From positions 1,951,501 through 2,015,500 of the forward strand of contig NC_013939.1 of the NCBI RefSeq assembly GCF_000010985.1: 64,000 bases of DNA, given 5' to 3'. A program made the translations under genes and the position numbers. The notes under the pieces are model-generated. The model had not been told where the DNA came from, did no database searches, and saw nothing but the letters and a program-made list of their open reading frames with translations. Positions 1-64,000 of the stretch are shown one piece after another. This DNA is from Deferribacter desulfuricans SSM1. Lineage in GTDB: Bacteria > Chrysiogenota > Deferribacteres > Deferribacterales > Deferribacteraceae. The stretch's first letter is position 1; the number at the start of each line of letters is the position of its first letter.

Positions 1-2057
1 GCTTTCTCAATCTCATCCAGCAAAATCACACTATATGGTCTTCTTCTTACCCTTTCGGTTAGTTGGCCACCTTCTTCATAGCCTACATAACCAGGAGGAG
101 CACCTATCAATTTAGCCACAGCATGTTTTTCCATATATTCACTCATATCAATACGAATCATAGCATCTTCCGAATCAAACAAGAATTCAGCCAACGCTTT
201 CGCAAGCTCAGTTTTACCCACACCTGTTGGACCGAGGAAAATAAATGAACCGATAGGCCTTTTTGGATCATTCAATCCAGCTCTACTTCTTCTGATAGCC
301 TCACTTACAGCTTTTATAGCTTTATCTTGACCGATTACACGCTTATGTAGATACTCTTCCATTTTAATAAGTTTATCTGCTTCTTCTTCTAAGAGTTTAT
401 TAACTGGTATCCCTGTCCATTTCGAAACAATTGCAGCGATATCCTCTTCATCAACCTCTTCTTTAAGCATCTTCTTATTCTTCTGAATCTCTTTCAACTT
501 ATTATTTACTTCTTCAAGCTTTTGTTGCAACTCAATCAACTTTCCATACTTTATCTGTGAAGCAAGCTCCAAATTTCCTTCTCTTTCAGCTTTTTGCATC
601 TCTATTTTAGCCTGTTCAATCTCCTCTTTTATCTTACGGGATTCCATAATGAGATTCTTTTCATTCTGCCAATGAGTTTTCAACTCGTTTATCTTTTCTT
701 GTAAGTTACTAATTTCTTCTTCAAGCTTAACTAATCTGCTTTTACTTGCCTCATCTTTTTCCTTTTTCAAAGCCTGACGTTCTATTTCAAGCTGTCTCAA
801 TTTTCTTTCAAGTTCATCTAACTCAGTTGGTAAACTGTCTATCTCCATTCTAATTTTTGCAGCAGCTTCATCTATTAGGTCTATTGCTTTATCTGGCATT
901 TGCCTATCACTTATATATTTATGCGCAAGATATGCAGCAGCGACCAATGCTGCATCTTTTATCCTTACACCATGATGAACTTCATATCTTTCTTTTAAGC
1001 CACGTAAGATTGAAATTGTATCTTCAACTGATGGCTCATCCACAAATACAGGCTGGAATCTCCTTTCTAACGCTGCATCCTTTTCTATATATTTTTTATA
1101 TTCATCTAGTGTCGTTGCACCAATACAGTGTAGCTCACCTCTTGCTAACGCTGGTTTTAATATATTTGCAGCATCCATAGCACCTTCAGCTGCACCAGCT
1201 CCAACAAGGGTATGCAACTCGTCAATGAAGAGAATAATTTCGCCTTCACTCTCTTTGATCTCTTTTAAGATAGACTTCAGCCTTTCCTCAAACTCACCTC
1301 TAAACTTTGTACCTGCGATTAAAGCACCCATATCAAGAGCAAGAACCCTTTTATTTTTCAAAGAATCAGGCACATCTCCATTTGCTATCCTTTGGGCAAG
1401 CCCTTCCACAATAGCAGTTTTACCAACACCAGGTTCACCAATTAACACTGGGTTGTTTTTTGTCCTTCTTGACAAAACATGTATTACTCTACGAATCTCC
1501 TCGTCCCTACCTATAACTGGATCAAGTTTACCATTCCTTGCTGCTTCAGTTAAATCTATGGTGTATTTTTCCAAAGCATTCATTTTTTCTTCAGGATTTT
1601 GATCTGTTACCCTACTTGAGCCTCTAATCTCTTTTATAGCTTTTTCAACTACTGCTCTATCTATACCATATTTTGTTAGAATCTGTCTCAAACCATAACC
1701 TGCGTGCTCAACCAAACCTAAAAGAAAATGTTCAGTTGATACATATTCATCTTTAAACTGTTTAATCGATTCAAAAGCATAATCGATAGCTTTTTTTGCA
1801 TCTTGAGACATATAAACTTGTTCAGAACCACTAACCTTTGGTAAACCATCAATAGCTTTTATCAAATCTTCTTTTAAAGATGCTATATTAACACCTATTT
1901 TCTGCAAAAGAGGGACTATCAACCCATCTTCCTGAGTGATCAAAGCATATAATATATGATCTGGTAATAATTGTTGTTGCTGTTTATCTTCAACCAACTT
2001 TATGGCATTCTGCAATGCCTCACTTGCTTTTATAGTCATTTTATTCCAATTTATCAT
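1..2057 (-). CDS. clpB: ClpB disaggregase (C-terminal part outside the window)
   Basis: ATP-driven protein disaggregase that works with DnaK/DnaJ on heat-aggregated proteins in the cytoplasm. About 685 codons are visible: an N-terminal Clp_N double repeat, AAA1 with Walker A GEPGVGKT near residue 206 and Walker [10 protein letters not shown], a long charged coiled-coil middle domain (about residues 400-530), and AAA2 with Walker A GPTGVGKT near residue 608. The window ends inside AAA2 just after the Walker B segment ILLDEIEKA, so roughly the last 180 residues are missing only because of the edge. The chosen ATG (2055-2057) follows a GGAGGT site. It is the last visible gene of the hsp20-dnaJ-hspR-clpB run, 14 bases after hspR, so HspR control is expected. 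Confidence 0.97.
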
Positions 2058-2071
2058 AATTCACCTCCAAA

Positions 2072-2452
2072 TTACTCTTTTTCAATTTTTACTTTGATAA
2101 TATTGGCTTTTTTAGTAGGGACTATTGCCCCCTCTTTTAAATTTTTGTCAACATCTTCTCCTAATTTATTTTTTATATAGTCAAGCAACATTCTAACCTG
2201 GGATTGAAGTTCATTGATTTGCTCCCTCATATTTAAAATAATCTCTACACCTGCAAGATTTACTCCTAAATCCTTCGTTAATGTAATTATAAACTTCAAC
2301 TTTTCTATATCCTCATCAGAATATAACCTTGTGTTGCCTTCCGTTCGTGTTGGCTTTATAAATCCTAATCTTTCATATTGCCTCAAGGTTTGGGGGTGAA
2401 TATCTAACATTTCAGAAACAATACTTATCACATACAACGGTTTTTTTCTCAT
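2072..2452 (-). CDS. hspR: HspR, MerR-family heat-shock repressor
   Basis: A 126-residue MerR-family regulator. The N-terminal winged helix carries HPQTLRQYERLGFIKPTR (about residues 18-35), the HspR form of the MerR recognition helix. A leucine-rich dimerising helix follows (NLAGVEIILNMREQINELQ), then a short basic tail. HspR proteins repress dnaK and clpB operons by binding HAIR inverted repeats, using DnaK as co-repressor. It lies between dnaJ (10 bases) and clpB (14 bases) on the same strand, and a HAIR-like site overlaps the promoter upstream of hsp20, so autoregulation of the operon is likely. The start follows a GGGGGT ribosome site. Confidence 0.93.
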   Translation of the reverse strand: MRKKPLYVISIVSEMLDIHPQTLRQYERLGFIKPTRTEGNTRLYSDEDIEKLKFIITLTKDLGVNLAGVEIILNMREQINELQSQVRMLLDYIKNKLGEDVDKNLKEGAIVPTKKANIIKVKIEKE

Positions 2453-2462
2453 AAGCTACCCC

Positions 2463-3578
2463 CTATAACCTTCCTTTTGACAGTAAAACATCTCTATTAA
2501 CAATGTTGTACCTCTTGCTCATATCTTTTAAAATTTTTCTATCTTCTTCAATAGCAACCTGAGGTACTTTAACATTTACTACAATATATAAATCTCCATT
2601 ACCTCCACCTTTTAGATGAGGCACACCTTTACCTCTAATTCTAAATTTCTGACCAGGCTGTGTCCCTGCAGGGATATTTATATTAACAGCACCATAAGGT
2701 GTAGGCACTGTAATTTTCTCACCTAAAGCAGCCTCAAACATATCAATATCCACATTCACATAAAGGTTATCACCTTCTCTTTTATATATCTCATGAGGTA
2801 TAACATTTGTTACAATGTATAAATCACCACTTGGGCCACCATTTATGCCATCATTACCTTTTCCAGGAACTCTAACTTTTGAATTATTATCAACACCAGC
2901 AGGTATCCTAACCTTTATTTTTTCTGTCACATAAAATCTTCCTCTACCACCACACTTATTACATGGTTTATAAATTATCTCACCTTCACCTTTACATTGT
3001 GGACAAGTAGTTGTAATTGCAAAGAAACCAGAACCTTGTTTAACGACACCGCTACCTCCACAAACACCACATACGGACTTCTCACCACCTTTTCCATGGC
3101 ATGCATCACAGTTTTTTAACCTTCTAACAGATAATTCAATTGTATTACCAAAAATTACATCCCTAAAAGGGATTTGAATATTATAGTATAAATCTTCACC
3201 TCTTTGAGGCGTACTCTTTCTTGACTTAGCACCACCTCTTTTTGAACCAGTGCCAAAAATCTCTTCAAAAATATCTTTAAAAATATCAAAATCACCGTAT
3301 GTAGTTTTAAAATTTTCAAAATTCATATTTGAAAAATCATAACCCTGACCACTTGAAGTAAAAGCATCGTGCCCTAAAGTATCATACTGTTTCCTCTTTT
3401 CAGGGTCAGATAATACTGCGTAAGCTTCTGATATCTTTTTAAACTTCTCTTCAGCTTCTTTATTCCCAGGGTTTAAATCAGGATGGTATTTTCTTGCAAG
3501 TTTACGATAAGCTTTTTTTATCTCATCCTGAGATGCATTTTTACTTACACCCAGTATATCATAATATGTCTCTGCCAT
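2463..3578 (-). CDS. dnaJ: DnaJ-type co-chaperone with full zinc domain
   Basis: Hsp40 co-chaperone that hands unfolded clients to DnaK and stimulates its ATPase. It has 371 residues: J domain with HPD at residues 32-34, a glycine/phenylalanine-containing linker shorter in glycine than usual, four CxxCxGxG zinc repeats ([32 protein letters not shown]), and two C-terminal beta-sandwich substrate domains ([20 protein letters not shown]). Length and order match type I DnaJ. No dnaK or grpE is beside it; it sits between hsp20 and hspR, so it may be a second DnaJ dedicated to the HspR regulon. The ATG follows GGTGAG. Confidence 0.95.
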
Positions 3579-3604
3579 AACTCACCCTCTACTCCCTTTT
3601 GAGA

Positions 3605-3623
3605 AAGGGGGATGTCCCCCCTT
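3605..3623 (-). other. Stem-loop between hsp20 and dnaJ
   Basis: A G/C-rich hairpin of 7 base pairs with a 5-base loop. Arms are 3605-3611 and 3617-3623, directly after the hsp20 stop codon. No good T-tract follows on the minus strand, so it reads more as an mRNA processing or 3'-stabilising structure, or a partial attenuator, than as a full terminator. It could make hsp20 more abundant than dnaJ, hspR and clpB. Visible by inspection only. Confidence 0.5.
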
Positions 3624-3624
3624 A

Positions 3625-4062
3625 TTAATCTTCTTTTATTACGTTTATTACTTTTGGTTTTTCCTTTTCACTTTTTGCTATACTGATTTTCAAAATACCA
3701 TCCTTTAAGCTTGCCTTTACTTTATTAACATCTACATTTTCTGGTAACTGAAAACTTCTTACAAATTTACCGTAAGGTCTCTCCAATCTATAGTAATTTT
3801 CAGCAGCATTTTCTGGCAACTTTCTCTCACCTTTAATAGTTAAAATGTTATCAGAAATTTGAATATCTATATCTTCTTCTTTCATTCCAGGCACTTCAAC
3901 GATCAAAACAACATCTTTCTCTGTTTCAAGCACATCTACCGGTGGTATCCAGTCAGTTTGTGGAGAATTCTTTCTAGTAGCTAAAGTATCATCAAACATT
4001 CTGTTGATTCTTTCCTGAATTGAAATCAAATCTTTCAAAGGATCCCATCTTACTATTGCCAT
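3625..4062 (-). CDS. Hsp20 small heat-shock protein
   Basis: A 145-residue small heat-shock protein, an ATP-independent holdase in the cytoplasm. The N-terminus MAIVRWDPLKDLISIQERIN is typical of bacterial class A Hsp20. The alpha-crystallin domain (about residues 38-130) includes PGMKEEDIDI and the signature NVDVNKVKASLKDGILKIS, and the C-terminal tail has PKVINV, an IxI-type oligomerisation motif. The ATG follows AGGAGGT at ideal spacing. It is the first gene of the heat-shock operon; the promoter with its HAIR-like operator lies 35-63 bases upstream. Confidence 0.95.
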   Translation of the reverse strand: MAIVRWDPLKDLISIQERINRMFDDTLATRKNSPQTDWIPPVDVLETEKDVVLIVEVPGMKEEDIDIQISDNILTIKGERKLPENAAENYYRLERPYGKFVRSFQLPENVDVNKVKASLKDGILKISIAKSEKEKPKVINVIKED

Positions 4063-4096
4063 ATTTACCTCCTATTTTCGATTTTAGTCATTTTAT

Positions 4097-4125
4097 AAAA
4101 TATACTTGAGTCGATTTATGTCAAG
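4097..4125 (-). promoter_or_regulatory. Promoter plus HAIR-like HspR operator of the heat-shock operon
   Basis: On the minus strand a perfect -35 TTGACA (4119-4124) is followed after 16 bases by TATTTT (4097-4102). Overlapping it at 4105-4125 is CTTGACA-N7-ACTCAAG. The published HAIR consensus is CTTGAGT-N7-ACTCAAG: one half is perfect and the other differs at two positions, with the exact 7-base spacer. An operator covering the -35 and spacer would block polymerase, as expected for HspR repression. Confidence 0.85.
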
Positions 4126-4170
4126 TCTTTTTATAAAGAAAAACTCAATTTTTTTAACTGTATAATAATA

Positions 4171-4424
4171 GAGACTGTTGTACAATAAATTAAGTTTATG
4201 CTAACATAGTAGTTTTGAGATTGCTTCCCCCGCCATTTACGTTAGCATTTTAATAGTTTACTTTTATAAACATAGATGAAACAAAACTTTAAATTAAAAA
4301 ACCTACTGCTAAATGGCGGGGTCGCAATGACCCAAAATTGTTGTCATTGCGAGGAGCAAATGCGACGAAGCAATCTCATGATGATGATAATTATCAACAA
4401 GTTAGTCTATTGTGCAACATCCTC
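4171..4424. repeat. MITE-like element with imperfect terminal inverted repeats
   Basis: A 254-base non-coding element in the only long intergenic gap. Its 25-base ends (4171-4195 and 4400-4424) are inverted repeats matching at 19 of 25 positions, both beginning GAG and containing TGTTG-ACAATA. Inside are further inverted pairs: 4216-4227 with 4367-4378 (12/12) and 4228-4239 with 4310-4321 (12/12), plus a hairpin 4323-4331/4343-4351 (9/9). No transposase frame and no clear target duplication are visible. The rest of the gap (4126-4170, 4425-4549) is AT-rich with no gene seen. Confidence 0.6.
4323..4378. repeat. Intergenic palindromic repeat unit (GTCATTGCGAGGAG type)
   Basis: The stretch has a 9-base-pair stem (4323-4331 with 4343-4351, loop 11), then GAGGAGCAAATGCGACGAAG and AATCTCA. 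From memory, units reading GTCATTGCGAGGAGC...GACGAAGCAATCTC are scattered between genes in many unrelated bacteria. The partial reverse copy TGAGATTGCTTC at 4216-4227 marks the opposite end. The identification is by recall; the dyad symmetry is visible directly. Confidence 0.5.
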
Positions 4425-4549
4425 AATTTAAATTAATGAAGGAGGTCACAATGATCGCATTTTAGGGCAATTGCGAAATAACTACATTATTATAACATTG
4501 CCATTAACTTAGACTCTTTTGTAAAAGCCTCTGTTGTTACTACCAATTT

Positions 4550-5992
4550 TTATTTTTTCTTCAATCTCTTTCTGATTTTTTCAATAAACCCTGCTTCTGG
4601 ATAGGCATACAAAATACCATTATCCATTTTCTTAATACTTAGTTTAAGACCAATTTTAGGTTTTACATCACCTATATATCTTGCTAAGAATTTTTTCTGT
4701 TTTCTTTGCACCATTACTAAATTCAAAGGAGAGTTAACCCCTTCTGGAGTAATATAAAGCTCTGTAAAAGAATATATTTGTGGAATTTTGCTCATTTTCT
4801 CTTTTTTAGATTTTCTTTTATCATTAAAGTCATATCTCAAAGTTGACTTCACCTTACTACCTCTTCTTTTTAATATTATCACAAAATTATTTGTTGCTAA
4901 TCCTCCTATACTTTGAGTCAGAGCAACATCACATCTTTTAAGGGATATCTCATCGTTGTACTTCCCATTCATAATATTATAAACTTCTACCACCTGTGCT
5001 AAACCTGATGCTCCAACAGGATGACCTCTTGATTTTAGCCCACCTGAAATATTAACAGGCAATTTCCCATCATGATACCCAAGTCTTTCTTCATAAAACC
5101 TGATAATCTCCTTTTTATCCACCAACCCAGTATCAATTAGGCCAGTTACTTCAAAAGGGGTAAAGGCATCATGAATCTCAGCAAAATCTATATCCATAGG
5201 GCTCAATCCTGCCATTTTAAAAGCATTAAATGCAGCAGCTTTTGTAGACTCAAAAGATGTGATAATCTCTCTTTCACACAACGCTTGCCTATCTGTACCC
5301 TGACCAATTCCCGCAACAACAATATCACCTTTTTCAGAAGACAAATAAACTGCTGCAGCGCCATCACTGATTGGAGCACAGTCATAAAGCGAAAGTGGAC
5401 TAGATACTATTTTACTTTTAATATAGGTATCAAAATCAATTTCTTTTCTAAATTGGGCAAATTCGTTAAACTGACCATAATAGTGATTTTTTTCTGCTAC
5501 ATAAAAAAGAAGTTTTTTCAACACATCTTTTTTAATTTTATTCTCGTATGCGAATCTGTTTGTTACAAGCGCAGCCAGTGCCGGCATTGTTGCTCCAGTT
5601 TTTCTTTCTGCAGGGTGTATCACCTCTGCTAAAATTTTTGTTACTCTATTTGTCGGCATTTCTGTCATCTTTTCTGCAGCGATCACCAAAACATTTTTAT
5701 AGATTCCTGATTTTACTGCAGCATAAGCATAATACAACACTGCTGCACCAGTGCTTGAAGCTGTTTCTATTCTGACTGCAGGAATTTTATACAAGCCAAG
5801 TTTATCCAACACATAAGAAGCAATATTACCAACTCCTGTAAACTCTTCTGGATTCATTAACCCAATAAATACAGCATCCACATCACTTATATCAGTTTTC
5901 ATATTAAAAACTGCTTCTTGTATAAGATGAATTATATTAGACTTTCTTTTCCCAAATTTTGATAGTCCAGCCTTGTAGATAAAAACACCCAT
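4550..5992 (-). CDS. SCP2-type thiolase fused to a C-terminal OB-fold (DUF35-like) domain
   Basis: 480 residues from the chosen ATG, which follows GGGAG; an upstream ATG at 6079 would overlap the divergent gene and lacks support. Residues 1-380 are a thiolase of the SCP2/archaeal type, with conserved EIHDAF (His274) and SRGHPVGASG (His324). The acyl-accepting Cys of the usual C-A/S-S-G motif is Ser79 (ETASSTGAAV). Residues about 400-470 resemble the OB fold of DUF35 proteins, normally a separate partner subunit, without its Cys zinc ribbon. It may be a non-catalytic thiolase-like or acyl-CoA-binding protein, or use another chemistry. It stands alone, so no pathway is indicated. Confidence 0.75.
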   Translation of the reverse strand: MGVFIYKAGLSKFGKRKSNIIHLIQEAVFNMKTDISDVDAVFIGLMNPEEFTGVGNIASYVLDKLGLYKIPAVRIETASSTGAAVLYYAYAAVKSGIYKNVLVIAAEKMTEMPTNRVTKILAEVIHPAERKTGATMPALAALVTNRFAYENKIKKDVLKKLLFYVAEKNHYYGQFNEFAQFRKEIDFDTYIKSKIVSSPLSLYDCAPISDGAAAVYLSSEKGDIVVAGIGQGTDRQALCEREIITSFESTKAAAFNAFKMAGLSPMDIDFAEIHDAFTPFEVTGLIDTGLVDKKEIIRFYEERLGYHDGKLPVNISGGLKSRGHPVGASGLAQVVEVYNIMNGKYNDEISLKRCDVALTQSIGGLATNNFVIILKRRGSKVKSTLRYDFNDKRKSKKEKMSKIPQIYSFTELYITPEGVNSPLNLVMVQRKQKKFLARYIGDVKPKIGLKLSIKKMDNGILYAYPEAGFIEKIRKRLKKK

Positions 5993-6077
5993 ACAACTCT
6001 CCCAACTTTTTGTTATTATTTTAACTTGAATTTTCAAAAAATAAATCCTAAAAAAACAAAAACTTTTAGAGGAATTC

Positions 6078-6986
6078 ATGAGAGTAGCAGGTATAGATAT
6101 CGGAACAAATACTGTTAGATTGATAATAGCAGATGTAAAAAACGAAAAAATCGATAGAATTATCTTTCAAAATAGAAAAATAACAAGGCTTGGTGAAAAT
6201 TTTATAAACACAAAATACTTATCAAAAGAAGCTATCATAAGAACTGTCTTAGCATTACAGCAATTTAAAGAAATAATGGACACTTTTTTTGTAAATAAAT
6301 ATTATGCCGTTGCCACAAGTGCTGTTAGAGAAGCAGAAAATGGGGATGAGTTTTTATCTTTGTGTGAAGAAATAAATTTAAAAGTTGATGTTATTGATGG
6401 AGAAAAAGAAGCTAAATTGACCCTTTTAGGCGTAACATCTGGTTTATCCATCGATAGTGATAATTTTTTAATATTTGATATTGGTGGAGGCTCAACAGAA
6501 TTTATTTATAAAGATGGAGATAACTTAATTTTCAAAAGCGCTCCAATGGGTGTAGTAAAATTTGCAGATAAGTTTGATTTTAAATCAAAAGTAAGTGACA
6601 ATCTTTTAGAAAAAACTAAAGAAGAAATATTAACTTACTTGGATAGCTTAAATTTTATTAAGGAAGCTAAACAGTTGATTGCAACTGCGGGCACACCAAC
6701 AACTCTAGCAGCCATTCATCTAAAATTAGAAAATTATGACTATAAAAAAGTCCATGGCTTAACATTAGAAAAATCCAATATTGAAAATATCTTAAAGAAA
6801 TTATGCTCTATGGATGCAACTGAAAGAAAAAATATCCCAGGGCTCGAGCCTGGCAGAGAAGATCTTATCATTCCAGGAACTTTAATAATGCTTCAAATTA
6901 TGGATATTGCTAAAGCCGAAAAATTAACCGTCAGCGATTTTGGAGTTAGAGAAGGGGTAGCATTATATGCAGCCACACTTTATTAG
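6078..6986 (+). CDS. Ppx/GppA family phosphatase
   Basis: A 302-residue exopolyphosphatase or guanosine pentaphosphate phosphatase of the ASKHA fold. It shows the first phosphate loop DIGTNTVRLIIADV near the N-terminus, the second phosphate motif FDIGGGSTEF near residue 135, and IATAGTPTTLAAI. The length fits the short two-domain form without the C-terminal HD-like domain, so polyphosphate and (p)ppGpp substrates cannot be told apart. The ATG follows GAGG and lies 85 bases from the divergent thiolase start. It overlaps the DUF445 gene by 20 bases and is probably cotranscribed with it. Confidence 0.88.
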   Translation: MRVAGIDIGTNTVRLIIADVKNEKIDRIIFQNRKITRLGENFINTKYLSKEAIIRTVLALQQFKEIMDTFFVNKYYAVATSAVREAENGDEFLSLCEEINLKVDVIDGEKEAKLTLLGVTSGLSIDSDNFLIFDIGGGSTEFIYKDGDNLIFKSAPMGVVKFADKFDFKSKVSDNLLEKTKEEILTYLDSLNFIKEAKQLIATAGTPTTLAAIHLKLENYDYKKVHGLTLEKSNIENILKKLCSMDATERKNIPGLEPGREDLIIPGTLIMLQIMDIAKAEKLTVSDFGVREGVALYAATLY

Positions 6987-8466
6987 TCTTATATCAACTC
7001 CAATTTTAACAGGTTTTGTTGGATATTTTACAAATTTTCTCGCTATTAAAATGCTATTTAAGCCATATCAAAAAAGATGGTACTCTTTTGGATGGCAAGG
7101 CGTTATTCCAAAAAATAGAAATAAATTAGCATACGAAATAGGAAAACTTGTTGGGAATGAATTAATTACAGAAAAAGAATTAAAAAAAGCCATAGAGTCT
7201 GAAAAATTTCAGTACGTCCTTGAACATACAATTGAAAACGAGATAAAAAATTTTTTGGATAAAGACTTCGGAAATCTTTCTGAAATTATAGAATCTTTTG
7301 GTTTAGATATTGATGATATTATAACATCCATTTTCAATTCAAACAATATAGATCTCTCATCCATATTAAATGAATTATTAAATAATTCAATTGCAAACAT
7401 AAACAAAAAGAAAATCTCAGAGTTTAACAATTTTGAACAAATAGTAGACAGTTTTCTAAATAGTTTCTTTGAAAATGAAAATTTAAAAGAATATCTAGCA
7501 AATGAAATTATTTCATACATCAACAATTTTCTTCTTTCAGGGAAATCGATTTCAAATTTATTGTCTGAGGAACAACAAAATTTAATAATAGAAAAAGTCG
7601 CTCAAATTTCAGATAATATAATAAGCTTTATTGACAAGCTGTTACAAGACAAATCAATTAAAGAAAAATTGGTAAAAAAGCTTATAGAAATAAAGAATCA
7701 ATATTTTGGCAATGGTTTTATTGACCAACTCAAACTGGGTGTATTAAATATTTTTTTAAATGAGGACACAATAAGAGAACTAATTAACAATGAATTGCCA
7801 AAACTTATCAAATCTATAAAAGAAGATGAAACAGTAAAGCTAAAAATAGAAGAGTTTATAAAATTAAAAACTGAGCAATTTTTAAAAACACCCATCTATA
7901 AACTTGCCGAAAAAATAGGTTTAGAAAATCTTTATTCATCATATATAAAAATTGTAAACTGGTTAAAGAATGAATTATTATCCATCAATTTGAAAAATAA
8001 GCTTTCTGAGAAAATCAAAAATTATTTCATACAAAATCCTGATTTAACAATATCAGATATTATAAAAAAATTTGGTATAAATCCTGAAACAATCAAATTT
8101 AATTTAACAGAAAAGGAAATTCATACAATTATTCCTGTAATAAGCAAATCTATTGAAAACATCTTGAAAAATATCCCTATTGGTAATATTTACAACAAAA
8201 TTCCCAAAAAAACATTTTTTAGTATTAAAGAATCTGTAATTAAAGGAGTTAATGGCATTTTAGAATCAAATATTGATAAGATTGTGACTTCATTAAATAT
8301 CGACAAATTAGTGGAAGATAAAATTAACTCACTTGATCTTCAAAAATTAGAAGATCTTATATTTTCATTTATGAAAGATCAATTTAAATGGATAAATATT
8401 TTAGGATTTATTCTTGGTTTTATGTTTGGTTTGATTCAATCCGTATTACTACTTTTTGTCCATTAA
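6967..8466 (+). CDS. DUF445 family membrane protein
   Basis: A 499-residue protein with an N-terminal hydrophobic segment carrying the DUF445 signature (TGFVGYFTNFLAIKMLFKPY), then WQGVIPKNRNKLA. A very long lysine- and isoleucine-rich amphipathic helical region follows, and a second membrane segment ends the protein (ILGFILGFMFGLIQSVLLL). Both ends anchored with a long soluble middle matches the family. The function is not established; some relatives are linked to cell envelope or spore integrity. It starts inside the ppx gene (20-base overlap) and ends 4 bases from the convergent dehydrogenase with no terminator between. Confidence 0.85.
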   Translation: MQPHFISLISTPILTGFVGYFTNFLAIKMLFKPYQKRWYSFGWQGVIPKNRNKLAYEIGKLVGNELITEKELKKAIESEKFQYVLEHTIENEIKNFLDKDFGNLSEIIESFGLDIDDIITSIFNSNNIDLSSILNELLNNSIANINKKKISEFNNFEQIVDSFLNSFFENENLKEYLANEIISYINNFLLSGKSISNLLSEEQQNLIIEKVAQISDNIISFIDKLLQDKSIKEKLVKKLIEIKNQYFGNGFIDQLKLGVLNIFLNEDTIRELINNELPKLIKSIKEDETVKLKIEEFIKLKTEQFLKTPIYKLAEKIGLENLYSSYIKIVNWLKNELLSINLKNKLSEKIKNYFIQNPDLTISDIIKKFGINPETIKFNLTEKEIHTIIPVISKSIENILKNIPIGNIYNKIPKKTFFSIKESVIKGVNGILESNIDKIVTSLNIDKLVEDKINSLDLQKLEDLIFSFMKDQFKWINILGFILGFMFGLIQSVLLLFVH

Positions 8467-8470
8467 GTTA

Positions 8471-9499
8471 TTATTTTATTTTCAATACCTTTGCCCCCTT
8501 TATCTTTTTATTTTTGAGCTCCTTTAACGCTTTATTAGCTTCTTCAAGGTCAAAAAGTTGATATTCAGGTTTAATCTGTGCATCTGCAGCTATATTTATA
8601 AACTCATCAATATCTTTTAATGTTACATTCGCAACAGACTTTATCTCTTTTTCAAGCCACAAATGCTCTTCATAGCGAATATTTAAAAGATAATCTTTAT
8701 CTACATCCTCTTTTCTAATTGCATTTATCACCATTCTACCAGAAGGGAGTAAATTTTTCATCCCTTCTACTATAGGTTTCCAGACTGGAGTAGTATCAAT
8801 AATTGCATGAAGCTTTTCTGGAGAAAAGTCAGCCGTATCACCAGCCCAAACTGCACCTAAAGAAAGGGCAAACTCCCTTTCAGCTGGATTTCTGGCAAAG
8901 ACAAATACTTCGGTATCTGGATAAAGAAAATTTACCAATTTTAGTACCAGATGGGCAGAAGCTCCAAAACCTGTAAGCCCTAACCTATCCCCATTATTAA
9001 TATTTGCTAGCTTTAGTGATCTATAACCTATCGCTCCAGCACATAGAAGAGGTGCAGCCTCATAATCGCTGAAATAATCAGGAATTTTAACAGCATAATC
9101 TTCACCTATTTTAAAATATTCTGCATATCCACCATTTGCATCTCTACCAGTTGCTTTAAAATTGGTACATAAATTTTCCAACCCCTTTTTACAAAACTCA
9201 CATTCACCGCATGCAGAATAAATCCATCCAATACCAACTCTATCCCCAATATCAAATTTCGTAACACCTTCCCCTTTCCGTACAACTCTTCCTACAATTT
9301 GATGTCCTGGAATAACAGGCAAAACAGGAGGAGGAGTTCTCCCTTCTATCTCATCAAGCTCAGTATGACATACACCACATGCAGAAACCTCAACTAAAAT
9401 TTCATTTCGCCCAACCTCTGGTATTGGTAAATCTACAAGCGTTAAAGGTTGCTCCTCTTCTAATACATTACACAGCTTATCTATCACAAGCGCTTTCAT
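8471..9499 (-). CDS. Zinc-dependent alcohol dehydrogenase
   Basis: A 342-residue medium-chain dehydrogenase oxidising alcohols or reducing aldehydes with NAD(P). Catalytic zinc ligands are Cys41 (CGVCHTE) and His66 in IPGHQIVG. The structural zinc Cys set is at 97, 100, 103 and 111 (CGECEFCKKGLENLC). The nucleotide fold follows, with LTGFGASAHLVLKL; its glycine pattern GFGASA differs slightly from the usual GxGxxG. The protein resembles the AdhP/YjgB-like zinc-binding branch; the physiological substrate is unknown. The ATG follows GGGAGGAG. A candidate promoter lies 34-61 bases upstream. Confidence 0.9.
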   Translation of the reverse strand: MKALVIDKLCNVLEEEQPLTLVDLPIPEVGRNEILVEVSACGVCHTELDEIEGRTPPPVLPVIPGHQIVGRVVRKGEGVTKFDIGDRVGIGWIYSACGECEFCKKGLENLCTNFKATGRDANGGYAEYFKIGEDYAVKIPDYFSDYEAAPLLCAGAIGYRSLKLANINNGDRLGLTGFGASAHLVLKLVNFLYPDTEVFVFARNPAEREFALSLGAVWAGDTADFSPEKLHAIIDTTPVWKPIVEGMKNLLPSGRMVINAIRKEDVDKDYLLNIRYEEHLWLEKEIKSVANVTLKDIDEFINIAADAQIKPEYQLFDLEEANKALKELKNKKIKGAKVLKIK

Positions 9500-9532
9500 A
9501 ATCTCCTCCCTGCTGCATATTATCTATGAGTT

Positions 9533-9560
9533 ATTTTAAGTATACACACATTATTTGCAA
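9533..9560 (-). promoter_or_regulatory. Candidate promoter of the alcohol dehydrogenase gene
   Basis: On the minus strand TTGCAA (9555-9560) is followed after 16 bases by TAAAAT (9533-9538), upstream of the strong GGGAGGAG site. The surrounding sequence is very AT-rich, so chance matches are likely. Confidence 0.4.
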
Positions 9561-9614
9561 TAAATTTTATAATCAATTCTTTACAAAAATTAAAAATAAT
9601 AATAAAAAAGCACC

Positions 9615-9983
9615 ATGTTAATTGATAAGCTTTTTGTTTATGGACTTTTAAAAAAAGGGTATCCAAACTATTCACTGATTGAACCATATATAATCACTTC
9701 CATCGATGCATACACTTTTGGTTCCTTGTATATGATAAATGATAAACATCCAGCCTATATAAAAAGTGGTAATAATAAGATTGAAGGTACTTTATATTTC
9801 ATTTCTAACACAAAAATTATTTTTAAAATTTTAGATTACATTGAACAAGGGTATAAAAGAGAAGTTACAACAGTTTATGACAAAGATAATAACGAATATT
9901 TGGCATGGATTTATACATATTTAGGTAACTTAAAAGATGCCAAGCTATTACCTGAAGGCAAATTTACAAAAAAATATTTATAA
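9615..9983 (+). CDS. Gamma-glutamylcyclotransferase-fold (AIG2-like) protein
   Basis: A 122-residue protein of the GGCT/AIG2 fold. It has the N-terminal loop [16 protein letters not shown] (family signature YGxLxxG), the central EGTLYFI bearing the expected catalytic Glu, and a C-terminal YLAWIYTY strand. Relatives release 5-oxoproline from gamma-glutamyl amines or peptides; the true substrate here is unknown. The ribosome site is weak (AAAAAAG before CACC-ATG). It is divergent from the alcohol dehydrogenase and 11 bases upstream of gatB, so it may be cotranscribed with gatB. Confidence 0.82.
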
Positions 9984-9994
9984 AAGGAGAATAT

Positions 9995-11431
9995 ATGAAA
10001 TACGAAGCGGTAATCGGCTTAGAGGTACATGTGCAACTATCCACAAAAAGTAAAATTTTTTGCTCCTGCTCCACAGAGTTTGGGGCTGACCCAAATACAC
10101 ACGTTTGCCCAGTCTGCTTGGGTATGCCAGGGGTTTTACCTGTATTAAACAAACAGGTTGTAGAATATACGATAAAAGCAGGGCTTGCTTTAAACTGTGA
10201 TATTCAAAGAAAAAGTGTTTTTGCCAGAAAAAACTATTTTTATCCAGACCTTCCAAAAGGTTATCAGATATCACAATATGAGCTACCTATTTGTTTAAAC
10301 GGTTTTATCGAAATAGAAATCGATGGGGTAAAAAAGAAAATAGGTATAACAAGAATCCACATGGAAGAAGATGCAGGGAAATCAATACATGGAGAAAATT
10401 TGGGGTCACCAGCTCATAGCTATGTAGACTTAAACAGAACTGGTGTACCTTTGATAGAAATTGTTAGTGAGCCAGATATCAGAACACCTGAGGAAGCGAG
10501 AGCTTATCTACAAAAATTAAAGACTATACTCGAATATATAGAGGTCTCCGACTGTAATATGGAAGAAGGTTCTCTCAGATGTGATGCAAATATTTCTCTA
10601 AGACCTGTTGGCGAAACAAAATTCGGAACGAAAACAGAAATAAAAAATATGAATTCTTTTAGAAATGTCCAAAGAGCTATTGAGTTTGAAATAAAAAGAC
10701 AGGCTAAAATCTTAGATGAAGGTGGTACCATCGTTCAGGAAACTAGACTCTGGGATCCAAACAAGGGGATTACTGTATCAATGAGAAGCAAAGAAGAGGC
10801 ACACGATTATAGATATTTCCCTGATCCTGACTTAGTACCATTGATAGTAGAAAATGATTGGATAGAAAAAGTAAAATCTACTTTGCCTGAGCTTCCTGAT
10901 GCTAAAAAAGAAAGATTTATGAAAGAATATGGACTACCTTCTTATGATGCTGAAGTTTTAATATCAAACAAACATTATGCTGATTACTTCGAGCAATCAG
11001 TAAAAAACCACAACAACCCAAAAGCAATAAGCAACTGGATTATGAGTGAAGTATTAAGAGATGTTAATGAAAAAGGGTGTAATATATTTGAATTAAATGT
11101 AAAGCCTGAACACATTGCAGAAATTGTAAAACTGATTGATGATGGTAAAATCTCAGGTAAAATAGGTAAAGAGGTGTACCAGCTTGTCTTAGAAAGTGGA
11201 AAATCACCTGCTAAAATTGTAGAAGAGAAAGGGTTAATACAAATCAGTGATGAATCAGCAATAGAAGAAATAGTAAAAAAAGTGCTTGAAGCAAACCCAA
11301 AAGAAGTGGAAAGATATAAAAATGGGGAGAAGAAACTTCAAGGATTCTTTGTTGGCCAGGTAATGAAAGAGACAAAAGGGAAAGCAAATCCAAAACTTGT
11401 AAACCAGTTATTACAAAAGTTGCTATCATAA
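9995..11431 (+). CDS. gatB: Aspartyl/glutamyl-tRNA(Asn/Gln) amidotransferase subunit B
   Basis: Subunit B of GatCAB, which converts Glu-tRNA(Gln) (and often Asp-tRNA(Asn)) to the amidated form. 478 residues, normal length: [20 protein letters not shown] at the start, the zinc-site cysteines CSCS and [38 protein letters not shown], and a C-terminal tRNA-binding YqeY-like tail. The ATG follows AAAGGAG. The partner genes gatC and gatA lie together about 17 kb downstream on the same strand. Its presence implies the organism uses indirect Gln-tRNA synthesis. Confidence 0.97.
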
Positions 11432-11459
11432 AATATAGATTAAGCTGTGGGGGGATGTC

Positions 11460-11867
11460 ATGTTAAAAAAGATTGACCATATTGGTATTGCTGTCAAAAA
11501 TATTGATGAAGCTTTATCTCTTTATAAAACTTTAGGTATAACACCTTATCATTTTGAAGAAGTGGAATCTCAAAAAGTTAAAACTGCATTTATAAAAGTT
11601 GGAGAATCAAATATTGAGTTATTAGAGCCCACTTCACCCGATAGCCCAATAGCAAAATTTATAGAAAAAAAAGGGGAAGGGATTCACCATATTGCTTATC
11701 TTGTGGATGATGTTAAATCTTGCTTAGAAAATCTTAAAGAAAAAGGGTTTAAACTAATAGATGAAGAGCCTAAAGCAGGAGCTCATGGAAAATTAATAGC
11801 CTTTGTTCATCCAAAAAGCACCAATGGCGTTTTAATGGAGCTCTGTGAACATGCAAAAAAGCATTGA
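11460..11867 (+). CDS. mce: Methylmalonyl-CoA epimerase
   Basis: A 135-residue vicinal-oxygen-chelate enzyme that interconverts (R)- and (S)-methylmalonyl-CoA in the propionyl-CoA/succinyl-CoA route. Two glyoxalase-type modules: [17 protein letters not shown] with a metal His, and [12 protein letters not shown] with a second His, then the metal Glu in [26 protein letters not shown] is the hallmark epimerase segment. No mutase or carboxylase gene is adjacent. The reading frame overlaps the carbonic anhydrase start by 17 bases, suggesting coupled translation. Confidence 0.93.
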
Positions 11868-12486
11868 AAAGCTCTTAAAAGGTGTCTTTGAGTTTAAAGA
11901 AAAAGACTTTGAAAAACTTCGTGATATTTATATTGAATTAAAAGATAAACAAAAGCCCCATACCCTTTTTATTGGATGCTCTGACTCAAGGGTTATTCCT
12001 AATCTAATAACAAAGACACTCCCAGGAGAGCTTTTTATTATAAGAAATGTTGCAAATATTGTACCACCTTACCGTATTGCAAAAGATTATGCTGGAACGA
12101 CTGCAGCCATAGAATATGCTGTTAACATTTTAGAAGTAGAAAATATTATTGTTTGCGGACACTCAAACTGTGGAGGATGTAATACTTTGTTAAATGGTAT
12201 TAAAAAATTGGATAACCTACCAAATATAAGAGAGTGGCTTAAAATTTCAGAACCTATTTTAAATGAGCTTAAAAATATTGAGATACATCATACTGAATAT
12301 TTACAACTATTTGTAGAGCAAAACAATATTGTCCATCAAATAAAAAATCTTCTCACGTATCCATATATAAAAAAGAAAGTTCTGGATAAAAAATTACAAA
12401 TTTTTGGATGGCATTACATAATTCAAACAGGGGACATTTTTACTTTCAATTTTGAAAAACAAAAATTCGAACCACTAACCCAATAG
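11851..12486 (+). CDS. Beta-class carbonic anhydrase
   Basis: A 211-residue cytoplasmic zinc enzyme hydrating CO2 to bicarbonate. The zinc ligands are Cys43 with the Asp45/Arg47 dyad in CSDSRVIPN, then His104 and Cys107 in [21 protein letters not shown] and [13 protein letters not shown] are typical of the beta class. An in-frame GTG six bases upstream is possible, but GGAG is better spaced for the ATG chosen here. It overlaps the epimerase gene. Both may serve carboxylation chemistry, though no carboxylase is nearby. A strong hairpin follows the stop. Confidence 0.94.
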
Positions 12487-12509
12487 TAACTATTTAATTG
12501 TTTTAATGA

Positions 12510-12541
12510 AAAGAGGTAGCGCACAATAGCACTACCTCTTT
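12510..12541. terminator. Bidirectional terminator between carbonic anhydrase and rhodanese genes
   Basis: A 10-base-pair stem (12510-12519 with 12532-12541, AAAGAGGTAG/CTACCTCTTT) lies between two convergent genes, 23 and 27 bases from their stops. A/T runs flank both sides, so it can serve both strands. Confidence 0.75.
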
Positions 12542-12568
12542 ATACCTTAGTGAAAACTACAGACTTTC

Positions 12569-13774
12569 TTATTCAGTTACTTCACATCTTCCACTATCAT
12601 AATTAACATGAGCATCTAAAAAGTATAATCTGTCCATCTCCTTGTAGTTGCAGTCTTCTTTGAGCCCAAAGTACATCTCCCCTGCTCTACCACCGCTTGC
12701 ACACATAAAAATTATATAACCATCTTTTGGAAGTTTATTAATAATGTAATCACACCCTTTTTTATACATGTCATCTACAGGAATATTGATAGCACCCTTT
12801 ACATGCCCTTCTTCAAACTCCTCAGGAGTTCTAACATCCACTATATGAATATTATCTGGTCTATCATCAATCAATGTTTTGAAAAATTCAATATCTACAG
12901 TCCCTTCATCTGGACCAGGTTTAATTGCAGAAACACTTTTTTTAGCTGCAGTTGTTTTCTTTGCTACAGCTTTACCAGGCTTTACTATTGGAAAACCTTT
13001 TGCTTTCCACTCTGGGACGCCACCAGCATAAACATAAACTTTTTTATATCCAAATTTTTCTTTTAATAATCTAGCCACATTATGAGATTTTATACAATGA
13101 TAGCCCGCACAAAAAACAACTATTGGCGCATTTTTATCTTCTGGCAACACATTTAAATAAGGATTTGGATCTCTCATAAACTTAGTATCAGGGATATTAA
13201 TTGCACCAGGAATAGTTCCTTTTTTCCACTTCAATGCTGGTCTTGCATCCACAAAAAGCACACCTTTATCAAGCAGCTTCTTAGCATACTTGTAGGTAAT
13301 TTCAGCGTAAGATTTCTTTGACCAATCCGGCATGCCTGCTAGATAAACTTTGATATTTGTGTACCCCTTATCTCTTAGATATTTAGCATCATGATAGCTT
13401 TTTACACATTTATATCCACCACAATAAGTAATTAATAATCTGTCTTTAGTAACTTTAAGTTGATCAAGCTGCCCAACATACTTATCAAACTTAGTGTCAG
13501 GGATACTGATAGCACCAGGGATATGGCCAGAATCATATTTTCTTTCTGGTCTTGCATCAATAAAAACCACTTTGTTAAATTTTCTCAAGCCATTTCCAAC
13601 CAATCCTTTAACATAGTTAAAATCAACAATTTCAAATCCAGCTTCTTTGACCATCTGCTCAACAGATTTTCTAGGCTTTTCAGCCTTAGGAGCCTGAACC
13701 TGTTTTGCACAACCTGAGAATAAAATGCCAATTACAAATAAAGCTAAGAGTACCTTAATTAGTTTTTTCTTCAT
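12569..13774 (-). CDS. Three-domain rhodanese lipoprotein
   Basis: 401 residues from an ATG that follows AGAGGAGGT at ideal spacing; an upstream in-frame ATG at 13819 lacks such a site and would lie over the promoter. A lipoprotein signal ends FSGC with Cys22, so the protein should be membrane-tethered outside the cytoplasm. Three rhodanese-like domains follow, each with an active-loop Cys: CGGYKC, CAGYHC and CASGGR. The first two share D-A-R-P-x-x-K-x-x-x-G-x-I-P-G-A and look like a duplication; the third is preceded by a lysine/alanine linker. It probably carries or transfers sulfane sulfur in the periplasm. It has its own consensus promoter and a terminator. Confidence 0.9.
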   Translation of the reverse strand: MKKKLIKVLLALFVIGILFSGCAKQVQAPKAEKPRKSVEQMVKEAGFEIVDFNYVKGLVGNGLRKFNKVVFIDARPERKYDSGHIPGAISIPDTKFDKYVGQLDQLKVTKDRLLITYCGGYKCVKSYHDAKYLRDKGYTNIKVYLAGMPDWSKKSYAEITYKYAKKLLDKGVLFVDARPALKWKKGTIPGAINIPDTKFMRDPNPYLNVLPEDKNAPIVVFCAGYHCIKSHNVARLLKEKFGYKKVYVYAGGVPEWKAKGFPIVKPGKAVAKKTTAAKKSVSAIKPGPDEGTVDIEFFKTLIDDRPDNIHIVDVRTPEEFEEGHVKGAINIPVDDMYKKGCDYIINKLPKDGYIIFMCASGGRAGEMYFGLKEDCNYKEMDRLYFLDAHVNYDSGRCEVTE

Positions 13775-13801
13775 AGCTACCTCCTCTAATAAACTTAATA
13801 A

Positions 13802-13830
13802 ATAATACCAAATGCTCAAAATGGTGTCAA
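13802..13830 (-). promoter_or_regulatory. Sigma-70 type promoter of the rhodanese lipoprotein gene
   Basis: A perfect -35 TTGACA (13825-13830), a 17-base spacer and TATTAT (13802-13807) on the minus strand, about 28 bases above the start codon. It is among the best promoter matches in the window and suggests strong expression. Confidence 0.8.
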
Positions 13831-13898
13831 TAAAAAATAGAATATTTTTTTATAAAAATTTAAATCCTATCAAGTAATTATGATAATATTTATCGATA

Positions 13899-13940
13899 TA
13901 TTAGAATATTCAAATATTATAATATAACAATATTCTAATA
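13899..13940. repeat. Perfect 12-base inverted repeat next to the metal permease stop
   Basis: Arms 13899-13910 (TATTAGAATATT) and 13929-13940 (AATATTCTAATA) are perfect inverted repeats around 18 bases that themselves contain the small dyad ATATTATAATAT. It abuts the permease stop codon on the minus strand and lies about 70 bases above the rhodanese -35. With an A/T-only loop and almost no G/C it is a weak terminator; an operator is equally possible. Confidence 0.55.
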
Positions 13941-14738
13941 CTATCTCTTTTTTAATACATTAACAACTAAATATAAGAAGGTTCCAACCAAAACAGTTGT
14001 TGCACCTGGAGGTAAATCAAACTGATATGATAAATAGAAAGAGAAAATAAAAATTAAAAGAGATACTAAAATAGAAATAAAAATTGTAAAACGATAATCT
14101 TTTGTCAACGAAAGGGCAATTGCAGCAGGAATTGTCATAAAAGCAGTTAAAAGAATTATACCTATCAGCTTAATACAAATCACAACTACCAAAGTAATAC
14201 TAATTAGAATAATATAATTTATAAGATTTGTATTAATCCCAGAAACAGCGGCAACATCTTCATCAAACATAGTAAAAATTATCTTGTCCAGCAAAATAAC
14301 AAAAATTCCAAATATTAAAAATGATGTGACCCCACTTAAATACAAATCTTGTTTACCAGTAGAAAGTATACTCCCAAAAAGTATTCCACTCAAATCAAAA
14401 GCACCATAATCAGCAAACTTTATCAGCACCACACCCAATGCCATACTCGATGCAAAAAATATCCCTAAAACTGTTTCAAATTCCAACTTAGAACGTTTTT
14501 TCAGCTCGTAAACTGCAAAAGCTATTAAAAAACATAAAATATACAAAGTAACCATTTGATTAATTTTAAGTAGCAAAGCTAATGCAATAGCACCAAATGC
14601 TGAATGTGAAATTGTTACAGTTAGAAAAGACATCTTCTTTTGAACAACAAAAAACGATAAAAAACCACATAATACACTGACAATAATACCATTTAAAAAA
14701 GCATACTTAATAATATCAACATTAAAAATCTCATTCAT
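13941..14738 (-). CDS. Metal ABC transporter permease (ZnuB/MntB family)
   Basis: A 265-residue inner-membrane permease of the ABC-3 family, forming the metal channel of a Znu/Mnt-type importer. About eight hydrophobic segments are visible; ISHSAFGAIALALLL matches the family signature after the first helices, and LIGIILLTAFMTIPAAIA the coupling-loop region. The start chosen is the ATG inside ATGAATGA, overlapping the ATPase stop by 8 bases and preceded by AGGGG; a longer start at 14801 would overlap the ATPase by 71 bases. It is the last gene of the substrate-binding protein, ATPase, permease run. Divergent nikR suggests nickel or zinc. Confidence 0.9.
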   Translation of the reverse strand: MNEIFNVDIIKYAFLNGIIVSVLCGFLSFFVVQKKMSFLTVTISHSAFGAIALALLLKINQMVTLYILCFLIAFAVYELKKRSKLEFETVLGIFFASSMALGVVLIKFADYGAFDLSGILFGSILSTGKQDLYLSGVTSFLIFGIFVILLDKIIFTMFDEDVAAVSGINTNLINYIILISITLVVVICIKLIGIILLTAFMTIPAAIALSLTKDYRFTIFISILVSLLIFIFSFYLSYQFDLPPGATTVLVGTFLYLVVNVLKKR

Positions 14739-15510
14739 GAATATGCCCCTTGCAAGTAAGGCATTGATGATCATGCACAATAAGCTGTATATTTTTTCCA
14801 AATACTTTCTCTAAAACATCAGGTAATTTGCCATCCTTTGGAGAACCATGAAAATGTATGCTTTTATTTAGACATGCAACGGTATCCACATAGTTTGAAA
14901 TAACCCCTATATCATGAGTTACCATTAAAATTGCAATATCATTCTCCATTCTCAACTCATTTATAAGCTCATAAAAGTCTTCTTGCCCTACAACATCAAG
15001 CCCTGTTGATGGTTCATCAAACATCAAAATCTTTGGCTGCATAGCAAGAAGGCGTGCAATCAAAACCCTCTGCTTTTGCCCACCAGAAAGACTACTGAAA
15101 GATTCTTTAATAAACTTTTCCATCCCAACCTTTTTAAGTGCTTCATAACAAGAATCTTTATCCTCTTCATTCAAAATTGAAGGGAATGGTTTTAAAATCT
15201 TTCGCCCCATACAAACCACATCTTTAACTAAAATAGGAAAATTATAGTTAATTAAATCCTTTTGCGGTAAATAACCCACAAAACCTTTGGGTAATCTTTT
15301 ATATTTTTTCCCAAATATTCTTATTTCACCAGCAACCGGTTTATAAATACCTAAAATGGTCTTTAAAAGCGTTGTTTTCCCCCCACCATTAGGGCCAACT
15401 ATAGCCATAATCTCTTTCTTATGTAATTTTAAATTTATATTTTCTAAAATTACTTTATCTCCAAAAATTACCTTTAGATTGTTTATTTCTAAAATCGGTT
15501 GATTATTCAT
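14731..15510 (-). CDS. Metal ABC transporter ATPase (ZnuC family)
   Basis: A 259-residue ABC ATPase powering metal import. Walker A is GPNGGGKTT, the Q-loop region GYLPQKD, the signature LSGGQKQRV, Walker B ILMFDEPSTGLD and the switch VTHDIG. The C-terminus ends in a Cys/His tail (VHDHQCLTCKGHIHE), which could bind the transported metal or sense it in the cytoplasm. It overlaps the binding-protein gene by 8 bases and the permease by 8, so the three are translated as a unit. ZnuC and MntB-type ATPases cannot be separated by sequence reading alone. Confidence 0.92.
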   Translation of the reverse strand: MNNQPILEINNLKVIFGDKVILENINLKLHKKEIMAIVGPNGGGKTTLLKTILGIYKPVAGEIRIFGKKYKRLPKGFVGYLPQKDLINYNFPILVKDVVCMGRKILKPFPSILNEEDKDSCYEALKKVGMEKFIKESFSSLSGGQKQRVLIARLLAMQPKILMFDEPSTGLDVVGQEDFYELINELRMENDIAILMVTHDIGVISNYVDTVACLNKSIHFHGSPKDGKLPDVLEKVFGKNIQLIVHDHQCLTCKGHIHE

Positions 15511-16297
15511 TAATGTCCTTTTTTAAATTATTTAAGTTAAGTTCAAACAATTTGAAAATATCAGTATAGCCATCATAACCGCCAATAGGCTCTAAAACTA
15601 TGATTTTTGCATTCAATATATTGGCAACTTTGTTAAATATTTTATTTTTATCATTTGTAGCACAAACTATGTATTTCACTCCATTTTTTTTTGCTAAATT
15701 AATCACACGGTTTAACGTTTTTATCCCAGGCTCATGCTCTCTACCTTTTTTTATATAACCTACAGAGGTAATACCAACTTCTGCAAGAAACTTCGTCCAA
15801 GCAGGATGACATTCTAACACTTTAACATTATCAAATTTATATCTATTTTCTAAAGAATTAAACTCCATTAATAATTCATCATAGTTTTCTTTATAAAATC
15901 CACACCCTTTATTATCTAATTCGCACAGTTTTTGACTAACTATTTTTCCAATCTGTTTCATATTCTCAAAAGATAACCATATGTGAGGGTTATTCGATTT
16001 TATCTCATCATTTAAAAACAAAACTTTTTTAGCCAATTTCAAAGCAAAACTATCAAATCTTTTATCCACTGCAAAATAAATCGAAACCCCTTGCAACCTT
16101 TTTATATCGTCAATGGTAGGTTCAAAATGATGGGGATCTTCCCCAGGTTTTATCAAGTAAACCACGTCTACTTTTTCTTTACCAATTTTTGAGATAAGAT
16201 CTGCAATAGGGAAAAGTGTAGTAGCAACTTTTAAACAGTAACCGCTATAAGTAAAAGCTAACATTATTAAGGATATTAAAAACAGTTTTATTTTCAT
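15503..16297 (-). CDS. Periplasmic metal-binding protein (ZnuA/cluster 9 family)
   Basis: A 264-residue solute-binding protein that delivers metal to the permease. The N-terminal signal is MKIKLFLISLIMLAFTYSGYC; a Cys at 21 allows a lipoprotein anchor, but the preceding Tyr is atypical for a lipobox. Candidate metal ligands of the family are present: His in DPHHFEPT, NPHIWLS and LECHPAW, and an acidic site near the C-terminus (GGYDGYTD). The His-rich insert seen in many ZnuA proteins is absent. The start follows GGAGGGTGC. It is the first gene of the operon, 57 bases from divergent nikR. Confidence 0.9.
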   Translation of the reverse strand: MKIKLFLISLIMLAFTYSGYCLKVATTLFPIADLISKIGKEKVDVVYLIKPGEDPHHFEPTIDDIKRLQGVSIYFAVDKRFDSFALKLAKKVLFLNDEIKSNNPHIWLSFENMKQIGKIVSQKLCELDNKGCGFYKENYDELLMEFNSLENRYKFDNVKVLECHPAWTKFLAEVGITSVGYIKKGREHEPGIKTLNRVINLAKKNGVKYIVCATNDKNKIFNKVANILNAKIIVLEPIGGYDGYTDIFKLFELNLNNLKKDINE

Positions 16298-16316
16298 ATT
16301 GCACCCTCCGTTGTAA

Positions 16317-16328
16317 TATAATATTATA
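16317..16328. promoter_or_regulatory. Candidate operator in the importer-nikR divergent region
   Basis: TATAATATTATA is a perfect 12-base palindrome in the centre of the 57-base gap, within a longer A/T dyad (TGTAATATAA / TTATAATTTCA). NikR sites in other bacteria are long inverted or direct repeats; this one does not match the E. coli GTATGA-N16-TCATAC form. It also covers both likely -10 regions. Confidence 0.35.
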
Positions 16329-16354
16329 ATTTCATATTTAATAAAGGAGTTTTT

Positions 16355-16756
16355 ATGCCAGTTGTAAGATTTGGGGTTTCACTGCCTAAGGATATAGCAA
16401 ATCAATTTGATACAATAATTAAACAAGAAGGGTACGAAAACAGGTCAAAAGCTATTTATGATTTAATAAAAGATTTTATAACTAAAAAGAAATGGGAAGC
16501 AGGTAAACAGATTGCAGGAATAATCAGTATTCTATATGACCATCACGAAAAAACAACTGTTAACAATCTGCTGGATATACAACATGACTTTCACGATATT
16601 ATCATTTCATCACAACATATCCATTTAGATCATGACAACTGCTTTGAAGTAATTATTGTAAAAGGGGAAAGTATAAAAATAAATGAACTATACAAAAAAT
16701 TAAAATTCTTAAAAAATATAAAACAGACAAACTTGACAATTGCAGATTTAGAATAA
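16355..16756 (+). CDS. nikR: NikR nickel-responsive regulator
   Basis: A 133-residue ribbon-helix-helix regulator with an ACT-like metal domain. RFGVSLPKDIANQFD is the DNA-binding strand and first helix. All four high-affinity nickel ligands known from E. coli NikR (His76, His87, His89, Cys95) are present one position later: His77 in QHDFH, His88 and His90 in SQHIHLDHDNC, and Cys96. It should repress target genes when nickel is bound. It is divergent from the Znu-type importer, the most likely target. The ATG follows AAAGGAG. Confidence 0.95.
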   Translation: MPVVRFGVSLPKDIANQFDTIIKQEGYENRSKAIYDLIKDFITKKKWEAGKQIAGIISILYDHHEKTTVNNLLDIQHDFHDIIISSQHIHLDHDNCFEVIIVKGESIKINELYKKLKFLKNIKQTNLTIADLE

Positions 16757-16761
16757 AACAG

Positions 16762-16790
16762 TTTGAAAATTGATCCATTTTAAATTATAC
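16762..16790 (+). promoter_or_regulatory. Candidate promoter of the TlpA/molybdoenzyme operon
   Basis: TTGAAA (16762-16767), a 17-base spacer and TATACC (16785-16790) lie just after the nikR stop and about 24 bases before the next start. The likely transcript begins close to the AAAGGGGG ribosome site. Confidence 0.55.
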
Positions 16791-16813
16791 CTATTCAAAA
16801 AAAGGGGGAATCT

Positions 16814-17314
16814 ATGAGGATTAAATCTATATTAGCGGTAAGTATTCTTGTTTTATCTTTACTGTTTTCAAGTTGTAGCCAAAACCAACAGGCAGAAAAT
16901 ACAAAACAGATTGTTTCAAGCTTAGAAACAATAAATGTAGCTCAGTTTAAAGAGTTAAAAAATAGATATAAAGATAAAGTCATCCTGGTAAATTTCTTTG
17001 CATCTTGGTGCCCACCATGTAACCAGGAAACCCCAGGATTCGTAAGAGTTTACAACAAATTAAAAGACAAAGGTTTTATCATACTTGCTTTCTCCATTGA
17101 TGATAATGTAGATGATGCAGTTAAATTTGTTAATAAATATGGGATAACTTATCCTGTTTACCATGCAGACAGATCGCTTGAAGCTTATTTCAACGTTAGT
17201 ACAATACCTACAAGTGTATTTTATAAAAAAGGTGGCACACTTTATAACCTACATGTTGGTTACATAGATGAAAAAGACCTCGAAAATTATATTTTAGACC
17301 TTTTAAATAAATAA
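16814..17314 (+). CDS. TlpA-like thioredoxin-fold lipoprotein
   Basis: A 166-residue periplasmic thiol-disulfide protein. A lipoprotein signal ends LFSSC with Cys21, followed by a short Gln/Asn linker, then a thioredoxin fold with the redox motif ASWCPPC (Cys66, Cys69), FSIDDNVDDAVKFV and the cis-proline loop STIPTSVF. Relatives reduce cytochrome c maturation or other exported thiols. The ATG follows AAAGGGGG. It is 8 bases upstream of the molybdopterin oxidoreductase gene, which suggests a redox link, although no cytochrome maturation genes are present. Confidence 0.92.
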   Translation: MRIKSILAVSILVLSLLFSSCSQNQQAENTKQIVSSLETINVAQFKELKNRYKDKVILVNFFASWCPPCNQETPGFVRVYNKLKDKGFIILAFSIDDNVDDAVKFVNKYGITYPVYHADRSLEAYFNVSTIPTSVFYKKGGTLYNLHVGYIDEKDLENYILDLLNK

Positions 17315-17322
17315 GTATCTTT

Positions 17323-18999
17323 ATGCAAAAATTTTTTTGCTCAAAAGATTGCCCTGACTGTTGCCCTTTTTCCGTAGATGAAAAGGGCAATTTTTTCTAT
17401 ATAAACAAAATCAATGGCTTTAAAAATTTTCTCTGCATAAAGCTAAAAAAATTTTATGAGCGTGAAGTTTTAACTGACGATTACTCTTTTATAAAAATTG
17501 ATAATAAAACAGTTAAGAAAAATTTTGATGAAGTCTGTAAAATCACAGCACAATTTTTAAAAGAAAATGCTGATAAAAATATCCTTTATCTTAGAGGAAG
17601 TGGTAGCCTTGGGTATTATATGAGCTACTATGATCTTATTTTTCAGCAGTTTGAAAACTGCTACTTCGTTGATGGGAGTCTTTGCGATGAAACTGGTATT
17701 ACAGCTCACATAGAAGATTTTGGAAATATAACAAACCCTGACATTAAAAACTTAGAGTTAGTTGACAATATAATCCTTTTTGGGAAAAACTGCAAAGTAA
17801 CAAGCCCACATCTTTATGCTTATCTAAAGACATTAAAAAAGAAAGGTAAAAAAATAATCTATATCGACCCGATTAAATCAGAAACAGTAAAACTGGCTGA
17901 TAAATTTATAAGAATAAACCCTGCTACTGATGGAATCCTTGTAGTAAATATTATCAATATCTTACAAAATAAACAAGTGGATAAAAATTTTGAAAAAATA
18001 ACAAATGTAAAAACTGAAGATTTATTTTATTTAGCTGATATTTTCAAAAAAGGTAAAACCGGCATAATAACTGGTATGGGGCTTCAAAGATACACAAATG
18101 GAAAAAACATTATCAACTGGATAAATCATTTAGCTGTAATAACAGATAACCTTGACTATCTTTACTTTGGCAGATCATCTAAAGAAAGTTTTGAAAAACC
18201 AACAGTTTTACCTAAAAAGAAAATTAAAATTTATGAAATCTCTAAATTCTTAGAAAAAGGCTTTTTTGATATTATAGTCATTGTAGCTGCAAACCCTTTA
18301 GTTACTCACCCCACATCAAATCTTTGGCATAAAGCTTTGAAAAATTCTAAAGTTATCGTCATAGATACAAATTTTACAGAGACATCAAGATTTGCTGACT
18401 TTTTCATAAAAGTAGGCGGGATGTTTGCTCAACCTGATGCTATGGGAAGTTATTTTTTCAATTTTGACAATTTTAGAGAAAAACCAATTGCTACATTAAA
18501 CAACGATATCGATGTAATTAAATCACTTGCAAAACACCTAAACATTAATATCGAAATACCAAAAATAAGCAACATCCCTTTAACTAAAAAATCACTAAAG
18601 AGAGTTTATAAAAAATCTTCTGCTCCAAAATTAGAAAAGCCTTATATTGAAACCAATAAATTTAGACTTATTACCTGCTCAAACTATTTCTATTTAAATT
18701 CCCAGCTTGCTGAAAACTATCAAAAAGAAGATGTTTGTTATATAAGTATTTCTGACTCTCTAAATTTGAATATCAATGATGGAGATGAAATTGTTCTTCA
18801 AAACTATTTGGGCAAAGTAAAAGTTAAAGCAAAAATAAGTGATAAAGTTAGCGCTGGTTATATTATGATTTATAAAAATAGATGTTATGACAACCAACCC
18901 CTTAATCTCTTGACAAAATCTATTCCTACTGATAGTGATAATGCGGTTGCAATTTACGATACTTTTGTCGAGGTAAAAAAAGCGTATGAAAAAATTTAA
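17323..18999 (+). CDS. Molybdopterin oxidoreductase family protein
   Basis: A 558-residue member of the DMSO reductase superfamily. The N-terminal [4Fe-4S] motif follows the CxxxDCPDxC style: CSKDCPDCC (Cys6, Cys10, Cys14) with a fourth ligand at Cys38. The cofactor-binding middle contains RGSGSLGYY, VDGSLCDETG (Cys121 as possible molybdenum ligand) and a C-terminal dinucleotide-binding domain. At 558 residues it is shorter than most family members (700 or more). No Tat signal is present, so it is cytoplasmic. The substrate is unknown; sulfur-gene neighbours make a sulfur compound an inference only. It overlaps the next gene by 14 bases. Confidence 0.82.
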   Translation: MQKFFCSKDCPDCCPFSVDEKGNFFYINKINGFKNFLCIKLKKFYEREVLTDDYSFIKIDNKTVKKNFDEVCKITAQFLKENADKNILYLRGSGSLGYYMSYYDLIFQQFENCYFVDGSLCDETGITAHIEDFGNITNPDIKNLELVDNIILFGKNCKVTSPHLYAYLKTLKKKGKKIIYIDPIKSETVKLADKFIRINPATDGILVVNIINILQNKQVDKNFEKITNVKTEDLFYLADIFKKGKTGIITGMGLQRYTNGKNIINWINHLAVITDNLDYLYFGRSSKESFEKPTVLPKKKIKIYEISKFLEKGFFDIIVIVAANPLVTHPTSNLWHKALKNSKVIVIDTNFTETSRFADFFIKVGGMFAQPDAMGSYFFNFDNFREKPIATLNNDIDVIKSLAKHLNINIEIPKISNIPLTKKSLKRVYKKSSAPKLEKPYIETNKFRLITCSNYFYLNSQLAENYQKEDVCYISISDSLNLNINDGDEIVLQNYLGKVKVKAKISDKVSAGYIMIYKNRCYDNQPLNLLTKSIPTDSDNAVAIYDTFVEVKKAYEKI

Positions 19000-19243
19000 C
19001 AAATATTTTGGCGGGGAATATCTTAAATACTGGTATACAGCTTTTGTAATAATAGTAATATTAATGCTTCTTATCAGTTATAACAACAGATCAGTAGATA
19101 AATATGAGCTATACATATTTGATAATAATGGAAAACTTGTAGAAAAAATCATAATTACTAAAGAAGAGTACAAAAATTTAGAAGGTAAACTACCAATTAC
19201 AAAAGCTTTGAAACCCATTAAAAAATTTAGCTTTCTACCATGA
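18986..19243 (+). CDS. Small single-pass membrane protein, unknown function
   Basis: An 85-residue protein I do not recognise. One membrane segment (about residues 16-32, YTAFVIIVILMLLISY) follows a short positively charged N-terminus. A charged soluble domain of about 50 residues follows, containing YELYIFDNNGKLVEKI. It overlaps the molybdoenzyme gene by 14 bases and the desulfurase by 4, so it is translated with them. Positive-inside reading suggests the soluble tail faces the periplasm. It could anchor a partner at the membrane, but nothing shows that directly. Confidence 0.7.
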   Translation: MKKFNKYFGGEYLKYWYTAFVIIVILMLLISYNNRSVDKYELYIFDNNGKLVEKIIITKEEYKNLEGKLPITKALKPIKKFSFLP

Positions 19244-20346
19244 CCTATCTTGATTTCTCTGCAACAACTCCAATTTACAAAGAAATAGCAAACGATTTAC
19301 CCTCAATTGCACTACAATATCCATTTAACCCTTCTGGTAGATATAAAGAAGCAATAAAAACAAAGAATTTTTATGAAAATCAGAGAAAATATATTGCGGA
19401 TTATCTAAATGTTTCTGCTGATAATATCGTTTTTACATCATCTGCTACAGAATCAAATAATACTGTTTTAAAAGGTCTAAATTATAAAGATAGAAGCAAA
19501 GTTATAATTTGGGCTCTTGAACACAAATCAGTATTAAAGCAGGATAAATTTTTAAAAGATTTAGGTGCAGACATCCACATCATAAATAACAGAAAACCCT
19601 TTATCACAAAAGATACAATTCTTCCCTATCTTGATAGTAATACTAAAATTGTATGTATAATGCATGTAAATAATGAACTTGGCTCATTAAACAATATTGA
19701 AGAGATTGCTGAAGCTATCAAAAGCTTTGATAGAAATATTTTGATTATGTGTGATATGGTGCAGAGCTTTGGTAAAACAAAGCTAAATCTTGAGAATATA
19801 GATTTTGCCACTTTTAGCAGCCATAAAATTGGAGGATTGAGAGGGATCGCTGGTTTATACATAAAAAATAAAGATATCATCCACCCTTTGATTGAAGGTG
19901 GCGGACAGGAAAACAATATAAGAAGTGGTACCGAAAATGTGCTCGGCGCCTATTCATTTGCAAAAGCCTTAGAAATTACTAAGAAGAAATTTAATGCTAA
20001 CTGGGATAAATTAGAAACAATAAGAAATGATTTAGTAGATTTTTGCAAGAAAAATGGTTTTGTAATAAACTCCCCTGAAAATTCTGTGCCTTATATTTTC
20101 AACTTTTCCACTTTAAAATTACCAAGTGAAGCTGTAATTAATTACCTTTCTGACAATGATATTGCAATTTCAAGTGGCTCAGCCTGTGATAGAGGAAAAA
20201 GCTCTTCAGTACTTAAAAATCTTGGTTTTTCTGATATCATAGTAAATACTTCTTTGAGAGTATCCATTCATCCTGATACCACTTTTGAAGAAATAGATTG
20301 TTTTAAAAATAAGCTTTTAGAGTGCATAGATAGGTTTGCTATATGA
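19240..20346 (+). CDS. Cysteine desulfurase (NifS/IscS family)
   Basis: A 368-residue pyridoxal-phosphate enzyme that takes sulfur from cysteine and holds it as a persulfide. Visible are LDFSATTPI at the N-terminus, a cofactor-stacking His in EHKS (His95), the PLP Lys196 in SSHKIGG, GGQENNIRSGTEN, and the catalytic Cys316 in SSGSACDRG. The short loop around the Cys fits class I. No iscU or nifU scaffold is nearby; the next gene is thiI, overlapping by 4 bases, so the desulfurase most likely feeds tRNA thiolation, as with the Bacillus NifZ-ThiI pair. Confidence 0.93.
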   Translation: MTYLDFSATTPIYKEIANDLPSIALQYPFNPSGRYKEAIKTKNFYENQRKYIADYLNVSADNIVFTSSATESNNTVLKGLNYKDRSKVIIWALEHKSVLKQDKFLKDLGADIHIINNRKPFITKDTILPYLDSNTKIVCIMHVNNELGSLNNIEEIAEAIKSFDRNILIMCDMVQSFGKTKLNLENIDFATFSSHKIGGLRGIAGLYIKNKDIIHPLIEGGGQENNIRSGTENVLGAYSFAKALEITKKKFNANWDKLETIRNDLVDFCKKNGFVINSPENSVPYIFNFSTLKLPSEAVINYLSDNDIAISSGSACDRGKSSSVLKNLGFSDIIVNTSLRVSIHPDTTFEEIDCFKNKLLECIDRFAI

Positions 20347-21512
20347 AAAAGATTTTAGTTTTCAACTACTCTGAAATATCTCTAAAAAAAAAGAATAGAA
20401 AATTTTTTGAAGATAAACTTTATCACCATATAAACAATATAGCTAAATATTTTAATCTTGGAAAAACCTGGTTTATAAGAGGTCGCTTTTATTTAGAAAT
20501 AGATAATGAATCTCAACTGCAAAAAAGTCTGGAATACTTTGAAAAAATCTTCGGGATTCAATCAATCTTTCTTGGATACAAAACAGATAAAGATTTTGAT
20601 AAAATCTGTTTAGCTGCAAAAGCGCTTACAATAGAAAAAAAAGGTGTAAAAACTTTTAAAATCAAAGCAAAAAGAGCAGATAAAAGTTTTCCCATAAACT
20701 CTATGGAAATAAATAGAGAGCTTGGTGGCTATATTTTAGATAATTTTCCAGAACTAACTGTTGATGTCCATACCCCAGACATGGAGATAATTGTAGAAAT
20801 TCACAAAAACTTTAGCTTTATCATGACTAAAATCATTGATTGTATTGGTGGACTCCCTTATGGTTCTGCAGGAAAGGTTGTTTCCCTTTTATCAGGAGGG
20901 ATAGATTCACCTGTTGCCACATGGCTTATGATGAAAAGAGGGTGCGAAGTTATACCATTACATTTTCATACTCCGCCATATACTGGTAACAAATTAACCG
21001 ATAAAATTGAAAGACTTGTAAAAACACTCTCTCTTTATAGTGTAAATGGGATTACACTTTATATGATTAATTTTACTCAAATACAGATTGCCATTAAAAA
21101 ATATGCCCATGATAAATTTACTACAATACTTTCTCGAAGATTTATGCTTAAAATTGCAAATAATATAGCTACAAATTTAAATGCATTAGGTATAATCACA
21201 GGTGATGCTTTAGGCCAAGTGGCAAGTCAAACTTTAGAAAATCTTTATTGTGTAAATGAAGCTTCAAACCTACCTGTTTTTAGACCATTGATAGGTTTTG
21301 ATAAACAGGAGATAGAAAATCTTGCAAAAAAAATTGGCACTTACCCCATATCGATTGAAGAAGGGATAGATTGTTGTCATCTATTCTCACCAAAAAATCC
21401 TGAAACAAGGGGTAAAATTGATATGGTAAAAGAGGAAGAAGAAAAAGTTTTGAAAGCTCTAAATTATGAACTCCCTTATGAAATCGAAACGAAACATATC
21501 ACCCCTTTTTAA
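20343..21512 (+). CDS. thiI: tRNA 4-thiouridine synthetase ThiI (no rhodanese domain)
   Basis: A 389-residue tRNA sulfurtransferase making 4-thiouridine at position 8. It has an N-terminal ferredoxin-like and THUMP region (about residues 1-165), the PP-loop ATPase motif SLLSGGIDSPVATWLM, IPLHFHTPPYTG, GDALGQVASQTLENL and the C-terminal CCHLFSPKNP. The rhodanese domain found in enteric ThiI is absent; such short forms take persulfide directly from a dedicated desulfurase, which is the gene just upstream. The start overlaps the desulfurase stop (ATGA). Confidence 0.94.
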   Translation: MKKILVFNYSEISLKKKNRKFFEDKLYHHINNIAKYFNLGKTWFIRGRFYLEIDNESQLQKSLEYFEKIFGIQSIFLGYKTDKDFDKICLAAKALTIEKKGVKTFKIKAKRADKSFPINSMEINRELGGYILDNFPELTVDVHTPDMEIIVEIHKNFSFIMTKIIDCIGGLPYGSAGKVVSLLSGGIDSPVATWLMMKRGCEVIPLHFHTPPYTGNKLTDKIERLVKTLSLYSVNGITLYMINFTQIQIAIKKYAHDKFTTILSRRFMLKIANNIATNLNALGIITGDALGQVASQTLENLYCVNEASNLPVFRPLIGFDKQEIENLAKKIGTYPISIEEGIDCCHLFSPKNPETRGKIDMVKEEEEKVLKALNYELPYEIETKHITPF

Positions 21513-21527
21513 ATTAAAAATTTTCTG

Positions 21528-21555
21528 TTGATTTTATCTAAAAAAAGTATTTAAT
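21528..21555 (+). promoter_or_regulatory. Candidate promoter of the glmU-gatA gene run
   Basis: TTGATT (21528-21533), 16 bases, TTTAAT (21550-21555), in the 76-base gap after thiI. No terminator hairpin precedes it, so it may add to read-through from upstream. Confidence 0.45.
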
Positions 21556-21588
21556 CTTAAAGATTGATATTTTCTAGGAGGGTTTAGT

Positions 21589-22956
21589 ATGAATATACTT
21601 ACCATAATCCTTGCTGCTGGAAAAGGGACTAGGATGAAATCAAAAAAAGAGAAAGTCTTACACAAAGTAGCTGGAAAACCTATGATTGATTATGTGATAG
21701 ATACTGCCAAAAATGTGTCCAATAAAATAATTGTTGTTGTAAACAACGAACAACAAGAACTAATAAGCCATTTACAAAACAAAAATATAGATTTTGCCTT
21801 TCAAGAAAATCAGCTTGGCACAGGGGATGCTGTCAAAGCAGCAGTTAAAACTATATCTGAGTATAATGGAAAAGTATTGATACTTTGCGGAGACATGCCA
21901 TTGGTAGAAGCTGAAACATTAAAGGAATTTATAGATAAGGGTAAAGAGAATAAAGTATCCTTAATCTCCACATTCATGGATGATCCTACAGGATATGGAC
22001 GAATAATTAGAGATGGTAAAAAAGATTTTTTAAAAATTGTAGAGGAAAAGGATGCCAATGAGTTAGAAAAAAAGATTAACGAAATAAACACTGGGATTTA
22101 CTTAGTTGATTTTCAATATTTAAAAGCTGCTCTAGAAAAATTAAATAATAACAATGCGCAAGGGGAATATTATCTTACTGACATTGTTGAACCAGGTAGC
22201 TTTGTTTTTCCAGTGGAAGAAAGCGAACAATTTATCGGAATAAATGATAGAATAGCACTAACTCATGCGTCAAAGATAATTTATCGTAAAAGGGCTCTAA
22301 ACTTTATGAAAAATGGGGTAACAATAATTGATCCAGAAACCTGCTATATTGATGAAAATGTAAAAATTGAAAACGATGTTACAATTTATCCAAATGTTTA
22401 CCTTGAAGGCAACACCACAATAGAAGAAGGGTGCACAATCTATCCAGGGGTTAGAATAATAGATAGCATAATAAAGCAAAACTGCACAATAAAGGATAAT
22501 ACCCTGATAGAAGAATCTAATGTTGGGGAAAACTCCACAATAGGCCCAATGGCACATCTTAGACCTGGCTCTATTTTAGAGGGGGATAACAAAATAGGTA
22601 ATTTCGTAGAAACCAAAAAAATTACCTTTGGCAAAGGGTCAAAAGCAAGTCATCTAACCTATCTTGGAGATGCAGAAATAGGTAAAAATGTAAATGTGGG
22701 TTGTGGAACTATTACCTGCAACTATGATGGATTTTCTAAACATAAAACAGTAATAGGTGATGATGTATTCGTTGGTAGCGATGTACAGTTTGTAGCTCCA
22801 GTGAAGATAGGTAAAGGCGCTCTCATTGCAGCTGGTTCAACAATTACTAAAGATGTACCAGAAGATGCCCTAGCTATTACAAGAGCTGAGCAAAAAAATA
22901 TTGAAGGGTGGGTTCCTAAGTGGAAAGCCAAAAAATCTAAAAAGCAGGAGAAATAA
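21589..22956 (+). CDS. glmU: Bifunctional GlcN-1-P acetyltransferase / GlcNAc-1-P uridylyltransferase
   Basis: A 455-residue enzyme making UDP-GlcNAc for peptidoglycan and lipopolysaccharide. The N-terminal uridylyltransferase shows LAAGKGTRMKSKKEKVLHKV and LCGDMPLVE. The C-terminal left-handed beta helix (from about residue 250) has many hexapeptide repeats, then GPMAHLRPGS, GNFVETKK, CNYDGFSKHKTVIGD and GAGSTIT-like AAGSTITKDVPEDAL. The length is normal. The ATG follows TAGGAGGG. It is followed after 2 bases by glmS, grouping two steps of the same pathway; glmM is not in the window. Confidence 0.97.
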   Translation: MNILTIILAAGKGTRMKSKKEKVLHKVAGKPMIDYVIDTAKNVSNKIIVVVNNEQQELISHLQNKNIDFAFQENQLGTGDAVKAAVKTISEYNGKVLILCGDMPLVEAETLKEFIDKGKENKVSLISTFMDDPTGYGRIIRDGKKDFLKIVEEKDANELEKKINEINTGIYLVDFQYLKAALEKLNNNNAQGEYYLTDIVEPGSFVFPVEESEQFIGINDRIALTHASKIIYRKRALNFMKNGVTIIDPETCYIDENVKIENDVTIYPNVYLEGNTTIEEGCTIYPGVRIIDSIIKQNCTIKDNTLIEESNVGENSTIGPMAHLRPGSILEGDNKIGNFVETKKITFGKGSKASHLTYLGDAEIGKNVNVGCGTITCNYDGFSKHKTVIGDDVFVGSDVQFVAPVKIGKGALIAAGSTITKDVPEDALAITRAEQKNIEGWVPKWKAKKSKKQEK

Positions 22957-22958
22957 AT

Positions 22959-24773
22959 ATGTGTGGTATTGTAGGTTTTATTGGGAATAGACAGGCAAAA
23001 GATGTATTAATCGAGGGATTAGCAAGATTAGAATATAGAGGGTACGACTCAGCAGGTATCGCTGTTTTAAACAAAGGTGAAATTGAAATTTATAGGTCAA
23101 AAGGGAAATTATCTGTTTTAAAAGAGCTGATCAGCGATAAAAAAATAGATAGCAAAATAGGTATAGGGCATACAAGATGGGCGACACACGGTAAGCCATC
23201 AGATGAAAACGCTCACCCACACAAATCAAAACGAATTGCTCTTGTCCATAATGGTATAATAGAAAATTACTTACAGTTAAAAAATGAGCTTATCGACAAA
23301 GGTTATGAATTTTCCTCTGAAACTGACACTGAGGTAATTGCTCATCTAATTGATAGCCTATATAAAGATAATCTTTTTGAAGCTGTCAAAAACGCCATAA
23401 AAAAGCTCAAAGGCTCCTATGCTATAGCAGTAATTTCTGAAAATGAACCAGATAAAATAGTTGTAGCAAGATATGATAGCCCACTTGTTATAGGGGTTGG
23501 CGAAAATGAGATGTTTACAGCAAGCGATATCCCAGCTGTGTTGAGTTACACAAGAAAGTTTATCTTTTTGGAAGAAGGGGATGTGGCAACACTCACAAAA
23601 AACTCTGTCTATATTGAAAATAACGGCAAAGAGGTAAAAAGGGAGATAAAGGTTATAGATTGGAATCCTGTAATGGCAGAAAAGGCTGGATATAAACACT
23701 TTATGCTAAAGGAGATTTATGAGCAGCCAAGAGCAATCATAGATACAATAAGAGGGAAATACTCATTAGAAGAAGGTGAAATTTATTTTGGTGAAGTGGA
23801 TTATGAAACAATAAAAGATATAGAAAAGATAACTATTGTGGCCTGTGGTACTAGCTGGCATGCAGGTCTTGTTGGTAAATTTTACATCGAAAATTTTGCA
23901 AAGATACCAGTAGAAGTAGATATAGCATCAGAATTTAGATATAGAAACCCTATCGCTACAAATAAAACCCTTTTGATCCCCATATCTCAATCAGGGGAGA
24001 CTGCAGATACAATAGCAGCTCTCAGGATGAGTAAAAAGATGGGTGCGAAAGTTGTATCTATTTGCAATGTGGTGGGCTCCACAATAGCAAGGGAATCAGA
24101 TGGAGTAATTTATACCCATGCTGGTCCAGAGATAGGTGTAGCATCAACAAAAGCTTTTACCACCCAGCTTGCTTCATTATTTCTTTTTGCATTATTCCTT
24201 GGTCAAAAGAAAGGGGTATTAGAAAAAAGTGAAATAAAATCTATTTTAAACGATTTGATACAACTACCAGAAAAGATTGAAGAAGTTTTAAAACATGACA
24301 AACAGATAGAGGATATAGCAAAAGAGTTTGTAAGATATAAAAACTTTTTATATCTTGGAAGACATTACAATTATCCAATAGCCCTTGAAGGGGCTTTAAA
24401 ATTAAAAGAGATTTCGTATATTCATGCTGAGGGTTACCCTGCAGGAGAGATGAAACATGGCCCAATAGCTCTGATAGACAAAGAGATGCCAGTATTTGTG
24501 TTGGGGACAAAATCTAGAGTATATGACAAGATACTTGCAAATGTTGAAGAGGTAAAGGCAAGGGATGGGATTGTGATATCCACTGTTACTAAAGGGGATA
24601 AAGATATCATATCCAAATCTGATTATAGTTTTATACTGCCAGTCACATTAGAAGAGCTTACCCCATTTTTAAACTCAATAATAATTCAGCTTTTTGCTTA
24701 TCATGCGTCTAATCTGCTTGGGCTTGATGTGGATCAGCCAAGAAATCTTGCTAAAAGTGTGACGGTAGAATGA
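22959..24773 (+). CDS. glmS: Glutamine-fructose-6-phosphate aminotransferase
   Basis: A 604-residue enzyme making glucosamine-6-phosphate from fructose-6-phosphate and glutamine. The N-terminal glutaminase begins MCGIVGFIGNR with catalytic Cys2, then HTRWATHGKPSDENAHPH. Two SIS sugar-isomerase domains follow (CGTSWHAG, ISQSGETADT, HAGPEIGVASTKAFTTQ, EGALKLKEISYIHAEGYPAGE). It ends with the conserved DVDQPRNLAKSVTVE. Only 2 bases separate it from glmU, leaving no room for a glmS ribozyme. It overlaps the ClC gene by 4 bases. Confidence 0.98.
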   Translation: MCGIVGFIGNRQAKDVLIEGLARLEYRGYDSAGIAVLNKGEIEIYRSKGKLSVLKELISDKKIDSKIGIGHTRWATHGKPSDENAHPHKSKRIALVHNGIIENYLQLKNELIDKGYEFSSETDTEVIAHLIDSLYKDNLFEAVKNAIKKLKGSYAIAVISENEPDKIVVARYDSPLVIGVGENEMFTASDIPAVLSYTRKFIFLEEGDVATLTKNSVYIENNGKEVKREIKVIDWNPVMAEKAGYKHFMLKEIYEQPRAIIDTIRGKYSLEEGEIYFGEVDYETIKDIEKITIVACGTSWHAGLVGKFYIENFAKIPVEVDIASEFRYRNPIATNKTLLIPISQSGETADTIAALRMSKKMGAKVVSICNVVGSTIARESDGVIYTHAGPEIGVASTKAFTTQLASLFLFALFLGQKKGVLEKSEIKSILNDLIQLPEKIEEVLKHDKQIEDIAKEFVRYKNFLYLGRHYNYPIALEGALKLKEISYIHAEGYPAGEMKHGPIALIDKEMPVFVLGTKSRVYDKILANVEEVKARDGIVISTVTKGDKDIISKSDYSFILPVTLEELTPFLNSIIIQLFAYHASNLLGLDVDQPRNLAKSVTVE

Positions 24774-26515
24774 ACATAAAAAAATCTTTAAACAATTTCT
24801 TAAGTGATCATGAAGACTTATATCTTATACTGATTTCTACCCTTGTAGGATTATTGGCTGGATATGGTAACTTAATATTCCGATATATGATCGGTTTTAT
24901 ACAAAAATTTTTCTACGGTTCTGATTCTGAATATTTCTTACAGGTGTTAGAAAACGCTCAATTATACAAAATTATATTAATACCAGCAATTGGTGGGTTA
25001 TTAGTGGGTATTATTGCTATGATCTTTAAATCAGCAAAAGGGCACGGTGTCCCTGATGTGATAAAGGTTATAGCATTAAATAGATCCATTTCACCATTTG
25101 TAGCTGTAATCAAAACCGTTTCTTCTGCAATAACTCTTGGGACAGGTGGTTCAGCTGGTAGGGAAGGCCCCATAGTTCAAATAGGTGCAGCTTTAGGTTC
25201 AGGAGTAGGTAAACTCTTTAAATTTTCATCATCAAGGATGAAAAGCGTTATTGCTGCAGGTGCTGCAGGTGGTCTTGCTGCCACATTTAACGCTCCAATC
25301 GGTGGAGCAATGTTTGCAGCTGAAGTTTTACTTGGAGAATTTGGGATAAAGACATTTTCCCCTATTATTATTTCCTCTGTAGTAGCAACAACTATTTCAA
25401 GAGCATATTTAGGAAACAGTATCACATTTCTAGCTCCTCCTTATCAGGTTGTAAGCCCAATAGAGTTCATTTTCTATATCATTTTGGGCTTATGGTGTGC
25501 TGTTATTGGTGTAATGTTTATCAAAACCTTTTACTTCTTTGAAGAAAAATTTGAAAACTTAAAATTACCTTCTTTTGTCAAACCTGCCCTGGGTGGTTTA
25601 CTTCTTGGAGTTATGGGAATTTTTACAAAAGAGGTTATGGGCGTAGGTTATGATACCATAGATGATATTTTATATAGTAAAGCTCCATTTATCCTCATAT
25701 TTTTACTCATATTTCTAAAAATGGTGGCTACATCTTTAACATTAGGATCTGGTGGCTCAGGTGGGCTCTTTGTTCCTGCACTGTTTATTGGTGCGGCTGC
25801 TGGTGGAGTAGCAGGGACTGTTTTTCATACACTCTTTCCAACAATTACTGCAAATAGTGGCGCTTACGGGCTTGTGGCTATGAGTGCTATGCTTGCAGCT
25901 ACAATGAGAGCACCATTAACTGCAATATTGATAATCTTTGAAATAACAGGTAATTACCAAATTATTTTGCCCTTAATGTTATCTACCATTATTGCTCATA
26001 TTGCTGCTTCAGCTATCGAAAAAGAATCTATTTTTACTTGGATACTAACAAAACAGGGAGTAAGAATCAGAAAAGGTGCAGAAGAGCAAATTTTAGACTC
26101 TATAAAAGTTAAAGAAGTTATGTTAACAGACATTGTCACATTTAGAGAAAATACACCATTTAAAGAAATCTTAGAAGGGGTTAAGACAGCAAAACATATT
26201 TACTATCCAGTATTAAATTCTGAAGGTTACCTAACAGGTATGTTATCACTTGATGATATAAAAAGTGTGCTTTTTGAAGAAGGGTTGGAAGATATAGTTG
26301 TTGCCGGTGAAATCTGTACGAATAAAAACCTGATTTATGTATATCCTGAAGACACATTATCCACAGCGCTGAAAAAATTAGGTATTAAAGATTTGGGAGC
26401 AATTCCAGTAGTTGAAGATGAAAACGGAAAATTAAAATTGATTGGACTTCTAAGAAGAAGTGATATAATCCTAGCTTATAACAAAGCACTCACACAATTT
26501 ATGGAGAACAAATGA
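24770..26515 (+). CDS. ClC-family chloride channel/transporter with CBS domains
   Basis: A 581-residue membrane protein. The chloride-site motifs are clear: GHGVPDV for GxxxP, TGGSAGREGPIVQIG with the gating Glu, and GSGGSGGLFVPALFIGAAAGG. Two cytoplasmic CBS domains occupy about residues 440-575 (VKEVMLTDIVTF, IPVVEDENGKLKLIGLLRRSDI). The second proton-path Glu of E. coli ClC (Glu203 in IIEEM) seems to be Val here (AAEVLL), which would suggest a passive channel; this alignment was made by eye. It overlaps glmS and the helicase gene by 4 bases each. Confidence 0.92.
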   Translation: MNIKKSLNNFLSDHEDLYLILISTLVGLLAGYGNLIFRYMIGFIQKFFYGSDSEYFLQVLENAQLYKIILIPAIGGLLVGIIAMIFKSAKGHGVPDVIKVIALNRSISPFVAVIKTVSSAITLGTGGSAGREGPIVQIGAALGSGVGKLFKFSSSRMKSVIAAGAAGGLAATFNAPIGGAMFAAEVLLGEFGIKTFSPIIISSVVATTISRAYLGNSITFLAPPYQVVSPIEFIFYIILGLWCAVIGVMFIKTFYFFEEKFENLKLPSFVKPALGGLLLGVMGIFTKEVMGVGYDTIDDILYSKAPFILIFLLIFLKMVATSLTLGSGGSGGLFVPALFIGAAAGGVAGTVFHTLFPTITANSGAYGLVAMSAMLAATMRAPLTAILIIFEITGNYQIILPLMLSTIIAHIAASAIEKESIFTWILTKQGVRIRKGAEEQILDSIKVKEVMLTDIVTFRENTPFKEILEGVKTAKHIYYPVLNSEGYLTGMLSLDDIKSVLFEEGLEDIVVAGEICTNKNLIYVYPEDTLSTALKKLGIKDLGAIPVVEDENGKLKLIGLLRRSDIILAYNKALTQFMENK

Positions 26516-28563
26516 TATCACTTTTAGAAAACCTAAACGAAAGTCAAAAAGAAGCTGTAGAATATATTGATTCCCCCCTTTTAGTGCTATCAGGTGCAGG
26601 GACAGGTAAAACAAGGGTCATAACCTATAAAATAGCATATCTTATCAAGAAAAAAATTGCACAACCAGAGAGGATTTTTGCAGTAACCTTTACCAATAAA
26701 GCTGCTGATGAAATGAAAAAAAGGATTTACGACTTAATAGGTGAAAAATCTTTTGATATTTGGCTTGGAACTTTTCATTCCAACGCATTAAGAATACTTA
26801 GAAGAGACGGACATCTATTGGGATTACCATCAAATTTTACAATTATTGACCAAGATGATCGACTTGCTCTAATCAGAAATATTTTAAAAAGGGTTGGGAT
26901 TGATGACAAAAAATACCCACCTAAAATGTATTTAAACATTATCAGTAATTATAAAAATTCCATAAATTTTGTAAAAAAAATTGACCCTCAGGAATATATC
27001 TATCGATTTAATGATGTATTTTATCTCTATAATGAAGAGTTGAAAAGATCTGCTTTAATCGATTTTGACGATATGCTTTCACTCACTCTAAGATTGTTTT
27101 ATGAAAATAAAGATATTTTACAATTTTATTCACACCTTTTTGAATATATTTTAGTTGATGAGTTTCAGGATACAAACAATATTCAATTTGAGTTTTTAAA
27201 AGCATTACGAATATTAAAAGATAAAATATGCGTTGTGGGTGACGATGATCAATCAATTTACGGTTGGCGTGGTGCCGAAGTTGGTAATATTGTATTTTTT
27301 GATAAATATTTTAAAAATACAAAGATTATAAGGCTTGAAAACAATTATAGGAGTGCACCTAAAATACTTTATCTAGCAAATAATCTCATATCAAATAACA
27401 AGTTTAGAAAAGGAAAATCTCTAAAACCTGAAATAAACATTGATGCTGAAATTTTATTAAATAGCTGCTTAGACGAAAAAGATGAAGCAAATTTTGTTGT
27501 AAAAAAGATAGAGAAATTGGTACAAGAATATTCTATCCCACTAAACGAAATTGCTGTCCTTTATAGGACAAATGCTCAATCAAGAAATTTTGAGGTTGCA
27601 TTAAATCATAAAAATATCCCTTATCAAGTAATAGGTAGTATATCCTTTTACCAAAGGAAAGAAATCAAAGATATTTTAAGTTATTTAAGATTTTACAATA
27701 ACAAATTTGACACTACCTCAATGATAAGGGCTTTGAAAAACCCTCCAAAAGGTATCGGAGACAAAACTATTGCACAAATTATCGAAATAATGAATGAAAA
27801 AAACTTATCAGCTTATGATTCAATAGTACTGTTAACCAGTAAAAAAACAGCTGCAGCTTCAAAAAGACTTCAAAATTTTATCGATATTATAGATGGAATA
27901 AAACAGCATACAAAAATTTCTGATATGATAAAACATATTGTCGATAAAACAGACTACATCAATCACATTAAAAAAACAGAAGATATTTTTATGGCAGATA
28001 ACAGAATTTACAATATAAATGAGCTTATAAACTCTGCTGTAAGTTATGAAGAGTCAACAGAAAACATATCATTAACAGACTTTTTAGCTACAACCACATT
28101 ACAGACATCAACTGATGAAATGGATAACGGCTCTGTAAAATTGATGACATTACACTCTGCAAAAGGGTTAGAGTTTGAAGCTGTCTTTTTAGTTGGATTA
28201 GAAGATGGACTTTTCCCACTTTTTAGCAGTATGGATGAAGATGAAAAGTTAGAAGAAGAAAGAAGGCTTTGCTATGTGGGTATTACCCGAGCGAAAAGAT
28301 TCCTTTATCTTACCTATGCAAAAAGTAGGCTTATTTATGGAAAAAGGCAGGATTGTTACCCTTCTCAATTTTTGGACGAAATGAGAATAAATCAGATAAA
28401 AGGGGATCAAACAAAAAAGGATGGTAGCAAAGTTATACATCCCAAATATGGAAAAGGTGTAATTATTTCTATAAAAGGTAACGGTGATGATGCAAAAGCA
28501 GATGTAATTTTTGAAAATTCTGGTATAAAAAAGATGGCATTAAAATTTTTAAAATTTATATAA
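26512..28563 (+). CDS. pcrA: UvrD/PcrA-type DNA helicase
   Basis: A 683-residue SF1A 3'-5' helicase for DNA repair and replication restart. The motifs are in order: Walker A SGAGTGKTRVITYK, VTFTNKAADEMKKRI, LVDEFQDTNN, GDDDQSIYGWRGA, NYRSAPKILYLAN, LMTLHSAKGLEFEAVFLVG, RRLCYVGITRAKRFLYLTYA. A short Tudor-like C-terminal segment (HPKYGKGVIISIKG) favours PcrA/UvrD over Rep. The start overlaps the ClC stop (ATGA). The gene sits among unrelated housekeeping genes, with gatC 16 bases downstream. Confidence 0.94.
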   Translation: MISLLENLNESQKEAVEYIDSPLLVLSGAGTGKTRVITYKIAYLIKKKIAQPERIFAVTFTNKAADEMKKRIYDLIGEKSFDIWLGTFHSNALRILRRDGHLLGLPSNFTIIDQDDRLALIRNILKRVGIDDKKYPPKMYLNIISNYKNSINFVKKIDPQEYIYRFNDVFYLYNEELKRSALIDFDDMLSLTLRLFYENKDILQFYSHLFEYILVDEFQDTNNIQFEFLKALRILKDKICVVGDDDQSIYGWRGAEVGNIVFFDKYFKNTKIIRLENNYRSAPKILYLANNLISNNKFRKGKSLKPEINIDAEILLNSCLDEKDEANFVVKKIEKLVQEYSIPLNEIAVLYRTNAQSRNFEVALNHKNIPYQVIGSISFYQRKEIKDILSYLRFYNNKFDTTSMIRALKNPPKGIGDKTIAQIIEIMNEKNLSAYDSIVLLTSKKTAAASKRLQNFIDIIDGIKQHTKISDMIKHIVDKTDYINHIKKTEDIFMADNRIYNINELINSAVSYEESTENISLTDFLATTTLQTSTDEMDNGSVKLMTLHSAKGLEFEAVFLVGLEDGLFPLFSSMDEDEKLEEERRLCYVGITRAKRFLYLTYAKSRLIYGKRQDCYPSQFLDEMRINQIKGDQTKKDGSKVIHPKYGKGVIISIKGNGDDAKADVIFENSGIKKMALKFLKFI

Positions 28564-28579
28564 AGGGAAGAGGTGTAAA

Positions 28580-28876
28580 ATGTCTGAAATAATTTCCAAA
28601 AAGGATGTAAAACACATCGCAAAACTTGCAAGATTAACTTTTAATGATGAAGAGATAGAAAAATTTACTGGTGAGCTCAATAAAATTTTGGACTACATCC
28701 ATAAACTAAATGAACTTAACACAGATGATGTAGAACCCACATCACACGTTTTAGATATAACAAATGTTTTTAGAGATGACTCAGTAAAAGAGTCTTTAGC
28801 CAACGAAGAAGCACTTAAAAATGCTCCTGAAAAAGAGTATGAACATTTTAAAGTTCCAAGAGTAATTGAAGGTTAG
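28580..28876 (+). CDS. gatC: Glu/Asp-tRNA amidotransferase subunit C
   Basis: A 98-residue small subunit that wraps GatA and GatB together. It has the usual start ISKKDVKHIAKLARLTFNDEE, the leucine helix FTGELNKILDYIHKLNELN, and the conserved tail VEPTSHVLDITNVFRDD followed by APEKEYEHFKVPRVIEG. The length is standard. The ATG follows GGGAAGAGGTG. It is directly upstream of gatA and separated from gatB by about 17 kb. Confidence 0.96.
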   Translation: MSEIISKKDVKHIAKLARLTFNDEEIEKFTGELNKILDYIHKLNELNTDDVEPTSHVLDITNVFRDDSVKESLANEEALKNAPEKEYEHFKVPRVIEG

Positions 28877-28888
28877 GAGGATAATGCT

Positions 28889-30349
28889 ATGGACTTGCTT
28901 AATAAAACAATCAATGAGCTAAAAACTCTTCTTGAAACAAAGCAAATATCTGCATATGAACTTAACAAGTTTTATTTAGACAGAATAAAAAATATCGACA
29001 CAAAGATAGATTCCTATCTTTATTTAAATGAGTCAATTTTAGATGAAGCAAAAATTATCGATGAAAAAAGAGCGAGAGGGGAAAAACTACCTGAATATGC
29101 AGGTATCCCAATAGCAATAAAAGACAATATGGTAACGAAAGGGATGCCTACAACCTGTGCTTCCAAAATACTCGAAAATTTCGATTCCCCTTATAATGCC
29201 ACAGTTGTGGAATTATTAAAAGAAAAGGGGTTTTTAATACTTGGGAAGCTCAACATGGATGAGTTTGCAATGGGTTCCTCATGTGAAAATTCCTATTACA
29301 AGAAAACTAAGAACCCATGGGATTTGGAAAGAGTCCCTGGTGGTTCATCTGGGGGCTCAGCTGCTGCTGTTGCTGCAAGATTAGCTCCAGCCACTTTGGG
29401 TAGTGATACAGGTGGTTCAATAAGACAACCAGCTTCACTATGTAATGTATGCGGTTTAAAACCAACTTACGGCAGAGTTTCAAGATATGGCTTAGTGGCT
29501 TTTGCTTCAAGTTTAGATCAGATAGGACCATTGACACATAATGTTGAAGATTCAGCTCTACTTCTTAGCATTATCGGAAAACATGATGAAAAAGATTCAA
29601 CCTCTGCAAAATTTGAGTCAAAAGATTACACAGCAAATTTAAACAAAGATATAAAAGGTTTAAAAATAGGGGTTCCAAAAGAGTTCTTTGGAGAAGGGAT
29701 ACAACCTGAAGTAAAAGAAAAAGTATTAGAGGCAATAAAACAGTTTGAAAGTTTAGGATGTGAAATAAAAGAGATTTCACTCCCACATACAGAATACGCT
29801 GTTGCAGTTTACTATATTATTGCTACTGCTGAAGCTTCTAGTAACCTTGCAAGATATGATGGAGTCAGATACGGTTTTAGGGCAGAAGCAGAAGGCCTAA
29901 TCGATATGTATGAAAAAACTAGATCAATTGGATTCGGAGACGAAGTAAAAAGAAGAATTATGCTTGGAACTTATGTTCTTAGTGCAGGTTATTACGATGC
30001 CTATTACTTAAAAGCACAAAAAGTAAGAACATTAATAAAAAATGACTACTTAAATGCTTTCAAAGAAGTAGATGTAATAATAACCCCAACATCCCCGACA
30101 ACTGCATTTAAAATAGGGGAAAAATCATCAGATCCATTGCAAATGTATTTAAGTGATATTTATACCATATCATTAAACCTTTTTGGTGGCTGTGGGATCT
30201 CAATCCCATGTGGTTTTGACAACAACAATTTACCAATCGGATTACAGATAATGGGTAACTATTTTGAAGAGGAAAAAGTATTGAATCTTGCGCATAAATT
30301 CCAGCAAATAACGGATTTTCATAAAAAACTACCATCAATTGCTAGCTAA
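28889..30349 (+). CDS. gatA: Glu/Asp-tRNA amidotransferase subunit A
   Basis: A 486-residue amidase-signature enzyme that frees ammonia from glutamine for GatB. The Lys-Ser-Ser catalytic triad lies in [20 protein letters not shown] and the [16 protein letters not shown] loop. [20 protein letters not shown] and the C-terminal [11 protein letters not shown] are typical. The length is normal. The ATG follows TTAGGAGGATAA. It is the last gene of the long plus-strand run and is followed by a strong terminator. Confidence 0.97.
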
Positions 30350-30356
30350 TTAAGAT

Positions 30357-30394
30357 GGCTACCTAAAAATTTAGGTAGCCCATTATTTTTTTTC
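30357..30394 (+). terminator. Rho-independent terminator after gatA
   Basis: A 10-base-pair stem (GGCTACCTAA paired with TTAGGTAGCC, 30357-30366/30371-30380) followed by CATTATTTTTTTTC. It has a strong G/C base and a T-tract, directly after the gatA stop. Confidence 0.92.
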
Positions 30395-30411
30395 TAAAGT
30401 TTTAAAAGTTA

Positions 30412-30440
30412 TTGCCGATTGATTTAAAGTAACCTAAAAT
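30412..30440 (+). promoter_or_regulatory. Candidate promoter for the 30462 gene
   Basis: TTGCCG (30412-30417), a 17-base spacer and TAAAAT (30435-30440) lie between the gatA terminator and the next start. Position and spacing are good. Confidence 0.6.
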
Positions 30441-30461
30441 ATTAATAGGAGCAGGTAAAAG

Positions 30462-30755
30462 ATGTCAATTGAGTTCAGTAATCTTTCGAACATTATAAGA
30501 ACATACAATAGACAGTTGAAGCTTGGGAAAGTAACTGATACTTTAAGTAAAGCACCTGCTCAATCTTTAGACAAAGTTACTTTATCTCCAGAAGCATTAA
30601 AGCTCCTTTTTATAACTGATGTCTTAGCTGAAATTAACTCCGAAGAGATTTCTAAGGCTGATATAGAAAAACTTTTAGATGGTATCGATCTATCAAAACT
30701 CTCAGAAGATCAGTTAAAAGCATTAAAAAAGGATATAATTGAAAATTTAGAATAA
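30462..30755 (+). CDS. Small helical protein of unknown function
   Basis: A 97-residue soluble protein, not firmly recognised. The N-terminus (FSNLSNIIRTYNRQLKLGK) and a linker SLDKVTLSPEA are followed by an acidic helical half (ISKADIEKLLDGIDLSKLSE). It recalls the small FlgM-associated proteins found near flagellar genes in some anaerobes, and the central DKVTLSPEA recalls FlgM-type linkers, but no flagellar gene is in the window. It has its own promoter and an AGGAG/AGGT ribosome site. Confidence 0.65.
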   Translation: MSIEFSNLSNIIRTYNRQLKLGKVTDTLSKAPAQSLDKVTLSPEALKLLFITDVLAEINSEEISKADIEKLLDGIDLSKLSEDQLKALKKDIIENLE

Positions 30756-30763
30756 AAAAGTTG

Positions 30764-30792
30764 TTGATTAATATCATCATTTAGCATATTTT
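30764..30792 (+). promoter_or_regulatory. Candidate promoter very close to the ribF start
   Basis: TTGATT (30764-30769), a 17-base spacer and TATTTT (30787-30792). Transcription would begin about 30798-30800, only a few bases before the ribF ATG at 30802, which has no ribosome site, so the mRNA could be leaderless. Confidence 0.45.
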
Positions 30793-30801
30793 CCACCTAC
30801 A

Positions 30802-31719
30802 ATGGAAGTTATAAAAGATTTATCAAAATGGAAGATTGACTCATCTACTATTATTACCATAGGTAATTTTGATGGTGTGCACCTTGGCCATCAAACTATC
30901 ATTAAAAAGGTCCTATCTTTAGCAAAAGAGTTCAACCTAAAATCAGGAGTGGTTACTTTTTCTCCACACCCTATAAAATTTTTCAATAAAGATATCAAAC
31001 TAATTATGACAGAAAGAAAGAAAATTAAAATTTTTGAAAGTTTGGGTATCGATTATTTTTTTAATCTAACTTTCAACGAAAGTATAGCAAACATGGATCC
31101 AGAGATTTTCATTAGAGAATTTCTTGTAAAATCGCTTAAAGCAAGTTTTATTGTGGTAGGTTATGATTATCGTTTTGGCAGAAAAAGAAAAGGTGATTAT
31201 GAGCTACTGAAAATGCTGGAAACAAAATACGGATACACTGCTTTTAAAATACCACCTGTCAAAATAGATGATATCATTGTTTCATCCACAAACATCAGGT
31301 CTCTGTTATCAAAAGGGGATGTGGAACTTGCAAATAAAATGCTGGGACGCCCTTTTACATTAGAAGGGGTGGTAGTAAAAGGTGATGGATATGGCAGGTT
31401 ATTAGGTTACCCAACTGCAAATTTATCTGTGAAAAATGAACTCATCCCGGCAAACGGTATCTATGCTACTAAAACCATTATAAACAATAAAAAATATTTG
31501 AGTGTTACAAACATTGGGATAAGACCAACATTAGTAAATAAAAACGAAGTTAGAGTAGAAACGCATATATTTGATTTCGATGAAGATATTTATGACAATT
31601 TCATAGAAGTGGAATTTCATTCGTATATAAGAGAAGAAAAAAAGTTTGAAGATGTAAATAGTTTAATAAAACAAATTCAAAAAGATTGTGAAAAAGCAAA
31701 GGAAATTTTATGTCGATAA
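30802..31719 (+). CDS. ribF: Bifunctional riboflavin kinase / FAD synthetase
   Basis: A 305-residue enzyme converting riboflavin to FMN and FAD. The N-terminal nucleotidyltransferase has TIGNFDGVHLGHQTIIKK, GVVTFSPHPIKFF and VVGYDYRFGRKRKGD, then SSTNIRSLLSKGDVELA. The C-terminal kinase domain begins near residue 185 (LEGVVVKGDGYGRLLGYPTANL) and shows NIGIRPT and VETHIFDFDEDIYD. The length is normal. The region before the ATG has no Shine-Dalgarno, unlike its neighbours. The end overlaps rimO by 10 bases. Confidence 0.95.
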   Translation: MEVIKDLSKWKIDSSTIITIGNFDGVHLGHQTIIKKVLSLAKEFNLKSGVVTFSPHPIKFFNKDIKLIMTERKKIKIFESLGIDYFFNLTFNESIANMDPEIFIREFLVKSLKASFIVVGYDYRFGRKRKGDYELLKMLETKYGYTAFKIPPVKIDDIIVSSTNIRSLLSKGDVELANKMLGRPFTLEGVVVKGDGYGRLLGYPTANLSVKNELIPANGIYATKTIINNKKYLSVTNIGIRPTLVNKNEVRVETHIFDFDEDIYDNFIEVEFHSYIREEKKFEDVNSLIKQIQKDCEKAKEILCR

Positions 31720-33059
31720 AAATAGCTTCAGTAAGTTTAGGTTGTCCAAAAAACCAAGTGGACCTTGAGGTTCTCCTTGGTAAAATGACTGATGAAGATT
31801 TTATGCTTACAAATAATCCAGATGAAGCTGACGCAATTATTATAAACACATGCGGTTTTATTGAACCAGCAGTAATGGAAGCTGTGGAAACAATTTTAGA
31901 ATTTGAATCATACAAAGAAAAAGGGAAAAAAATTATAGTAACTGGATGTATGGTTGAAAGATACAAAAATGAGTTTGAAAAAGAATTCCCTTTTGTGGAC
32001 TATTATACAGGTGTGGGAGAACTAAAATCTGTTATAGATTTTCTAAAAAATAATTCTAAACCTAAGCAAACAGAAAAAAATTTATACTTTTCTAAAAACA
32101 GAGTTATTCTCAATCCGCAAAGCTTTGCATATCTTAAAATTGCGGATGGTTGTAGGAATAGGTGCTCTTACTGCACTATTCCATCAATACGGGGAACTCA
32201 AAAATCTAGAAAAATCGAAGATATATTAGAGGAAGCACAAAGATTAATAGATGGAGGAGTAAAAGAGCTTATACTCATCTCTCAAGATACCACTAAATAT
32301 GGGATAGATATCTACGGCTCTTTTATGATAAAACCTCTATTGGAAAAACTTTCATCTTTAGAAGGTGATTTCTATATTAGAACCCTTTACTTAAACCCTG
32401 ATGGTGTAGATGGAGAGCTTATCGATATAATACTAAATAACCCTAAAATTATAAATTATTTTGAAATACCTATCCAACACATAAATGACAGAATATTAAA
32501 GCTAATGAATAGAAAGTTCAACTCATCCCATATCAAAAAAATATTTACACTAATTAAGGAAAAAAGTGAGGATGCATTTATAAGAACCACATTTATTGTT
32601 GGTTTCCCATCTGAAACTGAAGAAGAATTTAATGAGATAATAGATTTTCTGCATGAATTTAAACCAGATTTTGCTGGATTTTTCCCATTTTATCCAGAAG
32701 ATGGAGTAAAAGCTTCTACTATGGATGGACAAATTTCTAAAAGAGAAAAGAATAAAAGAGTGAAGCAACTTGAAAAAATTCAAAAAAAGATAACTTCAGA
32801 AAGGCTCAAATCTCTCAAAAAAGAAAAAATACTCTGCTTTGCAGAAAAATATAATGACGACTTTGATTTTATTGTAGAGGGTAGAGCTATCTTTCAAACA
32901 CCTGATATAGATGGTAAAGTATATATCATAGATGGTGTTGCTGACTCAGGAGTTGGACCATATTTATGCAAGATAAAAAGGGTTGTATATCCTGATTTAT
33001 ATTGTAAAATAGAATCTCCATACATAAATGAGGTTACAGATGAAAAAAGTTCTTGTTAG
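31710..33059 (+). CDS. rimO: Ribosomal protein S12 methylthiotransferase RimO
   Basis: A 449-residue radical-SAM enzyme that methylthiolates an Asp of ribosomal protein S12. The N-terminal domain carries three cluster-binding cysteines (SLGCPKNQVDLE, NTCGFIEPA, VTGCMVERY). The radical-SAM motif is CRNRCSYC, followed by IPSIRGTQKSR and LISQDTTKYG, and a C-terminal TRAM domain starts near residue 375. KNQVDLE and the TIPSIRG context place it in RimO rather than MiaB. It overlaps ribF by 10 bases and bamD by 20. Confidence 0.95.
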   Translation: MSIKIASVSLGCPKNQVDLEVLLGKMTDEDFMLTNNPDEADAIIINTCGFIEPAVMEAVETILEFESYKEKGKKIIVTGCMVERYKNEFEKEFPFVDYYTGVGELKSVIDFLKNNSKPKQTEKNLYFSKNRVILNPQSFAYLKIADGCRNRCSYCTIPSIRGTQKSRKIEDILEEAQRLIDGGVKELILISQDTTKYGIDIYGSFMIKPLLEKLSSLEGDFYIRTLYLNPDGVDGELIDIILNNPKIINYFEIPIQHINDRILKLMNRKFNSSHIKKIFTLIKEKSEDAFIRTTFIVGFPSETEEEFNEIIDFLHEFKPDFAGFFPFYPEDGVKASTMDGQISKREKNKRVKQLEKIQKKITSERLKSLKKEKILCFAEKYNDDFDFIVEGRAIFQTPDIDGKVYIIDGVADSGVGPYLCKIKRVVYPDLYCKIESPYINEVTDEKSSC

Positions 33060-33786
33060 TTTTATAATAACACTGTTACTCTTTGCATGCGCAGGTAAAA
33101 AAGAGATAAACAAAGATGCTGCAACGTACTTTAAAGAAGGCTTAACTTACTTTCAAAACAAAAAATATGAAAAAGCTGCAGCTGCATTTGAAGAAGCATT
33201 AAAAAAAGCTGACACGCCCGAATTGGCTGCAAAAGCTCAGCTCTTTTTGGCTGACTCATACTATTTAGACGAAAAATATGATGATGCAATTGCTGCATAC
33301 AAATCCTATCTCGAATTATATGAAAATCAGCCAGATGCAAAAAGAGCACTACTAAGACTAGGGTTATCATATTATGCTATGTTACAACCAATCGACAGAG
33401 ATCAATCTTACACTAGAGAAGCTTACAATACCTTTTTAAAATTAAATGCAAAATATCCTGAATTCTCAAAAAAATATAATATCCCTGCAAAACTTAGAAA
33501 ATTGAAAAATATGCTCGCAGAAAAAGATTTCTATGTAGCAAAATTTTATGTAAGGATCGGTGAAGATAAAGCTGCAATAGTAAGGTTGGAAAAAATATTA
33601 AAAGAATACAAAGACACAAAAGTTTATCCAGAGGCAGCTCTTTTATATGCAAAAGTATTAATTAATATTAAAAAGCCTGATAAAGCTGTTTCAGTCCTTA
33701 GCCAGTTATTAAAGGAAAGAAAAGACCCAAGATTACTACCTGAAATAAATAAGATACTAAAGGACTTAAAGAAGCATTTGGGGTAA
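33040..33786 (+). CDS. bamD: Outer-membrane assembly lipoprotein BamD
   Basis: A 248-residue TPR lipoprotein of the BAM complex that inserts beta-barrel proteins into the outer membrane. The signal ends LLFAC with Cys17. TPR-type helices follow, with family landmarks: YFKEGLTYFQNKKYEKAAAAF, LGLSYYAMLQPIDRDQSYT and VAKFYVRIGEDKAAIVRLE. The ATG chosen follows GAGGT; an in-frame ATG four codons upstream is less well placed. It starts within the rimO end. It shows that the organism has an outer membrane. Confidence 0.87.
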   Translation: MKKVLVSFIITLLLFACAGKKEINKDAATYFKEGLTYFQNKKYEKAAAAFEEALKKADTPELAAKAQLFLADSYYLDEKYDDAIAAYKSYLELYENQPDAKRALLRLGLSYYAMLQPIDRDQSYTREAYNTFLKLNAKYPEFSKKYNIPAKLRKLKNMLAEKDFYVAKFYVRIGEDKAAIVRLEKILKEYKDTKVYPEAALLYAKVLINIKKPDKAVSVLSQLLKERKDPRLLPEINKILKDLKKHLG

Positions 33787-33788
33787 AA

Positions 33789-34502
33789 ATGGAAAACAAC
33801 AATTACTTTTATTTTTATGAAAAAGGTAAAGAAGAGTTCTTAGCCGGAGATTATGAAAAAGCAAGACAATATTTAGAAAAATTTCTCAAATACAAAGATA
33901 ACTTTGCAGATGTTTATAATTTTTTAGGTTTTATATATTATATTTCCAATGATCTTAACAGAGCAATTGACTTTTACGAAAAAGCCATAGAGTTAAACCC
34001 ATATTATACTGAAGCATTAATGAATATCACAGTTATTTATCATAGCATTGGAGAATACGAAAAAGCTGAAAAGTATTTTAAGATGTTAAAAGAGAACAAG
34101 AATATTAAAGGGATTGCTGACAAACACTGTATAGGTAAACTTGCTAATATACATGCAGAATTAGCTAAAAAATATTTGTCTCTTTTTATGTATGATGAAG
34201 CCCTGGAAGAATATGAAAAGGCATTAAAGCTTGCACCAGAATTTCCTGATATCAGACTTGCATATGCAAACGCTTTAAGAGATGCTAATAAACTGGAAGA
34301 AGCCATATTTCAATATGACCAGGTGTTAATAAGAAAACCAAAATACATTGAAGCCTTAATAAATCAAGCAATAACATTTTATAAACTTGGTTATCTAGGG
34401 TTTGCCCTAGAAGCATTAAAAAAAGCAAAACTTATCGATGCTAATAATAAAAACTTACAAGCATTTTTATATCTATTAGAAAACTCAAAGGAGGTTGAAT
34501 AA
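33789..34502 (+). CDS. TPR-repeat protein
   Basis: A 237-residue cytoplasmic protein made of about six tetratricopeptide repeats, for example YYFYEKGKEEFLAGDYEKAR, YNFLGFIYYISNDLNRAID, LMNITVIYHSIGEYEKAEK and LINQAITFYKLGYLGFALEAL. No signal peptide, enzyme domain or membrane segment is visible. It is a scaffold by fold; the partner is unknown. It lies 2 bases after bamD and ends where serS begins, so it may assist envelope assembly, by proximity only. Confidence 0.85.
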   Translation: MENNNYFYFYEKGKEEFLAGDYEKARQYLEKFLKYKDNFADVYNFLGFIYYISNDLNRAIDFYEKAIELNPYYTEALMNITVIYHSIGEYEKAEKYFKMLKENKNIKGIADKHCIGKLANIHAELAKKYLSLFMYDEALEEYEKALKLAPEFPDIRLAYANALRDANKLEEAIFQYDQVLIRKPKYIEALINQAITFYKLGYLGFALEALKKAKLIDANNKNLQAFLYLLENSKEVE

Positions 34503-35780
<1,278 letters not shown>

Positions 35781-35784
35781 AAAT

Positions 35785-36471
35785 GTGACAACTTTATACG
35801 TTTTAGCAACTCCATTATCTCAACAATTTGACCAATTGCCTCAATATCAAATTGAAATTTTGAAGAATATTTCTCTATTTATTGGTGAAGAAAAAAAATT
35901 TATTCATCGACTCTTGGTTTTTTTAAATAAAAGAGGTAGCGAATATATCCAGATTAATGAGCATTCAAGAGAAGATGACTATCTTTTTGCTTTAGATTTA
36001 ATTTTCGAGCATGAAAAGGCTGTAATCTTTTCAGATGTGGGTGTACCTGCTGTGGCCGATCCTGGATACAGATTAATAGACCTTGCCCACAATAAAGGCG
36101 TAAATATTATTTCACTACCAGGGCCATCATCCATTACCACAGCACTTTCAGTATCAGGTTTTTATGCAGAAAAATTTTATTTTGCAGGATTCCCTCCAAA
36201 AAAGGAACCTCAACGAAAAAGATTTCTAAAGAAAATTGCTGATAAAAAAGAGACTGTTGTTTTGATGGAAAGACCATATACTCTTGAAAAAATATTAGAA
36301 GAACTACAGTTTATAAACAGAAGGATTTCCATCTCTTTTAACTTAGGTTTGAAAGATGAGATAACACTTAGAGGAAAAGCGAAAGAATTATTAGAAAAAA
36401 CAAAAGATTTTGAAAAAAAACCTTTTGTCATAGTTATTGAAGGCCAAAAAAATGAAAAAACTTTTAGATGA
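35785..36471 (+). CDS. RsmI-like SAM-dependent methylase (tetrapyrrole methylase fold)
   Basis: A 228-residue protein of the family that includes RsmI, the 16S rRNA C1402 ribose methyltransferase. It has SDVGVPAVADPGYRLIDLA and SLPGPSSITTALSVSGF, as in RsmI, and FYFAGFPPKKEPQRKRFLKK. The N-terminal RsmI signature ATPIGNLED is altered to ATPLSQQFD, and the 50-60 residue C-terminal domain of full RsmI (about 280 residues) is absent. It may be a divergent paralogue. The start is GTG with a weak ribosome site, 4 bases after serS. Confidence 0.8.
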   Translation: MTTLYVLATPLSQQFDQLPQYQIEILKNISLFIGEEKKFIHRLLVFLNKRGSEYIQINEHSREDDYLFALDLIFEHEKAVIFSDVGVPAVADPGYRLIDLAHNKGVNIISLPGPSSITTALSVSGFYAEKFYFAGFPPKKEPQRKRFLKKIADKKETVVLMERPYTLEKILEELQFINRRISISFNLGLKDEITLRGKAKELLEKTKDFEKKPFVIVIEGQKNEKTFR

Positions 36472-37714
36472 TCTCTTAAAAAATCTAATAAACCATATAT
36501 CGCCAGCAAATCTGGTAAAAGAAAAGGTAAAAGTTGATGGTAATACTTTAGTAATTAACGATAAAAAATATGACATCAAAGATAAGAAAATCTATATAGT
36601 TGGCTCTGGTAAAGCATCTGTTTACATGGCAAAAGGTTTAATTGAAATACTCGGGGAAAAACTTGCTGGAGGATTAATCATTTCAAATTTCCCTTATCAG
36701 CTTGAAAAGATAGATGTTTTAGTAGGCTCTCACCCTTATCCAGATACAAAATCTGTTAATGCTACAAAAAAACTTATAGATTATTTAAGCTCCCTTGATA
36801 AAGATGATTTTGTTATATATCTTTTAAGTGGTGGCACATCAGCCCTACTAGAATTACCTACTGATGAAATCTCTATAAACGAATTAAATGAAATCACAAA
36901 AAAACTAATGAATCTAGGACTAACAATAAACGAATTAAACAGCATAAGAAAAAAATTGTCACAAGTAAAAGGTGGTAAATTACTAAAATTCATCAAATCA
37001 GAAACTGTTGTCTTGGTGCTTTCTGATGTAGTTAATGATAAATTAGAATTTATCGGCTCAGCACCACTCTACCCATCAAATGAAAATACTTCTAAAATTT
37101 TAAAAAAATATAATCTAAATAAAGTTCTCACTGAAAATCTATATAACCTTTTACAAACAAACGAAAAGGTTAAATTATCTACCCCAGATCACCATATTAT
37201 TGGAAGTAATAAAGAAGCACTAACGTTTGCAAAAAAATATCTAGAAAAATCAGGTATTAAAACTATAGTTATCACTTCTTACTATCAAAAAGATGCAGAA
37301 ACACTTGGAGCGCTTTTTGCTGGGATTTATAAAAATATACTATTTGATGGTTTCCCTTCTAAAAAACCTGTTGCAGTTATTGCTGGTGGTGAATCCACCG
37401 TAAATGTTACAGGTAGTGGTAAAGGTGGCAGAAATCAGCATTTAGTTTTATCTTTCTTAAACTCAATAGAATGTTTTGAAAAAAACAGCTTGTTTTTCAG
37501 CTTTGGTACTGATGGAATAGATGGCCCTACAGATGCTGCAGGCGCATTTATTGATTATAAAGTTTATGAAAAAGTAAAAAAAGCAGATTTAGATATGGAA
37601 CAATGCTTGATTAATTCAGACTCTTACAACTTTTTCAGAGAAGTAAACGGTCTAATAAAAACTGGTCCGACAGGCACAAATGTTTGTGATATAACCTGTC
37701 TTCTTGTTTTATAG
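36452..37714 (+). CDS. Glycerate 2-kinase (GckA/MOFRL family)
   Basis: A 420-residue kinase phosphorylating glycerate to 2-phosphoglycerate, linking glycerate or serine breakdown to glycolysis. The N-terminal domain has VGSGKASVYMAKGLIE, LVGSHPYPDTKSV and LLSGGTSALLELP, then IRKKLSQVKGGKLL. The C-terminal MOFRL domain has GSGKGGRNQHLVLSFL and FGTDGIDGPTDAAGAFID. The ATG with AAGG upstream is preferred over a TTG five codons earlier; either start overlaps the methylase end. Confidence 0.92.
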   Translation: MKKLLDDLLKNLINHISPANLVKEKVKVDGNTLVINDKKYDIKDKKIYIVGSGKASVYMAKGLIEILGEKLAGGLIISNFPYQLEKIDVLVGSHPYPDTKSVNATKKLIDYLSSLDKDDFVIYLLSGGTSALLELPTDEISINELNEITKKLMNLGLTINELNSIRKKLSQVKGGKLLKFIKSETVVLVLSDVVNDKLEFIGSAPLYPSNENTSKILKKYNLNKVLTENLYNLLQTNEKVKLSTPDHHIIGSNKEALTFAKKYLEKSGIKTIVITSYYQKDAETLGALFAGIYKNILFDGFPSKKPVAVIAGGESTVNVTGSGKGGRNQHLVLSFLNSIECFEKNSLFFSFGTDGIDGPTDAAGAFIDYKVYEKVKKADLDMEQCLINSDSYNFFREVNGLIKTGPTGTNVCDITCLLVL

Positions 37715-37723
37715 GGAGGTTAG

Positions 37724-38164
37724 ATGAACAAATATTTGGTAATGCTGCTGCTTGCTGTAGCTGGAACATTTGTTTCTCTTCAAGCATCAATAAATGCAAA
37801 ACTTGCTAAATATGTAGGCTTTTTGGAAAGTGCTTTCGTATCTTTTTTTGTAGGCACCATTACACTTTTGATCTTTCTTTTTTTCAAAGGTTTTTCAGGC
37901 TTTAAACATATTGGTGAAGTACCACCAATTTATCTAACTGGTGGTATCCTTGGAGCATTTTTTGTTTTTGTTATCACTTATTCTGTCCCAAAAATAGGTG
38001 TCAGTGCAGCTTTAAGCATCACAATTGCTGTTCAACTTATTCTCGGTTTACTACTTGATAAATTTAACCCATTTGCTATAAACAGCTTCGAAGTTTCCAT
38101 ATACAATATTCTAGGTGTTGTATTGACAATAATTGGTGTAATAATGCTTACATATAACAGGTAA
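37724..38164 (+). CDS. DMT-superfamily permease, YdcZ (DUF606) type
   Basis: A 146-residue inner-membrane protein with five hydrophobic segments and the family start AVAGTFVSLQASINAKLAKYVG, then VSFFVGTITLLIFLF and ISITIAVQLILGLLLDKF-like helices. This is the half-size DMT form, which works as a dimer. The substrate is unknown. The ATG follows AGGGAGG. It ends 4 bases before the Ste24-type gene. Confidence 0.85.
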   Translation: MNKYLVMLLLAVAGTFVSLQASINAKLAKYVGFLESAFVSFFVGTITLLIFLFFKGFSGFKHIGEVPPIYLTGGILGAFFVFVITYSVPKIGVSAALSITIAVQLILGLLLDKFNPFAINSFEVSIYNILGVVLTIIGVIMLTYNR

Positions 38165-38168
38165 AATT

Positions 38169-39407
38169 ATGACATTAGCAGGTTATATAATTTTATTAAT
38201 TTTAGCTCTTTTAGATATTGCGGAAATAATTTTAGATAAAATCAATATTAATTATGCCAAAAAAATAAGCAAAAATAACCAACTCCCCTCTTTTTTAAAT
38301 CAGGAAGATTTGAATAAAAGTCTTGAATATCAATCTGCAAACATAAACCTTGAAACATTCAAATCTATTATCGATACACTTTTTATCATTTTCATTTTTG
38401 TTTCTGGGCTTATACAACAATACGCAAATTATGTATTATCAATTTCTTCAAAAGAATTTATCCAGGCCCTAATTTTCTTATTTGGAATACAATTAGTAAT
38501 GGGGTTCATAGATTTACCATTTGCTCTATATAAACAGTTTGTTATTGAAGAAAGATTTGGCTTCAACAAAATGAATCTTGCTTTATTTTTTAAAGACTTG
38601 ATTCTTTCTTCAATTATAAGTTTTATCATTTTTTCAATAATACTTTTTGCTATCATCTCATTTATCAATTATTTTGAAAAAAGTTGGTGGATTATAGGCT
38701 CTATCTTTGTATTTTTCTTTATCATTATAATCAACTATTTATATCCTACACTTATTGCTCCTCTTTTCAATAAATTCGAGCCAATTACTGACTCTGAGCT
38801 ACTTGAAAAAATAAACGAGCTATCCACAAAAAGTGGCTTTGATTTGAACAAAATTTTTAAAATGGATGCATCAAAAAGGAGTACACATGGGAACGCCTAC
38901 TTTACAGGATTTGGTAGAAAAAAAAGGGTGGTACTCTTTGACACTATTTTGGACAAACTTAACAGTGATGAAATTGTATCAGTACTTGCCCATGAACTTG
39001 GCCACTTTAAACACAAACATATTGTAAAAAATATAATCATCTCTTTTCTAATAATAACCACATCTTTTTATATCACATATACTTTAATAAACAAAGATTT
39101 CATATACGAGATTTTTGGTTTTCAAAAATCTTTGGCTACAGGTTTTTTCATAATTTCAATTCTTTTATCTCCAGCAAAATTTATTATCTCACCAATATTT
39201 TCTGCTATTTCAAGAAAATTTGAATACCAGGCTGATGCTTATGCATTGTCTCTAATCAAACAAACAACATCATTTAAAAACGCTTTAATAAAACTTTACA
39301 AAGATAACCTTTCAAACCCTTTTCCACACCCTTTGTATGTAAAAATTTATTATTCACATCCACCATTACTTGATAGAATAAAAAGGATTGATGATTATGG
39401 GAATTAA
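38169..39407 (+). CDS. M48 family membrane zinc protease (Ste24/CAAX-type)
   Basis: A 412-residue integral membrane metalloprotease. The zinc motif HELGH is at residues 275-279 with the third ligand Glu352 in FEYQADAYAL. DASKRSTHGNAYFTGFGRKK is the typical Ste24 substrate-groove segment. Several membrane helices lie before the catalytic core and two after it. Bacterial members degrade or process membrane proteins. The next gene, rseC, overlaps by 11 bases. Confidence 0.92.
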   Translation: MTLAGYIILLILALLDIAEIILDKININYAKKISKNNQLPSFLNQEDLNKSLEYQSANINLETFKSIIDTLFIIFIFVSGLIQQYANYVLSISSKEFIQALIFLFGIQLVMGFIDLPFALYKQFVIEERFGFNKMNLALFFKDLILSSIISFIIFSIILFAIISFINYFEKSWWIIGSIFVFFFIIIINYLYPTLIAPLFNKFEPITDSELLEKINELSTKSGFDLNKIFKMDASKRSTHGNAYFTGFGRKKRVVLFDTILDKLNSDEIVSVLAHELGHFKHKHIVKNIIISFLIITTSFYITYTLINKDFIYEIFGFQKSLATGFFIISILLSPAKFIISPIFSAISRKFEYQADAYALSLIKQTTSFKNALIKLYKDNLSNPFPHPLYVKIYYSHPPLLDRIKRIDDYGN

Positions 39408-39807
39408 AAAACATATTGGAACAATTGTAAAAATAGAGAACAACAAAATGTATATACAGTTTGCCAAAGAGGCTGGTTGTAGTAGCTGTGAGCATAAAGA
39501 CTCATGTGGAATAACTGAAGAAACAAATAGTTTTGATTTTGAACTACAAGAAGGTTTTAATGTGGGTGATAATGTTATTGTTTCAATCGAAGAGAAAACA
39601 CTTTATAAATCTGCTCTTTTGATTTACATCATCCCTATAATTTTAATATTATTTACAGCTATTGTTTCAAACATAATATCTACTAAACTAAATTTGGGAG
39701 AGATTTTGACACCTATTGCAACTTTACTTGTTACTGCAATTTATTTTGTTCTGTTAAGGATTAAGTTTCGCAATAAAAAAATAGATATGAAAGTTGAGAA
39801 ATTATGA
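39397..39807 (+). CDS. rseC: RseC/MucC-family membrane protein
   Basis: A 136-residue positive regulator or redox-associated membrane protein. The Cys cluster GCSSCEHKDSCG matches the family pattern CxxCxxxxxCG, and two membrane helices follow (ALLIYIIPIILILFTAIV, TPIATLLVTAIYFVLL). Relatives affect sigma-E signalling or SoxR reduction. The ATG with AAGGA nine bases upstream was chosen over two closer in-frame starts. It overlaps marC by 4 bases. Confidence 0.88.
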   Translation: MGIKKHIGTIVKIENNKMYIQFAKEAGCSSCEHKDSCGITEETNSFDFELQEGFNVGDNVIVSIEEKTLYKSALLIYIIPIILILFTAIVSNIISTKLNLGEILTPIATLLVTAIYFVLLRIKFRNKKIDMKVEKL

Positions 39808-40400
39808 AAGAAATTCTAATTTTATATTTCAAGTCCATTACTACACTATTTTTAGTCATTGATCCAGTGGGTATCATCCCTGTATATATGGCTTTAACCA
39901 AAGGGATGACGGTTAAAGAAAGAAAAAGTCTTTTAAATAAATCTATAATTGTAGCTTTTATTCTAATCGGAATATTTACAGTAGCAGGTAGTAGTATCCT
40001 TTGGCTCTTTGGGATAGATGTTCATGATTTTAGAATTGCTGGCGGTGCACTTTTTTTATTAATATCCATCCAAATAATTTTTGGTAATAATGAGTCTGAA
40101 TATGGCGAAAAGATTTCGGGTATTGTCCCTTTTGCAACCCCTATAATGGTCGGACCTGGTGTTATTACTGCAACAATAGTGTTAACAGGAACCGTGGGAG
40201 TATTACCCACATTAATTTCTGGGATAATTGCTTTTATTCTAACATATGTTATACTATATTTTGGAAGACAGATTTTAGAACTTTTAGGTCAAAATGTAGC
40301 TGATGTAATAACAAAGGTTATAGGTCTTATTCTGGCAGCTATATCGATACATTATATCAGAGAAGGTATTCTCGGAGTAATAAATCAATTTAAAAGTTAA
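39804..40400 (+). CDS. MarC-family integral membrane protein
   Basis: A 198-residue membrane protein with six hydrophobic helices. VIDPVGIIPVYMALTKGM and PFATPIMVGPGVITATIVL are the duplicated family signatures (xDPxGxxP and GPGxI). MarC was once thought to give drug resistance, but its function remains unproved. It is the last gene of the plus-strand run; its stop codon shares two bases with the stop of the convergent kinase gene, with no terminator between. Confidence 0.92.
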   Translation: MKEILILYFKSITTLFLVIDPVGIIPVYMALTKGMTVKERKSLLNKSIIVAFILIGIFTVAGSSILWLFGIDVHDFRIAGGALFLLISIQIIFGNNESEYGEKISGIVPFATPIMVGPGVITATIVLTGTVGVLPTLISGIIAFILTYVILYFGRQILELLGQNVADVITKVIGLILAAISIHYIREGILGVINQFKS

Positions 40401-41725
40401 TCGCAACTACACACTTTATCTAAAACCGGTAGCTTAACCTTAAAAGTTGTCCCTTTATTTAATCCTGATTCCACTTCTATACTGCCACCATACTGCTCAA
40501 CAATACTCTTTACTATAAAAAGTCCAACCCCTGTCCCTTCATCTTTCGTGGTAAAACTTAATGAGAATATTTTATCGATAATATCATCAGGTATACCATT
40601 TCCATTATCTGTAACTTCAATAAATATATTTTCACTAATACAATTAATCTTTATAGTAATCAGACCACCATTTCCATCTTCATATTTCTCCATAATTGCA
40701 TCTCTAGCATTTACTAAAAGGTTTAAAAATATCTGGTCTAAATGTGTCTTACTCATAAACCCACAGCAATGACAGTCGCACTGTACATCTATCTTTATGT
40801 TTTTACCTATTATCCTTCTGTAAAAATCTTTATTTTCTGATAAGTACCTACAAAAATCTATATCAATAATATCTTTTTTATTCCCAACATTTCTCATAGT
40901 AGAAATAAACTCATCCATCACTTTTGTATACTTATAAATCTGCTCCACCATACATTTTATATCTTCACTCAGCGTTTTACTCTTTAAATAATCACATATA
41001 GAAAATATTCCAGTTAACATATTCTTTAGATCATGAGCAATGTTATCTACAAATCTCCCAAGTGTTATATTCTTTTCATTTTGAATCAAATTCTTCTCAA
41101 GCCTTTTCATCTCAGTAATGTCCTGTTTTATCCCACAAAACTCTATTATTTCACCATTAGAATCAACTATTGGGAAAATAACGCTTCTATCCATATAAAA
41201 AGTACCATCTTTTTTCTTGTTTTTAAACTCACCAACCCATTTTCTCCCTGATAAAATTGTATCCCACAAGTGCTTATAAAATTCTCTACTGTGCTCTCCA
41301 CTTTTCCAAATTCTAGGATTTTCTCCACAAACTTCATTAAATGTAAATCCTGTCATTTTTTCAAAACCGTTATTTACAAACTTAATATTTCCATCTTTAT
41401 CAGTGATAATAATCCCCACTGGAGCCTGGTTTATAATAGAATTCAAAGTAAAAAACTTTTCCACAAACTGGTTAATGTTACTACGATCTTCAAAAACAAA
41501 AATCAAATTGTCTTTATAAGGACTAACTTTTACTCTAAAATTACTTCTATCCACATGTACGTCTAATAAACTTTTTCCAGTTTGTTTATAGATTTTTACT
41601 GATTTATCAAAAAGCTCATCACCAATTTTTATTTTGATAAATGACTCATTTGCATAAACCTTATTAAACTCCAAATCGGTAATAACTACAGGATCATTAA
41701 AGTTATCAAAAACACTAAAATCCAT
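40397..41725 (-). CDS. Cytoplasmic PAS sensor histidine kinase
   Basis: A 442-residue kinase without membrane helices. An N-terminal PAS-like region (1-85) is followed by a clear PAS/PAC pair (about 88-205, NQAPVGIIITDKDGNIKFVN, EFCGIKQDITEMK). The phospho-accepting His231 lies in DNIAHDLKNMLTGI. The ATPase domain has the N-box LNLLVNARDA, G1 DNGNGIPD and G2 GTGVGLFIV. A Cys patch CDCHCC (316-321) lies just before the N-box and CSCD ends the protein; both are unusual. No response regulator is adjacent. It overlaps hisD by 11 bases. Confidence 0.92.
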   Translation of the reverse strand: MDFSVFDNFNDPVVITDLEFNKVYANESFIKIKIGDELFDKSVKIYKQTGKSLLDVHVDRSNFRVKVSPYKDNLIFVFEDRSNINQFVEKFFTLNSIINQAPVGIIITDKDGNIKFVNNGFEKMTGFTFNEVCGENPRIWKSGEHSREFYKHLWDTILSGRKWVGEFKNKKKDGTFYMDRSVIFPIVDSNGEIIEFCGIKQDITEMKRLEKNLIQNEKNITLGRFVDNIAHDLKNMLTGIFSICDYLKSKTLSEDIKCMVEQIYKYTKVMDEFISTMRNVGNKKDIIDIDFCRYLSENKDFYRRIIGKNIKIDVQCDCHCCGFMSKTHLDQIFLNLLVNARDAIMEKYEDGNGGLITIKINCISENIFIEVTDNGNGIPDDIIDKIFSLSFTTKDEGTGVGLFIVKSIVEQYGGSIEVESGLNKGTTFKVKLPVLDKVCSCD

Positions 41726-42995
41726 CCCGCCCCTCTAATCTCACTTTTATAGAATTTGCATGAGCCTCGAGCCCTTCACTCTCAGCCATTTTAACAATCA
41801 ATTTGCCATACTTGTCTAAATACTCTTTAGAGCAGTTAATTATGCTACTTTTTTTAACAAAATCATAAACACCAAGTGGCGAATAAAATCTTGCAGTACC
41901 ACCTGTAGGTAATGTATGGTTTGGTCCTGCAAAATAATCTCCAATGGCCTCAGGAGTAAAGTGTCCCATAAAAATTGCCCCAGCATGCTTTATCTTATAA
42001 AGTAGTTCAAAAGGGTTTTTTACTGCTAGCTCTAAATGCTCTGGAGCTATCGAATTTGCAAACTCAATAGCTTCATCTAAATTATCAACCAAAAGTATCC
42101 CACCAAATTTATCCAGCGATTTCCTTGCAATATCTGCTCTATTTAATTTTTTTAGCTGGAAATCTAACTCTTTTTCTATTTCTATAGCAAGTTCCTTATC
42201 CCATGTGATAGTGATAGCACTTGCAAGCTCATCATGCTCAGCCTGAGAAAGCATATCTGCAGCAACATATTTCGGGTTTGCACTTTCATCAGCAATTATC
42301 AAAATTTCACTTGGCCCAGCTATCATATCTATATCTACTAATCCAAAAACCAACTTCTTTGCTAAAGCCACATAGATATTGCCTGGACCAACAATCTTAT
42401 CAACCTTTTCTACAGATTCTGTACCAAAAGCAACAGCTGCAATAGCTTGAGCCCCACCAATTAAATAAACTCTATCCACACCAGCAAGATACGCTACCCC
42501 TAAAACAAGTCTATTAATTTCACCATTTGAAGCAGGGGTTGTCATAACGACTCTATTTACTCCAGCAACTTTTGCTGGTATTACATTCATCAAAACAGTT
42601 GACGGATAACTCGCCTTTCCTCCAGGGACATAGACGGACACACTATCTATAGGTGTAACCTTCTGTCCTAAAATAGCTCCCTTACTTTCCACTAAAAAAG
42701 TTTTCTCTTTTTGATTGCTATGAAAAAGTTCTATATTGCCTTTTGCATTTACAAAAGCTGTTTTTAAATCCTCTGGGATCTCATCAAAAAAAACTTTTAA
42801 CTCTTCTCTATCAAAATAGAATTTTTCTTCTAAATTATATTTATCAAATTGGCTTGTATATTTTATCAGTGCTTTATCACCATTTAATTTTACATCATTT
42901 AAAATATCTTGCACTGTATCTAAATAATCCGCTTCTAATACTTCTCCTCTATTTATTATATCTTTTATCTTCTCAGAATCAGGGAAAAATATCAT
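41715..42995 (-). CDS. hisD: Histidinol dehydrogenase
   Basis: A 426-residue NAD-dependent zinc enzyme doing the last two oxidations of histidine synthesis. The signature VDMIAGPSEILIIADESANP is present, as are SQAEHDELASAI, SIAPEHLEL, FAGPNHTLPTGGTARFYSPL and GPGNIYVALAKK. The length is normal. No other his gene is near; it is embedded between the cyclase and kinase genes and overlaps both (17 and 11 bases), so it is cotranscribed with signalling genes. Confidence 0.97.
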   Translation of the reverse strand: MIFFPDSEKIKDIINRGEVLEADYLDTVQDILNDVKLNGDKALIKYTSQFDKYNLEEKFYFDREELKVFFDEIPEDLKTAFVNAKGNIELFHSNQKEKTFLVESKGAILGQKVTPIDSVSVYVPGGKASYPSTVLMNVIPAKVAGVNRVVMTTPASNGEINRLVLGVAYLAGVDRVYLIGGAQAIAAVAFGTESVEKVDKIVGPGNIYVALAKKLVFGLVDIDMIAGPSEILIIADESANPKYVAADMLSQAEHDELASAITITWDKELAIEIEKELDFQLKKLNRADIARKSLDKFGGILLVDNLDEAIEFANSIAPEHLELAVKNPFELLYKIKHAGAIFMGHFTPEAIGDYFAGPNHTLPTGGTARFYSPLGVYDFVKKSSIINCSKEYLDKYGKLIVKMAESEGLEAHANSIKVRLEGRDGF

Positions 42996-44049
42996 CGTTT
43001 ACCCCTATTATAGCCATTTTACCCTTCTCTTTTGCCTTATACAACCTTTCATCAGCTAATTTCAAAATAGCCTCTGGATCAACATCATTAATTTCATCAT
43101 CAGGAATCAACACAAACCCACCTGACACACCAACTTTATCTACTAGATCAAACTCTTCTAATATTTCATTTAACACTTGAAAAACTTTCTGGCTTACGCC
43201 CTTTACCATTTCCAAATTAGCTTCTGGCAAAATGAGATAAAACTCGTCACCACCAAATCTTCCAATAATGTCCGCTTTTCTAAAAGAATTTTGTAATACG
43301 CTTGTAAAACTTTTTAGAAATTCATCACCAAAAAGGTGCCCTTTGTTATCATTTATCCATTTAAAATTATCAATATCTAATAATACAAAGGCAAATGGCT
43401 TTTTGTATCTTTTAAACATATTAGTAAAACGCTCTAAAAAATCATAAAGTGCAAGTTTATTGAAAGAACCGGTGAGAAAATCTAAAAGCATCTGTTTTGA
43501 AAGCCTTTCAGAATCGTATAGCTTTCTTAAGGCAATTGAAATTTTAAAACATAGATCTTTAACAAAATCCGTACTTCTTGTCTCTATAAACTTTTTAGGA
43601 TCTCTCGAATAAAGGTTTAGAGAACCAATAATTTTGCCATCTTCAATAATAGGAGAAATAAGATATGAATTCATCTCCTTGAAAACATCAAATTCAGAAA
43701 TAAAATTTGCTCTCCCCATCCCCGAATATGTTCTTTTTTCAAGAAAAAAATACTTAAAAATCTTTCCATTTACAAAATAAACTCTATCATTTATTTCATC
43801 TGCTTCCCTATCAAAATTAAAAACTTCTCTATCAATAAATAGTGTCGCTCTATCGATTTCAAATATTTCTTCTAAATATTTTAAAGGCTTTTCTGCCAAA
43901 TCTTCTATACTTTCCGATAAGAGAAATGCATACTCTATAACTTTAAACCCTTTTTGCTTAATCTCATTTTCTTTTATGAGCTCCAAAATACCTTCGAGCT
44001 CCCTTTTTAGTTCCTGATTTTCTTTTAATATATTGTTGAGTTTACTCAA
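42979..44049 (-). CDS. GAF-GGDEF diguanylate cyclase
   Basis: A 356-residue cyclase making cyclic di-GMP. An N-terminal helix (1-35) leads into a GAF/DUF484-like sensor domain (about 40-180, including ISPIIEDGKIIGSLNLYSRD), followed by the GGDEF domain. The active site GGDEF is at 266-270. An RxxD product-inhibition site (RKAD, 257-260) lies exactly five residues before it, so the enzyme should be active and feedback controlled. No membrane segment is visible. It overlaps polA by 4 bases. A ComFB-type protein, a possible second-messenger receptor, is encoded 4.3 kb away. Confidence 0.93.
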   Translation of the reverse strand: MSKLNNILKENQELKRELEGILELIKENEIKQKGFKVIEYAFLLSESIEDLAEKPLKYLEEIFEIDRATLFIDREVFNFDREADEINDRVYFVNGKIFKYFFLEKRTYSGMGRANFISEFDVFKEMNSYLISPIIEDGKIIGSLNLYSRDPKKFIETRSTDFVKDLCFKISIALRKLYDSERLSKQMLLDFLTGSFNKLALYDFLERFTNMFKRYKKPFAFVLLDIDNFKWINDNKGHLFGDEFLKSFTSVLQNSFRKADIIGRFGGDEFYLILPEANLEMVKGVSQKVFQVLNEILEEFDLVDKVGVSGGFVLIPDDEINDVDPEAILKLADERLYKAKEKGKMAIIGVNDDIFP

Positions 44050-46415
44050 TTTTTCAGATCCCCCCAGTTTTTTCCTGTAGAATAATTCACTTTTAAAGGA
44101 ACCTTGAGTTTAATAACATTCTCCATCCTATTTTTAAACTCTTGCACAAAATCTTCTACAATATCTTCTTTTACTTCAAATAATAATTCATCATGTATCT
44201 GTAATATCATTTTAACATCAATTTGTGTTTTTTGTAAATATTTATATATATTAATCATCGCAAGTTTAATAATATCAGCAGCAGATCCCTGGATAGGTGC
44301 ATTGATGGCAATCCTTTCTGCTCTTTGTTTCAGCATTCTGTTTGCACTATTTATATCCTTAATAAACCGTTTCCTTCCCAAAATAGTTTCTGTATAACCT
44401 TTTTCTTTGGCCTCTTTAATAATGGAATCAATATAATTCTTAACACCAGGATATAAATTAAAATATCTTTCGATAAACACTTTAGCTTCACTTTGTGTGA
44501 TCCCTGTATCCCGAGCAAGCCCATATGGGCTCAATCCATAAATAATTCCAAAATTTACTGCTTTTGCAAGTCTTCTATGTTTTGGATCAACCTCTTCTAC
44601 ACCAAAAATTTCTTTTGCTGTTTTATTGTGAATATCTTCATCATTTATAAATGCATCAATTAAATTTTCGTCATTAGAAAGACTTGCAAGAATCCGAAGT
44701 TCTATCTGTGAATAATCAAAACTGACAAATCTATACCCTTTCTCTGCCTCAAAACACTCCCTTATCCTTTTTCCATAAATAGAACCTACAGGAATGTTTT
44801 GCAAATTTGGGTTTATAGAACTTATTCTCCCTGTTGCTGTTCCTGTTTGCTTAAATGTTGTATGTATCCTTTTATCATCAGCCATATAGTTTAGCAAATT
44901 TAACGTATAGGTACTTTTTAATTTGCTTAATTCTCTGTATTTTAAAATATAATCTATCAACTCAACGTGTCCCGGATTTTTAAATTTAAGCTCCTGTAGT
45001 GCCTCTTCTGATGTTGAAAAACCTGTTTTAGTTTTTTTAGCAGGCTCCAGGCCTAACTTTTCAAAAAGTATAAAGGATAACTGCTTTGGTGAATTTAAAT
45101 TAAACTCCTCCTTACAGTAATCAAAAATTTTACGTTCTATCTCTTTTAAATTTTCTTCTAATTCATCATTAATTTCATAAACTTTTTTCTCATTTATTTT
45201 TATCCCATGCTTCTCCATTTCAAATAAAATATCAATCACAGGCAGTTCAATCTCTTTATAAAGCTTTACTAATTTGTTCTCTTTTAATTTTTTAAATTCA
45301 CTTTTAGCTAGTGAAGAAACCCTTTTTACAAAAACCTCTATTTGCTCATCTTTATGCTTTTTTATCCCTCCTGAATCAGGATCATTTATCCATGAAATTA
45401 CTTTTATATCTTTCAAATTTTCATCTATATCCAATTCTACTTTCTTTTTTATCTCTTTTAAATCATAAAAATATTCAATATCCTTTACGTCATCAATTTT
45501 ATACACTACTTTTTTATCTATAAACCCTACTAACTTATTTTCTATTTCACAGACTATATCTACTAATTCATATTCATCAATTGTTTCAGTTATATCCTCG
45601 TTAAATAATCTTTTAATCACTGTTTTTAGTTCAAAATGTTCTAAAATATTTTTTAATCCCTTATCGTCATTTACTGGCGGGTAAACTTCTAAGTTTTCAA
45701 TGTACTGTAAATTTACTAATTCCAAGCTAAAATATGCTTCATCTTTGCCCTTTAAAAGTTTCTCTTTTAATTTCCCCTGAATCGATTCAATATTTTGATA
45801 CACGTTGTCTAAGCTACCAAATTCATTGATCAATTTTTCAGCAGTTTTTACACCAACCCCTTTTACTCCAGGGATATTATCCGATTGATCTCCACTTAAA
45901 GCTAAATAATCTTTAATTTGCTCAGGATATACGCCAAACTTTTCTTTTACTTTGTCCCTATTAATTATCTCTTCATTTTGATAGTCATAAATTAAAACCC
46001 TATCATTAACAAGTTGAAACAAATCCTTATCCTTAGTAATTAAATATATATTCTCCTTTTTGTACTTTTGTATTAGAGTAAAAATTATGTCATCTGCCTC
46101 AGTTGCATCTTGATATGCTACGTATACTCCAAAATAGGGTAATATTTTTTTAAGATTTTCTATTTGTGGAATCAAGTTTTCAGGTGTTTTTTCTCTTTGT
46201 GCTTTGTATTCTTTATGAATCTTATGTCTTTCAGTTTCACCTTTACTATCAAATACAACATATATTTTTTCTGGATTTAGCTTTTCTTTCAATGAAATAA
46301 TCAAATTTATAAAAGAATGCAAAACAGAGGTAGGCTCCCCTTTTGAGTTATTTAAAAGGGGAGTCTTGTAAAATATTCTATAACTTACTGAATGACCATC
46401 AATAATAACAATCAT
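44046..46415 (-). CDS. polA: DNA polymerase I with a degenerate proofreading region
   Basis: 789 residues, against about 930 in E. coli. The 5'-3' exonuclease (1-270) is intact: [40 protein letters not shown]. Residues about 280-385 replace the 3'-5' exonuclease, with only about 105 residues and no DxE motif, so proofreading should be lost. The polymerase domain (about 385-789) is complete: [30 protein letters not shown] and [11 protein letters not shown]. It acts in Okazaki fragment processing and repair. It overlaps ilvE and the cyclase by 4 bases each. Confidence 0.96.
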
Positions 46416-47332
46416 TTAACCAGTGTTAACCAGTTCTTATAGTTTTCAACTTTACCTTTTACTATATCAAAAAACATACTTTGTATCTTTTCAGTAATTG
46501 GTCCTCTTTTACCAGCACCAATTACTCTCCCATCAAGCTCCCTTATAGGTGTTACCTCAGCTGCTGTTCCTGTAAAAAAAGCTTCATCTGCAATGTACAT
46601 TTCATCCCTTGTAAATCGTCTCTCAACTACTTCATAGCCCAAATCTTTAGCAATTTTCATTACTGAATCCCTTGTAATACCTTTAAGAATAGATGTAACA
46701 GGTGGGGTGCTAATAACATTATCTTTGATTATAAAAACATTTTCTCCACTACCTTCTGCAACATACCCATCTGGATCTAAAAATAGAGCTTCATCATAAC
46801 CTGACATCAGTGCTTCTCTTTTTGCAAGAACAGATGTAATATAATTTCCACATGCTTTAGCTCTTGTTGCAATTGTATTAACATGAAATCTATTGAAGCT
46901 TGATGTTTTTACTCTTATACCATTTTGCAAACCTTCTTCTCCTAAATATGCACCCCAACTCCATGCAGCAATCACTGTTTCTACAGGATAATTATTATCA
47001 ACTGCTAACCCCAAACTTTTGTAACCATAATAAATTATTGGTCTTATATAACAGCTCTTTAATTCATTTGCCTTAATAGTCTCTAATATAGCATCACTTA
47101 ATTCTTCAACGGTATAATTCACATTCATCAAAAAGATCTTCGCTGACTCTAATAGTCGTTTAACATGTTCTTTTAGCCTAAATACTGCTGGTCCCTCATC
47201 TGTTTCATAACATCTTATCCCCTCAAAAACGCCTACTCCATAATGCAGAGTGTGAGTCAATACATGTGTTGTGGCATCCTCCCACTTCAATAATTTTCCA
47301 TCTTTCCAGATATACTTACCACCTTCAAACAT
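46412..47332 (-). CDS. ilvE: Branched-chain amino acid aminotransferase
   Basis: A 306-residue class IV PLP transaminase making Leu, Ile and Val. It begins with [21 protein letters not shown] and [13 protein letters not shown]. The PLP Lys lies in [40 protein letters not shown] and [12 protein letters not shown] are family signatures, and [20 protein letters not shown] closes the fold. The length is normal. It lies 13 bases after gpsA, with a GGAGGAGT-type ribosome site. Confidence 0.96.
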
Positions 47333-47345
47333 AACTCCTCCTGTT

Positions 47346-48335
47346 TTATATATTTTCTACCTTGAGTGGTCTCTCCATTATATCATAAAACGATTTAATC
47401 GGTTCTTTACCTTCATAAATAATTTTATATACCTCTTCAGTAATTGGCATTTCAACATCTATATCTTTTGATAGTTCATAAACAGCTTTAGTAGTAAAAA
47501 CACCCTCAGCTACCATCTTCATATCTTTCAAAATATCTTCAGCTTTTTCCCCTATACCTATTTTAATACCCACAGTTCTATTCCTACTCAAATCCCCAGT
47601 GCAAGTCAAAACCAAATCACCCACACCTGACAGCCCCATAAATGTTTCCAGTTTCCCACCCACTTTAAGCCCCAATCTTGTTATTTCCCTGAGGCCTCTA
47701 GTAATAATACCAGCTCTTGCATTATGACCAAATCCTAAGCCATCTGATATCCCTGTAGCAATTGCAATTACATTTTTTAAAGAGCCACAAACTTCAACTC
47801 CTATAACATCATCAACAGCATAACATCTAAAATATTTATTTGAAAATATTTTTTGCCATTCTATGGCCTTATTTATATCTTTTGATGCAATACTCACAGC
47901 AGTTGGCATCCTCTTAGCTACTTCTTTGGCAAATGATGGCCCAGAAATCACCGAAACATCAATTCCTAATATTTCTTCAAATATTTCATTTACAAATTTT
48001 TTATATTCTATTTCAATCCCTTTAGTAGCTACAATAATATTTTTTTTTATCAGCTTCTCACCAAATTTGACTATTGTGTCTCTCGTAAACTGAGTAGGAA
48101 CAACCCATACAATTTTATCACAATTCCCATCAAAGTCATCAAACTGTTTACAATTTAGACTATCATTTAACTTTATACCTTTTAAAAAAACACTATTTTC
48201 AGAATTTTTATTTATTGATTCCACAACTTCATATTCTCGTACATATAATGTTACCTTATGCCCATTATCAGTCAATAAATTTGCTAATGCTGTCCCCCAA
48301 CTGCCTCCACCTATTACTGCAATAACCTCTTGCAA
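47346..48335 (-). CDS. gpsA: Glycerol-3-phosphate dehydrogenase (NAD(P)+)
   Basis: A 329-residue enzyme reducing dihydroxyacetone phosphate to sn-glycerol-3-phosphate for phospholipid synthesis. The nucleotide fold is [16 protein letters not shown], followed by [20 protein letters not shown], the catalytic Lys in [28 protein letters not shown] and [20 protein letters not shown]. The start codon is TTG, preceded by AGGAGG at good spacing; no ATG fits. It leads the minus-strand run gpsA-ilvE-polA-cyclase-hisD-kinase. Confidence 0.95.
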
Positions 48336-48383
48336 AGTAACTCCTCCTGTTTTAATATAACTAAAATTATTTTAGGAGGATTT

Positions 48384-48662
48384 ATGTCTAAAATCAACAT
48401 TTATGATATTGATAAGATAAAAAATATTAATGAAAAACGAGTTTGGGAGTTACTAATAAATTTTTATGAAGAGCACCCTGAATTTTGTACATGTAGAGAT
48501 TGTGTATTAGATGTTGCTGCTATCACTTTGAATACAATTCCTCCACATTATCAAGTGTCAGATGACATAAGTACAGCCATTAAAAAGATTAGTGATGAGG
48601 AAATACTTAAAGTAATCTTAGAAGCTGCAATTAGGGTATCAAAGTATCCACATCACATATAA
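48384..48662 (+). CDS. ComFB-domain protein
   Basis: A 92-residue late-competence ComFB-family protein. The family features are INEKRVWELLINFYEEHPEFC, the Cys motif CTCRDC (Cys35, Cys37, Cys40), VAAITLNTIPPHYQVSDD and a C-terminal helix. Cyanobacterial relatives have been reported as cyclic dinucleotide receptors, so a link with the nearby diguanylate cyclase is possible. The ATG follows TAGGAGG; an upstream in-frame start overlapping gpsA was discarded. It is divergent from gpsA. Confidence 0.85.
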   Translation: MSKINIYDIDKIKNINEKRVWELLINFYEEHPEFCTCRDCVLDVAAITLNTIPPHYQVSDDISTAIKKISDEEILKVILEAAIRVSKYPHHI

Positions 48663-48663
48663 A

Positions 48664-48684
48664 AAAAGGCCCTTAAAGGGCCTT
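48664..48684. terminator. Terminator between comFB and the Nuo operon end
   Basis: A 9-base-pair stem (48664-48672 with 48676-48684, AAAGGCCCT/AGGGCCTTT) and a 3-base loop, right between convergent stops. On the minus strand the stem is followed by a run of seven T, so it is strongest for the Nuo/rubrerythrin transcript. Confidence 0.9.
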
Positions 48685-48687
48685 TAT

Positions 48688-49152
48688 CTAATTTTCATTA
48701 TAAACTATATCATCATAGATATTTTGAATTTTGTTTCTATGTGTGGCTTCTTCTACAGCCATCCTTCTGAAAAATTCTTCAGCTTCTGAACCTGCAAACT
48801 TTTCAGCTAATTTTTCATAAAACACTCGTGAATTGTCTTCATGTTTCATAGCAATTCTTAAAACATCCTGCACTGACATATCATCAGTAATAACCTGTGG
48901 TAGCACCATTTTTGATATACCTAAATCAGATGAATAATATTTTGTTTCCATTCCTATATGCTCAATTTTACCAGTCTTAATAGCTTCTTCAATCATCTCT
49001 TTATGTTTTACTTCCTCACTAGCAAGCTCTTTAATAATAGCCTTTGCACCAAGATCTTTCAGCATATCATGAAGTTGCATATAAAATTCATATGCCATCT
49101 GCTCTTTGTGCAATGCATCCTCAAGAGCTTCTTTAAGTGTAATTTCACTCAT
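48688..49152 (-). CDS. Rubrerythrin-like ferritin-fold diiron protein
   Basis: A 154-residue four-helix protein. Two EExxH motifs (Glu47/His50 and Glu135/His138) plus Glu17 and Glu105 give a complete diiron ligand set in a duplicated half-bundle. There is no rubredoxin domain, so it is a short, erythrin-type form. Such proteins handle peroxide, oxygen or iron in anaerobes. The ATG follows GGTGAG; a longer start would overlap nuoN. It is the last gene of the Nuo transcript, 10 bases after nuoN, which suggests oxidative protection coupled to respiration. Confidence 0.88.
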   Translation of the reverse strand: MSEITLKEALEDALHKEQMAYEFYMQLHDMLKDLGAKAIIKELASEEVKHKEMIEEAIKTGKIEHIGMETKYYSSDLGISKMVLPQVITDDMSVQDVLRIAMKHEDNSRVFYEKLAEKFAGSEAEEFFRRMAVEEATHRNKIQNIYDDIVYNEN

Positions 49153-49162
49153 TGTCTCACCT

Positions 49163-50593
49163 TTAAACAATCATATTTTTAACAATATTTATAAATGTGC
49201 TTGGGAAAACTGTTAACAACAATACAACAATAGTTGCTATAAATGTTGCTATAAAAGCAGCAGGTCTTACATTAGCTTCAACCTCATATTCTGCTTCTCT
49301 AAAGTACATATAAACTGTAACTCTCATATAATAGTAGCATGCTATAGCACTGTTTAACACACCAATAATAGCAAGCCAGTATATTTTTGCCTTAATTGCT
49401 GCCATAAAAATATAAAACTTCCCAATAAATCCTGCCAAAGGTGGAATACCTGCTAATGAAAACATAAAGATAAGCATTGCTAGTGAATATAATGGATGCT
49501 TTTTAGCTAATCCAGCAAAACTTTCTAATCTCTCATCATCTATAATACCTTTATTCTTCAACACACCAAGTAATGTAAACGCCCCTATATTCATAAAAGC
49601 ATAAATCATTGTATATAGAGCTATTGCTCTATAACCATAGTCATTAGCAGCAACTAAACCTATCAACATATATCCAGCATGAGAAATAGCAGAATAAGCA
49701 AGCATCCTTTTAACATTATTCTGCGCAATAGCAACTAAGTTACCATATGTCATAGTCAAAACTGCTAGAATTGCAAAGAATAGCTGCCACTTTGAACTAG
49801 CTGGCATACCAGCAATCATTAGAAATCTTATCATACCACCAAATGCTGCTGCTTTTGGAGCAACAGTCATAAACCCTGCTACAGGTGTAGGTGCTCCGTT
49901 ATATACGTCTGGTGCCCACATATGAAATGGTACTGCAGATATTTTAAATGCAAACCCAGCAAACATCAAAATTAGACCAAATATAATACTATAGTGAGAC
50001 AACCCATTAGTTCTAATATATTCTGCAATAATATGATACTTTGTACTTCCAGTATAACCTAATACATATGTTAAACCATATAAAAATATACCTGATGAAA
50101 ATGCACCCATGATGAAGTACTTAATTCCTGCTTCATTGGATAGTAAATCTTTTTTATTGTAGCCAGCAAGTATATACATTGAAATTGCCATAGTCTCTAA
50201 TCCAAGATAGAAAACAGTAAGATCTGTGGCGCTTACCATAAACATCATTCCAATTACACTAAAAAACATTACAATATAATACTCACCTTTGTTAATGCCA
50301 CGCTCTTTAAGGTAATCTACTGATCCTAAAGTACTTAATATATAAGCAAATGAGAAAGTCAGAAAAAAAGCATATGAATATACATCCCAAACTATCATTT
50401 TATTGAATCCAAATATCTTAAATCCATTAAAGGGAGGGATGGATGCTAATAAGGCTAAAATTATAAATGCAATCCCAAAATATCCAACTCCAGCTTTCTT
50501 ATCTTCAGCAGCCAATACATCTATTACTATAAGCAATAACCCAAATATCGTCATTAGTATTTCTGGTAAAATTGAAACTATGCTCTGAGCCAT
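49163..50593 (-). CDS. nuoN: NADH dehydrogenase subunit N
   Basis: A 476-residue antiporter-like membrane subunit of complex I, which helps pump protons. About 14 membrane helices are visible. SAVPFHMWAPDVYNGAPTPV and MLAYSAISHAGYMLIGLVA contain the conserved pumping Lys/Glu neighbourhood, and LAGIPPLAGFIGKFYIF is typical. It is the last nuo gene, 10 bases after nuoM. Confidence 0.96.
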   Translation of the reverse strand: MAQSIVSILPEILMTIFGLLLIVIDVLAAEDKKAGVGYFGIAFIILALLASIPPFNGFKIFGFNKMIVWDVYSYAFFLTFSFAYILSTLGSVDYLKERGINKGEYYIVMFFSVIGMMFMVSATDLTVFYLGLETMAISMYILAGYNKKDLLSNEAGIKYFIMGAFSSGIFLYGLTYVLGYTGSTKYHIIAEYIRTNGLSHYSIIFGLILMFAGFAFKISAVPFHMWAPDVYNGAPTPVAGFMTVAPKAAAFGGMIRFLMIAGMPASSKWQLFFAILAVLTMTYGNLVAIAQNNVKRMLAYSAISHAGYMLIGLVAANDYGYRAIALYTMIYAFMNIGAFTLLGVLKNKGIIDDERLESFAGLAKKHPLYSLAMLIFMFSLAGIPPLAGFIGKFYIFMAAIKAKIYWLAIIGVLNSAIACYYYMRVTVYMYFREAEYEVEANVRPAAFIATFIATIVVLLLTVFPSTFINIVKNMIV

Positions 50594-50603
50594 CCCAATC
50601 CTC

Positions 50604-52103
50604 CTACTTAAGCGCTATATTCACTGTATTTACATGCTCTAACAAGCTTCTTACACTTTCATGCATGTATGATGTAAATGTTTCAGGATATAAACCTGTC
50701 CAGAATACTAAAATAATGAGAGGGAATAAGTAAATAAACTCTCTAACATTTACATCCTCTATCCCTTCCCATCTGCTATTTGGTGTTTGGAAAAATACCC
50801 TCTGGTACATCCAAAGCATATAAACAGCAGCAAATATTACTCCTGATGCAGCTACTATTGCATAATTTGATAGAGACTTAAATGAACCTACCAATACCAA
50901 GAACTCACCAATAAATCCACCCATGCTTGGTAATCCTATAGAACCAAATGAAAATATTGCAAATATTGTTGCATACACAGGGACATATTTAGCTATTCCA
51001 CCATAATCTGCAATCAATCTTGTATGTGTTCTTTCATAAATCAAACCGATTAACAAAAAGAGTGCACCAGTAATGATACCATGGTTAAACATTTGTAATA
51101 TACCACCTTCTATACCAGCCTGATTTAATGCATAAATCCCCAATGTTACAAAACCCATATGGCTAACAGATGAATAAGCTACAAGCTTCTTCACATCCTC
51201 TTGAACCATAGCCACTAACGCACCGTATATTATTGCTATAACTGATAATGCAGCTATTAATGGAACAAATTTAACAGAAGCCACAGGTGTAATTGGCAAG
51301 CAGAATCTTAAAAAACCATATGTACCCATTTTCAAAAGCACACCAGCAAGAATTACTGAACCTGCTGTAGGCGCCTCAACGTGAGCATCTGGCAACCATG
51401 TATGGAATGGGAACATTGGGACTTTAATAGCAAACCCTAAAAAGAATGCTAAGAACACTATAGTCTGAAATCCTACTGAATATTGCGCACTTGCTGCTGT
51501 AATTTTCAAGATATCAAATGTGTATTCACCAGTTAATTGTCCATGTTTGAAATACAATGCTATAATTGCCAACATCATTAATACTGAACCAGCTAATGTA
51601 TAAAGGAAAAATTTAATTGCAGCATAGATTCTTCTCTGACCGCCCCAAACACCAATTATCAAATACATTGGGATTAGCATCGCTTCCCAGAAAATGTAAA
51701 ATAGGAAGAAATCTAGTGCTACAAAAACACCAACTATAGCAGCTTCTAATATTAACATAGCTAAATAAAACTCTCGCTGCCTTTTACCAATATATTTAAA
51801 TGATGCTAATATAGAGATCATAGTTAGTAATGTAGTTAAAAATACCATGAGAATTGAGATGCCATCAACACCAACATAGTAACTGATTCCCCATGCTTTG
51901 ACCCAGCTATATTTTTCTACAAACTGCATAGCTGCAGTTGATTTATCGAAATTCCACATCAATGGCATTGTTAATATAAACTCAATTACACTAGCTACAA
52001 ATGCTGCCCACATTGTCGCTTTTCCACTTCTCCAGAGAGCAAATATAACTAATGCCGCAAACACTGGGAAGAAAATCAGAATTGTTAAAATATTGCCCAT
52101 CAT
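50604..52103 (-). CDS. nuoM: NADH dehydrogenase subunit M
   Basis: A 499-residue antiporter-like proton-pumping subunit. It has SYYVGVDGISILMVFLTTLL, the helix with FWEAMLIPMYLIIGVWGG, KVPMFPFHTWLPDAHVEAPT, KLVAYSSVSHMGFVTLGI and FGSIGLPSMGGFIGEFLVL, the family landmarks in order. Start at the first of two adjacent ATG codons, behind AGGGGGC. Gaps of 10 bases separate it from nuoL and nuoN. Confidence 0.97.
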   Translation of the reverse strand: MMGNILTILIFFPVFAALVIFALWRSGKATMWAAFVASVIEFILTMPLMWNFDKSTAAMQFVEKYSWVKAWGISYYVGVDGISILMVFLTTLLTMISILASFKYIGKRQREFYLAMLILEAAIVGVFVALDFFLFYIFWEAMLIPMYLIIGVWGGQRRIYAAIKFFLYTLAGSVLMMLAIIALYFKHGQLTGEYTFDILKITAASAQYSVGFQTIVFLAFFLGFAIKVPMFPFHTWLPDAHVEAPTAGSVILAGVLLKMGTYGFLRFCLPITPVASVKFVPLIAALSVIAIIYGALVAMVQEDVKKLVAYSSVSHMGFVTLGIYALNQAGIEGGILQMFNHGIITGALFLLIGLIYERTHTRLIADYGGIAKYVPVYATIFAIFSFGSIGLPSMGGFIGEFLVLVGSFKSLSNYAIVAASGVIFAAVYMLWMYQRVFFQTPNSRWEGIEDVNVREFIYLFPLIILVFWTGLYPETFTSYMHESVRSLLEHVNTVNIALK

Positions 52104-52113
52104 AATCTGCCCC

Positions 52114-54021
52114 CTACACCATATAGAAAATTGTTAGTAGTATTACTACGCCAAGCACAAAGGTAAATATGTATGTCTGAATCCTACCTGTCTGTATGAT
52201 TCTGAAGAATCTACCAAGAAACTGTGCAACCCATCCAAAAGCATTTACGATAAAGTCAATGAAGTTTGCATCAAACCCTTTCCATAGAAACTTAGAGATC
52301 ATAATTATAGGTTGAACAAAAAGCACATCATAAAGTTCATCGAAATACCATTTATGATAGAAGAACTTATGTATTGGTCTAAATGCTTTAACTGTTTTAG
52401 CAGGAAGCTCAGGCATTTTAACATAGTATAAATAAGATACATAAATACCAGCAGCAGCTAAAATAACAGATATTATCATAAGAATAGTACTTGTACTACT
52501 TGATAAGTGATGAATATGCATATGTTCTGGTACTAAAACTGGCTCAAGGAATTTATGAATGAATCCATGCTCTGGTGGGAATCCAAAAAATCCTGCCAAT
52601 ACAGACATGATAGCAAGCAAAATTAATGGTAATGTCATCTGCCATGGTGATTCATGAGCATGATCATAAAGATGCTGATCTCTTGGTTTGCCAACAAATA
52701 CGTACCACCATAATCTAAACATATAAAAAGCTGTCATAAAAGCTACAACAGTTCCAACAAACCATGCAAATTTATGCCCACTTGCATATGTCATTGCTAA
52801 GATTTCATCCTTACTGAAGAATCCTGCAAATGGTGGTATACCTGCTATCGCAACACAACCGATTAAAAATGTATAACCTGTAATCTTCATCTTTTTCAGC
52901 AAACCACCCATCTTTCTAATATCAAGCTCATCCTGCATAGCATGCATTACACTACCAGAACACAAGAACAATAACGCTTTAAAAAATGCGTGTGTAAATA
53001 GGTGGAAAATACCTGCTATATAAGCCCCAGCACCTGTAGCCATAATCATGTAACCAAGCTGGCTGACAGTAGAGTAAGCAAGGACCCTTTTGAAATCAAA
53101 CTGTGTTAAACCGATTGTTGCTCCAAGAAATGCAGTTGCAGCACCAACAAAAACTACAATGTTACTTGTTGTATGAGCTTCAGAAAATAGTGGGTTACAT
53201 CTAGCAACCATATAAACACCAGCAGTAACCATTGTAGCTGCGTGAATCAATGCAGAAACTGGTGTAGGACCTTCCATCGCATCAGGTAACCAAACATGCA
53301 ATGGAAATTGAGCTGATTTACCTATTGCACCACAGAAAAGACCAAATGTCATCAAATCTAAAAGACTTAAATCCAATCCAAAGATGTTAAAAGTACTATT
53401 TTTTATATGTTCTATTATTTCATAATCAAAAGCATCATGATATGTTAAACTTTTAAATGTCATTATAACTAATAAGATCCCAATATAAAATCCAAAGTCA
53501 CCAATTCTGTTAACAACAAACGCTTTTTTAGAAGCATCTGCCGCACTCTTTTTATGGAACCAGAAACCAATCAATGCGTAGGATGATAGACCAACCAACT
53601 CCCAACCAACGAATAACATAAGGAAGTTATTACCAAGAACAAGGATAAGCATTGAAAGTGTAAACATTGACAGATAAGTAAAGAATCTCCAATAACCTGG
53701 ATCATGATCCATATACCCAATTGAGTAAATATGAACCATTGTACTTACAAATGTTACAACAATTAGCATTATTGAAGAAAGTGGGTCTATCAATATTCCA
53801 AATGGTATCGTTATCTTACCAGCAATTACCCACTCATATACTGTTGCATCAAGCCTATACCCATTTGCCACTCTAAAAAATGTAAATATAGCAAGTGCTA
53901 GAGAAACCAACACACCTGCAATAGCTATATAGTGAGCTTTCTTTTTTATATAGAGTCTACCAAAAATACCATTTATCAAAAATGCTGCTAAAGGTCCTAA
54001 AAGTATCCCTAATTCAATCAT
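52114..54021 (-). CDS. nuoL: NADH dehydrogenase subunit L
   Basis: A 635-residue distal pumping subunit. The antiporter core includes IDPLSSIMLIVVTFVSTMVH, FVGWELVGLSSYALIGFW, QFPLHVWLPDAMEGPTPVSA and RVLAYSTVSQLGYMIMATG. The C-terminal 130 residues carry the extension expected for the lateral helix and last anchor (GWVAQFLGRFFRIIQTGRIQ). The length is normal. It lies between nuoK and nuoM with 10-base gaps. Confidence 0.97.
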   Translation of the reverse strand: MIELGILLGPLAAFLINGIFGRLYIKKKAHYIAIAGVLVSLALAIFTFFRVANGYRLDATVYEWVIAGKITIPFGILIDPLSSIMLIVVTFVSTMVHIYSIGYMDHDPGYWRFFTYLSMFTLSMLILVLGNNFLMLFVGWELVGLSSYALIGFWFHKKSAADASKKAFVVNRIGDFGFYIGILLVIMTFKSLTYHDAFDYEIIEHIKNSTFNIFGLDLSLLDLMTFGLFCGAIGKSAQFPLHVWLPDAMEGPTPVSALIHAATMVTAGVYMVARCNPLFSEAHTTSNIVVFVGAATAFLGATIGLTQFDFKRVLAYSTVSQLGYMIMATGAGAYIAGIFHLFTHAFFKALLFLCSGSVMHAMQDELDIRKMGGLLKKMKITGYTFLIGCVAIAGIPPFAGFFSKDEILAMTYASGHKFAWFVGTVVAFMTAFYMFRLWWYVFVGKPRDQHLYDHAHESPWQMTLPLILLAIMSVLAGFFGFPPEHGFIHKFLEPVLVPEHMHIHHLSSSTSTILMIISVILAAAGIYVSYLYYVKMPELPAKTVKAFRPIHKFFYHKWYFDELYDVLFVQPIIMISKFLWKGFDANFIDFIVNAFGWVAQFLGRFFRIIQTGRIQTYIFTFVLGVVILLTIFYMV

Positions 54022-54031
54022 ATCCCTACTC

Positions 54032-54337
54032 CTATCCTCTTAGTGAATTAATTTCGTCTGCATTTATTGTGGATTTATTTCTAAATAGAGTAATAATAAG
54101 AGCAAGCCCCACTGCAGCTTCAGCAGCAGCCACACACATCACAAAGACAATGAATATCTGACCAGTCATAGTATGCAAATATTTCGAATAAGCAGCAAGA
54201 TTTATATTAACTGCATTCAGCATTAGTTCCAATGACATAAACATTACTATGAGATTTCTTCTTATCAATACACCAGTCATACCAATCCCAAACAGAATAG
54301 CACTTAAAACTAAATAATGCTGTAGTGTTAAAGTCAT
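54032..54337 (-). CDS. nuoK: NADH dehydrogenase subunit K
   Basis: A 101-residue subunit with three membrane helices. It has the two membrane glutamates of the family in [16 protein letters not shown] and [17 protein letters not shown], needed for coupling quinone reduction to pumping. The length is standard. It lies between nuoJ (12 bases) and nuoL (10 bases). Confidence 0.97.
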
Positions 54338-54349
54338 TCTCCACCTCCC

Positions 54350-54850
54350 CTATTCTTTCCTAGCCAACACTATCGCACCAATCATAGCAACCAACAAAAG
54401 GATAGAAGCTATTTCAAATGGCACAAGAAAATCAGTAAACAACGCTTTACCAAACAACTTGACATTTCCATATTGCGAAATCACTGTATCAGTAATATCA
54501 CCCTTTTGTCCTAATACATCAGTTGTTTTAACAGCTATCAATGTTTGTATAACGATTATAATTGAAACTACTGTACCTATTGCATATCTAAAAGGTATTT
54601 TAATAAATCCATGAGATTTTGGATTAAGCAGCATCACTACAAATAGGTAAAGAACTAAAATAGCTCCTGCATAAACCAAAACCTGAATCGCTGCGATAAA
54701 TTCAGCATCAAGCTGAACAAAAATACCTGCTACACTGAAAAATGTCAGCAGCATCCATAGGGCTGAATGTACAGGGTTTGTTCTAGTTATCATAAACAAC
54801 GCTGATACAATAGCTAAAAATGCCAGGATATAAAACGCTACCTGTTCCAT
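54350..54850 (-). CDS. nuoJ: NADH dehydrogenase subunit J
   Basis: A 166-residue membrane subunit with five helices. The conserved segment EFIAAIQVLVYAGAILVLYL, including the pi-bulge region, identifies it. The C-terminal helix ends AMIGAIVLARKE. The start is ATG within 1 base of the nuoI stop, so the two are probably translated together. Confidence 0.96.
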   Translation of the reverse strand: MEQVAFYILAFLAIVSALFMITRTNPVHSALWMLLTFFSVAGIFVQLDAEFIAAIQVLVYAGAILVLYLFVVMLLNPKSHGFIKIPFRYAIGTVVSIIIVIQTLIAVKTTDVLGQKGDITDTVISQYGNVKLFGKALFTDFLVPFEIASILLLVAMIGAIVLARKE

Positions 54851-54851
54851 T

Positions 54852-55313
54852 TTATTCTCCTTTATCTTTTAAATATTCTTTATATTTGTCTACTAAAAAC
54901 TTCATATTAACCCTGTAACCTTCTCTCGTTGGTCTAACAACATCATAACTTCTGCCCATATGGATTGCATCAACTGGACAAGCTTCTTCACAAAATCCAC
55001 AATATATACATCTATCCAATTCAATTTCATATTTTCTAATTAATCTTTCACCATTTGGCCCTGCATCAGTTTCTATATGTATACACTCAGAAGGGCATAC
55101 TCTTTCACATAAATAACAACCTACACATTTTGGATTGCCATCTTCATCAGTTTTCATGTAATGGACACCACGAAATCTTTCAAAAATAGGGGTGGCTTCA
55201 TAAGGGTACTTGTATGTCACAGGCTTTTTAAACATATGCTTAAGTGTAACACCCATCCCCTGTAGAATTTCAGTAAAAAATACGTAGTCAAATATATTCT
55301 TATTCTTAGCCAT
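54852..55313 (-). CDS. nuoI: NADH dehydrogenase subunit I
   Basis: A 153-residue peripheral-arm protein carrying clusters N6a and N6b. Two [4Fe-4S] motifs are intact: Cys63-66-69-73 (CVGCYLCERVC) and Cys102-105-108-112 (CIYCGFCEEAC). RFRGVHYM before them and the amphipathic N-terminus that lies on the membrane are typical. The length is close to usual. Confidence 0.97.
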   Translation of the reverse strand: MAKNKNIFDYVFFTEILQGMGVTLKHMFKKPVTYKYPYEATPIFERFRGVHYMKTDEDGNPKCVGCYLCERVCPSECIHIETDAGPNGERLIRKYEIELDRCIYCGFCEEACPVDAIHMGRSYDVVRPTREGYRVNMKFLVDKYKEYLKDKGE

Positions 55314-55322
55314 ATTACACCC

Positions 55323-56306
55323 CTATCTCACAATATATACTATTATTGAAGTTACCAGCAGATTTGCCAAAGCCACTGGTATCAGGACCTTCCAACCTAA
55401 GGACATGAGTTGGTCAAATCTTAACCTTGGCAGAGTTGCTCTCAACCATAAATACAAGAACATGAAAAATAATACTTTTAACACAAACCAAACAAAACCT
55501 GGTAATATAGGTCCATTCCATCCACCTAAAAATACTATTGTTGCGATTGATGATACTACATACATATTTGCGTATTCTGCTAAGAAAAACAGTGCAAACT
55601 TCATACTTGAGTACTCAACATGGAAACCAGCTACAAGTTCTGTTTCTGCTTCTGGCAAGTCAAATGGAGCTCTGTTTGTTTCAGCTATAGCTGATATAAG
55701 ATAAACCACAAAAGCAACAATCTGGGGAACTATAAACCATAACCCTTTTTGTGCTATAGTTATATCTCTCAAAGACAAAGAACCTGCTAATAAAACTGGA
55801 CCAACTAGTGATAGCCCCATTGCTGTTTCATAACTAATTACCTGAGCAGATGATCTTAAACTACCAAGTAAAGCATATTTTGAGTTTGAAGCCCAACCTG
55901 ACATTATAATACCGTAAGTACCAACTGAAGAAAGTGCTAAAATATATAAAAGACCTATATTTATATCTGAAATATAAGGTTGTACCTCTTTTCCAAAAAT
56001 CACAAATTTATCAGCAAATGGTATAACTGCAAAAGCACTTAATGCAGGAATTAAACTAAGTAGTGGAGCTATTATAAATACTGGCTTATCGACCATATCT
56101 GGAACCAAATCTTCTTTCATCAACAACTTTAGCCCGTCAGCAATTGGCTGTAGTAAACCTTTCCAACCAACATGAGTAGGACCAAGTCTCACTTGCATAT
56201 GACCAATTACCTTTCTCTCTGCCCATGTCATATAAGCTACACTCAGTAATACAACTGTTATTACAATTAGAATCTTAATGACTGTTAAAATTATCCCCAC
56301 TAACAT
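55323..56306 (-). CDS. nuoH: NADH dehydrogenase subunit H
   Basis: A 327-residue membrane subunit forming the quinone pocket with NuoB and NuoD. Landmarks: [34 protein letters not shown] region, [21 protein letters not shown] and [19 protein letters not shown]. Eight membrane helices are visible. The length is normal. Confidence 0.97.
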
Positions 56307-56328
56307 ACCCTTACCTCTTCAAATATTT

Positions 56329-58620
56329 TTATATATGTTTTATTAAATCTACTTTCAAATAACTGCCTTCAAAAAATAGAGGTGCAGTTTCTTTAAAGTC
56401 TTTTGGTAGTGCAGCAGTTCCAGCTGGTATCTTCTTATCAATATTAACCCTAAACTTATATGAGTCTTTTCCAAATTTTACAGTTACATAATCATTTTCG
56501 TTCACATTTAATTTCTTAGCATCTTCTGGATTAATCTCTAACAATGGTTCACCATACACCTTGCTAAGATCATAAGATCTTCTCGTATAAGAACCACTAT
56601 GCAATCTTAAAAATGCAGGATAAAGCTCATATTCACCATCACCTTTAATACTAAATTCTGCACTAATACCATCTTTAATTCTATAAGGATATTTAACTAA
56701 ACCACCATTCCAATCAATCCCTTTATACAAAGGATTCTCTTCTTCTATCAAAGATCTAATTTCATTTACATCATCTTTTACAGAAAAACCAAATTTGTTC
56801 ATAAGGTCTACTAGAACCTTTCTATCAGAGAACACACCTTTATCTACAGCTTTGTTGAGCTGTTGTACTCTACCTTCAAAATTAGTAAATGAGCCATCTT
56901 TCTCAGCAAATGTTGCTACAGGGATATACACATTTCCTAACTCAGCAGTTTCACTGAAAAATGGATCAGTCACAGCTACAAGCTCTAAGTCATTTAAAAG
57001 ATTTATTATATCAAAATATTCAGGTTTTACTGCTAAATTCTCTCCAAATATCAGCAATGCTTTTATTTTATCACCTTCAATACCTTCTCTAAGGTCAAAG
57101 CTTTTTTCTGTCTCTACTAATCCAGGTTTGAGTCCATTGACACATCCCATATCTACTATACCTTGGGAATTGTTCTTTGCTTTGGCAGGTACTAATTTTA
57201 CTTTTTCAACTTTTTCTGAAATCTGTTTTGCTATTTCCACATCTTTCAAATTATATGGATTAAACACGAATACTGGCTTCTCGCTATTCTTAAACTTATC
57301 TGCTAATTCGCTATATTCATTATTTTCACCATCTAAAGCTTTTAAAAGCTTCTCTGCTTCTTTGTATAATTCAGTTGGTTTATAAACATAAAATTCTGAT
57401 GCCACTCTTTTAAGTGGTGTTAGATTTGGATAAAATACATATAGATCTGAGTCTTCTCTCCTACCTGCAACCCTTACAGAATAGCCTAAAACAGGATTTG
57501 ACTCAGTTATATCAATATTGAATACTATTAATGTATCACTAGACTCTACATCTGCGTAGTTTCCATCAGGTAAAACATCAGCTGTTTCCAATGAATAAAC
57601 ATTATTGGTTTTAATTATATCTCTAGCAAATTTTTGTGCTAAAAAGGCCTCTTCATTGGTTAATCTTGGAGAAACTAGTACAGCTACACTATCACTTCCA
57701 TATTTTTCAACAACAGATTTTAGCTTGTCAGAAATTATATTTATTGCTCCATCATAATCTACATCTTTAAATTCCCCTGATTCCTTCACTTTTGGAGCTA
57801 CTGGTCTCTCTGTAGAATTAATAAGTTCATAACCAAACCTACCTTTAGCACAAAGCAAACCTTTATTTATACCTTTATCAACATCTTCTTTAATTCTATA
57901 AACTTCATTATCTTCATAATCCACGATAACAGTACATCCACATGAACAGTATCCACAAATTGTTTCTGTATGCTCAAGATGCCATGGTCTGTTTTTAAAT
58001 AAATAAACTCTATTGTTGAGAGAACCTACTGGGCAAACACTCATACACTGGCCGCAGTATTCACAGTTCCATGGCTGGTCAAAAGCTGTACCTATATATG
58101 TTTCCACACCTCTATTAATAAAGGATATAGCTTCAACATTTACAATTTCATCACAAATCCTTACACATTTACCACAGAGAACACACCTGTCTATATCCCT
58201 TTCAATAAAAGGGTTTGTATGATCAACTGGATTATTATTAGGTTTTTCATCGAACCTTACTTTTGTTACACCAAACTCATAAGTTAAATCTTGGAGTAAA
58301 CATTCACCACCTTTATCACAAACAGGACAATCTAGTGGGTGATTTATTAACAATAATTCTATTAGCGTCTTTCTTATATTTTGAAGCTTTTCAGTATTTG
58401 TTATAACTTCCATATTATCAGCAACAGGTGTGGTACAAGCTGTCATAAGCTTTGGACTACCTTTAACTTCAACAAGACATACACGACATGCACCAAAAGG
58501 GTTTAGATTTTTGTGATGGCACATGATTGGTATGTGCACACCTGCTTTTTCAGCTGCTTCTAAAATTGTTGTTCCTGGCTCTACTTTAACTTCTACTCCG
58601 TCTATTTTAACGGTCAACAT
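56329..58620 (-). CDS. nuoG: NADH dehydrogenase subunit G
   Basis: A 763-residue subunit with the longest cluster chain. [2Fe-2S] ligands are Cys34, 45, 48 and 62. N5 has His94 with Cys98, 101 and 107. Two ferredoxin-type clusters use Cys146-156 and Cys186-196. The extra N7 cluster is also present (Cys222, 225, 229 and 257), as in E. coli and Thermus. A molybdopterin-oxidoreductase-like domain without expected cofactor use fills the C-terminal two thirds. Its length is in the usual range. Confidence 0.96.
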   Translation of the reverse strand: MLTVKIDGVEVKVEPGTTILEAAEKAGVHIPIMCHHKNLNPFGACRVCLVEVKGSPKLMTACTTPVADNMEVITNTEKLQNIRKTLIELLLINHPLDCPVCDKGGECLLQDLTYEFGVTKVRFDEKPNNNPVDHTNPFIERDIDRCVLCGKCVRICDEIVNVEAISFINRGVETYIGTAFDQPWNCEYCGQCMSVCPVGSLNNRVYLFKNRPWHLEHTETICGYCSCGCTVIVDYEDNEVYRIKEDVDKGINKGLLCAKGRFGYELINSTERPVAPKVKESGEFKDVDYDGAINIISDKLKSVVEKYGSDSVAVLVSPRLTNEEAFLAQKFARDIIKTNNVYSLETADVLPDGNYADVESSDTLIVFNIDITESNPVLGYSVRVAGRREDSDLYVFYPNLTPLKRVASEFYVYKPTELYKEAEKLLKALDGENNEYSELADKFKNSEKPVFVFNPYNLKDVEIAKQISEKVEKVKLVPAKAKNNSQGIVDMGCVNGLKPGLVETEKSFDLREGIEGDKIKALLIFGENLAVKPEYFDIINLLNDLELVAVTDPFFSETAELGNVYIPVATFAEKDGSFTNFEGRVQQLNKAVDKGVFSDRKVLVDLMNKFGFSVKDDVNEIRSLIEEENPLYKGIDWNGGLVKYPYRIKDGISAEFSIKGDGEYELYPAFLRLHSGSYTRRSYDLSKVYGEPLLEINPEDAKKLNVNENDYVTVKFGKDSYKFRVNIDKKIPAGTAALPKDFKETAPLFFEGSYLKVDLIKHI

Positions 58621-58635
58621 ATCTCAACCTCACTA

Positions 58636-60426
58636 TTAGTCTATAGCGTTAAATGGACAATTTACTATACATTCACGACATTTCACACATTTACTTTTAT
58701 CTATATAAGCAGGTTTACCTTTTTCCCAGCTTATTGCACCTACTGGACAAACTTTAAAACATATACCACACTTTTTACATCTATCCTCATCCACAACAAA
58801 CTCTATCAGCTCAGGACATTCTCTTGCCGGGCACTTTCTATCTTTTATATGAGCTTCATATTCATGTCTAAAATATTTAATAGTTGTAAGAACTGGGTTT
58901 GGTGCCGTTTGTCCCAAACCGCAGAGAGATGCAGTTTTAATATCCATTGCCAATGATTCTAGCAGTTCAATATCACCTTCCCTACCTTCACCAGCGCAAA
59001 TTCTTTCTAAAATATCAAGCATTGTTTTTGTACCAATTCTACAAGGGATACATTTTCCACAGGACTCACGCTGAGTAAATGTCAAGAAGAACTTAGCAAC
59101 ATTAACCATACAGTTTGTTTCATCCATTACAACCACACCACCAGAACCCATCATGGCTCCAGCAGCAATCAATGAGTCATAATCTATAGGCGTATCAAGT
59201 AGACTCTCTGGAAGACAACCACCAGATGGCCCACCAAGCTGAACTGCTTTTATTTTCCTTTTTTTAGGGATACCTCCACCAACATCAAAAACAAGCTGCC
59301 TTACAGTAACCCCCATTGGAACTTCTATAAGACCTGTACTTTTAACCTTACCACTTAAAGCAAAGATTTTTGTACCTTTTGACTTCTCAGTACCTATGGA
59401 TGCATACCAATCAGCACCATTATTTATTATCAATGGTAAATTAGCAAAAGTTTCCACATTATTCACATTTGAAGGTTTACCCCAAAGCCCCTTAACAGCT
59501 GGAAATGGAGGCCTTGGCCTTGGCATTCCTCTTTCACCTTCAATAGATGCTATCAGTGCAGTCTCTTCACCACAAACAAAAGCACCGGCACCCTCTTTAA
59601 GGTGAAGGTGAAATTCAAAATCTGTACCCAGTATATTTTTACCCAAGAAACCTCTTTCTTCTGCAATTTTTAGAGCTTTTTTAACCCTTTTTATTGCAAG
59701 AGGATACTCAGCACGGCAGTAAATATACCCTTCTTTACAACCTATGGCATAAGCTGCAATCAGCATCCCTTCAATTACTACGTGTGGGTTACCCTCAATA
59801 ATACTTCTATCCATGAAGGCACCAGGGTCACCCTCGTCTGCATTACATATAAGATATTTCAAGTCCCCTTTTGATGCTCTACAAAATGTCCATTTTAAAC
59901 CAGTTGGGAAACCACCGCCCCCTCTACCTCTTAATCCTGACTTTTTAACTTCTTCAATAACTTCTTCAGGTGTCATCTCTTTTAAAACTTTTTTGATTGC
60001 CTCATAACCACCATGAGCTATATAATCATCTATATCTTCAGGATCCACTTTCCCACAATCTGCTAATACATAACGTTTTTGCAGTTTATAAAAATCGTAA
60101 TAATCTTTTTTAGCTGCCCACTTTTTAACAACTTCACCTTTTAAAATATGCTCTTCAACAATAGTAGGAACTATTTCTGGTGTAACATGCTCATAAGTAA
60201 CTTCTTCTTGCCCTGGGATGTGTATGTCAACTAAAACGTCCCTTGCACACAATCCTCTACATCCAGTTGCTTTAACCTTACAATTTCTCTCTTTAACTTC
60301 CCCAATAAGACCATGTTTTTTAAACTCTTCTTCAAATGCTGCCATAACCTCAGCACCACCTGAGGCCACGCCAGCTGTACCCATACAAACATGAACTTCT
60401 ATTCTATCAAGATTTTGAGCACTCAT
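58636..60426 (-). CDS. nuoF: NADH dehydrogenase subunit F, long HndC/HydB type
   Basis: A 596-residue NADH-oxidising subunit, longer than ordinary NuoF (about 430). An N-terminal thioredoxin-like domain (1-100) has Cys14, 49, 56 and 60 (CMGTAG, GCRGLC). The FMN/NADH domain has RGRGGGGFPTGLKW and CNADEGDPGAFMDR, then the N3 cluster SCGKCIPCR with a distant Cys in ASLCGLGQT. Two extra C-terminal [4Fe-4S] motifs follow (Cys550-560 and Cys580-590). This layout is that of flavin subunits in bifurcating or NADP-reducing hydrogenases, yet the gene sits in a canonical 14-gene operon. Confidence 0.95.
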   Translation of the reverse strand: MSAQNLDRIEVHVCMGTAGVASGGAEVMAAFEEEFKKHGLIGEVKERNCKVKATGCRGLCARDVLVDIHIPGQEEVTYEHVTPEIVPTIVEEHILKGEVVKKWAAKKDYYDFYKLQKRYVLADCGKVDPEDIDDYIAHGGYEAIKKVLKEMTPEEVIEEVKKSGLRGRGGGGFPTGLKWTFCRASKGDLKYLICNADEGDPGAFMDRSIIEGNPHVVIEGMLIAAYAIGCKEGYIYCRAEYPLAIKRVKKALKIAEERGFLGKNILGTDFEFHLHLKEGAGAFVCGEETALIASIEGERGMPRPRPPFPAVKGLWGKPSNVNNVETFANLPLIINNGADWYASIGTEKSKGTKIFALSGKVKSTGLIEVPMGVTVRQLVFDVGGGIPKKRKIKAVQLGGPSGGCLPESLLDTPIDYDSLIAAGAMMGSGGVVVMDETNCMVNVAKFFLTFTQRESCGKCIPCRIGTKTMLDILERICAGEGREGDIELLESLAMDIKTASLCGLGQTAPNPVLTTIKYFRHEYEAHIKDRKCPARECPELIEFVVDEDRCKKCGICFKVCPVGAISWEKGKPAYIDKSKCVKCRECIVNCPFNAID

Positions 60427-60435
60427 ATCCTACCC

Positions 60436-60951
60436 CTAATCATCTTTTTTAGCGTATTCCCTAAAAATCTCTCTGGCCTTTTCAGGGGTTAAATTACCAT
60501 AAGTTTTATCATTTATCATAATAACAGGTGCCATACCACAAGCACCAATACAAGAAACCTCTTCTAATGTAAATTTAAGGTCGCTTGATGTTTCACCATT
60601 TTTTATACCAAACTCTTCTGTCACAACTTCTGAAATACGACCAGAACCTTTTACGTGACAAGCTGTACCCCTGCACACTCTGATTACATACTTTCCTCTA
60701 GGTGTTGTATAAAATTGAGCATAAAATGTAATTACTCCATAGATAGTATGCGGTGACATATTGAGATTTTCTGCAATCCTATCTACCATCTCTTTTGAGA
60801 GGTAGCCATAATGCTCCTGTACTTTTTGAAGCACGGGGATAGTAGCCCCTTTTCTCCCTTTGTACTCAGCACATATTTCATCGATTGCACTTAAATCTAA
60901 TTCCTCTTTTACTTCTTCTTGTTCTTTTTTTTCTACTATATTCTCAGCCAT
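60436..60951 (-). CDS. nuoE: NADH dehydrogenase subunit E
   Basis: A 171-residue thioredoxin-like [2Fe-2S] protein (cluster N1a) in the NADH module. Ligands lie in CRGTAC and CIGAC, the standard four Cys. The helical N-terminal region has IPVLQKVQEHYGYLSKEMVD and IYGVITFYAQF. A Glu/Lys-rich N-terminal extension of about 20 residues is present. It lies between nuoD and nuoF with 9-base gaps. Confidence 0.96.
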   Translation of the reverse strand: MAENIVEKKEQEEVKEELDLSAIDEICAEYKGRKGATIPVLQKVQEHYGYLSKEMVDRIAENLNMSPHTIYGVITFYAQFYTTPRGKYVIRVCRGTACHVKGSGRISEVVTEEFGIKNGETSSDLKFTLEEVSCIGACGMAPVIMINDKTYGNLTPEKAREIFREYAKKDD

Positions 60952-60960
60952 AGGCTTCCC

Positions 60961-62163
60961 CTATCTATCTATTTCGCCAAGGACTATATCTATACTACCT
61001 ATAATACCAACTAAGTCAGCAATCATATACCCTTTAGACATTGCTGGTAATGCCCCTAAATTCACAAATGATGCAGCTCTAATCTTCAATCTATAAGGTT
61101 TCTCTTTACCATCACTTACTATATAAAAGCCAAGCTCACCTTTTGGCGCTTCAACACAAGCGTATGTTTCACCTTTTGGTGTTTTAAAACCTTTTGAAAT
61201 GAGATAAAATCTTCTAATAAGAGCTTCCATCTTTTCGTATACTTCTTCATGTGATGGAAAACCGATTCTTGGATCATCAGTCATTACTGGACCTTCAGGA
61301 ATCTGCTCTAAGGCCTGCTCCAATATCTTTCTTGATTCTCTCATCTCCTTCATACGAACCTGGTATCTTGAATAGATATCACACCCATCAAAACATGCCA
61401 CTTCAAAATCAAATCTATCATAGATTGAATAAGGTTCAGCCTTTCTCAAATCAAAAGGTATACCAGAACCTCTCATAATTGGGCCACTTACACCATAATC
61501 TTGAGCATCCTCTGGAGACAAATAACCAACACCTTTGGTACGCTTTAACCATATCCTGTTCTTAGTCAACAACCTTTCATATGTATCTACACGTTCTTCA
61601 AATATTTCAATGAACTCTCTTAACCTATCAAAGAATTCAGGTGGAACATCGTCTCTAATACCACCTATTCTAATCCAGGAACTAGTCATCCTTTGACCAG
61701 TAGCTATTTCAAACATATCCAAAATCATTTCCCTCTCTCTAAATGCATAGAGGAAAACAGTCATAGCACCAATATCTAAAGCGTGTGTTGCAATCCAAAC
61801 CAAGTGGCTTGCAAGCCTTGCTAATTCAGCAAATATAACCCTTAGATATTCAGCTCTTTCTGGTATTTTCACATCAAAAAACTTCTCAACAGCTAAACAA
61901 TAAGCGAGGTTGTTTGATAAAGGTGAAAGATAATCCAACCTGTCTGTCAAAGGGATAAACTGATGGTATGTCCTGTTTTCAGCAAGTTTTTCAACTCCTC
62001 TATGAAGGAAACCAATATCGGGTCTAACATCTACAATTGTTTCACCATCTAAGTCAACAACTAACCTCAAAACACCATGTGTACTGGGGTGCTGAGGCCC
62101 CATGTTAACTGTTATAACTTCGCCTAAATAGTCTTTATTATCCTTAACTCTAACATTCTCCAT
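60961..62163 (-). CDS. nuoD: NADH dehydrogenase subunit D
   Basis: A 400-residue quinone-site subunit related to hydrogenase large subunits. It has NMGPQHPSTHGVLRLVVDLDG (the quinone-binding His), DIGFLHRGVEKLAE, LDYLSPLSNNLAY, IRIGGIRDDVP and the C-terminal DLVGIIGSIDIVLGEIDR. The hydrogenase nickel cysteines are absent, as usual. The ATG was chosen over a TTG two codons upstream. It is separate from nuoC, not fused. Confidence 0.97.
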   Translation of the reverse strand: MENVRVKDNKDYLGEVITVNMGPQHPSTHGVLRLVVDLDGETIVDVRPDIGFLHRGVEKLAENRTYHQFIPLTDRLDYLSPLSNNLAYCLAVEKFFDVKIPERAEYLRVIFAELARLASHLVWIATHALDIGAMTVFLYAFREREMILDMFEIATGQRMTSSWIRIGGIRDDVPPEFFDRLREFIEIFEERVDTYERLLTKNRIWLKRTKGVGYLSPEDAQDYGVSGPIMRGSGIPFDLRKAEPYSIYDRFDFEVACFDGCDIYSRYQVRMKEMRESRKILEQALEQIPEGPVMTDDPRIGFPSHEEVYEKMEALIRRFYLISKGFKTPKGETYACVEAPKGELGFYIVSDGKEKPYRLKIRAASFVNLGALPAMSKGYMIADLVGIIGSIDIVLGEIDR

Positions 62164-62172
62164 AACCAACCC

Positions 62173-62667
62173 CTATTTTGTAAACCTTATACCTAAATTC
62201 TGCTCATCAGCCTTATTAAACCACTTACGCTCTTTCAACGGAAAATCTTTTCTGAGAGGATGGCCCTCAAAGAAATCAGGAAGCAATATTCTTCTTAAAT
62301 CAGGATGACCTTCAAAAACTACACCAACAAGGTCATACTGCTCCCTCTCCATAAAGTTGGCACCTTTCCATATATCTGTAACTGTCTCAATCTTTTCATC
62401 AGGAATCATAACTTTAACAAAAACCCTTATATTATTTTCTATAGAATATATGTTATAAACAACATCGAACTTCATATCTCTATTTGGCCAGTGTGTTGCA
62501 ACCACATCAACAATATATTTAAATGAAAATTTTTCTTTCATTTCACGGAGAACATCCTTGAAAATCGACTTGTCCACTGTCAAGAAGTTGCATTTAAACT
62601 CTACCTTACCTGAAACTTTGCCTGGATACTTTTCTGAAAAATATTTTACTATATCATCAAACACCAT
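62173..62667 (-). CDS. nuoC: NADH dehydrogenase subunit C
   Basis: A 164-residue peripheral-arm protein. The family signature is ERE-type: NFMEREQYDLVGVVFEGHPDLRRILLP, followed by GHPLRKDFPL. The ATG chosen follows GAGGTG; an ATG four codons earlier overlaps nuoB and covers that ribosome site. It ends 9 bases before nuoD. Confidence 0.95.
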   Translation of the reverse strand: MVFDDIVKYFSEKYPGKVSGKVEFKCNFLTVDKSIFKDVLREMKEKFSFKYIVDVVATHWPNRDMKFDVVYNIYSIENNIRVFVKVMIPDEKIETVTDIWKGANFMEREQYDLVGVVFEGHPDLRRILLPDFFEGHPLRKDFPLKERKWFNKADEQNLGIRFTK

Positions 62668-62675
62668 AATGCACC

Positions 62676-63152
62676 TCATTTCCTCAATATCTTATCATGC
62701 TTAATCTTCTCTTGAAGAGCAACTATCGCATCCAGTAAAGCCTCAGGTCTAGGAGGACATCCAGGAATATAAAAATCCACAGGAACAATCTCATCAACGC
62801 CTTGAACTGTTGAGTAAGTATTAAAAATACCTCCGCTTGTCGCACAACTCCCCATCGCTATAACCCATTTTGGCTCAGGCATCTGATCGTACACCTTCCT
62901 AACCACTGGAGCCATCTTCCTTGTAACGGTTCCAGCTACTATCATCAAATCAGCCTGTCTAGGTGTAGCTCTAAAAATAACACCAAGCCTATCAAGGTCA
63001 TACTTAGATGCACCGGCAGCCATCATTTCAATCGCACAACAAGCCAAACCGAATGTAACTGGCCATATAGATGATTTTCTAGCCCAATTAATTACTCCAT
63101 CAATTGTTGCTGTAATAATGTTGTCTGAAAACTTATGCTCGATTAAGCCCAT
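62676..63152 (-). CDS. nuoB: NADH dehydrogenase subunit B
   Basis: A 158-residue protein holding cluster N2, the direct electron donor to quinone. The tandem Cys pair is in [13 protein letters not shown] (Cys38, Cys39), with the other ligands in MGSCATSGG and [10 protein letters not shown]. The ATG follows AAAAGGAG at 7-base spacing; a TTG seven codons upstream was rejected. It overlaps nuoA by 10 bases. Confidence 0.97.
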
Positions 63153-63496
63153 TCTAACGCTCCTTTTCTCCAAGCATAAAAATAACCAAACACTAGGATT
63201 ATTATGAATATTATCATTTCAACCAACCCAAACAGCCCAATCATATCAAACGCTACTGCCCACGGAAACAGAAAGACAGTTTCCACGTCAAATATCACAA
63301 ACAGCATAGCAATGATATAAAACTTTACACTATACCTCTTACGAGCGTCAGAAAACTCTGGCATACCACATTCATAAACGCTCAACTTAACCTTCTCAGG
63401 TTTCTTAGGTCTTACTAAAACACCAACTGTGATTGTAATAGCTCCTATTAGAGCTGAAATTATTAGCATTAATGCTATCGGTAAATAAGGACTCAT
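63143..63496 (-). CDS. nuoA: NADH dehydrogenase subunit A
   Basis: A 117-residue membrane subunit with three helices. The conserved loop [12 protein letters not shown]-like segment ([20 protein letters not shown]) and the helix [15 protein letters not shown] are both present. The ATG follows AGAGGTGGG; an upstream start at 63541 lies over the promoter and was dropped. It is the first gene of the operon. Confidence 0.96.
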
Positions 63497-63513
63497 AACC
63501 CACCTCTGTATTT

Positions 63514-63528
63514 TGTATACAGTATGCA
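63514..63528. promoter_or_regulatory. Palindrome at the Nuo transcription start
   Basis: TGCATACTGTATACA (minus strand) is a 7-1-7 palindrome with one mismatch. It overlaps the expected transcription start, just after the -10, which is a common repressor position. No regulator can be named. Confidence 0.4.
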
Positions 63529-63531
63529 CTT

Positions 63532-63560
63532 TATCTAACACATCATTATAAAAGTGTCAA
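63532..63560 (-). promoter_or_regulatory. Promoter of the Nuo operon
   Basis: A perfect -35 TTGACA (63555-63560), a 17-base spacer and TAGATA (63532-63537) on the minus strand, about 36 bases before the nuoA ATG. It stands between the upstream stop and nuoA, so the Nuo transcript can start here. Confidence 0.75.
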
Positions 63561-63610
63561 CTATAAACATCGTTTTAATAAACATTCGTTAAATATTATG
63601 ATTATCTATA

Positions 63611-64000
63611 TCAGCTATTTGTATTTAGCGATCCCAAAAAAGCTTTCATATCTTCAGACATATCAATTTCAAATATTTTTTTCTCTTTAGTGAAAGGGCA
63701 ATCAAATGCAAGATAATACGCATGTAAAGCCTGCCTTTCAAATCTAATTTTATTACTCAATTTATTTCCATAAACCTTGTCACCTATTATTGGACAACCC
63801 AAATATGAACAATGCACTCTGATTTGATGAGTTCTGCCTGTGTATATTTTTACATCTGCCAAAAAAATATTATCATACCTTTTTAGAACAGTTATTTTAG
63901 TTTTAGCATATCTTCCGTTTTCAACAACAGCCATTTTTTTTCTATCTACTGGGTGTCTCCCAATACTGTTTTCAACCAAAATTTCATCCCATTTTGGATT
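63611..64000 (-). CDS. RluA-family pseudouridine synthase, C-terminal part
   Basis: About 130 C-terminal residues of a pseudouridine synthase that modifies rRNA or tRNA uridines; the N-terminus lies beyond the right edge. IYTGRTHQIRVHCSYLGCPIIGD is the highly conserved RluA motif III region, and ERQALHAYYLAF the last core segment. The catalytic Asp motif (HRLDxxTSG) is outside the window. It is on the same strand as nuo but separated by the Nuo promoter. Confidence 0.9.
   Translation of the reverse strand, partial: NPKWDEILVENSIGRHPVDRKKMAVVENGRYAKTKITVLKRYDNIFLADVKIYTGRTHQIRVHCSYLGCPIIGDKVYGNKLSNKIRFERQALHAYYLAFDCPFTKEKKIFEIDMSEDMKAFLGSLNTNS

Follow-up and report, generated by a model that had tools for sequence, protein, structure and literature searches.

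Can a protein of the thiolase fold still handle acyl-CoA with a serine where the catalytic cysteine should be? The question is raised by a gene in the window, the whole stretch of 64,000 nucleotides analyzed here, which belongs to a genome of 2.54 Mb in two contigs. The host, Deferribacter, is a heat-loving bacterium. The original prediction described the gene product as an SCP2-type thiolase joined to an OB fold, and offered three functions for it: an acyl-CoA sensor, a decarboxylase-like enzyme or an unusual serine-dependent thiolase.

Architecture of the Gene and Its Protein

The features of the locus are collected in Table 1. The open reading frame runs from an ATG at 5992 to a stop at 4550; a longer in-frame start is available at 6079, but the homologs favor 5992. 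In the window protein, Pfam matched both Thiolase_C_1 (PF22691, 3.5e-36) and Thiolase_N (PF00108, 5e-16). None of the NCBIfam models reaches its cut-off with this protein; the best ones are SCP2/archaeal-type thiolases, led by the PRK06064 subfamily model NF004720 (294.9 bits against a cut-off of 420), and the BbsB model NF053628 also stays below (111.7 bits against 750).

Table 1. Features of the serine thiolase-fold gene, in window coordinates.
Feature	Position	Strand	Basis
Whole gene, 480 aa plus stop	4550..5992	-	ORF list; start backed by homologs
SCP2-type thiolase domain, residues 1-376	4865..5992	-	Pfam PF00108 and PF22691; AF2 model; Foldseek
Ser79 (TCA)-Ser80 (AGC), place of the catalytic Cys and its neighbor	5753..5758	-	alignment; in the model after strand 72-75, before helix 81-94
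His274-Asp275 of the HDAF motif (canonical HDCF; Cys replaced by Ala276)	5168..5173	-	homolog alignment
His324 of the GHP motif	5021..5023	-	homolog alignment
Variable linker, residues 377-404, low model confidence	4781..4864	-	alignment and AF2
DUF35-type OB domain, residues about 405-465, five strands, no preceding zinc ribbon	4598..4780	-	AF2, Foldseek, alignment

An AF2 model built from a 34-row alignment has a mean pLDDT of 92.2 and a pTM of 0.92, and consists of a thiolase domain and a five-stranded barrel, the latter with a pLDDT of about 93 and preceded by a linker whose pLDDT is 58-68. Its best PDB matches by Foldseek are 6esq, 7yvy and 4yzo, with a TM-score of 0.89 by target length for 6esq. 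The tail modelled alone has a pLDDT of 84, and its first eight PDB matches are BbsA (the top one), SSO2064 and Trf, all of them DUF35 proteins, with weak E-values of 2.7e-3 to 6.6e-2. A profile of the family's tails finds the DUF35 chain of 6esq as its best match among the PDB sequences (E 0.023), and the window protein's own tail gives no Pfam match to PF01796. The model, the Foldseek matches and the alignment with relatives, in which the tail or the separate protein does match PF01796, together bear out the proposal that thiolase and OB fold are one chain here.

The Active Site

The loss of the nucleophilic cysteine holds up as well. In the phmmer alignment to 6esq, query residue 20 pairs with chain residue 26 and the alignment is ungapped from there up to Ser79, so Ser79 (codon 5756-5758) stands opposite Cys85, the residue named as the active cysteine of the archaeal acetoacetyl-CoA thiolase (PMC6392133). 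His274-Asp275 and His324 are retained in the alignment to 6esq as well. In the AF2 model Ser79 is placed at the strand-to-helix elbow. Serine is found at this position in all 94 homolog ORFs, on which ground a sequencing error or a one-off mutation was rejected; its codon is always TCN. Ser80, Gly82, His274, Asp275, His324, Gly363 and Gly364 are equally invariant, and the two catalytic histidine motifs are thus retained as had been claimed. SCP2 thiolases have a second catalytic cysteine, an acid/base, in the HDCF motif. This one, overlooked in the original prediction, is also gone: the motif is HDAF in the window protein and HDAF or HDPF across the clade. With Ala276 at its place, the window protein has no catalytic cysteine left. 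Nor is there a substitute, since no cysteine is conserved clade-wide; Cys205 occurs in 50 of the 94 ORFs and is present in the Cys-type paralogs too.

These observations leave little room for an ordinary thiolase working through Ser79 or another cysteine, which we regard as very improbable. The overall fold and the CoA site look intact in the model, but the exchange of Cys88 for Ser in PhlC, a related enzyme, abolishes activity (PMC6392133), and other ORFs of the genome are of the classical thiolase-like type, one of them with CSSG. Taken strictly, as thiolysis or Claisen condensation, a serine-dependent thiolase is the least likely of the three functions first offered, and neither reaction is expected of the window protein.

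A Clade with Serine and the History of Its Fusion

A single-sequence query of the GTDB genome contigs gave no match, while an alignment query gave 80 more loci. The resulting 94 ORFs cover about nine phyla by record labels, with three loci duplicating genomes already counted. Within the host's own phylum, several families, though not all, have one-chain homologs of 56-73% identity, and there is a second group of about 35% identity with a longer tail. The GTDB loci come from Desulfuromonadales/Geobacter, Binatota- and Myxococcota-labelled MAGs, Acidobacteriota, Elusimicrobiota, Fraserbacteria, Lindowbacteria and Entotheonella, and further ones lie in marine MAGs that we read, for want of a record label, as SAR324-like. 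One homolog (L012/L020; G023:C1, about 1958290) is interrupted by a frameshift around codon 62, either a sequencing error or recent decay.

Phylogeny of the homologs gives a single serine branch. In a 55-row tree with the trait columns 77, 79 and 80 removed, the Ser rows and PDB 4yzo fall on one side of a branch with support 98/86, the rooting not being fixed and 4yzo being a long branch; without 4yzo the support is 99/99, and an 81-row tree is concordant on this branch. The 4yzo protein, ST0096, has Ser at 79 but Gly at 80, which makes 79 the one of the two that is constant throughout. In the Cys-type paralogs residue 79 is Cys, Met136 and Phe280 of the clade are absent, and Gln333 is mostly absent.

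The clade also retains the steps by which a two-subunit protein became a single chain. In a Lindowbacteria locus (L058), the gene after a Ser-thiolase of 377 aa encodes a distinct protein of 121 aa with a CxxC...CxxC pattern (PF01796, 5e-8; PF12172, 6e-5), and in three Elusimicrobia loci (L047, L048, L054) the thiolase gene precedes one for a free-standing OB-only protein (70-78 aa). The remaining members of this first group have the OB domain fused and the zinc ribbon absent; CxxC pairs are missing from the fused tails, and the ribbon is found only in the unfused Lindowbacteria partner. Full zinc-ribbon/OB partner, OB-only partner and one chain form an ordered series, marked by loss of the zinc ribbon and fusion of the OB subunit. 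Since the four unfused loci form a clade beside all the fused forms in the 81-row tree, the serine is earlier than the fusion on that tree. The host genome has no PF01796 protein, and hence no separate DUF35 partner elsewhere. In the Geobacter-type group (L013-L015, L059-L102) the tail is longer and includes a conserved basic segment, RRFYxKTxxG; hhalign gives a probability of 20% for the match of this tail to the OB tail.

It is possible, though on balance doubtful, that all of this represents one multi-phylum family of serine acyltransferases, with a single origin in the SCP2-thiolase branch before the split of ST0096 from the bacterial proteins, and with the DUF35 partner then absorbed as a zinc-free OB tail.

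Genomic Context

The window gene has hspR, dnaJ, hsp20 and a divergent exopolyphosphatase as neighbors, a context kept within the genus and not in other families. Elsewhere the neighbors, by sequence reading with some Pfam-checked, include fmt, endonuclease III, a sigma factor, GcvT and two-component genes, and no conserved acyl-CoA operon emerges across the loci examined. As described, the gene stands alone in most relatives, but in some a regulator of the FCD/GntR type adjoins it. In eight loci of a Binatota-like clade (L029, L035, L036, L039, L041-L043, L045), a gene of this FadR family overlaps or abuts the 3' end of the Ser-thiolase; in L033 the open frame continues from the thiolase into the regulator; and in L038 a family III CoA-transferase begins 4 bases after the thiolase. 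The statement that no CoA pathway genes lie nearby has to be corrected: a methylmalonyl-CoA epimerase (11460-11864, + strand, TIGR03081 over cut-off), the nearest CoA gene among those identified, is 5.5 kb off in a different transcription unit and is followed by a carbonic-anhydrase-like gene. No other PF22691 protein in the genome passes the cut-off.

Several further observations belong to these neighborhoods. In one Deferribacterota family the Ser-thiolase gene is directly adjoined by genes for a DUF1731 epimerase and for a membrane protein that has no Pfam match (L130:4501-6958), and the same pair is close to it in another family (near L131). As a linked partner, the epimerase beside the gene in L130 and L140 was rejected, since it is also found in genomes that lack the Ser-thiolase. 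A possible association of the Ser-thiolase with oligopeptide ABC transporters, in L130, L132 and Binatota, was noticed post hoc; L031 has an ABC ATPase of a different type close by. In the window, 12572-13819 (- strand) encodes a chain predicted to be lipoprotein-like, in which a rhodanese-type repeat occurs three times, its weak best match being a TsoB rhodanese/DsbD selenoprotein model, and the intergenic segment 4347-4377 downstream of the gene, TTGCGAGGAGCAAATGCGACGAAGCAATCTC, has the look of a dispersed repeat yet is single copy in the window.

What the Protein May Do

The reading we lean towards, tentatively and short of even confidence, is that the window protein is a functional member of this SCP2-thiolase-fold clade, with its serine nucleophile site, its OB tail and its missing zinc ribbon, and that it is an acyl-CoA-dependent enzyme using Ser79 as the acyl acceptor, in the way that DpsC uses its serine. 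DpsC is a thiolase-fold protein with a Ser118-His297-Asp302 triad that acylates itself and transfers acyl groups (PMC12664062). The fold, the replacement of the cysteine, its conservation, the single branch and the course of the fusion are established by the results above; acyl-CoA binding and acyl transfer are inferred. In the window protein, acyl-CoA would bind in the thiolase active site, shaped in cis by the OB domain; His324 and/or His274 would activate Ser79; and Ser79 would take the acyl group as an ester, to be passed on to some acceptor, as in an acyltransferase, or to water. We favor acyl transfer by serine because Ser79, His274, Asp275, His324 and Gly363-Gly364 are kept in 94 of 94 ORFs while the ordinary paralogs have Cys79. 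An active site that had merely drifted would not be expected to retain both histidines and the GHP and GG loops. The FCD/GntR genes at the 3' end and the CoA-transferase fit acyl-CoA chemistry in some lineages. What counts against it is the dead C88S variant of PhlC, which indicates that serine fails in a site adapted to cysteine, and also the lack of a conserved operon among the loci. PhlC moreover has a His347-Asp352 pair, whereas the window family has Ser329 or Thr and no Asp five residues past His324. Conservation by itself is not proof of covalent catalysis at Ser79.

A non-covalent enzyme is the next candidate, and a rather unlikely one. Acyl-CoA would be bound in the thiolase manner and the two histidines would do acid-base chemistry (retro-aldol cleavage, decarboxylation or condensation), leaving Ser79 only to hydrogen-bond or to complete the oxyanion hole. 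The active-site histidines are indeed invariant although both cysteines are gone, and the aldolases Ltp2 and Sal, which have DUF35 partners, use residues other than the thiolase cysteine pair, showing that a complex of thiolase fold and DUF35 can give up thiolase chemistry (PMC12329534). The catalytic Tyr of their YDHF/YDCY motifs is, however, absent here, as His274 occupies its position in HDAF/HDPF with 94/94 conservation, and an invariant Ser79, rather than Ala, Gly or Gln, better suits a reactive role. Less probable still is a sensor or scaffold that binds acyl-CoA and acts on a regulator or another enzyme with no catalysis of its own. The loss of both catalytic cysteines and the FadR-family gene at the 3' end in Binatota-type relatives speak for it, as does MsTLP1, a Cys-less thiolase-like protein with no known activity (PMC3406046); the regulator is missing from most lineages, the window included, and both histidines and the GHP and GG motifs are fully conserved across phyla. 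The weights we give to the four readings thus rest on the precedent of DpsC, the failure of PhlC C88S, and the departure of Ltp2 and Sal from thiolase chemistry through a Tyr that is absent here.

"Thiolase" or "lipid-transfer protein" is an easy annotation for such proteins and one that predicts the wrong chemistry. The signature TASSxGA, HD[AP]FxxF and RGHP could be used to re-annotate the clade.

Comparison with Known Systems

In the literature searched, which is less than the whole, we found no description of the Ser79 thiolase-OB clade. Fusions of thiolase and DUF35 were mentioned as early as 2010 (PMC2954200), and there are known thiolase-like proteins that lack the cysteine; the clade is therefore a variant and not a kind of its own. 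ST0096 of Sulfolobus tokodaii (4yzo), on the same branch, shares the Ser at the Cys position and the HD and GHP histidines; it differs in being archaeal, in having an HDMA motif and Gly at 80, and in a chain that stops after the thiolase domain. The archaeal acetoacetyl-CoA thiolase/DUF35/HMG-CoA synthase complex (6esq, 6et9) is the best structural match and likewise combines a thiolase with a DUF35-type OB fold, but has Cys85 and the HDCF cysteine, and its DUF35 is a separate subunit with a zinc ribbon. The benzoylsuccinyl-CoA thiolase BbsAB (7pxp) has the same two folds in common, as two subunits. The aldolases Ltp2-ChsH2(DUF35) and Sal-Shy(DUF35) (6ok1, 9myr) also pair thiolase fold and DUF35 and dispense with the thiolase cysteine pair, and they differ in the YDHF/YDCY motif, the separate chains and the retained zinc finger (PMC12329534). 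MsTLP1, the mycobacterial thiolase-like protein type 1, joins a Cys-less thiolase-like domain and a C-terminal beta-barrel in one chain; its barrel is six-stranded and of another kind, it has YSCF for HDAF, and its GHP is not conserved (PMC3406046), whereas the window protein keeps both HDAF and GHP.

The clade offers a stepwise series that leads from two subunits to one chain, and a natural experiment on how the thiolase fold behaves with Ser in place of Cys. DpsC-type priming enzymes share with it the thiolase fold and a serine at the nucleophile position, but they belong to the KAS III branch, carry a Ser-His-Asp triad and serve polyketide priming (PMC12664062). If acyl transfer through Ser79 is indeed what the window protein does, it would be a serine counterpart of the active site of thiolases in a setting other than polyketide priming.
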